Positions 1-38,417 of a DNA stretch of 38,417 nt are shown here, in pieces. Where the stretch lies: the NCBI RefSeq assembly GCF_000377945.1, contig NZ_KB898948.1, positions 1-38,417 of the forward strand. The letters are read 5' to 3'. The DNA is from Thioalkalivibrio sulfidiphilus (GTDB taxonomy: Bacteria; Pseudomonadota; Gammaproteobacteria; Ectothiorhodospirales; Ectothiorhodospiraceae). Positions within the stretch are counted from its first letter, which is position 1; every line of letters begins with the position of its first letter. The notes under the pieces are model-generated. The model did not search any database. It had not been told where the DNA came from and worked only from the letters and a program-made list of their open reading frames with translations. Both the position numbers and the translations under genes were made by a program.

Positions 1-647
1 ATGCCCTTGGGACCATAGGTCTTGTGGGCCGAGAAGCTCATCAGGTCCACCGGCAGCCTCGACAGGTCGATGGCCACCTTGCCGGTGGACTGCGCCGCGT
101 CCACGTGCAGCAGCACACCCCGCTCCCGGGTCAGATTGCCGATCGCCTCGATGTCCTGGATCACGCCGATCTCGTTGTTCACGTGCATCACCGACACCAG
201 CACCGTGTCCTCGCGCAGGGCCGCTTTCAGCACCTCCAGGTCCACCAGGCCATTGGCCTGCACGTCCAGGTAGGTGACCTCGAAACCCTCGCGCTCCAGC
301 TGCCGGCAGGTGTCCAGCACCGCCTTGTGCTCGGTCTTGACGGTGATCAGGTGCCGGCCCTTCTTCTGGTAGAAGTGCGCCGCGCCCTTGATGGCCAGGT
401 TGTTGGCCTCGGTGGCGCCGCTGGTCCAGACGATCTCCCGGGGGTCGGCTCCCACCAGCTCGGCCACCTGCTCACGAGCGCGCTCCACCGCCTTCTCCGC
501 GTCCCAGCCGAAGACGTGGGAACGGGACGCCGGGTTGCCGAAGATGCCGCCGCGGGTCAGGTACTTGGCCATCTCCTCGGCCACGCGCTCGTCCACCGGC
601 GTGGTCGCGGAATAGTCCAGGTAGATGGGGGTCTTGATCTCGCTCAC
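1..647 (-). CDS. iscS: Cysteine desulfurase IscS (3' end outside window)
   Basis: PLP enzyme that takes sulfur from cysteine and passes it as persulfide to IscU for Fe-S cluster assembly in the cytoplasm. The visible 215 codons begin [20 protein letters not shown], the classic N-terminus, and continue through the cofactor-binding region ([28 protein letters not shown]). They end just after [12 protein letters not shown], whose Lys (residue 209 here) is the PLP Schiff-base lysine. The active-site Cys loop lies beyond the window. The start is GTG at 645-647, chosen because it gives the standard N-terminus and follows a GAGGAAAG ribosome site. It is 63 bp downstream of iscR on the same strand, the normal isc operon order, so it is probably under IscR control. 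Confidence 0.97.
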
Positions 648-710
648 TGCACTTTCCTCTCTGCTTCGGTACGGTGCCCGTGTAATCCGGGCTGAGTCAG
701 TCGTCCCGGA

Positions 711-1199
711 TCACTCGGCCCGGAAGGACTCGGCACGCCGGGAGAGCAGCACGCGCTGCCCCACCTGACGGTCCTGACGGGCGGCCACTTCCTGGACACC
801 GTTGCGGGCCATGACATCGGCCAGGGTGATGTTGGTGAGAAACTGCCGGATCTGGTCACTCAGGTCCGACCACAGGTCGTGGGTCAGGCAACGCTGGTTG
901 TTCTGGCAGTCGGCGGCGCCACCGCAGCGGGTGGTATCCACCTTCTCGTCCACCGCCGCGATCACGTCGGCGATGGCGGTCTTGTTCGCGGGACGGCTCA
1001 GGGAATAACCACCACCGGGTCCCCGGGTGCTCACCACCAGGCCCTGCTTGCGCAGGCGGGCAAACAGTTGCTCCAGGTAAGACAGTGAGATACCCTGACG
1101 ATGCGAAATGTCGGCCAGGGAGATCGGCCCCTGGTCGTTATGGATGGCCAGGTCGAGCATCGCCGTTACGGCATAGCGTCCCTTGGTCGTCAACCTCAT
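711..1199 (-). CDS. iscR: Fe-S cluster-sensing transcriptional regulator IscR
   Basis: Rrf2-family regulator that holds a [2Fe-2S] cluster and represses the isc operon when clusters are plentiful. It has 162 residues, as usual. The N-terminal winged helix includes [18 protein letters not shown] (residues 38-55) and the wing RGPGGGYSL (59-67). The cluster ligands sit exactly where known in Escherichia coli: Cys92, Cys98, Cys104 and His107 ([15 protein letters not shown]). It is the first gene of iscR-iscS, and a promoter with an overlapping type-1 IscR site lies about 65-100 bp upstream (1263-1296), so autoregulation is expected. The C-terminal tail after residue 135 is less conserved, as is usual. 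Confidence 0.98.
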
Positions 1200-1262
1200 G
1201 TCCTGCTCCTCTTGCCAGTAATTCCCTGCCTCGAAACCGGGTTCCTCGGCATTGACCCAGGC

Positions 1263-1292
1263 ATCTTAGCAATAACCTAGAAAAAAGGTCAA
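1263..1292 (-). promoter_or_regulatory. iscR promoter (sigma70-type)
   Basis: On the minus strand TTGACC (1287-1292) is followed after 18 bp by TAAGAT (1263-1268), a good -35/-10 pair about 65 bp upstream of the iscR start. The cysE stop codon lies immediately upstream, so this promoter separates iscR from cysE. Confidence 0.75.
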
Positions 1293-1296
1293 GTAT
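1271..1296 (-). promoter_or_regulatory. Type-1 IscR binding site overlapping the iscR -35 box
   Basis: The minus strand reads ATACTTGACC, six T, then CTAGGTTATT. This imperfect palindrome resembles the published type-1 IscR motif and the E. coli iscR operator (ATAGTTGACC...ACTCGGG). It covers the -35 box and spacer, where a repressor would block polymerase. Its outer edge overlaps the last base of the cysE stop codon (1296-1298). The call rests on motif similarity only. Confidence 0.65.
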
Positions 1297-2102
1297 TACC
1301 CTGCCCCGGATCCGGGTTGCCTGGGTGTCTCTTCCGGGTGGCTCTCCACGGTCTCCTCCAGCCCCTCCATGTCCCGGGCATCCAGCTCCGGGATATGGGA
1401 GTCGTCCACGTCCGCACCCAGCTGCTTCAGGGCATGGCTGGTCTCGTCCACCCGCTGGTCCAGGGTATGCAGGTGATCGAGAATGCGGTTGATGGCGTTG
1501 GCGATGGGGTCCGGCATCTCCTTGGACAGGCCGTAGGCGTCGAAACCTATGCGCTCGGCCATGGCCTCCCGGCGGCGCTCGTCCTCGTTGCGCTTGGAGA
1601 TCACCCGCCCCGGGATACCCACCACCGTCGCCCCCTCCGGCACGTCCTTGAGCACGACCGCGTTAGATCCCACCCGGGCATCGGCCCCTATGGTGATGGG
1701 GCCCAGGATCTTTGCCCCCGCACCCACCACCACCCGGTCGCCCAGGGTGGGATGGCGCTTGCCCTTGTCCCAGCTGGTGCCACCCAGGGTGACGCCGTGG
1801 TAGACGGTGCAGTCCTCGCCGATCTCGGCGGTCTCTCCGATCACCACGCCCATGCCGTGGTCGATGAAGAAACGCCGGCCGATGCGGGCACCGGGATGGA
1901 TCTCGATGCCCGTCAGCCAGCGCCCCAGGTAGGAGACCCAGCGGGCCAGCCAGAGCAGGCGCCGCTGCCACAGGGCATGGCTCAGGCGATGCAGCCACAG
2001 GGCATGGATGCCCGGATAGGTGGTCAGCACCTCGAAGGTGTTGCGGGCGGCCGGGTCACGGTCGAAGACGCAGCGGATATCTTCCTTCAGGCGTTCAAAC
2101 AT
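1296..2102 (-). CDS. cysE: Serine O-acetyltransferase CysE
   Basis: Makes O-acetylserine from serine and acetyl-CoA, the first committed step of cysteine synthesis. It has 268 residues, with a short N-terminal helical domain followed by left-handed beta-helix hexapeptide repeats (about residues 66-165). Conserved active-site stretches are [11 protein letters not shown] (His82) and [18 protein letters not shown] (His102), ending in [11 protein letters not shown]. The 90-residue C-terminal extension is rich in Asp/Glu and probably helical. The truncated N-terminus matches the short CysE type often encoded beside iscR. The neighbourhood links cysteine supply to IscS, which consumes cysteine. A TATAAT box lies 47 bp upstream. 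Confidence 0.95.
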
Positions 2103-2148
2103 GGGCGCTTCCCGTCATGGGGATAATTCCTGAGCCGATTAGTAAGAA

Positions 2149-2154
2149 ATTATA
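2149..2154 (-). promoter_or_regulatory. -10 box of probable cysE promoter
   Basis: A perfect TATAAT on the minus strand between trmJ and cysE, preceded directly by CCTG. At 17 bp upstream the -35 is poor (TGTGAC). It would start cysE transcription about 40 bp before the ATG. Confidence 0.5.
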
Positions 2155-2194
2155 CAGGTTCACGATGCAGCGTCACAGGGCACATCACGGGCGG

Positions 2195-2938
2195 TCAACG
2201 GCGTGGCCCCTTCTCGGCCGCCGTCAAGATCCCCCGCAGGATGTTCACCTCACTCACCGTGGGCACGGCCCGGCCGTAGAGCCGGCGCAGCCGGCGCAGC
2301 AGGTGCCGCGGGTTGTTCGGGTCGAGGAAATCCAGGTGGATCAGGGCACGCTCCAGGTGGGCGTAGAAATCCTCCAGGGCCTCGGCGCTGGCGGGCTGGT
2401 CTTCCGGGGCCAGTTCCGCGCTGGGTTCCATCGCCGGCGCCTGCCGGTCGAGGGCCGCCATGCGCAACTCGTAACTCAGCACCTGCACGGCGGCCGCGAG
2501 ATTCAGCGAGCTGTAGGCCTCGTTGGCGGGAATGGTCACCAGGGAATGGCAACGGTCCAGTTCCTCGTTGCTCAGGCCGCTCTGCTCCCGGCCGAACAGC
2601 AGCGCCACCGGTCCCTGGGTCGCCGCCTCCACCAGGGCGGCGGCCGCCTCCCGGGGATTGAGCTGGGGCCAGCGCAGGCTGCGCTGCCGGGCACTGGTGC
2701 CCATCACCAGCCGACAGCCGGTCAGGGCCTCGTCCAGGTCCTCATACACGGGCGTGCCGGCCAGCAGGTCGTCGGCGCCGGAGGCCATGGCGGTGGCCTC
2801 CGCGCTGGGATAACGCACCGGACTGACCAGGCGCAGGTCCGAGAGACCCATGGTCTTCATGGCCCGGGCGCTGGAGCCGATGTTGCCGGGGTGGGAGGTC
2901 TGGATCAGGACGATCCGCAGCCGATCGAGTACATTCAT
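2195..2938 (-). CDS. trmJ: tRNA (cytidine/uridine-2'-O-)-methyltransferase TrmJ
   Basis: SPOUT-family enzyme that 2'-O-methylates position 32 of several tRNAs using S-adenosylmethionine. From the ATG at 2938 it has 247 residues and begins MNVLDRLRIVLIQTSHPGNI, the family N-terminus. The knotted SAM-binding region is visible as LFGREQSGLSNEEL (114-127) and IPANEAYSSLNLAAAV (136-151). A C-terminal helical part follows. An in-frame TTG at 2947 is the only alternative start; neither has a clear ribosome site. It faces suhB across about 100 bp, a common gammaproteobacterial arrangement, with the isc region downstream. Confidence 0.95.
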   Translation of the reverse strand: MNVLDRLRIVLIQTSHPGNIGSSARAMKTMGLSDLRLVSPVRYPSAEATAMASGADDLLAGTPVYEDLDEALTGCRLVMGTSARQRSLRWPQLNPREAAAALVEAATQGPVALLFGREQSGLSNEELDRCHSLVTIPANEAYSSLNLAAAVQVLSYELRMAALDRQAPAMEPSAELAPEDQPASAEALEDFYAHLERALIHLDFLDPNNPRHLLRRLRRLYGRAVPTVSEVNILRGILTAAEKGPRR

Positions 2939-2948
2939 CGTGTTCAAC

Positions 2949-2977
2949 TTGTTGGGAACCGTGCGCTTGTGTATCGT
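2949..2977 (+). promoter_or_regulatory. Candidate suhB promoter
   Basis: TTGTTG (2949-2954), 17 bp, TATCGT (2972-2977), about 65 bp before the suhB ATG in the trmJ-suhB divergent gap. Spacing is ideal but both boxes are imperfect. Confidence 0.35.
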
Positions 2978-3040
2978 TCGCCATCTCGACGCGGCAGCCG
3001 CCGCGTCCTTCTTTCATAATCCGTCTCGGGGAACATCCCA

Positions 3041-3820
3041 ATGCAGCCGATGCTCAACATCGCGGTCAAGGCCGCCCGTGCCGCCGGCCAGGTCATCGTC
3101 CGTCACGTCGGGCGCCTGGAAGGCCTTACGGTGCAGAACAAACAGCCCAACGACTTCGTCAGCGAGGTGGATCATCTGGCCGAGCGCGAGATTATACGCG
3201 TCATCCAGCGCGCCTACCCGGATCACGCCATCCTCGCCGAGGAGAGCGGCGGCCAGGGCAGAAGCGACTACGAGTGGATCATCGACCCCCTGGACGGCAC
3301 CACCAACTTCCTGCACGACTTCCCGCAATTCGCGGTCTCCATCGCCCTGCGCCATCAGGGCCGGCTGGAGCAGGCCGTGGTCTACGATCCGGTCAAGGAA
3401 GAGCTGTTCGCTGCCTCCCGGGGCGGCGGCGCGACCCTCAACAACCGGCGCATCCGGGTCACGACCCTCAAGGACCTGAACGGCGCCCTGCTGGGCACCG
3501 GCATCCCGTTTCGCGAAGACCAGGACCTGGATGCCTACCTCAAGACCCTGCGCGCCCTGCTCCCCGGCACTGCCGGCGTGCGCCGCGCCGGCTCCGCCGC
3601 CCTGGACCTGGCCTACGTGGCGGCCGGACGCCTGGACGGTTTCTGGGAATACGGCCTGAACCCCTGGGACATGGCCGCCGGCGTGCTGCTGGTGCAGGAG
3701 GCCGGTGGCCTGGTGGGTACACCCGATGGCGGCCATGACGTGATGGCCCGCGGCGACGTGGTGGCCGCTGGCCCGAAGGTCTTCAAGGCGATGCTGCAGC
3801 GGCTGGCCCAGGCGCGCTGA
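3041..3820 (+). CDS. suhB: Inositol-1-monophosphatase SuhB
   Basis: Mg2+-dependent phosphatase of the IMPase family; in E. coli SuhB also acts in ribosomal RNA antitermination with NusA. It has 259 residues, the normal length. Metal and catalytic motifs are intact: ILAEESGG (Glu67/Glu68), WIIDPLDGTTNF (Asp82, Asp85, Thr87) and the C-terminal NPWDMAAGVLLVQEAGG. The start at 3041 follows a GGGGA ribosome site; Met4 at 3050 is an alternative. A heptamer repeat array that can form a hairpin begins 4 bp after the stop codon and may serve as its transcript end. Confidence 0.96.
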   Translation: MQPMLNIAVKAARAAGQVIVRHVGRLEGLTVQNKQPNDFVSEVDHLAEREIIRVIQRAYPDHAILAEESGGQGRSDYEWIIDPLDGTTNFLHDFPQFAVSIALRHQGRLEQAVVYDPVKEELFAASRGGGATLNNRRIRVTTLKDLNGALLGTGIPFREDQDLDAYLKTLRALLPGTAGVRRAGSAALDLAYVAAGRLDGFWEYGLNPWDMAAGVLLVQEAGGLVGTPDGGHDVMARGDVVAAGPKVFKAMLQRLAQAR

Positions 3821-3824
3821 ACTG

Positions 3825-3957
3825 CAATTCAACATTCAAGATTCAAAATTCAAAGGGGGCGGCCTCGGTGCCACCCCTTTAGTCTTTCTCTATGACGTAT
3901 CCAGTTGGAATTTTTGGGTTTTTCCCTTTGAATCTTGAATTTTGAATCTTGAATTGC
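3825..3957. repeat. Heptamer array A, inverted pair (unit ATTCAAR / TTGAATY)
   Basis: Left arm 3825-3855 has four 7-bp units ending in ATTCA (CAATTCA, ACATTCA, AGATTCA, AAATTCA). Right arm 3927-3954 has four units TTTGAAT/CTTGAAT. The arms are inverted, so the transcript can form a stem of about 30 bp around a 70-nt loop. It starts 4 bp after the suhB stop. Part of the array family described in the findings. Confidence 0.85.
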
Positions 3958-3969
3958 CTTCCCCCTTCC

Positions 3970-3997
3970 TTGCGCATTCACAAAACTGTGTTATACA
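3970..3997 (+). promoter_or_regulatory. Promoter of the 4092 gene
   Basis: TTGCGC (3970-3975), 16 bp, TATACA (3992-3997), about 95 bp before the start at 4092. It is the best sigma70-like pair in this gap. Confidence 0.45.
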
Positions 3998-4091
3998 GGA
4001 GCAACCCGCGGAAACACTCGGGTATCCCCGGTGGTGCGCCATACCCATAAACCACAAGCGCCACGATGACGGGACACATTGAGGGAGTCCA

Positions 4092-4451
4092 ATGAACAGA
4101 ATCCTGCTGAGCCTGGCGGCGCCGCCCCTTGCGGTGTGCCATTACGGCTGCGCGAGGCGTTGTGCCGCGCCCATCGGGGCGTTCTGGCTGACCGGCATCG
4201 TCGGTCTCGTCTACGGGGGCCTGGGGGGACCGATCAACAACGGCTCGGCGGCCTGGTGGGTGGTGGGGATCGGGGTGCTGCTGTGGGGGGTGGCCGCGGT
4301 CTGGACCCTGCTCACGGTCCAGGGGGTCGATGACGACCGTGCGCGCGTGAAGGGCAGCAACCGGCTGTGCCAGGCACTGACCGGATCGGGCCGCGGGCTC
4401 GATGAGAGCGATCCCCTGGAAGAGGTGGAACGTTCAAGACGTGAGGAGTGA
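4092..4451 (+). CDS. Small membrane protein of unknown function
   Basis: 119 residues that I do not recognise as a named family. The N-terminus (MNRILLSLAAPPLAVCHYGC) is cysteine-rich, with Cys16, Cys20 and Cys24 in a C-x3-C-x3-C pattern. Two hydrophobic stretches follow: about residues 28-46, Gly-rich (GIVGLVYGGLGG), and 54-76, Trp-rich (AAWWVVGIGVLLWGVAAVW). The C-terminal 40 residues are charged and probably cytoplasmic. The start has a GGGAG ribosome site 5 bp upstream. The TGA stop (4449-4451) lies inside a heptamer array, so the final residues RREE are array-encoded. It converges on secF. The closely spaced cysteines could bind metal or form disulfides, but nothing shows this. Confidence 0.75.
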   Translation: MNRILLSLAAPPLAVCHYGCARRCAAPIGAFWLTGIVGLVYGGLGGPINNGSAAWWVVGIGVLLWGVAAVWTLLTVQGVDDDRARVKGSNRLCQALTGSGRGLDESDPLEEVERSRREE

Positions 4452-4500
4452 GGCGTCAGGGGTGAGGTATTTCACGCCTACCGCCTGTCCCCTCACGCCT
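4441..4500. repeat. Heptamer array B, inverted pair (unit GTGAGGN)
   Basis: Left arm: GTGAGGA, GTGAGGC, GTCAGGG, GTGAGGT (4441-4468). Right arm: CACGCCT, ACCGCCT, GTCCCCT, CACGCCT (4473-4500), the complement of the same kind of unit. Four units face four units with a 4-bp spacer. The array contains the stop codon of the 4092 gene and ends 3 bp before the secF stop codon, filling the whole convergent gap. It may act as a two-way transcription end. Confidence 0.85.
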
Positions 4501-4503
4501 CAA

Positions 4504-5445
4504 TCAGGGCCGCCCTTCCTCCGGGGCATCCTCCCCTTCCTTCTTCACCGGCAGCATCACCGAGCGGTCCACGCCCATGCTCAGGGCCAGGGCGGCGGCG
4601 ATGTAGATGGATGAATAGGTACCCACCAGCACGCCGATGATCAGGGCCAGGGCGAAGCCGTTGATCACCGCGCCGCCCAGGAAAAACAGGGCGAGCAGCA
4701 CCAGCAGCGTGGTGCCGCTGGTGATGATGGTGCGCGACAGCATCTGGTTCACTGACTTGTTCATCACCTGCTCGGCATTTTCCTTGCGCAGCTTGCGGAA
4801 GTTCTCGCGGATGCGGTCGTAGACCACGATGGTGTCGTTGAGCGAGTAACCGATCACCGCCAGCACGGCGGCCAGCACCGAGAGGTCGAACTCCTTCTGC
4901 AGCAGGGAGAAGATGCCCAGGGTGATGATCACGTCATGGGCCAGCGCCAGCACCGCGCCCACAGAGAAGCGCCACTCGAAGCGCAGGGCCACGTAGATCA
5001 GGATGCCGAACAGGGCATAGAGCATGGCCAGACCGCCCTGCTCGCGCAGCTCCTCGCCCACCTGAGGACCCACGAACTCCACCCGGCGCATGTCCACCCC
5101 GCCCTCGGCACCGGTGCGCAGCACCCTGAGCACCTCGTTGGAGAGATCGGCGGTGTTCTCGCCCTCCCGGGGTGCGAGGCGGATGAGGATGTCCTGGGAT
5201 GTGCCGAAGTACTGCACGATGGCACGGCCGTAGCCAGCGGACTCGAGCTGCTCACGCACCTGCTCCAGCTCCACCGGCTGCGGGTAGCCCACCTCGATCA
5301 CCGTACCGCCGGTGAAATCGATACCGAAGTTGAGACCGCGGGTGGCCAGCATGAAGATGGACCCGATGATCAACACCGCCGACACGATCAGCCACAGTCG
5401 GCGCTGGGCCATGAAATTGATGTTGGCGTTTGCGAAATTCAGCAT
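4504..5445 (-). CDS. secF: Protein translocase subunit SecF
   Basis: Inner-membrane partner of SecD that helps SecYEG complete protein export using the proton gradient. From the ATG at 5445 it has 313 residues: MLNFANANINFMAQRR, a first membrane helix (about 17-37), the periplasmic domain opening with GLNFGIDFTGGTVIEV, then five C-terminal helices including the conserved VIGYSLNDTIVVYDRIRENFRK. The start is preferred over upstream frame extension because it matches the family N-terminus and has GGAG 8 bp upstream. It lies 16 bp after secD in the same operon. The short hydrophilic tail (KKEGEDAPEEGRP) is typical. Confidence 0.97.
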   Translation of the reverse strand: MLNFANANINFMAQRRLWLIVSAVLIIGSIFMLATRGLNFGIDFTGGTVIEVGYPQPVELEQVREQLESAGYGRAIVQYFGTSQDILIRLAPREGENTADLSNEVLRVLRTGAEGGVDMRRVEFVGPQVGEELREQGGLAMLYALFGILIYVALRFEWRFSVGAVLALAHDVIITLGIFSLLQKEFDLSVLAAVLAVIGYSLNDTIVVYDRIRENFRKLRKENAEQVMNKSVNQMLSRTIITSGTTLLVLLALFFLGGAVINGFALALIIGVLVGTYSSIYIAAALALSMGVDRSVMLPVKKEGEDAPEEGRP

Positions 5446-5461
5446 GCGGCGTACTCCGCGC

Positions 5462-7333
5462 TCAGATGGCCAGCGCCTTGATGCGGCGCCGGCGACCATA
5501 GATGAGATTGATGACGGCCCGGGTGACCAGGATGGCCGTGAACATGGAGACCACGATGCCGATGGACAGGGTGATGGCAAAGCCCTTGATGGGGCCGGTT
5601 CCGAACATGAACAGCACCAGGGCCGCGATCAGGGTGGTGATGTTGGCGTCCACGATGGTCGACAGCGCCCGCTCGTAACCCGAGGAAATGGCGGCCTGGG
5701 GTGAATTGCCGTTCCTCAGCTCCTCGCGGATACGCTCGAAGATGAGCACGTTGGCATCCACGGCGATGCCCACCGTGAGCACGATACCCGCGATGCCCGG
5801 CAGGGTCAGGGTGGCCTGCAACATGGACAGCACCGAGACGATCAACACGAGGTTGAGCGCCAGGGCCACGTTGGCCACCAGGCCGAACACCCGGTAGTAG
5901 AGCGCCATGAAGACGAGCACCAGGATGAAACCGATCACCACGGAGTTGAAACCGCGCTCGATGTTGTCGCGGCCCAGGCTCGGGCCCACGGTGCGCTCCT
6001 CGACGATGGTCATGGGCGCGGCCAGGGCACCGGCACGCAGCAGCAGGGCCAGGTTGCGGGCCTCGCGGGTGCTTTCAAGGCCTGTGATCTGGAAGCGCCG
6101 GCCCAGCTGATCCTGGATGCGCGCCACGTTGATGACCTCCTCGGTGCGGGTGGTCCGGCGCACCATCTCGCCGTTCTCCTCCACCGTCTCGGTCTTGGTC
6201 TCGATGAATACCGTACCCATCAGGCGGCCGATGTTCTCGCCGGTCACCCGGCTGAAGATGCGCGCACCCTGGGCATCCAGGTTGATGAATACCGCCGGGC
6301 CGCCCGTGTCCTGGGCGATACCGGAGGCGGCGTCGGTAATGTAATCGCCGGTGAGCATCACCTGGCGGCGCAGCAGCACCGGGGTGCCGTCTCGCTCGCG
6401 ATACAGGCGTGATGCGGAGGGCACGCGGCCGGTGGCGGCGGCCTCGAAGGGATCGTTCTCCTCGTCCACCAGGCGGAATTCCAGGGTGGCGGTGGCACCG
6501 AGGATCTCTTTGGCCCGGGCGGTGTCCTGCACGCCGGGCAGCTGCACGACGATGCGGTCCTCGCCCTGCTGCTGGATGATGGGCTCGGCCACTCCCAGCT
6601 CATCCACCCGGTTGCGTAGGGTGGTGATGTTCTGCTGCAGGGCCAGGCGGCGCTGGTCGGTGAGGGTGTCCTGGGTCAGGCTGGCGGTGATCAGGAACAC
6701 CTCGCCGGATTCGGAGGTGCGGAAGTCCAGGTCGCCCCGGTATTCCCGGCGCAGGAAGTCATGGGCCTGATCCCGCTCGGCGGCATCGCGGAAACGCACC
6801 ACCACGCCATCCGTGGCCCGCTCCACGGAGAGATAGCGGATGCGCTCGTCCCGCAGCAGGCTGCGGAACTCGCCCACGTAGCGTTCATGGGCTGCGGTGA
6901 CCACCGCCTCCATGTCCACTTCCATGAGGAAATGCACGCCGCCGCGCAGGTCCAGGCCCAGGGACATGGGCCGGGCGTTGATGGCCCGCAGCCAGTTGGG
7001 CGTGGCCGGCGCCAGGTTCAGGGCCACCACGTTCTGGGTGCCCATGAGCGCGGTGCGCAGGATGTCCGCGGCCTGGAGCTGGTCGTCGGTACTGTCGAAA
7101 CGCAGCAGCACCTGCTGACCGTCATACTCCACGCCCGTCTTGGGCACGATACCCCGCCCCGCCAACACCGCCTCAATCTGACGGCGGGTGGCCTCATCCA
7201 CTTCGTCGGTTGTGGTGTTGGAGATCTGCACCGCCGGGTCCTCCGGGTAGAGGTTCGGCATGGCATACAGTGCGCCCACCGCCACGACCACGACGATGAG
7301 CAGGTATTTCCACAGGGGGTACTGGTTGATCAT
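5462..7333 (-). CDS. secD: Protein translocase subunit SecD
   Basis: Six-helix RND-type membrane protein of the Sec translocase accessory complex SecDF-YajC. 623 residues match family length. The first membrane helix is near residues 7-27 (WKYLLIVVVVAVGALYAMPN). The large periplasmic P1 domain includes SLGLDLRGGVHFLMEVD and the downstream head region. The C-terminal helices contain AGIVLTVGIAVDANVLIFERIRE, with the conserved Asp used in proton coupling. It lies between yajC and secF in the standard order. Confidence 0.98.
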   Translation of the reverse strand: MINQYPLWKYLLIVVVVAVGALYAMPNLYPEDPAVQISNTTTDEVDEATRRQIEAVLAGRGIVPKTGVEYDGQQVLLRFDSTDDQLQAADILRTALMGTQNVVALNLAPATPNWLRAINARPMSLGLDLRGGVHFLMEVDMEAVVTAAHERYVGEFRSLLRDERIRYLSVERATDGVVVRFRDAAERDQAHDFLRREYRGDLDFRTSESGEVFLITASLTQDTLTDQRRLALQQNITTLRNRVDELGVAEPIIQQQGEDRIVVQLPGVQDTARAKEILGATATLEFRLVDEENDPFEAAATGRVPSASRLYRERDGTPVLLRRQVMLTGDYITDAASGIAQDTGGPAVFINLDAQGARIFSRVTGENIGRLMGTVFIETKTETVEENGEMVRRTTRTEEVINVARIQDQLGRRFQITGLESTREARNLALLLRAGALAAPMTIVEERTVGPSLGRDNIERGFNSVVIGFILVLVFMALYYRVFGLVANVALALNLVLIVSVLSMLQATLTLPGIAGIVLTVGIAVDANVLIFERIREELRNGNSPQAAISSGYERALSTIVDANITTLIAALVLFMFGTGPIKGFAITLSIGIVVSMFTAILVTRAVINLIYGRRRRIKALAI

Positions 7334-7389
7334 GGGGCGTCCGAAAGCGGGTTCTTGACGGGCCGGGAGACCTTATTGCAGCAGGCCGA

Positions 7390-7719
7390 TCAGGCGTCCT
7401 TCATGGTGCCCTTGGGCATCACGGCAGCCACGGCGGAGCGCTGCACGGTCACCTGCACGCCATTGGCCACCTCGATGCGGATGAAGTTCTCTTCCAGTTC
7501 CACGATACGGCCCAGCAGACCGCCACCGGTCACCACCTCGTCACCCTTTGACAGGGACTCGACCATGGCGCGGTGTTCCTTGGCGCGCTTGGTCTGGGGA
7601 CGGATGATCAGGAAGTACATGATCGCGAAGAAGATGGCGATCATGATCAGGAATTCGAAACCGCCGCCGCCCTGGGACTGACCGCTCTGGGCTGCCGCAT
7701 CCGCGATGAAGAAATTCAT
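7390..7719 (-). CDS. yajC: Sec translocon accessory subunit YajC
   Basis: Small single-pass membrane protein that associates with SecDF. It has 109 residues: short N-terminus, one membrane helix (FEFLIMIAIFFAIMYFLIIRPQ), then the conserved cytoplasmic part RPQTKRAKEHRAMVESLSKGDEVVTGGGLLGRIVE. An AAGGAG ribosome site precedes the start. It is the third gene of queA-tgt-yajC-secD-secF. A CATAAT box overlaps the tgt stop codon, so an internal promoter is possible. Confidence 0.96.
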   Translation of the reverse strand: MNFFIADAAAQSGQSQGGGGFEFLIMIAIFFAIMYFLIIRPQTKRAKEHRAMVESLSKGDEVVTGGGLLGRIVELEENFIRIEVANGVQVTVQRSAVAAVMPKGTMKDA

Positions 7720-7779
7720 GCTCGGGACTCCTTAGTTATTGGGTGTTCAGTCGGGTCTGGATGTGCGCAAAGGCCGGTA

Positions 7780-8898
<1,119 letters not shown>

Positions 8899-8925
8899 TC
8901 ACTCCAGATCCCGTCTTTCCTTGAG

Positions 8926-8960
8926 ACTAGCCACTAGCCACTTGCCACTTGCAACTGCCC
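8926..8960 (+). repeat. Heptamer array C (unit ACTWGCC) inside the queA 3' end
   Basis: Five tandem 7-bp units: ACTAGCC, ACTAGCC, ACTTGCC, ACTTGCA, ACTGCCC. Unlike most arrays in this window it has no inverted partner nearby, but a second array of the same unit in the same orientation lies at 10038-10072, on the other side of queA. The queA stop codon (8934-8936) and its last seven sense codons are within it. Confidence 0.85.
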
Positions 8961-9977
8961 TATAAACATCGCATCCCCATAGCTGAAGAAGCGATAGCGC
9001 TCGGCCACCGCATGACGGTAGGCCTGCATCACCGGCTCAAAGCCGGCGAAGGCGGACACCAGCATCAGCAGGGTGGACTCGGGCAGATGAAAATTGGTCA
9101 CCAGGGCATCCACCACCCGGAAGGTATACCCCGGGGTGATGAACAGCCGGGTGTCACCGGAGAAGGGTTTCAGTTCCCCGTCGGCTGCCGCGGACTCCAG
9201 GCTGCGCACCGCCGTGGTCCCCACCGCCACCACCCGCCCGCCCCGGGCCCGGCAGGCGGCCACCTGGGCGCAGACCTGCGCGCTCACCTCCGTCCACTCC
9301 GCGTGCATCACGTGTTGGCTCAGGTCCTGGACCCGCACCGGCTGGAAGGTGCCCGCACCCACGTGCAGGGTCACGCTGGCGGCCTCCACGCCGCGCGCGC
9401 GGATGCGCGCCATGATGTCCGCATCGAAGTGCAGCCCCGCCGTAGGCGCCGCCACGGCCCCCGGCCGGCTGGCGAACACAGTCTGGTAACGGTCCCGGTC
9501 CTCGGCGGCATCGAGGCGGTCGATGTAGGGCGGCAGGGGCATGTGGCCGTGGCGTTCCAGCAGCTCGATCACCGACGCATCACCGGAAAATCTCAAGCTG
9601 AAGAGATCGCCCTCGCGGCCTTCCACCCTGGCCTCCAGGGCTTCCTCCAGCCACAGCACCACACCCTCCCCGGGCGACTTGCTGGCACGCACGTGGGCCA
9701 GCACCCGGTGCTCGTCCAGCACCCGCTCCACCAGCACCTCCACCCGCCCCCCGGTGTCACGCTTGACCCCCAGCAGACGGGCCGGGATCACCCGGGTATC
9801 GTTGAACACCAGCAGGTCCCCGGGGTTGAGCAGGTTCGGCAGGTCCCGGAACATACGGTCCGCGAGCGCCCCCGTATCCCGGTCCAGGCACAACAGACGG
9901 GACGCGGAACGCTCCGGCAGGGGCCGCTGGGCGATCAGTTCCGGCGGCAATTCATAATGAAAATCGCTCAAACGCAT
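8934..9977 (-). CDS. queA: S-adenosylmethionine:tRNA ribosyltransferase-isomerase QueA
   Basis: Transfers and rearranges the ribosyl group of S-adenosylmethionine onto preQ1-tRNA to make epoxyqueuosine. 347 residues from the ATG at 9977 ([20 protein letters not shown]). Conserved motifs include [60 protein letters not shown] and the closing [13 protein letters not shown]. The residues after that motif, GQLQVASG, are encoded by heptamer array C rather than a conserved tail. The open frame continues upstream through the tRNA-Leu, but that extension is not protein coding. First gene of the queA-tgt-yajC-secDF run. Confidence 0.97.
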
Positions 9978-10037
9978 GGCGCGCGATGTTATCAGATGAT
10001 ACGGGAGGGTATTGGAGGGAAAGCGGCCCAAGTCAGT

Positions 10038-10072
10038 CCTTGCCACTCGCCACTTGAGACTTGCCACTGCGT
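10038..10072 (+). repeat. Heptamer array C2 (unit ACTYGCC)
   Basis: Five 7-bp units: CCTTGCC, ACTCGCC, ACTTGAG, ACTTGCC, ACTGCGT. It lies 4 bp past the CCA end of tRNA-Leu on that gene's 3' side. It shares its unit and the TTGAGACT junction with array C, so queA is flanked by two directly repeated arrays. Confidence 0.8.
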
Positions 10073-10076
10073 TTAT

Positions 10077-10163
10077 TGGTGCCGGGAGCGAGAATCGAAC
10101 TCGCACTCTGTTGCCAGAACCGGATTTTGAGTCCGGCGCGTCTACCAGTTCCGCCATCCCGGC
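10077..10163 (-). tRNA. tRNA-Leu(CAA)
   Basis: An 87-nt class II tRNA including encoded CCA. The acceptor stem GCCGGGA pairs with TCCCGGC. The anticodon stem CCGGA/TCCGG encloses CTCAAAA, giving anticodon CAA (reads UUG). A long variable arm and GAGTTCGATTCTC T-arm are present. Read as protein in one frame it gives the well-known false sequence [13 protein letters not shown]. Confidence 0.97.
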
Positions 10164-10239
10164 AGGGAGGCCTGAATTCAGGAGGGCCTAGTCTAATGGA
10201 ATACCACCGGGAGTAAAGCCGCATCGCATGGCGCCACCG

Positions 10240-10313
10240 GGAGCGGCGACATCGCCGCGAACAGAGGCGCCTGTCCAAGCCACGCCGTTCGGCCCGAGGT
10301 CGGGCCTCCTACG
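10240..10313. repeat. REP-type palindrome pair
   Basis: A REP-like hairpin (GGAGCGGCGACATCGCCGCG then AACAG, 10240-10264) is followed by an inverted partner (CGTTCGGCCCGAGGTCGGGC then CTCCTACG, to about 10313). Both have the layout TAGGAG or GGGAG, GC stem-loop, CGAAC. Single related copies lie at 20177-20201 and 27599-27623. Two inverted REPs make a REPIN-like doublet. Confidence 0.7.
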
Positions 10314-10314
10314 A

Positions 10315-10484
10315 ATTAACCCGAATGTTTCATGAATTCGCGCGATGATCGCGCAGGATATTGGCTGCACAGGGGATTTTCCGAGGGAGCGCCGTATCGG
10401 GCTATACGGCCGACTGAGGAAAATTCGCTGTGCGGACAACAGACAAGCGAGGGCGTGCGCAATTCATGAAACATTCGGGTTAAT
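10315..10484. mobile_element. 170-bp fold-back element with 24-bp terminal inverted repeats
   Basis: Positions 10315-10338 and 10461-10484 are perfect inverted repeats of 24 bp (outer part ATTAACCCGAATG). The interior is also roughly self-complementary (for example TGCACAGGGGATTTTCC against GGAAAATTCGCTGTG), so the whole element is one long imperfect palindrome around CGTATCGGGCTATACG. TTAA is present at both outer edges (10316-10319, 10480-10483) and could be a target duplication. It has no open frame. It looks like a MITE; its parent family is not certain. Confidence 0.75.
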
Positions 10485-10623
10485 GGCCAGGGTCTCAAAT
10501 TCATGACCACGGTCATTCCGGCGCCAGTTTCTCCGGGCAGGCTCCAGGCGGGGCACTATGCTTGAAACCATGGCGACGCCCTCCGGCTCGCCCCGCGATC
10601 ATTCTCAACCCTAGGAGCCCGTC

Positions 10624-11148
10624 ATGATCCTCAACACCCTGTCACGCCCTCTGCTGACCGTCCTGTTGCTGGCCGCAACGCTGGCCCTGACACCCGCCCT
10701 GGCCGGCGGACATGCTCAGAGCCAGGGCAAAGGCGGCTACGTCTCGCTGGAGGGCCTTCAGGAGTTCCGCGGACTGGTGGACCTGAGCCACGGGGAGCCA
10801 CGCACGGTGCTGCGCTACCTGCAACTGGTGGCGCAGATGGACGATGATCTCAAAACCATAGGACTTGAACGTCGCATCGTGGTGGCCATGCGTGGCGGTT
10901 CGGTGCGTTACCTGCGCCGTGACCGCAGCCCCATCGACCTGGCCGACCAGATCGTGGCCGAGGAGATCGCCAGGGCCATCGCGGACCTGCACGCCAGGGA
11001 CATCCGCATCGAGGCCTGCAAGGTCGCCATGGACCGCTTCGAGGTGCCCGCCGACGGCGTACTGGAGGAGGTGAACGTGGTGAACAACACCTTCATCACC
11101 CTGATCGGGTTCCAGCAGCAGGGCTATGGGATGGTGGCAATACCGTAA
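10624..11148 (+). CDS. Exported DsrE/DsrF-like protein
   Basis: 174 residues. An N-terminal signal peptide (about 1-27, LTVLLLAATLALTPALAGG) predicts a periplasmic location. The mature part resembles the DsrE/DsrF-like fold found in sulfur-oxidation and sulfur-relay proteins: VAMRGGSVRYL, then a helix, IRIEACKVAMDRFEV with Cys132 at the position often conserved in the family, and the closing GFQQQGYGMVAIP. An AGGAG ribosome site lies 7 bp before the ATG. It stands alone between a fold-back element and malQ. The single Cys suggests a persulfide or thiol role, but this is inference from the family. A heptamer array starts 2 bp after its stop. Confidence 0.7.
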   Translation: MILNTLSRPLLTVLLLAATLALTPALAGGHAQSQGKGGYVSLEGLQEFRGLVDLSHGEPRTVLRYLQLVAQMDDDLKTIGLERRIVVAMRGGSVRYLRRDRSPIDLADQIVAEEIARAIADLHARDIRIEACKVAMDRFEVPADGVLEEVNVVNNTFITLIGFQQQGYGMVAIP

Positions 11149-11150
11149 GG

Positions 11151-11244
11151 GAAGTGCAAAGGGTGAATTGGGAAGTAGGAAGTAAAGGCCTTAACTTCGC
11201 ACTTCCCAATTCACACTTCGCACTTCCTCCGCACTTCCTCCGTG
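11151..11244. repeat. Heptamer array D, inverted pair (unit GAAGTNN / ACTTCSC)
   Basis: Left side 11151-11188 carries GAAGTGC, GAATTGG, GAAGTAG and GAAGTAA units. Right side 11189-11244 carries ACTTCGC, ACTTCCC, AATTCAC, ACTTCGC and ACTTCCT, then a 10-bp-period part. 11161-11188 and 11189-11216 are inverted with 24 of 28 positions matching and almost no loop. The array begins 2 bp after the DsrE-like stop and ends 2 bp before the malQ stop, filling the convergent gap completely. Confidence 0.85.
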
Positions 11245-11246
11245 CT

Positions 11247-12734
11247 TCATGCCCGTCCGTACATCTCCACCATCCCCCGCACCTTCTCCGCCAGCCCTTC
11301 CTCGAACTGATCCCAGGAAAATCGCCAGGTCCAGTTGCCCTCGGTGGTGCCGGGGACGTTCATGCGGTGCTCGCCATCCAGGGCCAGCAGGTCCTGCAAC
11401 GGCACCACGGCGAGACGGGCCACGGAGGCCAGTGCGCTGCGCACCAGGGGCCAGGGCATGGGCTCGGCAGGCTGGCCCAGGTAGTCGAGCACGTGGGCCT
11501 GCAGGCCCGGGTTGCAGGACTCGAACCAGCCCAGGGTGGTGTCGTTGTCGTGAGTGCCGGTGTAGACCACGCAGTTTTCCACGTGATTGTGCGGCAGGTA
11601 GGGATTGTCCGGTCCGCCCTCGAAGGCGAACTGCAGGATCTTCATGCCCGGCAGGTCGAAGCCGTCGCGCAGGGCCTCCACCTCGGGGGTGATCACGCCC
11701 AGGTCCTCGGCCACCAGGGGCAGCCTGCCGAAGCGCTGTTTCAGGGCTCGGAACAGGGCCTCGCCGGGGGCCTTCACCCATTGCCCGTTGATGGCCGTGG
11801 GCTCGTCGGCGGGAATGGACCAGAAGGCCTCGAAGCCGCGGAAATGGTCGATGCGGATCAGGTCCACCAGTTCCAGCTGGGCGGCGATGCGTTCGATCCA
11901 CCACTGGAATCCGTCAGCCTCCATGGGCGCCCAGTCATAGTGGGGATTGCCCCAGCGCTGGCCGGTCTCGGAGAAGTAGTCCGGGGGCACGCCCGCGACG
12001 CTCACCGGCTGGCCGTCATGGTCTAGGTCGAACAGGTGGCGGTGGGCCCAGACATCGGCGCTGTCATGGGCCACGAAGATGGGCATGTCGCCGAACAGCA
12101 GGATGCCCCGCTCCCGGGCGGCCTGCCTGAGCTGCCCCCACTGGCGGTAGAACACGAACTGGTCGAAGCGGTACTGATCCAGCACCTCATCCAGCCGTTC
12201 CCGGGTCTGGCGAATCGCGCCCAGGTGCCGGTCGCGTAGGGGTTCTTCCCAGGCCCACCAGGGGGTGCCGCCGTGCTCCTGTTTCAGCGCCAGGTACAGG
12301 GCGTAATCCTCCAGCCAGTGACCGTGGCGCTGGATGAACTCCCGATATAACTCGCGCTCGGCATCCGTGGCGCGGGCCAGAAAACCCTCACGTGCCAGGC
12401 GCAGGGGCTCGCAATGGAACGGGTTGCGTCGGCCCCGGCTCTCCGCCACCGCGTCCAGCCAGCCCCAGTCCACCAGGGAACGCTGGCAGATGAGGTCAAT
12501 GTTGCCGGCATTCACCGACATGCACTGGTAAGGGGAGCCGCCGTCGTGGGGCTGGGACAGGGGCAGCATCTGCCAGACGCTCATGCCGCTGGCAGCGAGG
12601 AACTCCAGGAAACGCAGGGCATCCGGGCCCAGGGTGCCCACATCGCCCGGACCCGGCAGGGAGGTGGGATGGAGCAGCACGCCGGCGCGACGCCGGTCCA
12701 GCGGTGAGCGGCCTTCACTGGGTTCCTGTGACAC
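11247..12734 (-). CDS. malQ: 4-alpha-glucanotransferase (amylomaltase) MalQ
   Basis: GH77 enzyme that transfers maltosyl and longer alpha-1,4-glucan segments between chains. 495 residues, the usual compact bacterial length. The start region RAGVLLHPTSLPGPGDVGTLG is diagnostic. Catalytic motifs are IRIDHFRGFEAFWSIP (nucleophile Asp, about residue 295), LVAEDLGVITPEV (acid/base Glu) and YTGTHDNDTTLGWF. The start is GTG directly after a near-perfect AAGGAGGT ribosome site (12738-12745). It is the last gene of the minus-strand glgC, GH57, malQ run, 40 bp after the GH57 gene. Confidence 0.96.
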   Translation of the reverse strand: MSQEPSEGRSPLDRRRAGVLLHPTSLPGPGDVGTLGPDALRFLEFLAASGMSVWQMLPLSQPHDGGSPYQCMSVNAGNIDLICQRSLVDWGWLDAVAESRGRRNPFHCEPLRLAREGFLARATDAERELYREFIQRHGHWLEDYALYLALKQEHGGTPWWAWEEPLRDRHLGAIRQTRERLDEVLDQYRFDQFVFYRQWGQLRQAARERGILLFGDMPIFVAHDSADVWAHRHLFDLDHDGQPVSVAGVPPDYFSETGQRWGNPHYDWAPMEADGFQWWIERIAAQLELVDLIRIDHFRGFEAFWSIPADEPTAINGQWVKAPGEALFRALKQRFGRLPLVAEDLGVITPEVEALRDGFDLPGMKILQFAFEGGPDNPYLPHNHVENCVVYTGTHDNDTTLGWFESCNPGLQAHVLDYLGQPAEPMPWPLVRSALASVARLAVVPLQDLLALDGEHRMNVPGTTEGNWTWRFSWDQFEEGLAEKVRGMVEMYGRA

Positions 12735-12774
12735 ACGACCTCCTTAAGTGGTGAACATCCGTTCCTTGAATGTC

Positions 12775-14508
12775 TCATTGATGATCTTCGCTGCCCCGGC
12801 GCATGGTGCCGCCCGCAGCGGGATGGCCGCCGCCATGGGTGAATACCCGGGACAGGACCTCGGGCACCGGCTCGCCCATGAGTTCGTAGAGCACCGCCAG
12901 GTGATGCCGGTAGAGCCGCTCGAAATCGCTCACCGCGACGGCCGGGTTGTAATCGCCGAACCACCAGCACCAGTCGGAGCCCTCGCAGATGGCCAGCTGC
13001 TCCAGGGCAAGTTCCAGATGTTCACCGCCCAGGCGCCCGTCGCGGATCGCCTTGTCCAGGTGCTGCTTGGCCTCGATCAGCAGTTCCCAGCCCCGGTTCT
13101 TGTCCTTGTCGCCGATCCAGGTGGAGAAGGTGCCATACACCCAGCTGCCGGCCACCAGCCTGGACAGGCTGCGGGGTTGCGGGATGGCCTGCACGCAGTC
13201 GGCGAAGGTGGTCATCTCGATGAGCGGATGATCCGACAGACGCGCGTACAGGGCGTTCAGGAAATGATAGCCGTTGGCGGGGTAATACTCCCAGGCATTC
13301 TCGCCGTCCAGGATCACGGAGACCACGGTGTCCGCATCAACACCCCGTGCGGCGATGGTCTCCAGGTGATGCACGAATTCGCCTACCGCATCGTCCGCGT
13401 GCCAGTCCGCGTACTTGAAACCGATGGCATCCGAGAGGCCATCGTCGCGGAAGAAACAGGTAGTGTCCGTCTTCTCCACCCGGTAGGGCCGGTGCAGCCA
13501 GCGGCGGTCCTCGCCCTCCTCCAGGGCCCCGGCCTCGCGCAGGCTGTTGGCCAGCACCGTCTCGCCGCTGGCGGTCCAGCGGATGCCGTGCTCGGAGAGC
13601 AGGCGCACCGTAGCGGTGCTCAGCCCGCCCTCCGAGGGCCAGCAACCCAGGGGCTTGCGGCCGAAATGATGCTCGAAGACCGCCATGCCCCGATCCAGAT
13701 GCCAGCGTACCCGTTCCTCGCCCCCCGGATAGGCCTTGGCGGCGGGCAGGGGGGCCTCGGGCAGGGCCTCCCGGGCGGCGCGCAGGTCCAGCAGCAGGGG
13801 CACGATGGGATGGGCGTAGGGGCTGAAGGCCAGTTCCACCCGCCCCGCCTCCGCCAGCCTGCGGTAGCGGGGCAGGACCGATGCCAGGATCTCGCCGATC
13901 ACCGTGAGCAGGGTGCGGCGGTCATGCAGATCAAACCCCCGCCCCTTTTCCATCAGGGCGCACACACGCCCGTCTTCCCGGCGCACCGTCTCACCCAGCC
14001 ACGCCAAGTGGTACCAGGTAACCAGGTCGGCAAAAAAGCCCTCGGACTGGTAGGCTAGCCCCGCCGGATGCTCCCGCAGCCAGTGCACCATCTGGGTGAG
14101 CATACGGTAGTCGGGATAGGGTTCGATCAGGTGTTTCTGGTTGGCCTTGAGACAGGCCTCGGCAAGCTGCAGGCGCTCGGCCTCGCCTGCGGGCGGGGTC
14201 TCGGCGGCGAGCGCCGCGAGCAGCGGGTCACGGATCCCGGCGCCATGATCGAGGTTGTCACGCACCTGCCGGGCGTAGTCGTCGATCTGTTCCAGCAGCA
14301 CCGGGGCAAAGTTGACCACCACCCGCGCGCCGGGGGCCGACTCCAGGTGGGCGACCATGTCCACGTAGTCCTTGATGGCGTGCAGGTAGGTCCACGGCAG
14401 GGCGTAGCGACGTGCCTGCACGTCCCGGTACTGGGGCTGGTGCATGTGCCAGCACAGCACCACCCTGAGCGGCGCGGGCTTGCCTCCCCGCGCGCGCTCA
14501 GCGCACAT
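12775..14508 (-). CDS. Glycoside hydrolase family 57 protein
   Basis: 577 residues of the GH57 family, which includes alpha-amylase-like, 4-alpha-glucanotransferase and branching enzymes. The family N-terminus is [14 protein letters not shown] (His21, His23). The nucleophile region is [11 protein letters not shown] (Glu293) and the acid/base region [16 protein letters not shown] (Asp401). Its ATG overlaps the glgC stop (ATGTGCGCTGA), so it is translationally coupled to ADP-glucose synthesis, and malQ follows. This places it in glycogen or maltodextrin metabolism. The sequence alone does not show whether it hydrolyses, transfers or branches. A GH13 branching enzyme (glgB) is already present across the divergent gap. 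Confidence 0.9.
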
Positions 14509-15763
14509 AGCGTGCGGCGTTGCCGAGCATCTCCGGGGTCACCACCACCACGCCGCCGGGGGAGACGTAGAAGCGACGGGCATCTTCTTCCGGGTCCTCG
14601 CCGATGACCGTGCCCTCGGGGATCCGGCAGCCCTTGTCGATCACCGCCTTGTGGATGCGGCAGTAACGGCCCACCTCCACGTTGGGCAGCACTACGGAGT
14701 CTTGCACCTCGGCGTAGGAGTTCACGATGACATTGGAGAACAACAGGGAGTGACGCACCAGGGAGCCGGAGATGATGCAGCCGCCCGAGACCATGGAATC
14801 CACGGCCATGCCACGGCGGTCCTCGTCGTCGAACACGAACTTGGCCGGCGGCAGCTGCTCCTGGTAGGTCCAGATGGGCCAGTCCATGTCGTAGAGGTTG
14901 AGTTCCGGGGTGACGCCGATCAGCTCCAGGTTCGAGGCCCAGTAGGCGTCGATGGTCCCCACGTCCCGCCAGTAGGCCTGGGTGCCGGTCTGGGTGTCGC
15001 GGAAAGGATAGGCCATCACCCGGTAGCGCTGGATCACGCTGGGGATGATGTCCTTGCCGAAGTCGTGGCTGGAGCCCGGGGTATCGGCGTCCTTGATCAG
15101 CTGCTCGAACAGGAACTGGGTGTTGAACACGTAGATGCCCATGGAGGCCAGCGCCGTATCCGGGCGGCCCGGCATGGGCGCCGGATTCTCCGGCTTCTCG
15201 GCGAACTGGCGCACACGGCCGTCCGCGTCCACCGCCATCACGCCGAAGGCCCTGGCGGCATCCAATCCCACCTCCAGGCAGCCCACGGTCATGTCCGCGC
15301 CGGACTCCACGTGGTAGGCGATCATGTCGCCGTAGTCCATCTTGTAGATGTGGTCGCCAGCCAGGATGAGCACGTAGCTGGGCTCGTGCTGGCGGATGAT
15401 GTCCAGGTTCTGGTAGACCGCGTCCGCGGTGCCCTCGTACCAGGAGGTCTCGATGCGCTGCTGGGCCGGCAGCAGTTCGATGAACTCGCCGAACTCGCCG
15501 CGCAGGAAGCCCCAGCCCCGCTGGATGTGCTGGATCAGGGAGTGGGCCTTGTACTGGGTCAGCACGCCCACCTGGCGGATGCCCGAATTGATGCAGTTGG
15601 AGAGCGGGAAATCGATGATGCGGAACTTGCCACCGAAAGGCACCGCGGGCTTGGCGCGCCACATGGTCAGCTGCTTGAGACGGGAGCCGCGGCCGCCTGC
15701 AAGGATCAGGGCCAGGGTGTCCCGGGTGATGCGACTGACGAAACGCTGGGACTGGGGTTTCAT
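14498..15763 (-). CDS. glgC: Glucose-1-phosphate adenylyltransferase GlgC
   Basis: Makes ADP-glucose, the donor for glycogen synthesis; usually allosterically controlled. From the ATG at 15763 it has 421 residues. It opens [20 protein letters not shown], then the nucleotide-binding [20 protein letters not shown]. Other hallmarks are [35 protein letters not shown], the glucose-1-P site region FAEKPENP, and [16 protein letters not shown]-terminal beta-helix follows. An upstream ATG at 15796 is possible, but AAAGGAG at 15776-15782 favours 15763. It is divergent from glgB and overlaps the GH57 gene by 11 bp. Confidence 0.96.
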
Positions 15764-15930
15764 GCCTCTTCGATGCTCCTTTGAGTGAGCCGGCATCTTG
15801 TCATCGTCGACATGCTAAGCTGACGACATGAACGAGCCAGAACGGCCGGTGCGTGATTGCGCATGATGCACATCCTTTTTTGCGATTCTATTACATTTGA
15901 CACGAGACGACAGGGTCCTTGGGAGTGAAC

Positions 15931-18108
15931 ATGAAGGTTCAGGAAAAGGCCATGATCCCATCAGAGATCAGAAGAATTCTTGATGCCCGTCATCATGATC
16001 CCTTTTCGGTCCTGGGGCGCCACGAGATCGACGGCGAGATCCTGGTGCGCAGCTTCCTGCCCCAGGCCGCCGAGGCCTGGGTGGTGGAGGCCGGTGACGC
16101 CCCCATGACACGCCTGGAGGGCACGGACCTGTTCGAGTGGCGCGGCGATGCCCTGCCCCGCCCCTACCGTATCCGCTGGAGCGATGGCCACGGCCACGAA
16201 CATGTGGCCTGGGACCCCTACGGCTTCGATCCCCTGCTCTCCGACTTCGACATCCACCTGTTCAACGAGGGTCGTCACTGGCATGCCTGGCGCCTCATGG
16301 GGGCCCATGTTCAGTCCGTGGGCGAGGTGGACGGCGTGCGCTTCACCGTCTGGGCCCCCGGCGCGGAACGGGTCAGCGTGGTGGGCGACTTCAACCGCTG
16401 GGACGGACGCTGCCACCCCATGCGGGTGCGCGGCGGCAGCGGCATCTGGGAGCTGTTCATCCCGGGGCTCGAACCCGGCTGCCTGTACAAGTATGAGATC
16501 CGCAACCGCGACAGCGGCGAGGTCATGGTCAAGACCGACCCCTACGGCCAGCACTTCGAACTGCGCCCCAAGACCGCCGGCGTGGTGCCCGCCCCCGCCG
16601 ACTACGACTGGCACGACGGCGAGTGGCTTGCCCGACGCCACGGGGAGGGCTGGCTGCACCGCCCCATGTCCATCTACGAGGTGCACCTGGGTTCCTGGCG
16701 GCGGGGACCGGAAGGGGAGTTTCTCGGCTATCGTGAACTGGCCCATGCCCTTGTGGACTACGTGAAGCGGCTCGGGTTCACCCACATCGAACTGCTGCCC
16801 GTCACCGAGCACCCCTTCGACGCCTCCTGGGGCTACCAGACCACCGGCTATTACGCCCCCACCAGCCGCTTCGGCACCCCCGAGGACTTCCGCTACTTCG
16901 TCGATCACTGTCACGCCAACGACATCGGCGTGATCCTGGACTGGGCCCCCGGGCACTTCCCCAAGGACCGCCACGCCCTGGCCCGCTTCGACGGTACGGC
17001 CCTGTATGAACACGAGGACCCGCGCAAGGGCGAGCACCGGGACTGGGGCACCCTGATCTTCAACTACGGCCGCAACGAGGTACGCAACTTCCTGGTCTCC
17101 AGCGCCCTGTACTGGGTGGAGGAGTTCCACATCGACGGCCTGCGGGTGGACGCGGTGGCCTCCATGCTCTACCTGGACTACTCCCGCGAACCCGGCGACT
17201 GGGAGCCCAACCGCTACGGCGGCAACGAGAACCTGGAGGCCATCGACTTCATCCGGGAACTGAACAACGTGGTGCAGGGCCAGCACCCCGGCGCCCTGAT
17301 CATCGCCGAGGAATCCACCTCCTGGCCCCAGGTCACCCGTCCCACCTGGCTGGGGGGCCTGGGCTTCTCCATGAAGTGGAACATGGGCTGGATGCACGAC
17401 ACCCTGGAGTACTTCAAGAAGGACCCCATCCACCGCCACTACCACCACGACCAGCTCACCTTCGGCCTGCTGTACGCCTTCACGGAGAACTTCGTCCTGC
17501 CCTTCTCCCACGACGAGGTGGTGCACGGCAAACGCTCCCTGCTCTACCGCATGCCCGGCGACGAGTGGCAGCGCTTCGCCAACCTGCGCCTGCTGTACAC
17601 CTACATGTGGGCCTACCCCGGCAAGAAGCTACTGTTCATGGGCGGCGAGTTCGGCCAGGGGGATGAATGGGATGCCGCCAACCAGCTGGACTGGTACGTG
17701 CTCGACTACCCCCTGCACCAGGGCATGCAGCACCTGGTGGGCGACCTCAACCGTCTGTACCGTGACCACCCCGCCCTGCACCAGCACGACTTCGACTGGC
17801 AGGGCTTCGAGTGGATCGATTGCCACGACGCCGCCCAGTCGGTGCTGAGCTTCCTGCGCAAGAATGGCGATGAACTGATGGTGGTGGCCCTGAGCTTCAC
17901 CCCCGTGCCCCGGGAGGGCTACCGCCTGGGCGTGCCCCGCCCCGGACGCTACGAGGTGGTCCTCAATTCAGACTCCAGCCACTACGGCGGCAGCAACCTG
18001 GGCCAGCCCGCCGCCCAGAGCGAGGACATCCCCTGGATGGGCCACCCCCACTCCATCGTCCTGACCCTGCCGCCGCTGGGGGGGCTGATCCTGCGGCACA
18101 GCGGCTGA
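15931..18108 (+). CDS. glgB: 1,4-alpha-glucan branching enzyme GlgB
   Basis: GH13 enzyme that cuts an alpha-1,4 chain and reattaches it through alpha-1,6 links. 725 residues, like the E. coli enzyme. It has two N-terminal modules ([32 protein letters not shown]), then the barrel with catalytic Asp407 ([12 protein letters not shown]), Glu460 ([10 protein letters not shown]) and Asp528 ([12 protein letters not shown]), each two positions after the E. coli residues. The ATG at 15931 is chosen over the in-frame TTG at 15919 because GGGAG (15921-15925) is correctly placed for it. It is divergent from glgC across a gap of about 170 bp that presumably carries both promoters. Confidence 0.98.
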
Positions 18109-18289
18109 CGCGATATTCACCCCGGGCCTGGCGGAAGGCTTCTGACCTGCATTCTCACCCAAAGGGCTGAGCCCTGCAGGGTATGGGTTTTGCCGGAGCC
18201 CGGCCCTACGGTAGAACGCATGCACCACAACCGCAGACGGACACAGCCCACAGATAGGGGTCGAGAAGGAGTAACCCTCCCCGCCCTCC

Positions 18290-18322
18290 GAACCGTGCGT
18301 GCGGTTCTCCCGCACACGGCTC
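18290..18322 (-). ncRNA. Group II intron domain V
   Basis: Catalytic core hairpin. GAGCCGTGTGCGG and CCGCACGCACGGTTC pair around a GAGA tetraloop, with the usual bulge. About 33 nt, placed 36 nt before the intron 3' end. Confidence 0.9.
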
Positions 18323-18334
18323 TCCAGTCGGTGG

Positions 18335-19654
18335 TTATCCGCATCGGGGTTGGCTCGCCAGCGCCCGGGCTTCGGTCATGGTGAAAAGCCCGGCCGCAGC
18401 GAAGAACGTGTTCGGCCAGCGGAGGTGGTCGGCGTGACACCGACCCGCTCCCGGGCGCTTGTGCTGCTTGCGCAGCAACGCCCGTAATCGACGTCGGACA
18501 AAACCATCCACGCGGGGAAAGGTCCTCGGGTCTGCGTGGCGGAAATACGCGTACCAGCCACGCAACATCGGGTTGAGGTCGGCCACAATCCGCGCCAGCG
18601 CGTCCCCGCGACTGCGCCGGGTCTTCGCCCGGATGCGGTCATACAGGGCCTTGCGGCTCTTCTTGCGCACCCACCGCCGTCCCGCTTCGAACCGGTACCC
18701 GAGAAATTCAAAACCTTCCCCAGGCTGCCGACAGTCCCCCACTCGGGTCTTCTCCGGATGCAGGTGTAGACCGTTGGACTCGACCCAGTGCCGCAGCTCC
18801 TGCAGGGCTTGCTGGGCTTCATCCATCCGGGTACACAAAATCACGAGATCGTCGGCATAGCGCACCATGCGATAGCCGCGCTCGCTCATGTGCACGTCCA
18901 GCCCGTGCAGGTACAGGTTCGCAAGCAACGGACTGATCACCGCACCCTGGGGCGTACCCCGCGTCGGCGTCCAGCACGCCATCTCGGCCACCACGTCCTG
19001 GCCCAGCCAGGCACGCAGCAGATCCAGCAGGCGCCCATCGCTGATCCGCTCCTCAACCCGCGTCATCAACGCCTCATGCGGGATGGTCTCGAAGTACTGG
19101 GCCAGATCGGCGTCCACCACGTAGGTGTATCCGGCCTGCACCAGCCCATCCACTTCCCGCAGTGCATCCTTGCACCCGCGCCCCGGCCGAAACCCGTAAC
19201 TCATCGGCACAAACGCGTGCTCGAAAATCGGTTCGATCACCCGCTTCACCGCCGCCTGCACAATACGGTCCTTCACCGTCGGAATCCCCAGGGGACGGGT
19301 CCCCGTCCCCTTCGGGATCTCCACCCGGCGCACGGCCTGCGGACGATACCGTCCGCGTTGCAGCGCCTCGCACAGCTCCGCCAGATACCGCTCGGCATGG
19401 GCCTCGAAACGCCGCACACTCTGGCCGTCCACCCCCGACGCACCCCGGTTGGCCCGCACATCCTGCCACGCCCGTTCCAGGGTCCGGGGGCGATACACCT
19501 TGTCGATCAGACTGTGCCACTTCGTACCTCGGACGCCGTTACCCAGCGCCGCCAACATGCGCTCCGTCCAGATCGTGCGGTCCACCCACGGCCACTCGGC
19601 CGGACTGGACGAGCCTTGTCTAGCCTCTTGCGAGACACTCTCGACCCTTTGCAT
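18335..19654 (-). CDS. ltrA: Group II intron reverse transcriptase/maturase
   Basis: Multifunctional protein that helps the intron splice and copies it into new DNA sites. 439 residues. Reverse-transcriptase blocks in order: GASGVDGQSV (72-80), VEIPKGTGTRPLGIPTVKDR (111-130), SYGFRPGRGC (152-161), VVDADLAQYFETIPHE (179-194), TPRGTPQGAVISPLLANLYL (with QG and SPLLAN), and the active site YRMVRYADDL (YADD 266-269). The maturase X region includes NPMLRGWYAYFRHADP. It ends with the WPNTFFAAAGLFTM region and has no HNH endonuclease domain, as in class C-like and other endonuclease-free introns. No frameshift or stop is seen, so it is probably active. Confidence 0.95.
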   Translation of the reverse strand: MQRVESVSQEARQGSSSPAEWPWVDRTIWTERMLAALGNGVRGTKWHSLIDKVYRPRTLERAWQDVRANRGASGVDGQSVRRFEAHAERYLAELCEALQRGRYRPQAVRRVEIPKGTGTRPLGIPTVKDRIVQAAVKRVIEPIFEHAFVPMSYGFRPGRGCKDALREVDGLVQAGYTYVVDADLAQYFETIPHEALMTRVEERISDGRLLDLLRAWLGQDVVAEMACWTPTRGTPQGAVISPLLANLYLHGLDVHMSERGYRMVRYADDLVILCTRMDEAQQALQELRHWVESNGLHLHPEKTRVGDCRQPGEGFEFLGYRFEAGRRWVRKKSRKALYDRIRAKTRRSRGDALARIVADLNPMLRGWYAYFRHADPRTFPRVDGFVRRRLRALLRKQHKRPGAGRCHADHLRWPNTFFAAAGLFTMTEARALASQPRCG

Positions 19655-20176
19655 ACGCGCTCACACCCTCCAAACTTCGCCCATCCACCTTCCTGCCTCC
19701 CTTCCCTCGGCGCGATTTCTGTTCTTCGCGCTTTCCCGGCAACACCCGCGGCTTCAGGCGGAGGACGCCCTCCAGCTCTCGGGGTCCGCGTTTCCGCGCC
19801 ACCTCGCCATGACCGCAGCAAAACCGTTCGGTACTACGAAGGCTCTGACTCCTGTCCACCGTCACCTCGGCGTACAGGTCTCCCCGCTTCTCTCGCATTC
19901 CCTTCCCAACGTTCCGTCTCCAACCACGGAGGGGACCCGAAGATCGCTTTCCACGCCAGTCCCAGCGTCTCCGATGCGTTTCAGGCTTCGCCCTCTCCTA
20001 GCAGGCTCGCCGTCCCGTACCGCCGAATCGAGTTCGTCATCCTACGGACCGCCAGTTCGCCTCCGGTTGCTCTCCACCCCGCCTCACGACGACGCAGTTA
20101 CCTTCGACTACGGGGCCTTGGCTTACCCCGACACGGACTCTCACCGTGCTGAGAATGCGCCTCCACAGGCGCACTA

Positions 20177-20201
20177 GGAGCGGCGATCCCGCCGCGAACA
20201 G
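20177..20201 (+). repeat. REP-type hairpin at the group II intron 5' junction
   Basis: GGAGCGGCGATCCCGCCGCG plus AACAG, a GC-rich stem-loop nearly identical to 10240-10264 and, inverted, to 27599-27623. The intron starts 3 bp from its edge. Confidence 0.75.
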
Positions 20202-20251
20202 CCCCGGACTAGCCTTGCCCCTGCCCCGCCAGTACAATGGGCAGCTTGTTC

Positions 20252-20327
20252 GGGGCGGTAGCTCAGTTGGGAGAGCGCAGCAATCGCACTGCTGAGGTCG
20301 TGGGTTCGACTCCCATCCGCTCCACCA
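20252..20327 (+). tRNA. tRNA-Ala(CGC)
   Basis: 76 nt with encoded CCA. Acceptor GGGGCGG/CCGCTCC with one G-U pair, D-arm GCTC/GAGC, anticodon stem CAGCA/TGCTG around ATCGCAC (anticodon CGC, reads GCG), T-arm GTGGG TTCGACT CCCAT. A TACAAT box lies 14 bp upstream, but no good -35 is visible. Confidence 0.95.
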
Positions 20328-20333
20328 AACAGC

Positions 20334-20367
20334 AAAAAGGCCAACCAGAAATGGTTGGCCTTTTTGA
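20334..20367 (+). terminator. Rho-independent terminator of tRNA-Ala
   Basis: A perfect 14-bp stem AAAAAGGCCAACCA / TGGTTGGCCTTTTT around a GAAA loop, 7 bp after the tRNA. The T run completes a strong intrinsic terminator; the matching A run makes it work in both directions. Confidence 0.92.
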
Positions 20368-20498
20368 TTTATCGAGATGCTCCAACTGTCGTCCCCTCCC
20401 GCGTACGGGGAGGCTGGGGTGAGGGCTTGCCCAGGCCCGGAATCCCCACAGCCCCGAACCACCCTCTCCATCTCCCTCTCTCTGAGAGCAAGGGAAAA

Positions 20499-20528
20499 GG
20501 ACTGCACCGGACTGCACCGGACTGTACT
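20499..20528 (+). repeat. Short 10-bp tandem repeat (ACTGCACCGG)
   Basis: Two exact units of GGACTGCACC and a third diverging to GGACTGTACT in the gap before the manC stop. Immediately to its left (about 20392-20490) is a CCCTCTCC / GGGGTGAGGG low-complexity palindromic stretch of the kind scattered in many proteobacterial genomes. Confidence 0.5.
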
Positions 20529-20554
20529 CACACCTTACATCGCGGGAAGTGAAC

Positions 20555-21982
20555 CTACTTCGCCCGACCGTAGGTGTCCTCGAAGCGCACGATATCGTCC
20601 TCGCCCAGATACGCCCCTGACTGCACCTCGATCAGTTCCAGCGGGATGCGCCCCGGGTTCTCCAGACGGTGCTTGACCCCCAGCGGGATGTAGGTGGACT
20701 CGTTCTCGCTGAGCACGAATACCTCCTCGCCCCGGGTGATCCGCGCCGTTCCCCGCACCACCACCCAGTGCTCCGCCCGGTGGTGATGCATCTGCAGGGA
20801 AAGCTTCTCGCCGGGTTTCACGGTGATGCGCTTGACCTGGAAGCGTTCTGCGCCGTCGATGCACTCGTAGGTACCCCATGGGCGCGCCACGCAGCGATGG
20901 GTCTGGGCCTCCGCTCGCCCGGCCTGGCGCAGCCGGGCGACGATCTGCTTCACGTCCTGCGTGCGGTACTTGTCCATGACCAGTACCGCATCCCCGGTTT
21001 CCACAATCACCAGATCCTGCAAACCCACCGCAGCCACCAGGCGCTGCTGGGCATGGATATAGGTGTTGCGTACCCCCTCGGTCAGTACATCGCCGGTGAG
21101 CACATTGCCCTCGGCATCCTGATCACCCACTTCCCACAGTGAATCCCAGGAGCCCACGTCGCTCCATCCCGCGTCCAGTGGCACCACCATGGCCTTGTCG
21201 GTACGTTCCATCACCGCGTAGTCCACGGAATCGGAACGGCAGGCGGTAAACGCCTCCGCATCCAGACGCACAAAATCCCGGTCGCGCTGCTGCCCCTCGA
21301 GCGCCTCACGGCAGGCCTTGAGGATGTCCGGGGCATGTTGTTCCAGTTCTTCCAGGTATGTCGCGGCCTTGAACAGGAACATGCCGCTGTTCCAGAAATA
21401 GTCACCGGCGGCCAGATACGATTCAGCAGTGGCAAGGTCCGGCTTTTCGACGAACTTGAGAACAGGAAAGCCAGGGCCTTGCAGGGTGGCTGACTCGGAT
21501 GCCGCCGCACGATCGGCGCGGATGTAGCCATATCCCGTATGGGCGGACTGGGGCACCACACCGAAAGTCACCAGTCTTCCCATCGAGGCCAATTCCAGGC
21601 CCGCGGAGAGGGCCGCATGGAACGCCGCCACGTTCGGGATGACATGATCCGCCGGCATCACCAGCAGGAGCGAATCGGGATCCGGTTGCGCCAGTGCCGC
21701 AAGGGCCACCGCAGGGGCCGTATTGCGTCCCACGGGTTCGAGCAGGATGGCCTCCGGTTGCACATCCAGTTGTCGCAACTGTTCCGCCACGAGGAAGCGG
21801 TGTTCTTCGTTGCAAACGACCAAGGGCGCGCGGGCCCCGGGAAACCCGACAATCCGCTCCACGGTGGACTGCAAGAGGCTTTTGCTCCCTCCCGTCAAGG
21901 GCAGAAACTGCTTGGGATGCGACTCGCGGGACAGCGGCCAGAGGCGTGTGCCGGAACCACCGGACAGAATGACTGGGATCAC
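20555..21982 (-). CDS. manC: Mannose-1-phosphate guanylyltransferase / mannose-6-phosphate isomerase
   Basis: Bifunctional enzyme (AlgA/CpsB type): it isomerises fructose-6-P to mannose-6-P and makes GDP-mannose from mannose-1-P and GTP. 475 residues. The N-terminal pyrophosphorylase domain begins VIPVILSGGSGTRLWPLSRE and carries HPKQFLPL, MPADHVI, FVEKPD and the product-binding WSDVGSWDSLWE. The C-terminal type II isomerase cupin has RPWGTYECID, KPGEKLSLQMHHHRAEHWVV and VKHRLENPG. The GTG start follows GGAG. It lies 166 bp after the phosphomannomutase gene, which supplies its substrate. Confidence 0.97.
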   Translation of the reverse strand: MIPVILSGGSGTRLWPLSRESHPKQFLPLTGGSKSLLQSTVERIVGFPGARAPLVVCNEEHRFLVAEQLRQLDVQPEAILLEPVGRNTAPAVALAALAQPDPDSLLLVMPADHVIPNVAAFHAALSAGLELASMGRLVTFGVVPQSAHTGYGYIRADRAAASESATLQGPGFPVLKFVEKPDLATAESYLAAGDYFWNSGMFLFKAATYLEELEQHAPDILKACREALEGQQRDRDFVRLDAEAFTACRSDSVDYAVMERTDKAMVVPLDAGWSDVGSWDSLWEVGDQDAEGNVLTGDVLTEGVRNTYIHAQQRLVAAVGLQDLVIVETGDAVLVMDKYRTQDVKQIVARLRQAGRAEAQTHRCVARPWGTYECIDGAERFQVKRITVKPGEKLSLQMHHHRAEHWVVVRGTARITRGEEVFVLSENESTYIPLGVKHRLENPGRIPLELIEVQSGAYLGEDDIVRFEDTYGRAK

Positions 21983-22148
21983 GAGATCTTTCTCCAGAAT
22001 TGGACTCGCAGTATCAGTCTATGATCCTAGCGCATCGCCTAATCGATGACATGCACAACATGATCTGCGGAATGAGTCCTTTTGGGACGGTCTTACAGAC
22101 CTTGATGATAGAAATACCGCATCCCTGCAAGACACGGATGTTTCATGT

Positions 22149-23504
22149 CTAACTTCCGATCAGGCCGCTCAATTCCTCTGTCCTGGTCGTCATCAGGACC
22201 GCATCACCACGGGTTTCCACGTTGAGGCGGATGACCGGTTCGGTGTTTGAACCCCTGAGATTGAAGCGCCAGGTGTCAAACTCCATGCTCAGACCGTCGG
22301 TGCTGTCGATGGCCGGTCCCAGTGAGCTGTAGTGGGCCTCGATCCGGGCAATGGTGTCCGGCACGCTGTCCACCCGGAAATTGATCTCACCGCTGCAGGG
22401 ATAGGCGGCCATGCGCGCGTCCACCAGATCGGCGAGCGGGCGACCGGTTCGACCCATGAGCTCAGTGATCAACAGCCAGGGGATCATGCCGGAGTCACAG
22501 TAGGCGAAATCCCTGAAATAGTGGTGGGCGCTCATCTCGCCGCCGTAGACGGCATCCTCCAGGCGCATGCGCTCCTTGATGAAGGCATGGCCTGTCTTGC
22601 TCATGATCGGTACGCCGCCGGCAGCGGTGACCTGTTCGACGGTGTTCCAGGTCAGACGGGGATCGTGGATGATCTTCGCGCCCGGGTGCTTGGCAAGCAT
22701 CACCTCCGCCAGCAGGCCCACCAGGTAGTAGCCCTCGATGAAGCGGCCATCGGCGTCGAACAGGAAACAGCGGTCGTAGTCCCCATCCCAGGCGATGCCC
22801 ATGTCGGCGCCCTGTTGCCGCACGGCCTCTGCCGTGACGCTGCGGTTCTCGGGCAGCAGGGGATTGGGGATGCCGTTGGGAAAGCGGCCGTCGGGCTGGT
22901 GGTGGATGCGGGTGATCCGAAACGGCAGGTGGCTGGCGATGGCATCGAAGGCGGGACCGGCGGCGCCGTTGCCGGCGTTGACCACCAGGTGCAGGGGCTT
23001 GAGGCTGGATGGATCCACCAGCGACAGGACCCGCTGCACGTAGCCTTCCATGACATCCAGAGGGGCGTCGTTCCCCGTACCCGTCGGTGAACCAAAATCC
23101 CCTTCCCTCGCAAGCCGCTCGATGTCACGCAGACCGCTGTCACCACTGACCGGAATGGCCTGCTCGCGCACCAGCTTGAGACCGTTGTAGTCGATGGGGT
23201 TGTGACTGGCGGTGACCATGATGCCGCCGCCCATGCCGGGGAGCGAGGCGGCGTGGTAGACGATCTCGGTGCCGCACAGACCCAGTCCGCGTGTGTCCAC
23301 ACCCTCGTCGTTGAGTCCCCGGGTCAGGGCCTCGGCCAGCTCGGCACTGGTCAGACGCATGTCCTGACCCACGGCCACCGGCCCCCGGGGCTGGATGACC
23401 CGCGCATAGGCGCGCCCGATCCGGTAGGCCAGCGCCGGGTTGAGTTCATCCGGGATGCGGCCGCGGATGTCGTAGGCCTTGAAACAGGGAAGTGCTTGCG
23501 TCAT
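22149..23504 (-). CDS. manB: Phosphomannomutase (CpsG/ManB type)
   Basis: Interconverts mannose-6-P and mannose-1-P for GDP-mannose synthesis. 451 residues from Met at 23504 (MTQALPCFKAYDIRGRIPDE); an in-frame ATG at 23522 adds six residues. Domain hallmarks are the phosphoserine loop TASHNPIDYNGLKL, metal site DGDYDRCFLFD, sugar site GEMSAHHYFRDFAYCDSGM and phosphate loop FNLRGSNTEPVIRLN. It is collinear with E. coli CpsG along its whole length. It stands between a sugar epimerase gene and manC, all on the minus strand. Confidence 0.96.
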   Translation of the reverse strand: MTQALPCFKAYDIRGRIPDELNPALAYRIGRAYARVIQPRGPVAVGQDMRLTSAELAEALTRGLNDEGVDTRGLGLCGTEIVYHAASLPGMGGGIMVTASHNPIDYNGLKLVREQAIPVSGDSGLRDIERLAREGDFGSPTGTGNDAPLDVMEGYVQRVLSLVDPSSLKPLHLVVNAGNGAAGPAFDAIASHLPFRITRIHHQPDGRFPNGIPNPLLPENRSVTAEAVRQQGADMGIAWDGDYDRCFLFDADGRFIEGYYLVGLLAEVMLAKHPGAKIIHDPRLTWNTVEQVTAAGGVPIMSKTGHAFIKERMRLEDAVYGGEMSAHHYFRDFAYCDSGMIPWLLITELMGRTGRPLADLVDARMAAYPCSGEINFRVDSVPDTIARIEAHYSSLGPAIDSTDGLSMEFDTWRFNLRGSNTEPVIRLNVETRGDAVLMTTRTEELSGLIGS

Positions 23505-23605
23505 CAGATGTGATCCAGGCATGGAAGTCGTTCAGCCGCAGGCGCCCACCGCACTTGGGCCATTCGACCGGGAAGGGCCGTACATCCCGGGTTAGATGGG
23601 AAATC

Positions 23606-24613
23606 TCAGCTGTTGTAGAACGCCCGATACCAGTTCACGAAGTTGGCGATGCCCTGCTCCACCGGGGTGTCGGGTTTGTAGTCCACGTCCTTGATCAGGT
23701 CCTGGACATCGGCGTAGGTATCCGGCACATCACCCGGCTGGAGCGGCAGCAGATTCTTTTCGGCCTTCTTGCCCAGACACTGCTCCAGCACCTCGATGTA
23801 GTGCATCAGCTCCACCGGCTGGTTGTTGCCGATGTTGTAGAGCTGGTAGGGGGCATAGCTGGTGGCGGAATCGGGGGCGGCACCAGTCCAGTCGGGATTC
23901 GGGGCAGGCACACGGTCGAGCACGCGGATCACGCCCTCGACGATGTCGTCGATGTAGGTGAAGTCGCGGCGGTGCTTGCCGTAGTTGAACACGTCGATGG
24001 GTTTGCCCGCGAGGATGTTGCGCGTAAACATGAACAGGGCCATGTCCGGACGCCCCCACGGTCCATAGACGGTGAAGAAGCGCAGGCCCGTGGTGGGCAG
24101 CTTGTAGAGCGAACTGTAGGTGTGCGCCATGAGCTCGTTGGCCTTCTTGCTGGCGGCATAGAGGCTCATGGGGTGGTCCACATTGTCGTGCACCGAGAAG
24201 GGCATGCTGGTGTTGGCCCCGTAGACGGAACTGGACGAGGCATAGACCAGGTGCTCCACTCCGTGATGCCGGCAACCCTCCAGGATATTGCAGAACCCAA
24301 CCAGGTTGGTGTCCACGTAGGCGTGGGGATTCTCGATGGAATAGCGCACACCGGCCTGGGCGGCCAGGTTCACCACGCGCTCGGGCTTGTGAGTGGCGAA
24401 CACCTGTTCCATGGCAGCGCGGTCGGCGATGTCGGCGCGCACGTCGGTGAAGGCCGGGTTGTCGGCGATGCGGGCAAGACGGGCCTTCTTCAGGTTCACG
24501 TCGTAGTAGTCGTTGAGATTATCCACGCCGATGACCTCATCGCCGCGCTCGAGCAGGCGGATGGCCAGGGTGTTGCCGATGAATCCGGCGGTGCCGGTGA
24601 CGAGAACCTTCAT
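23606..24613 (-). CDS. NAD-dependent epimerase, UDP-glucuronate 4-epimerase type
   Basis: Extended SDR enzyme, probably turning UDP-glucuronate into UDP-galacturonate for surface polysaccharide. 335 residues. NAD motif [11 protein letters not shown] (7-17), [17 protein letters not shown], the [20 protein letters not shown] segment typical of UDP-glucuronate epimerases, the catalytic SSSSVYG and [13 protein letters not shown] (Tyr/Lys), and [16 protein letters not shown]. An AAGGA ribosome site lies 7 bp before the ATG. Its upstream flank is the remnant of a HEPN toxin gene. Exact substrate is inferred from family resemblance. Confidence 0.9.
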
Positions 24614-24635
24614 GTCTAATTCCTTATTAACTGGG

Positions 24636-24713
24636 TCAATCGGTGGCAGCTTCGTTCAGCATGTCTGCATACAACCGGTCCAGGCGTGCGACAAAGACCG
24701 TCTTGTCGATCAT
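24636..24713 (-). pseudogene. Truncated HEPN (HepT-like) toxin remnant
   Basis: A 25-codon frame starting ATG in a 4-bp ATGA overlap with the mntA-like stop codon, the usual coupling of MNT-HEPN pairs. It reads [20 protein letters not shown] then EAATD and stops. The start resembles the first helix of HEPN toxins, but the RX4-6H active site and everything else is missing, and the epimerase ribosome site begins 17 bp later. It is best read as a toxin gene deleted after its first helix. The fragment is too short for a firm family call. Confidence 0.5.
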
Positions 24714-25135
24714 GTACGGACCGCACCTGCCGTGGCCCGGAGCGCCGCATCATGCGGTGCACGCAGGGCGTGGGTATCGAAGTATTCCGACATGGCCCGA
24801 ACCTCGAAAGGTACGCGCACGTCGTTGTCGCCCTTGAGCAGGAGACCATCACGGACCACGTTGAAGCGCAACACAGGCGAGACCAGATCCAGATCGACGA
24901 GGTCGACCCGGTCGGACCCCAGGTGCCGGCATAAGGCATCCTGAAGCTTGAGCCTTTCGTCCAGCGTGTGATCGGCACCAGGCGACATTCTGATCGCCAC
25001 ATCCACGTCGCTCATCGGACCGGTCGTGCCACGGGCCGTCGAACCAAACAGATAGGCGAGTTCCACATGAGGCTGAGCAGAGAAAAACATTTGCAGCCTT
25101 GCAATCAGGTTCTCGTTGTTGGGCTTGGTGTCCAT
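24710..25135 (-). CDS. MNT-type nucleotidyltransferase (MntA-like antitoxin)
   Basis: 141 residues from the ATG at 25135; in-frame ATGs at 25165 and 25204 would add 10 or 23 residues. The minimal nucleotidyltransferase signature is clear: VELAYLFGSTARGTTGPMSDVDVAIRM (GS-x-ARG then SDVD) and VDLVDLDLVSPVLRFNVVRDG. Such proteins pair with a HEPN toxin and silence it by AMPylation in the known MntA-HepT systems. Here the partner directly downstream is cut to 25 codons. The C-terminus (RAPHDAALRATAGAVRT) also looks irregular. It lies just after hicB on the same strand, within the nucleotide-sugar block. Confidence 0.8.
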   Translation of the reverse strand: MDTKPNNENLIARLQMFFSAQPHVELAYLFGSTARGTTGPMSDVDVAIRMSPGADHTLDERLKLQDALCRHLGSDRVDLVDLDLVSPVLRFNVVRDGLLLKGDNDVRVPFEVRAMSEYFDTHALRAPHDAALRATAGAVRT

Positions 25136-25221
25136 GGTGAACGAAGTGACGGTTGGAGACTGCATGCAAGCGCCCAGATCAACCGGCACCGGAGTTGTCG
25201 GCATCCGAATTGAACCTGTCG

Positions 25222-25431
25222 TCAGGCGACATCAACGTACTCGACATGACTGCTCGGAGGAGGGATGGGCTCACCGTCTTCCCGCATGCCATCAAGATGA
25301 AACTCAATGGCTTCCCGAATCTGCTGTTCTACCTCTTCGATTGTTGTACCGGTAGCAATACAGCCGGGCAAATCTGGCACATAGGCTGAGTAGTTGTTAT
25401 CTGCCTTTTCAATGACGATTGCGTACCTCAT
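25222..25431 (-). CDS. hicB: HicB-family antitoxin
   Basis: 69 residues, short HicB type (MRYAIVIEKADNNYSAYVPD, then LPGCIATGTTIEEVEQQIREAIEFHLDGM). The partly degraded RNase H-like fold is typical of antitoxins that neutralise HicA mRNA interferase. The start at 25431 has AGGTG upstream. It lies 8 bp after the stop codon of the hicA remnant, the normal hicA-hicB order. The frame is open and well conserved, whereas hicA is destroyed. No separate DNA-binding domain is present. Confidence 0.88.
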   Translation of the reverse strand: MRYAIVIEKADNNYSAYVPDLPGCIATGTTIEEVEQQIREAIEFHLDGMREDGEPIPPPSSHVEYVDVA

Positions 25432-25474
25432 GATTGCACCTATTTCCAGCCCGCCTGTTTGTAAATGCTGTTTA

Positions 25475-25652
25475 GCCCGCATATCTCACCACCCTTCTAC
25501 TGCGGCCGCCGATCTGCTCGCTATGACGAGGCGTGCTCACTCCAGCCAGTTTGACGTAGTGTCGGCTACGCCGGCGCCGTCTTCCGCTCCGCTCGCCCCG
25601 TCACAGCGGCATCTCGGCGCCCTCGCTACGAACGGTGGCGAGATATGAGGGC
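25475..25652. mobile_element. 178-bp MITE inserted in hicA (TA target)
   Basis: Terminal inverted repeats GCCCGCATATCTCACCACC (25475-) and, on the other strand, GCCCTCATATCTCGCCACC (25652-) differ at two positions. Flanking TA at 25473-25474 and 25653-25654 is a 2-bp target duplication, as made by IS630/mariner-like transposases. Removing the element and one TA restores the HicA sequence GTL-NSIYK exactly. No transposase frame inside. Confidence 0.8.
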
Positions 25653-25759
25653 TAGGGTCCCGACAGCCAAATCGTCGCCGGGTTTTTCAGGCACCGTCAC
25701 CCGCCCAGGCTTTAGGGATGCTTCAATTGCCGGTAACTGCCACGTGTCGAGTGGAGATA

Positions 25760-25928
25760 CTAGGAGCCTGTCGGACTTAGGCTGCACCTACTGCGCCGGT
25801 GGGAGAGCGGCCCATTTTCCCGATCCTTTTCGTCAAATAGCGACGGCTATTCTCCTCAAACGATCGGGAAAATGACCTCGCTCTCCCACCCGGCTCGCTA
25901 CGGGCACCTAAGTCCGACAGGCTCCTAG
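25760..25928. mobile_element. 169-bp palindromic MITE inserted in hicA
   Basis: Perfect 22-bp terminal inverted repeats at 25760-25781 and 25907-25928 (starting CTAGGAGCCTGTCGG). The interior is self-complementary too (GGTGGGAGAGCG, CATTTTCCCGATC against GATCGGGAAAATG, CGCTCTCCCACC), so the whole element can fold into one long hairpin. CTAG at both ends may be the target site. It splits hicA after codon 14. No open frame. Confidence 0.8.
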
Positions 25929-26068
25929 CCATCTTCCTTCAGTTTGGTGAGAATATCACGTACTTTCACCTGCTTCGAAGATGCTCCCTTTGTTCCCTGA
26001 TCTGCTCAATTACCCTTACTGAGCCAATCGCTCGGCAGGGCTGGCGAGCCAGCTCCGGCTGATATCCA

Positions 26069-27349
26069 CTACAGGCTCCAGTACACATGCTTGCCGTTGA
26101 TATCCTCAGGACGCATGGCCGACTTCACGTCCACGAACACACCGCCCTCGACCATCATGGCACGCAGTCCCTCGGCACCCTGCTGCTGGTAGGCCTTGTG
26201 GGGCACGGCGAGAATCAGGCCGTCCAGGTCGCGGAAGGCGTCCAGGGACGCCAGTTCCAGGTCGTACTCGTGGCGGGCCTCGTCGGCATCGGCCAGGGCG
26301 TCGTGGATCAGGGGCTCGATGCCGAACTGGCGCAGTTCCTTGACGATGTCCGGCACCCGGGAGTTGCGCAGGTCGGGGACGTTTTCCTTGAAGGTGAGCC
26401 CGAGGATGCCCACCCTGCCCTGCTTCACGGGACGGTCCTGCTCGATGAGGATCTTCACCAGGCGCTGGGCAATGTAGGCACCCATGCCGTCGTTGATGCG
26501 CCGTCCGGCCAGGATTACCTGAGGGTAGTAGCCCACGGCCTTGGCCTTGGTGGTGAGGTAGTAGGGATCTACACCGATGCAGTGGCCGCCCACCAGGCCC
26601 GGGGTGAAGGGCAGGAAATTCCACTTGGTGCCCGCGGCGGCGAGCACGTCCTTGGTGCGGATGCCCAGGCGGTCGAAGATCAGCGCCAGCTCGTTCATGA
26701 GCGCGATGTTCAGGTCCCGCTGGGTATTCTCGATCACCTTGGCGGCCTCGGCCACCTTGATGGTGGGCGCGCGGTGGATCCCGGCGGTGACGATGCGCCC
26801 GTAGGCCTCGGCCACCCGCTCAAGGGTCTCGGCATCCTCTCCGGAGACCACCTTCACGATGCGCTCCAGGGTGTGTTCCTTGTCGCCGGGGTTGATGCGC
26901 TCGGGAGAGTAACCCAGCTTGAAGTCCTTGCCCTGTTCCAGGCCGGAGACCCGGGCCAGGATGGGACCGCAGATCTCCTCGGTGACGCCGGGATAGACGG
27001 TGGACTCGAACACCACCACGGCGCCCGGGGAGAGCACCTTGCCCACGGTCTCGCAGGCGGAGATCACCGGGCTCAGGTCGGGCTGGCGGTTGTCGTCGAT
27101 GGGGGTGGGCACGGTGACCACGAAGAAGGTCACGCCCTTGAGGTCGGCGGGGTCCGTGGTGTAGCGGATGGGGTTGGCCTTGAGCTCTTCGGCGGTGACC
27201 TCGCCGGTATAGTCCTGGCCATCGCGCAGCGTGCGCACCCGGCGCTCGCTGATATCGAAACCCACCGTATCCGGGTAGTGTTTCGCAAACCCCAGGGCCA
27301 CGGGCAGACCCACGTAGCCCAGCCCGATCACGCCGATTCTTTCGCTCAT
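26069..27349 (-). CDS. tviB: UDP-N-acetyl-sugar C6 dehydrogenase, TviB/WbpO type
   Basis: NAD-dependent UDP-sugar 6-dehydrogenase family. 426 residues. NAD motif IGVIGLGYVGLPVALGF (residues 5-21), FFVVTVPTPIDDNRQPDLSP, catalytic-region VGGHCIGVDPYYLTTKAK with the active Cys, and TFKENVPDLRNSRVPDIVKEL. These stretches match TviB and WbpO, which oxidise UDP-GlcNAc or UDP-GalNAc to the uronic acid, better than UDP-glucose dehydrogenases. A GGGAAGGG ribosome site precedes the ATG. Together with the epimerase, phosphomannomutase and manC it suggests an acidic surface polysaccharide. No glycosyltransferase or export gene lies in the window. Confidence 0.92.
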   Translation of the reverse strand: MSERIGVIGLGYVGLPVALGFAKHYPDTVGFDISERRVRTLRDGQDYTGEVTAEELKANPIRYTTDPADLKGVTFFVVTVPTPIDDNRQPDLSPVISACETVGKVLSPGAVVVFESTVYPGVTEEICGPILARVSGLEQGKDFKLGYSPERINPGDKEHTLERIVKVVSGEDAETLERVAEAYGRIVTAGIHRAPTIKVAEAAKVIENTQRDLNIALMNELALIFDRLGIRTKDVLAAAGTKWNFLPFTPGLVGGHCIGVDPYYLTTKAKAVGYYPQVILAGRRINDGMGAYIAQRLVKILIEQDRPVKQGRVGILGLTFKENVPDLRNSRVPDIVKELRQFGIEPLIHDALADADEARHEYDLELASLDAFRDLDGLILAVPHKAYQQQGAEGLRAMMVEGGVFVDVKSAMRPEDINGKHVYWSL

Positions 27350-27448
27350 GCCACCCTTCCCTTGTAAGGCTATTCTGGGGGCGAACGATAGCGGAAAGCC
27401 CGCGGCGGGGCAAAGGCCGGCTGATGACAGGGAAATGACCGGCGGTCT

Positions 27449-27477
27449 TTGGCGGGTGCCGGCGAATCGGGTATCTT
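27449..27477 (+). promoter_or_regulatory. tRNA-Arg promoter
   Basis: TTGGCG (27449-27454), 17 bp, TATCTT (27472-27477), 12 bp before the tRNA-Arg 5' end. Good spacing and position for a tRNA promoter. Confidence 0.65.
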
Positions 27478-27489
27478 ATCCGCCTTCAG

Positions 27490-27566
27490 GCCCCGGTAGC
27501 TCAGCTGGATAGAGCGTCCCCCTCCTAAGGGGAAGGTCTCAGGTTCGAATCCTGATCGGGGCACCA
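27490..27566 (+). tRNA. tRNA-Arg(CCT)
   Basis: 77 nt with encoded CCA. Acceptor GCCCCGG/TCGGGGC region, D-arm GCTC/GAGC, anticodon stem TCCCC/GGGGA around CTCCTAA (anticodon CCT, reads AGG), T-arm TCAGG TTCGAAT CCTGA. It converges on relA. Confidence 0.97.
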
Positions 27567-27598
27567 GATTCCTCCTCCCTTGGCCTTCCCTGGCATCG

Positions 27599-27623
27599 CT
27601 GTTCGCGGCGGGGTCGCCACGCC
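27599..27623 (-). repeat. REP-type hairpin between tRNA-Arg and relA
   Basis: The minus strand reads GGCGTGGCGACCCCGCCGCG then AACAG, matching 20177-20201 at about 21 of 25 positions. A single copy just past the relA stop; it may help end both converging transcripts. Confidence 0.65.
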
Positions 27624-27629
27624 TACCGG

Positions 27630-29801
27630 TCAGCCCGCCGAACGCCGCACGCTGGTGATGTTGGGCAGGGCGCCGATCTTGTCCATCAGGGCGCTCAGCT
27701 GGGCGCTGCCTTCCACCTCGAGGGTCAGTTCCATGGTCACCGTCTGGTCGGAGCGATCGGTGCGGGTGTTGGCGGACAGGACGTTGATCCGGTCGTTGGC
27801 CAGCACGCCGGTGATGTCCCGCAGCAGGCCCTGGCGGTCGAAGGCCTCGATGCGGATGTTCACCGGGTAGGACCGGGGCTCGGCGCCCCAGCTCACCTCC
27901 ACCAGGCGCACCTTCTTCTCCGGCGGCATGCGCAGGATGTTTACGCAGTCGCGGCGGTGGATGGTCACGCCCTTGCCCCGGGTGATGAAGCCGATGATGG
28001 GGTCGCCGGGCACAGGCCGGCAGCAGCGGGCGATCTGGGTGAGCAGGTTGCCCACGCCGCGGATGTGGATCTCGGATTTCTCGCCCCCGGCCGGCGCGGG
28101 AGCACGCTTGCGCCGACGGGTGGAGACCAGGCTCTCCACGGGCGGGGCCACGGGCTGCAGGGCCCCGGCCAGCTGGGCGGGGGTGATGTCGCCGGCGCCC
28201 ACGGCCACCAGGAACTCGTCCTTGGTGGGTTGGTGGAAGCGCTTCGCCAGGGCCTCCAGGTCCGGGTTTGCGACCCCCATGCGCTGGCACTCCCGGTCCA
28301 GGATCACACGACCCTCTTGGAGATTGCGGTCATGGTCCTGGAGCTTGAACCAGGACCGGGCCTTACTCCGCGCCCGGGAGGTGCGCAGGTAGCCCATGCT
28401 CGGGTTGATCCAGTCACGGCTGGGACCGCCCTGGCGGGTGGTGAGCACCTCCACCCGCTGGCCGGAGCGCAGGGTGTAGGTCAGCGGCACGATGCGCCCG
28501 TCCACCTTGGCACCCCGGCAGCGGTGGCCCACCTCGGTGTGGATGGCGTAGGCAAAGTCCAGGGGCGTGGCGCCCTTGGGCAGGTCCACCACGTCGCCCT
28601 TGGGGGTGAGTACGAACACCCGGTCCTGGAACAGCTCGGAACGGAAGCTGTCCATCAGGGCCTCGTCGTCCTCGCGGTTCTCCAGCAACCGGCGCAGGGA
28701 GCCGATGGCCCGGCCCATGGCCTGGTCCTCGCGGCCGCCTTCCTTGTAGCGCCAGTGGGCGGCCACACCCAGCTCGGCGAAGTCGTCCATGGCCTGAGTG
28801 CGGATCTGCACCTCCACCACCTTGGCCCTGGGGCCGATCACCGCGGTGTGCAGGGACTGATAGCCGTTGTCCTTGGGGTTGGCGATGTAGTCGTCGAACT
28901 CTTGGGGGATGTGGGGCCAGAGGCTATGCACCACGCCCAGGACCGTGTAGCAGGTGGGGATGCGGTCCACGATCACGCGCACGGCGCGCAGGTCATAGAG
29001 TTCCTCGAAGTCCAGCTGCTTGCGCTCCATCTTGCGCCAGATGCTGTAGATGTGTTTCGGCCGCCCCAGCACCCGGGCCTCGATACCCTCGGCCCGCAAC
29101 GCCGTCTCCAGGCGCTCCATGAACTCCCGGATGTAGGTCTCGCGCTCGGTGCGGCTCTCTTCCAGCAGCTTGGCCACGCGCCGGTACTCGGACGGCTCCA
29201 GGATGCGGAAGGACAGGTCCTCCATCTCCCACTTGAGCTGGCCGATGCCGAGACGGTGGGCCAGGGGCGCGAACACCTCCAGAGTCTCCCGGGCATAGGC
29301 CCGGGCCAGGTCATCGGGTTCGGCGGCCAGCAGGCGCAGGCGCTGCACCCGGTAGGCCAGCTTGATGAGCACCGCGCGCACGTCCTCCACCACCGCCAGC
29401 AACAGGCGGCGCAGGCGCTCGGCCTGCTCCGGGCCGGCGCCCGACTCGCGGGGGATTTCTTCCTTAAAGGTCAGCATCCAGTGCACGCTGCGCACCAGGG
29501 CGGCGACGGCCTCGCCGAAGTGCTCGCGCAGGCGCGCCTCGGACAGGCGCTTGTCCAGGAAGGCATCCAGCAGCAGGGTGGCGATCAGGGTCTCCCTATC
29601 CACCCCCAGCAGGCGCAGGATCTCGGCCACATCCAGGGCGCAAGGGCGCTGGGGGTCCTCGGGGCGGTAGGCGACCGCGGTGCGAAGGGCCTCCAGGAGC
29701 TGCTCGTCCCTGCCCTCACCCGGCGCCGAGGCGAAGCGCGCCTCCAGCTCGTGGAGCGGGGTGTCGGAGACGTGCTTCTTGTGGTAGTGGGTGTGTTTCA
29801 T
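27630..29801 (-). CDS. relA: (p)ppGpp synthetase RelA
   Basis: Ribosome-associated synthetase of the stringent-response alarmone. From the ATG at 29801 it has 723 residues. The N-terminal HD-hydrolase region is degenerate (ATLLLDAFLDKRL where SpoT has the catalytic HD), which marks it as RelA rather than SpoT. The synthetase domain has RPKHIYSIWRKM and EFDDYIANPKDNGYQSLHTAVIGP, with the acidic ExDD form of RelA. Then TGS (RVFVLTPKGDVVDLPKGATPLDFAYAIHTEVGHRC), a helical part, the zinc-finger-like CCRPVPGDPIIGF and a C-terminal ACT domain. In-frame upstream codons run into heptamer array E and are not used. It follows ybbP on the same strand. Confidence 0.96.
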   Translation of the reverse strand: MKHTHYHKKHVSDTPLHELEARFASAPGEGRDEQLLEALRTAVAYRPEDPQRPCALDVAEILRLLGVDRETLIATLLLDAFLDKRLSEARLREHFGEAVAALVRSVHWMLTFKEEIPRESGAGPEQAERLRRLLLAVVEDVRAVLIKLAYRVQRLRLLAAEPDDLARAYARETLEVFAPLAHRLGIGQLKWEMEDLSFRILEPSEYRRVAKLLEESRTERETYIREFMERLETALRAEGIEARVLGRPKHIYSIWRKMERKQLDFEELYDLRAVRVIVDRIPTCYTVLGVVHSLWPHIPQEFDDYIANPKDNGYQSLHTAVIGPRAKVVEVQIRTQAMDDFAELGVAAHWRYKEGGREDQAMGRAIGSLRRLLENREDDEALMDSFRSELFQDRVFVLTPKGDVVDLPKGATPLDFAYAIHTEVGHRCRGAKVDGRIVPLTYTLRSGQRVEVLTTRQGGPSRDWINPSMGYLRTSRARSKARSWFKLQDHDRNLQEGRVILDRECQRMGVANPDLEALAKRFHQPTKDEFLVAVGAGDITPAQLAGALQPVAPPVESLVSTRRRKRAPAPAGGEKSEIHIRGVGNLLTQIARCCRPVPGDPIIGFITRGKGVTIHRRDCVNILRMPPEKKVRLVEVSWGAEPRSYPVNIRIEAFDRQGLLRDITGVLANDRINVLSANTRTDRSDQTVTMELTLEVEGSAQLSALMDKIGALPNITSVRRSAG

Positions 29802-29813
29802 TGAGATCTGGAG

Positions 29814-29848
29814 ACAAGATACAAGAGGCAAGAGGCAAGAGGGAAACA
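29814..29848 (+). repeat. Heptamer array E (unit RCAAGAG)
   Basis: Units ACAAGAT, ACAAGAG, GCAAGAG, GCAAGAG, GGAAACA directly upstream of the relA start. No inverted partner of the same unit is near. It lies in the relA 5' leader if transcription comes from ybbP or this gap. Confidence 0.75.
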
Positions 29849-29880
29849 CAAGGCCCGTCGCAAGCCGATGCGGAAACCAC

Positions 29881-29913
29881 CCTCACCCCGGCCCTCTCCC
29901 TGAGGGAGAGGGG
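29881..29913. repeat. GC-rich dispersed palindrome (CCCTCTCC...GGGAGAGGG)
   Basis: CCTCACCCCGGCCCTCTCCC followed by TGAGGGAGAGGGGG: a short hairpin of the common CCCTCACCCC / GGGAGAGGG type found in many proteobacterial genomes. It sits between arrays E and E2. Confidence 0.6.
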
Positions 29914-29914
29914 G

Positions 29915-29949
29915 TTCATCCTTCATCCTTCCTCCTTCATCCTTTTGTT
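29915..29949 (+). repeat. Heptamer array E2 (unit TTCATCC)
   Basis: TTCATCC, TTCATCC, TTCCTCC, TTCATCC, then TTTTGTT. It ends against the ybbP stop codon (29949-29951). Period exactly 7, unit unrelated to array E 67 bp away. Confidence 0.75.
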
Positions 29950-32459
29950 TACGCTGCCTTACGCAGCGTAAACAGCGGCGGCTGTTTCAGCACCCCTCTC
30001 GCGCCGAGCCAGCCGGCAAAGCCCACGCCGGCGGCGCCGCCGCCGATGCCGGCGATCCACAGCCACGGGTTGACCACGAAGGGCAGGTCGAAGATCTGCG
30101 CGGCGAGCACGTAGCCGATCAGGGTGGCACCGGCGGCGGCCAGCAGGCCCGCCAGTGCGCCCATCACCAGGAACTCAGAGAGCAATCCGGCCAGCACCTG
30201 GCGGCGGCTGGCGCCCAGGGTGCGCAACAGGGCCGTTTCCCGCTGGCGCACGGAACGGGTGGCCTGGATGGCGGCGAACAGCACCGTCACGCCGGCCAGC
30301 AAGGTGAACAGGAACACGTACTCCACGGCCAGGGTCGCCCGATCCATGATGGATCGCACCTGCTCCATCAGCGCCCGCACGTCCAGCACCGTGATGCTGG
30401 GGAACTGGCGCACGGCGGCGGCCAGCAGGCCATCGCCCTCGGCGTCCAGGCGGAAACTGGTGATGTAGGTGGCGGGCATCTCCGCCAGCAGTTCCGGCGG
30501 GGCGAGCACGAAGAAATTCACGTTGAAGGAATCCCACTGCACGGTGCGCAGGCTGGTCACCCGGCCCTCCACCGACTCGCCGGCCACCCGGAATACCAGG
30601 CGGTCGCCCATGGCGATCCCGAGCGTCTGGGCCAGGCCCTCCTCCACGGACCACTGGGCCAGATCGTCCCCGGGCTGCCACCAGCGACCGGCGATGATGC
30701 GGTTGTCCGGCTGGGGGGCGTCCCCGAACGAGAGGTTGAACTCACGGGCGGCCAGGCGTTCGGCCCGGGCACTCTCGTAATCCTCGGGGTTCACCGGCCG
30801 GTCGTTGATGTAGGCCAGGCGACCCCGGACCATGGGGTAGTAGGCGGGCGCATCCAGGCCCCGGGACTCGAACAGGGCGCGCAGCGGTTCCACCTCCTCC
30901 GGCTGCACGTTGATCATGAAGTGGTTGGGGGCGTCCTCCGGCAGGTTCTGCTCCCAGGCGGAAAGCAGGTCCACCCGCACCAGGGCGAGCAACAGCAGGG
31001 CCATGATGCCCAGACCGAAGGCGGAGAGTTGCACGGCGCTCAGGGAGCCCCGGCGGGACAGGTTGGCCAGACCGAAGCGCAGTGCCACACCGCCCCGGGT
31101 ACGCAGGGGCTTGAGCAGCCAGATCATCGCCCAGGCCACGCCCCAGAGCAGCACGCCCGTGGCCACCGCCCCGCCCAGCACCCGACCAGCCAGGCGCGCG
31201 TCACCCGCCTGCCAGAGCAGCAGCACGCCCAGGGTCACCAGGGCCAGCCCCAGCACCAGCCACATGGCGGGCGGCGGCGCGCCCAGTTCCCGGCGCAGCA
31301 CCCGCAGCGGCGGCACCCGGCCGATACGCAGCATGGAGGGCAGCGCAAAACCCAGCACCGTGACCAGGCCCACGGCCAGGCCGCTGAACACCGGCCAGGC
31401 GGAGGCCCCGGGCAGGCCGCCGGTGAACCATTGGCCCAGCAGCGCCGTGAGCACCGTCTGGGCGCCGTAGCCCGCCAGGGCGCCGGCGAGACTCGACAGC
31501 ACCGCGATCCACAGCAGGCGCAGCAGGAACACCCGCACCACGAAATCCCGGCTGGCCCCCAGGCAGCGCATCACCGCGCTGGTGTCCGACTGGCGCTCGC
31601 TGTAGTGGCGCGCCGCCACGGCGATGGCGCCGCCGGCCAGCAGCACCGCCACCAGGGCGGCGAGCCCCAGGAACTGCTCGGCCCGCTCGATGGCCTGGCG
31701 CAGCTCCGGGCGGGCATCGCGCACGCCCTCGATGCGCTCGTTGGCAGCGAGCCGGTCGGCGGCCCAGGACCGGTAGTCATTGACCGCCGCCTCGTCGCCG
31801 GCCACCAGCAGCTGGTGGCGCACCCGGCTCGCCGGGGTCACCAGGCCCGTGGCGGGCACGTCCGCGAGATTAAACATCACCCGCGGGGCGAGCTGGAACA
31901 GGTCGCCGCCCCGGTCAGGTTCGTAGGTGAGCACCCGGGTCACGCGCAGCTCGGTGTCGCCCACCTGCAGCAGATCGCCCACCTGGAAGCCCATCTGCTG
32001 GAACAGTCGCGTCTCGGCCCAGACCTCGCCGGGACCGGGGCCGCCCTCCGGTTCGAGCTCCGGCCCGAAGGGTTCCACAGCGACCCGCAGGCGTCCGCGC
32101 AGCGGGTAGCCTCCGTCCACCGCCTTCAATTCCGCCAGCTGGGCGGCATCGCCGAACAGCACCACGCTGGGGAAGGTGACGAAACGGGCGATGGAAAGCC
32201 CCCGTTCCGTGGCGCCGGTGGAGAGCGTCTCGGAAATCTCGTCGGCGGAGACTACCGCCAGGTCGGCACCCAGCAGCTCCGTGGCCTGGAGCAGCATGGC
32301 CCGCTGCACCCGGTCGGTGAAAAAGCCCACGGAGGTGACCGCCGCCACGGCGATCACCACCGCGAGCGCCAGCACCTGCAGTTCCCCGGCGCGCCACTCC
32401 CGCAGCAGGGAACGCAGGGAATAGCGAAACGCGCCCACCCTCATGGCAGCGGCCCTCAT
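29949..32459 (-). CDS. ybbP: FtsX-family ABC transporter permease YbbP
   Basis: Large inner-membrane permease, 836 residues, of the MacB/LolC-like superfamily in the YbbA-YbbP pair. The first helix follows MRVGAFRYSLRSLLREWRAG; a periplasmic MacB-PCD-like domain (about residues 45-250) is followed by three helices, a central pair, a second periplasmic domain, and a C-terminal FtsX domain of three helices (RATLAVEYVFLFTLLAGVTVLFAAIQ..., RQRETALLRTLGASRRQVLAG). The start overlaps the ybbA stop (ATGA). The transported substrate is not known; lipid or lipoprotein handling near the TesA hydrolase is a guess. Confidence 0.92.
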   Translation of the reverse strand: MRAAAMRVGAFRYSLRSLLREWRAGELQVLALAVVIAVAAVTSVGFFTDRVQRAMLLQATELLGADLAVVSADEISETLSTGATERGLSIARFVTFPSVVLFGDAAQLAELKAVDGGYPLRGRLRVAVEPFGPELEPEGGPGPGEVWAETRLFQQMGFQVGDLLQVGDTELRVTRVLTYEPDRGGDLFQLAPRVMFNLADVPATGLVTPASRVRHQLLVAGDEAAVNDYRSWAADRLAANERIEGVRDARPELRQAIERAEQFLGLAALVAVLLAGGAIAVAARHYSERQSDTSAVMRCLGASRDFVVRVFLLRLLWIAVLSSLAGALAGYGAQTVLTALLGQWFTGGLPGASAWPVFSGLAVGLVTVLGFALPSMLRIGRVPPLRVLRRELGAPPPAMWLVLGLALVTLGVLLLWQAGDARLAGRVLGGAVATGVLLWGVAWAMIWLLKPLRTRGGVALRFGLANLSRRGSLSAVQLSAFGLGIMALLLLALVRVDLLSAWEQNLPEDAPNHFMINVQPEEVEPLRALFESRGLDAPAYYPMVRGRLAYINDRPVNPEDYESARAERLAAREFNLSFGDAPQPDNRIIAGRWWQPGDDLAQWSVEEGLAQTLGIAMGDRLVFRVAGESVEGRVTSLRTVQWDSFNVNFFVLAPPELLAEMPATYITSFRLDAEGDGLLAAAVRQFPSITVLDVRALMEQVRSIMDRATLAVEYVFLFTLLAGVTVLFAAIQATRSVRQRETALLRTLGASRRQVLAGLLSEFLVMGALAGLLAAAGATLIGYVLAAQIFDLPFVVNPWLWIAGIGGGAAGVGFAGWLGARGVLKQPPLFTLRKAA

Positions 32460-33166
32460 TGCGTCCCCAGCACGCCGTCGCGCAGGAACAGGCGCCGGTC
32501 GCAGCGACTCGCCAGTTCCACGTCGTGGGTCACCAGCACCAGGGCCGTGCCCAGCTCGTCCTTGAGGCCGAACAGCAGGCGGATGATCTGCTCGCCGGTG
32601 ACCTGGTCCAGGTTGCCGGTGGGCTCGTCGGCGAACAGCACCTTGGGATTCGGTGCGAAGGCCCGGGCCACGGCCACCCGCTGCTGTTCGCCGCCTGAGA
32701 GCTGGCTCGGGTAATGGGCCACCCGGTCCTTGAGGCCGACCCGCTCCAGGGCCTCCAGGGCGAGCTTGCGGGCGTCACCCGGGTGCCCGCCCAGTTCCAG
32801 GCTCAGCATCACGTTTTCCAGCGCCGTGAGCGCCGGCAGCAGCTGGAAGGACTGGAACACGAAACCCACCTGCCCGGCGCGCAGCCTGGCCCGGGCATCC
32901 TCCTCCAGATTCCCCAGGGATTCGGACAGGAGTCGAACTTCTCCGCCACTCGGCAGATCCAAACCGGCAAGCAGGCCCAGCAGGGTCGACTTGCCCGATC
33001 CGGAGGCGCCCAGGATGGCCACCGCCTCGGCGGGCGCCACGGCGAGATCCACGCCCTTGAGGATGTCCAGCTGTCCGCCGGGACCCTGCACGGACTTGGT
33101 CAGGCCGATGGCCTCCACCAGCGCGGTCCCGGTCGCCCTGGCCGCCACGTTAGAATGGGACACCAT
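32456..33166 (-). CDS. ybbA: ABC transporter ATP-binding protein YbbA
   Basis: ATPase subunit for YbbP, LolD/MacB type. 236 residues from the ATG at 33166. Walker A GASGSGKST (53-61), Q-loop FQSFQLLPALTALENV, signature LSGGEQQRVAVARAFAPNP, Walker B VLFADEPTGNLD, then VTHDVELASRCDRRLFLRDG. AAGGA lies 6 bp before this ATG, on the strand that is also the start of tesA. The two divergent start codons share the sequence CATG. Translationally coupled to ybbP by a 4-bp overlap. Confidence 0.95.
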   Translation of the reverse strand: MVSHSNVAARATGTALVEAIGLTKSVQGPGGQLDILKGVDLAVAPAEAVAILGASGSGKSTLLGLLAGLDLPSGGEVRLLSESLGNLEEDARARLRAGQVGFVFQSFQLLPALTALENVMLSLELGGHPGDARKLALEALERVGLKDRVAHYPSQLSGGEQQRVAVARAFAPNPKVLFADEPTGNLDQVTGEQIIRLLFGLKDELGTALVLVTHDVELASRCDRRLFLRDGVLGTQ

Positions 33167-33821
33167 GAAATCCTTACTCCTGTCGTTTGTCGTCGTATTC
33201 CACGTCTTGCTGGCCGCGCCCGTCCTGGCGGACGCCCAGGAGCGCCACACCCTGGTCGTGCTGGGCGACAGCCTGAGCGCCGCCTACGGCATGGCCGAGC
33301 GGGAGGGCTGGGTGGCCCTGCTGGAGCGTCGCCTGGCCGATGAGGACCTGCCCTGGCGGGTGGTCAACGCCAGCATCAGCGGCGACACCACCCGGGGCGG
33401 ACTCACCCGTCTCCCCCGGGTCCTGGAACGCCACAGGCCCTCGCTGGTGATCATCGAACTGGGAGGCAACGACGGCCTGCGGGGCGTGCACCCGAACATC
33501 ATGATCGACGAGATGCGGGAGAACCTCGCCGAACTGGTGCGCCTGAGCCGGGAGGCCGGGGCCGAGGTGCTGCTGCTCGGCATGCACCTGCCACCCAACT
33601 ACGGCAACCATTTCACCGAGAGGTTCCACGCCGTGTACCACGAAGTGGCCCGGGCGCACGGCGTGCCCCTGGTGCCCTTCTTCCTGGAAGGCGTGGCCGA
33701 GGATCGCGCGCTCATGCAGCCCGACGGTATCCACCCCACCGCCGAAGCGCAACCACGCATGCTGGAAAACGTGTGGGAGGCCCTCAAGCCGATGCTGGAG
33801 CCCGTAGCCGGTCGTCAGTAG
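33165..33821 (+). CDS. tesA: Periplasmic SGNH lipase/thioesterase/lysophospholipase TesA
   Basis: Acyl-CoA thioesterase I / lysophospholipase L1 / arylesterase of the GDSL family. 218 residues. Signal peptide of about 24 residues (SLLLSFVVVFHVLLAAPVLA), then VVLGDSLSAAYG with nucleophile Ser36, INASIS-type block VNASISGDTTRGG, IELGGNDGLRG (oxyanion Gly/Asn) and the C-terminal DGIHPTAEAQ with Asp187 and His190. It is divergent from ybbA-ybbP, as in E. coli, and its ATG overlaps the ybbA ATG on the other strand, so its ribosome site lies inside or before ybbA's 5' end. Confidence 0.96.
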   Translation: MKSLLLSFVVVFHVLLAAPVLADAQERHTLVVLGDSLSAAYGMAEREGWVALLERRLADEDLPWRVVNASISGDTTRGGLTRLPRVLERHRPSLVIIELGGNDGLRGVHPNIMIDEMRENLAELVRLSREAGAEVLLLGMHLPPNYGNHFTERFHAVYHEVARAHGVPLVPFFLEGVAEDRALMQPDGIHPTAEAQPRMLENVWEALKPMLEPVAGRQ

Positions 33822-33845
33822 ACAGACTGAAGGACTGAGCGAGAA

Positions 33846-33937
33846 CCTGTCCTCTCACGGAGACACGGGGTCACTGAGAAGACTTTATGATCAATAAGCC
33901 ATTTATCTCCGTGTCACCGTGTCTCCGTGTGAGGATC
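33846..33937. repeat. Hairpin element F (heptamer-built, CTCACGGAGACACGG arms)
   Basis: Left arm about 33850-33874 (CCTGTCCTCTCACGGAGACA then CGGGGTCAC) pairs with 33911-33934 (GTGTCACCGTGTCTCCGTGT then GAGG) at about 21 of 24 positions. The arm is built of 7-bp steps (CTCACGG, AGACACG, GGGTCAC). Loop TTTATGATCAATAA. It is a diverged copy of element G at 34201. Confidence 0.8.
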
Positions 33938-33950
33938 GGGTTTGGGTCTC

Positions 33951-34121
33951 CTACTCGGATTGCATGTCTCCCTTGCGCCACAACTCATAGCATTCCAGCC
34001 CGCAGAAATGCTGGACGTACTCGTCTTCCTCGGCGGTGTGGGATCCGTGGGGCGGGAGTTCCCGGAGAAAGGCCTCCATGTCCATATGCTCCGGCTCCGT
34101 GGGATAGGGCTTGGTATTCAT
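33951..34121 (-). CDS. 56-residue protein with a C-x3-C motif, unknown function
   Basis: Not a recognised family. It reads MNTKPYPTEPEHMDMEAFLR, ELPPHGSHTAEEDEYVQHFC, GLECYELWRKGDMQSE. The ATG at 34121 has GAGGG 7 bp upstream, a good ribosome site. The protein is acidic; its only two cysteines lie in HFCGLECYELW near the C-terminus. An FC-x2-x-C-x3-W arrangement recalls one half of small zinc-ribbon or TRASH-like knuckles, and the His before it could add a ligand; this is a guess. The gene sits alone between hairpin elements F and G, downstream of htpX on the same strand but beyond its terminator, so it probably has its own promoter. Confidence 0.7.
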   Translation of the reverse strand: MNTKPYPTEPEHMDMEAFLRELPPHGSHTAEEDEYVQHFCGLECYELWRKGDMQSE

Positions 34122-34200
34122 GGAGAAACCCTCACTGACGACAGGGTTCCTTCAAGCATAGTCCAAATAACGGGCTGCAGGACTGACAAAGCCCAAAGCC

Positions 34201-34284
34201 GTCCTCTCACGGAGACACGGGGGCACGGGGAAGGTCTTATGATAAAAATGCTTTCCCCGTGCCCCCGTGTCTCCGTGAGAGGAC
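34201..34284. repeat. Hairpin element G (32-bp perfect arms, heptamer-built)
   Basis: 34201-34232 and 34253-34284 are perfectly inverted over 32 bp (GTCCTCTCACGGAGACACGG outward part) around a 20-bp loop GGTCTTATGATAAAAATGCT. Steps of 7 bp (CTCACGG, AGACACG, GGGGCAC, GGGGAAG) build the arm. Element F has the same arms and a similar loop. It lies 33 bp from the htpX terminator. Confidence 0.85.
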
Positions 34285-34316
34285 AGGCTTTATTGTTTTA
34301 CGCCCACCACTCAAAC

Positions 34317-34344
34317 GAAAAGACCGCCTTGCGGCGGTCTTTTC
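34317..34344 (-). terminator. Rho-independent terminator of htpX
   Basis: A 12-bp stem GAAAAGACCGCC / GGCGGTCTTTTC with a 4-base loop, 18 bp after the htpX stop and ending in a T run on the minus strand. Confidence 0.85.
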
Positions 34345-34361
34345 AGCGACTTACTGAGCGA

Positions 34362-35249
34362 TCAGCGCTGCATGGCCTTCAGGGCCATGATGCGCTCCTC
34401 CAGGGGCGGATGGCTCATGAACAGCTTCTTGAGCCCCTGCCCCACGCCGCCGCGGATGCCGAAGGCGGCCATCTGGTCGGGCATCTGGCTGGGCGTGTGC
34501 ACGGCGCGCAGCTTCTCCAGGGCCGAGATCATCTTGTCGCGGCCGGCCAGGCGGGCGCCGCCGGCATCGGCCCGGAACTCCCGCTGGCGGGAGAACCACA
34601 TGACGATGATGGAGGCCAGGATGGCAAACACGATCTCCGCCACGATGGTGGTGATCCAGAAGGCCGGGCCGTGGCCCTGCTCGTTCTTGAACACCACCCG
34701 GTCCACGAAGTGACCCACCACGCGGGCCAGGAAGATCACGAAGGTGTTCACCACGCCCTGGATCAGGGCCAGGGTCACCATGTCGCCATTGGCCACGTGG
34801 GCCACCTCGTGACCCAGCACCGCCTCCACCTCGTCGGCGTTCATGCGGTCCATCAGCCCGGTGCTCACCGCCACCAGGGCGTTGTTCTTGCTCATGCCCG
34901 TGGCGAAGGCATTGGGGTCGGGGGAATTGAAGATACCCACCTCCGGCATGCCGATGCCGGCCTCACGGGCCTGGCGGCGCACGGTCTCCAGCAGCCACTG
35001 CTCGGTGCTGTTGCGGGGCTGTTCGATGACATGGACCCGCATGGTCTTCTTGGCCATCCACTTGGAAATAGCCAGGGAGATGAACGAGCCGCCGAAGCCG
35101 AATACCGCCGCGAACACCAGCAGGGCGTTCAGGTTCAGGTTGGTGCCGGACTCATCGAGGATACGTTCCACGCCCAGGAGGCGCAGCACGATGCTCAGCA
35201 CCACGATGATCGCCAGGTTGGTGGCGAGGAACAGGAAGATACGTTTCAT
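34362..35249 (-). CDS. htpX: Membrane zinc metalloprotease HtpX
   Basis: M48 protease of the inner membrane that degrades misfolded membrane proteins together with FtsH. 295 residues. Two N-terminal helices ([41 protein letters not shown]), zinc motif [11 protein letters not shown] (His147, Glu148, His151), two more helices, and the third ligand region [18 protein letters not shown] lies 5-6 bp before the ATG. A promoter (35297-35324) and array H precede it; an intrinsic terminator follows. Confidence 0.97.
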
Positions 35250-35296
35250 CGTCGCTCCGATGTGTTCAAGGGTTCAGGATCAAAAGTCCGCGGTAT

Positions 35297-35324
35297 TAGA
35301 TAGGGGCGTGGGTGAAAAATTCAA
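35297..35324 (-). promoter_or_regulatory. Candidate htpX promoter
   Basis: Minus strand TTGAAT (35319-35324), 16 bp, TATCTA (35297-35302), about 48 bp before the htpX ATG and directly beside array H. Confidence 0.45.
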
Positions 35325-35330
35325 TCTATT

Positions 35331-35466
35331 GGTCAGTGGTCAGTGGTCAGTGGTCAGTGGTCAGTGGAAAAAAGTACTTGACAACGCCATATTCTGTCCC
35401 ATGCCTCCTTGACTACTGACTACTGACTACTGACTACTGACTACTGACTACTGACTACTGACCACC
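35331..35466. repeat. Heptamer array H, inverted pair (unit GGTCAGT / GACTACT)
   Basis: Five perfect GGTCAGT units (35331-35365), a 45-bp centre, then seven perfect GACTACT units (35411-35459) and a degenerate GACCACC. The right units are the complement of AGTAGTC, so the two arms (GTCAGTG against GTCAGTA) can pair over about 35 bp. The parC stop codon (35455-35457) is inside the right arm. These are the most uniform units of all arrays here, suggesting recent expansion. Confidence 0.9.
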
Positions 35467-37704
35467 CCTCAGCTCATCCACCTTCTGGAACCCCCGGGGC
35501 AGCTTTTTGCCGCGCTTGCCGCGCTCGGCGGCGTACTCGTCCACCTCGGGGCCCTTCATGGTCTTGAACTTCTTGCCGGCCACCACGGTGAGCGGCTCGC
35601 CGTCCTGCACCAGGGTGATGGCGGCGACCCACTCCTCCCGGGTCTTGAGCTTCGCCGAGGGCACGTTGATGATCTTGTTGCCCTTGCCCCGGGCCATGCG
35701 CGGCAGTTCGTTGAGGCGCGTGACCAGCAGGTGGCCCTCGCTGGTGGCGGCGGCGATCCAGTCCGCGTCGATGTCCCGCACCCGCACCGGGGGCAGCACC
35801 TTCGCGCCGGCCGGCACCGAGAGCACCGCCTTGCCCGCCTTGTTGCGACTCTGCATGTCTTCGAGCGAACACACGAAGCCGTAGCCGTAGTCGGTGGAGA
35901 GCAGGAACAGGTCCGAGGGCGCACCCATCATCACGCCCACGAAGCGGGCGCCGTCCGGCGGCGAGAGACGCCCGGACAGGGGCTCGCCCTGCCCGCGTGC
36001 CGACGGCAGGCTATGGGCCGGGAGGGTGTAGGTGCGGCCGGTGGAATCGATGAACACCACCGGCTGGTTGCTGCGCCCCCGGGCGGCGGACAGGAAGGCA
36101 TCACCGGACTTGTAGCTCAGGCCCTCCGCGTCCACGTCGTGGCCCTTGGCGGCACGCACCCAGCCCATCTTCGAAAGCACCACCGTGAGCGGCTCGGTGG
36201 GCACCAGTTCGGACTCATCCATGGCCTGGGCGGCGGCGCGCGCCACGATGGGTGAGCGGCGTTCGTCACCAAACTTCTCGGCGTCCGCCTGGATCTCGTC
36301 GCGGATCAGGCGCTTGAGACGCGATGCGGAACCCAGGGTCTTCTCCAGGCTGTCCCGCTCCTTTTCCAGCTCATCCTGCTCGCCGCGGATCTTCATCTCC
36401 TCGAGCTTGGCCAGGTGGCGCAGCTTCAGCTCCAGGATGGCCTCGGCCTGGGTGTCGGTGAGGCCAAAGCGTTCCATGAGCACGGGCTTGGGCTCGTCGT
36501 TCTCCCGGATGATGCGGATCACCTCGTCAATATTGAGGTAGGCGATCAGCAGGCCTTCCAGGATGTGCAGCCGGGCCAGCACCTTGTCCAGGCGCCACTT
36601 AAGGCGCCTGCGCACCGTCTCGGTGCGGAAATGCAGCCACTCGCCCAGCAGGGTGAGCAGGTTCTTCACCTGGGGCCGGCCATCCAGGCCGATCATGTTC
36701 AGATTCACCCGGTAGCTGCGTTCCAGATCGGTGGTGGCGAAGAGATGCGCCATGAGCGCCTCCACGTCCACCCGGTTGCTGCGCGGCTGAATCACCAACC
36801 GCGTGGGGTGCTCGTGGTCGGACTCGTCGCGCAGGTCCTCCACCATGGGCAGCTTCTTGGCGTTCATCTGCGCCGCGATCTGCTCCAGCACCTTGGAGCC
36901 GGAGACCTGGTAGGGCAGCGCGGTGATGATGATGTCCGTGCCCTCGCGCTCGTAGCGGGCACGCATGCGCAGGCCGCCGTTGCCGGTCTCGTACATCTTC
37001 CGCAGTTCCGCCCGGGGCGTGATGATCTCCGCCTCGGTGGGGAAATCCGGGCCCTGGATGTGCTCGCAGAGATCCGCCACGGATGCCTTGGGGTTTTCCA
37101 GCAGGTGCACGCAGGCGCTGGCCACCTCGCGCAGGTTGTGGGGCGGGATGTCGGTGGCCATGCCCACGGCGATGCCGGTGCCACCGTTCAAGAGCACGTT
37201 GGGCAGGCGCGCCGGCAGCACCTTCGGTTCCTCCAGGGTGCCGTCGAAGTTGGGCACCCAGTCCACGGTGCCCTGTCCCAGTTCCGAGAGCAGCAGCTGT
37301 GCGTAAGGCGAGAGCCGCGACTCCGTGTAGCGCATGGCGGCGAAGGACTTGGGATCGTCCGGCGAGCCCCAGTTGCCCTGCCCGTCCACGAACGGGTAGC
37401 GGTAGGAGAAGGGCTGTGCCATGAGCACCATGGCCTCGTAGCAGGCCGAGTCCCCGTGAGGATGGAACTTGCCCAGCACGTCACCCACGGTGCGCGCCGA
37501 CTTCTTGTACTTGGAGGCCGCCGAGAGCCCCAGCTCGCTCATGGCGTAGATGATGCGCCGCTGCACGGGCTTCAGACCGTCACCGATGTTCGGCAGGGCC
37601 CGGTCGAGAATCACGTACATGGAATAATCCAGGTACGCCTTCTCGGTGAAGTCTTTGAGCGGCAGCCGCTCGGCGCCTTCCAGGTTGAGATCAAGACTGC
37701 TCAT
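35455..37704 (-). CDS. parC: DNA topoisomerase IV subunit A ParC
   Basis: Decatenates daughter chromosomes with ParE. 749 residues. The N-terminus [20 protein letters not shown] is typical. Catalytic Tyr126 lies in [13 protein letters not shown]. The quinolone region [15 protein letters not shown] has the wild-type Ser86 and Glu90 (Ser80 and Glu84 in E. coli). A coiled coil follows ([20 protein letters not shown]), then the C-terminal beta-pinwheel. The last residues GGQ and the TAG stop are read from the GACTACT heptamer array, so the tail is array-derived. No parE in the window. Confidence 0.97.
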
Positions 37705-37730
37705 GGTGCCTCAATTAAAAGCAAACCTTT

Positions 37731-37758
37731 GACAGGATTAACAGGATTTACATGATTG
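37731..37758 (+). repeat. 9-bp tandem repeat (ACAGGATTW)
   Basis: GACAGGATTA, ACAGGATTT, ACATGATTG: three degenerate 9-bp units 27 bp before the parC start. ACAGGATTAACAGGATT stretches occur in many unrelated bacterial genomes. Confidence 0.6.
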
Positions 37759-37841
37759 AACCCAGATTGTCCATTAGCCATTTTTCTTGAGTATGAGGCA
37801 AACTGTGGGCCATCGCGCCGCGGCTGCGGGCGCACGGGTTT

Positions 37842-37858
37842 CTAATGGATACCATTAG
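37842..37858. promoter_or_regulatory. Palindrome CTAATGG-ATA-CCATTAG upstream of the transposase
   Basis: Perfect 7-bp half-sites around ATA, 38 bp before the transposase ATG. A third CCATTAG half-site lies at 37771-37777. It could be an operator or part of the IS end. Confidence 0.35.
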
Positions 37859-37895
37859 AGAAAGCCATTGCGGATCAACTGGATAGATAAAGGTC

Positions 37896-38417
37896 ATGGC
37901 GAAATCAGTGCTTCAGGGAGAAGGATTCTCGGTCAGTTTCAGCAACCGTGAGGTCACGGCCTGGGGCGGCTTAGCGCTGCTCAAGCAAATGCTCGACAGC
38001 ATGGGGTTTCGGCAAGCGGCAGCCGGCTGGGGTTTGCCCGAGCCGCGATCGAACCGGGGATATGCACCGCTGCAACTGATTGAGCAGTTCATTGTTTCGA
38101 TCTGGTGTGGCGCCTGCCGGTTTGTGCATGCCGAGACGGTGCGCATGGACAACACCCTGGTGCGGCTCTTCGGCTGGGCACGTGCGGCGGGACACAAAGC
38201 CATCATGCGGCTGTTTGTGCGCTTCGACATGCTCACCAACGAGCGCGTGCAGGCCGAGGTCTATCGCTGGTTCTTCGGCAAGATCAGCGCCTTGAAGCGG
38301 GTGACGCTGGATGTGGATTCGACCGTGATCACCCGTAATGGGAACCAGGAAGGCGCTGCACGCGGCTACAACCCCAACCGTCGCGGACGCACCAGCCACC
38401 ACCCGCTGTTGGCCTTC
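37896..38417 (+). CDS. IS1380-family transposase (N-terminal 174 residues, cut by window end)
   Basis: DDE transposase. The visible part reads MAKSVLQGEGFSVSFSNREV, then FVRFDMLTNERVQAEVYRWF and the first catalytic region VTLDVDSTVITRNGNQEGAA, RGYNPNRRGRTSHHPLLAF. The DVDST Asp and the GYNP-x-R-x-GR-x-SHHPLLAF block are typical of the IS1380 group. The frame is open to the last base of the window. The left end of the insertion is not certain; ACCCAGATTGTCCATTAG at 37760-37777 is a candidate. Upstream DNA is the parC 5' side. Confidence 0.85.
   Translation, partial: MAKSVLQGEGFSVSFSNREVTAWGGLALLKQMLDSMGFRQAAAGWGLPEPRSNRGYAPLQLIEQFIVSIWCGACRFVHAETVRMDNTLVRLFGWARAAGHKAIMRLFVRFDMLTNERVQAEVYRWFFGKISALKRVTLDVDSTVITRNGNQEGAARGYNPNRRGRTSHHPLLAF

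Follow-up and report, generated by a model that had tools for sequence, protein, structure and literature searches.

Orphan or solo antitoxins derived from degraded type II toxin-antitoxin loci are described in three papers (PMC2701414, PMC7192599 and PMC7354431). They are abundant in Klebsiella (PMC7192599) and in E. coli, where orphan toxins are abundant likewise (PMC10790755), so that the E. coli data presented there do not support one-sided loss as a general rule. Toxins found broken beside their antitoxin include, in PMC7354431, a parE pseudogene next to parD and a frameshifted YacB toxin, and solitary hicB genes are mentioned in PMC10865869. Among the titles listed by a search of the open-licence literature, none concerns MITEs inside hicA.

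Here we describe such a locus in a 38,417-nt stretch of Thioalkalivibrio sulfidiphilus DNA (contig NZ_KB898948.1; hereafter, the window), where an open antitoxin gene, hicB, adjoins the remains of its cognate toxin gene, hicA (Table 1). As in the orphan antitoxins of degraded loci described in those papers, the antitoxin is open and the toxin broken, a state common across genomes; the locus differs from them in that the toxin remains and part of the order of their lesions can still be read, and in that an adjoining, unrelated module has undergone the same one-sided loss. When compared with HicAB systems that have a minimal HicB (PF07927 plus PF15919), the window shares the hicA-hicB gene order, the C-terminal motifs of HicA and the HicB domain, the last in an open antitoxin gene beside hicA as in a functional pair. 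Its HicA differs: it is split, with a nonsense codon, a frameshift and a His-to-Tyr change, and no uninterrupted reading frame that includes the catalytic His is left.

Table 1. Features of the hicAB and mntA-hepT region, in window coordinates.
Feature	Position	Strand	Basis
hicA relic piece 1 (codons 1-14: GTG plus 13 codons)	25928..25969	-	sequence; tblastn to L059 HicA
MITE A (161-bp palindromic core 25764-25924; CTAG at 25760-25763 and 25925-25928)	25760..25928		sequence, copy search
hicA relic piece 2 (frameshifted; His24 to Tyr, Gly40 to Glu)	25656..25759	-	comparison with L059
MITE B (176-bp core 25476-25651; TTAG at 25472-25475, CTAG at 25652-25655)	25472..25655		sequence, copy search
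hicA relic piece 3 (last ten codons plus native stop)	25440..25475	-	sequence
hicB (69 codons, open)	25222..25431	-	ORF; Pfam PF15919 over cut-off
mntA-like nucleotidyltransferase antitoxin (open; GSX10DXD motif present)	24710..25135	-	motif, Pfam, likeness to L161
hepT remnant (25 codons)	24636..24713	-	comparison with G002 orthologue

An earlier, sequence-only reading had rebuilt HicA from three minus-strand pieces and had called for intact hicAB pairs to be sought in relatives. Such pairs were found (e.g., L059 and L061, which served as the references for calling lesions in hicA), and comparison with them bore out the reconstruction: the match to HicA keeps its order across the three pieces, from 25969 to 25440. 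A chance likeness to HicA is excluded, as the pieces match in order and the elements that separate them, A and B, are both multicopy. Codon 15 is TAG in the window and Trp in 11/11 aligned intact HicAs. The second piece is one base shorter than L059 around positions 25711-25714, causing a frameshift, and has Tyr in the invariant His24 column and Glu in the invariant Gly40 column; the amber codon, the base missing near 25712 and the replaced His had all been read correctly from the window. The corresponding His in other HicAs is named as important to RNase activity in the review PMC11594946. With a stop, a frameshift, missense changes and two MITE insertions, the window HicA is inactive. The genome is a draft of 69 contigs, and several MITE copies lie at contig ends, which might suggest that the broken hicA is an artefact of assembly; we consider this highly improbable, since the locus is internal to its contig, and neither the frameshift nor the missense changes fall within the repeats.

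The order of the lesions can be partly read at codon 15. In L059 and L061, hicA codons 14-16 are GGCTGGTAT, with the Trp codon in a CTGG context, whereas the window has GGCTAG, then element A, then CTAGTAT. CTAG thus flanks MITE A on either side, and the TAG of codon 15 is present at both junctions. One G-to-A change at Trp15 would have produced the stop and a CTAG site at once, and MITE A would then have inserted at this tetramer, the usual insertion site of two MITE families resident in the genome. Because L059 and L061 have CTGG at the place where the element is now bounded by CTAG at each end, the stop is probably older than the insertion of MITE A, which, judging from the flanks alone, would have entered an already dead gene; no empty site supporting this order was found. 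The claim that hicA was destroyed by two MITEs is therefore doubtful in that form, the stop having probably come before MITE A. MITE B inserted near the 3' end of hicA, and the frameshift and missense changes accumulated; the order of these later-read lesions, MITE B included, is unreadable.

Both elements are MITEs. Element A is assigned by its terminal inverted repeats (the ends of its core form 22-base arms that are 100% complementary), its copy number and the lack of room for a transposase; element B by terminal inverted repeats, many copies and a target site duplication. There are 7 near-full copies of element A in the genome, including that of the window, in addition to cut and shortened ones, and matches to it occur in 24/47 genomes of the family. 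Element B has 28 near-full copies (87-100% identity, the window's included) and matches in 10/47 family genomes, namely the 5 genomes of the genus, G037, and a further four in each of which there is one weak match. Like the known prokaryotic MITEs with CTAG-type sites, A and B are short, multicopy, bounded by terminal inverted repeats and too short for a transposase; they differ in being assigned here without an IS family and with no partner in the loci and plasmids searched. Indeed, no autonomous partner transposase for either was found in the fetched loci or the plasmid searches, in which neither MITE gave a match. At one locus of the genome (L015, G000:C14 near 74500), a short A-type copy abuts a similar-ended sequence running to the contig end; this sequence may be an insertion sequence and a possible mobilising partner.

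Flanks were counted in the fetched loci, which come from several genomes, on those copies that an exact search for the end motifs located. For element B, CTAG occurs on both sides in 19/29 copies and TTAA on both sides in 3/29, the tetramers being unequal in 7/29 and identical in 22/29; since the tetramer co-varies on the two sides, it behaves as a target site duplication. The palindromic element after codon 14, first reported as 169 bp, has a 161-bp core with CTAG on each side. The second element, reported as 178 bp and TA-flanked, does split off the last ten codons of hicA but has a 176-bp core and a four-base CTAG/TTAA-type site and not TA alone. For element A, CTAG is found on both sides in 8/12 copies and on at least one side in 11/12, and among these 12 copies there was neither a co-varying alternative tetramer nor an empty site; here, too, the tetramer is likely a target site duplication. 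By these counts alone, CTAG could instead belong to element A, in which case MITE A could have been the first hit, in a living hicA, with the TAG arising at insertion. We regard this as unlikely: a carried-in CTAG would require that the four bases CTGG were lost from hicA as well, the tetramer of element B co-varies like a target duplication, and neighbouring A and B hits in two genomes overlap as if one tetramer were shared. In these two cases (G003:C1:1637576-1637927 and G037:C169:7890-8231), A and B, or relatives of them, abut with hits overlapping by three bases, and the junction looks like a single common tetramer, CCAG in G037 (L253).

The tetramer CTAG is depleted in the window: dinucleotide frequencies predict about 58 sites and trinucleotide frequencies 39, but only 15 occur, 3 of them as flanks of elements A and B. 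Elsewhere in the genome (L005, G000:C20 near 59583), an element A copy lies at the end of a gene, which we take to be MutM-like, and the TAG of its CTAG is the stop of that gene. We considered whether CTAG-seeking MITEs prefer the amber codons of genes, and rejected this: TAG is in frame in 15/27 gene-like flanks, but the base pattern of many of these suggests antisense frames, and among the 12 flanks with a third-position GC of at least 0.79 only 4 have TAG in frame, a number in line with chance.

Directly downstream of the hicA relic, hicB is free of lesions, as had been read from the window: its frame is open, it passes the PF15919 cut-off, and it shows 0 departures at the 30 alignment columns for which 58 paired relatives reach 95% conservation. 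Its GC content is 51%, compared with 65% for the window, and hicAB is absent between the dehydrogenase gene and mntA in the two same-genus genomes inspected at this place, G002 and G004; the module was probably acquired horizontally. A promoter scan upstream of hicB found nothing. Two roles had been offered for the surviving antitoxin. That hicB is kept for regulation is a weak proposal, because Pfam finds no DNA-binding domain in the 69-residue HicB. As for neutralising another HicA, the suggested search of the genome did reveal two further HicA genes over the Pfam cut-off, and no second locus passes the PF15919 cut-off, which would leave room for the window HicB to act on one of them. Immediately upstream of each of these toxins, however, lies an open gene for a HicB-like protein (a DUF1902 match in one case, a UPF0150 match below cut-off in the other), and both toxins and their neighbours are far from the window pair in sequence, with the window HicB matching the two HicB-like proteins at about 27% over 26-52 residues. 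Because each toxin is so accompanied, rescue of a second HicA is not favoured by the sequences, and we hold it to be quite improbable.

A finding of the present analysis is that the mntA-hepT module beside hicAB has been disarmed as well. In HepT-MntA systems (PF01934 plus a polymerase-beta-type nucleotidyltransferase), MntA and HepT are defined by the motifs GSX10DXD and RX4HXY, respectively (PMC7641770). The window shares the mntA motif and synteny with the mntA-hepT of sister species, in which (G002 and G004) the gene order is dehydrogenase - mntA - hepT - epimerase; its mntA is 70-71% identical to theirs. The start of the window mntA was set by resemblance to L161; using an ATG further upstream would place it at 25204. 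The window hepT, in contrast, retains 25 of the 143 codons of the G002 gene, which matches PF01934 at 3e-26: about the first 13 and last 12 codons are joined in frame, the HEPN core is deleted, RX4HXY is gone and no Pfam match remains, so that no HepT toxin is recognizable. The module would thereby have followed the same toxin-first path, the HEPN toxin having been removed by a deletion that kept the frame. The dN/dS of mntA has not risen, which counts against simple toxin-first decay: it is 0.175 and 0.199 against the sisters, compared with 0.183 between the sister species and 0.13-0.17 for flanking genes.

To gauge the frequency of one-sided loss, profiles of HicB and HicA were run against 369 genomes of the class, which gave hicB (E up to 1e-12) in 34 genomes and hicA (E up to 0.001) in 59. 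In addition to the window, we fetched 55 loci, of which 42 were the remaining hicB hits, taken in full, and 13 were the stronger hits to hicA alone (E up to 1.3e-11), scored them by open frame with a script and then judged them by eye from the tables. Both genes were open in 32 loci, including L220, in which the hicA frame extends 144 codons beyond the usual end. The toxin was broken or absent and the antitoxin open in 11 (L190, L192, L202, L208, L211, L213, L218, L219, L221, L224 and L229), the reverse was seen in 0, and 12 were unclear, damaged in both genes or cut (L196, L198, L199, L201, L204, L205, L212, L222, L226, L228, L233 and L235). In three of the 11 one-sided loci (L192, L219 and L221) there was no trace of hicA, and an unrelated toxin may therefore be present there. 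Among the best 80 of 441 confirmed hicB hits, 58 were paired, 21 lacked a whole hicA (L088, whose hit spans a frameshift, was set to orphan by hand) and 1 was cut by its contig (L069); being chosen by hicB, this set cannot show the reverse case, and it overlaps with the class survey (L190 and L079 look like one contig). One-sided loss is thus common.

The best explanation, to which we assign a probability of about 0.75, is that a hicAB module, probably horizontally acquired, decayed toxin-first, and that HicB and MntA are most likely surplus antitoxins without a target. hicB would still be open because losing the toxin first is presumably harmless, because the opposite order would presumably harm the cell, and because hicB has probably not had long enough to decay. 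A competing account builds on the anti-addiction role proposed for orphan antitoxins in PMC7354431 and PMC10790755: hicB, and mntA with it, would be selected against related toxins carried by plasmids, phages or islands. The intact conserved columns of the window hicB speak for it, as does the retention of antitoxins only by two adjacent modules. So does the comparison with the closest relative, L058, which also has no whole hicA (its N-terminal half is missing): between the two hicB genes, 7 changes are nonsynonymous and 15 synonymous, a dN/dS of about 0.10. However, L058 and the window have 0 hicA lesions in common, and an ancient hicA loss common to both was rejected on this ground; this dN/dS, although low in the comparison that had been proposed, therefore cannot be dated to the orphan period, and the divergence of hicB may mostly predate the loss of hicA.

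A tree of 80 hicB sequences, 22 of them orphans including the window, was built quickly from 207 columns, and many of its branches are weak. On it, the orphan label changes 19 times, compared with 19.5 in shuffled labels (228/500 as low), and the well-supported branches alone force only 5 changes. This scatter fits repeated, mostly separate losses of hicA, and the candidate pattern of orphan hicB persisting as clades was rejected for want of overall clustering. The one supported orphan group (L092, L116 and L132; SH-aLRT 92) keeps hicB open, in favour of the anti-addiction account; between L116 and L132, hicB has 7 nonsynonymous and 27 synonymous changes, the pattern of a lasting, constrained orphan. 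The hicA lesions of the trio look unshared, with a stop at the Trp codon in L092, Trp in the weak remnant of L132 and no trace of hicA in L116. L092 (2806-2988) comes from a different bacterium, where the stop lies at the same HicA Trp codon as in the window and the rest of hicA is readable; its loss is apparently independent of the window's.

Outside this trio, orphans are scattered like shuffled labels, and orphan hicB genes are not more conserved than paired ones (a mean of 0.62 violations of conserved columns compared with 0.40; one-sided p = 0.27), both of which speak against selection for anti-addiction and lead us to consider it unlikely. A broader version, in which two unrelated adjacent modules were disarmed and their antitoxins kept as an immunity bank for use when HicA and HepT toxins arrive from outside, we consider slightly less likely again. 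Orphan hicB thus shows no clear change in constraint, and toxin-first decay therefore suffices as an explanation. Were both genes equally neutral, the chance of six lesions in hicA and none in hicB would be about 0.011, or 0.050 when only the four unambiguous lesions are counted, an imbalance that mildly favours some constraint on hicB after the death of hicA. Constraint may therefore have acted on hicB during some of this period, while nothing demands a new role. Of the readings first offered, a recent and one-sided decay fits best.

The category of such loci is already known, and the process is an ordinary one with an instructive anatomy: this locus adds a partly readable order of events, one-sidedness in a HicAB subfamily and a paired loss alongside. 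It offers a readable case of the death of a toxin-antitoxin pair: the toxin goes first, a point mutation being the probable cause, and a mobile element then enters the site so made. The survey turns this single case into a measurable asymmetry, 11 against 0 when 55 loci of one class are scored. Because two toxins were lost side by side, the locus is also well suited to testing whether antitoxins that outlive their partners protect cells against incoming toxins or are merely slow to vanish.
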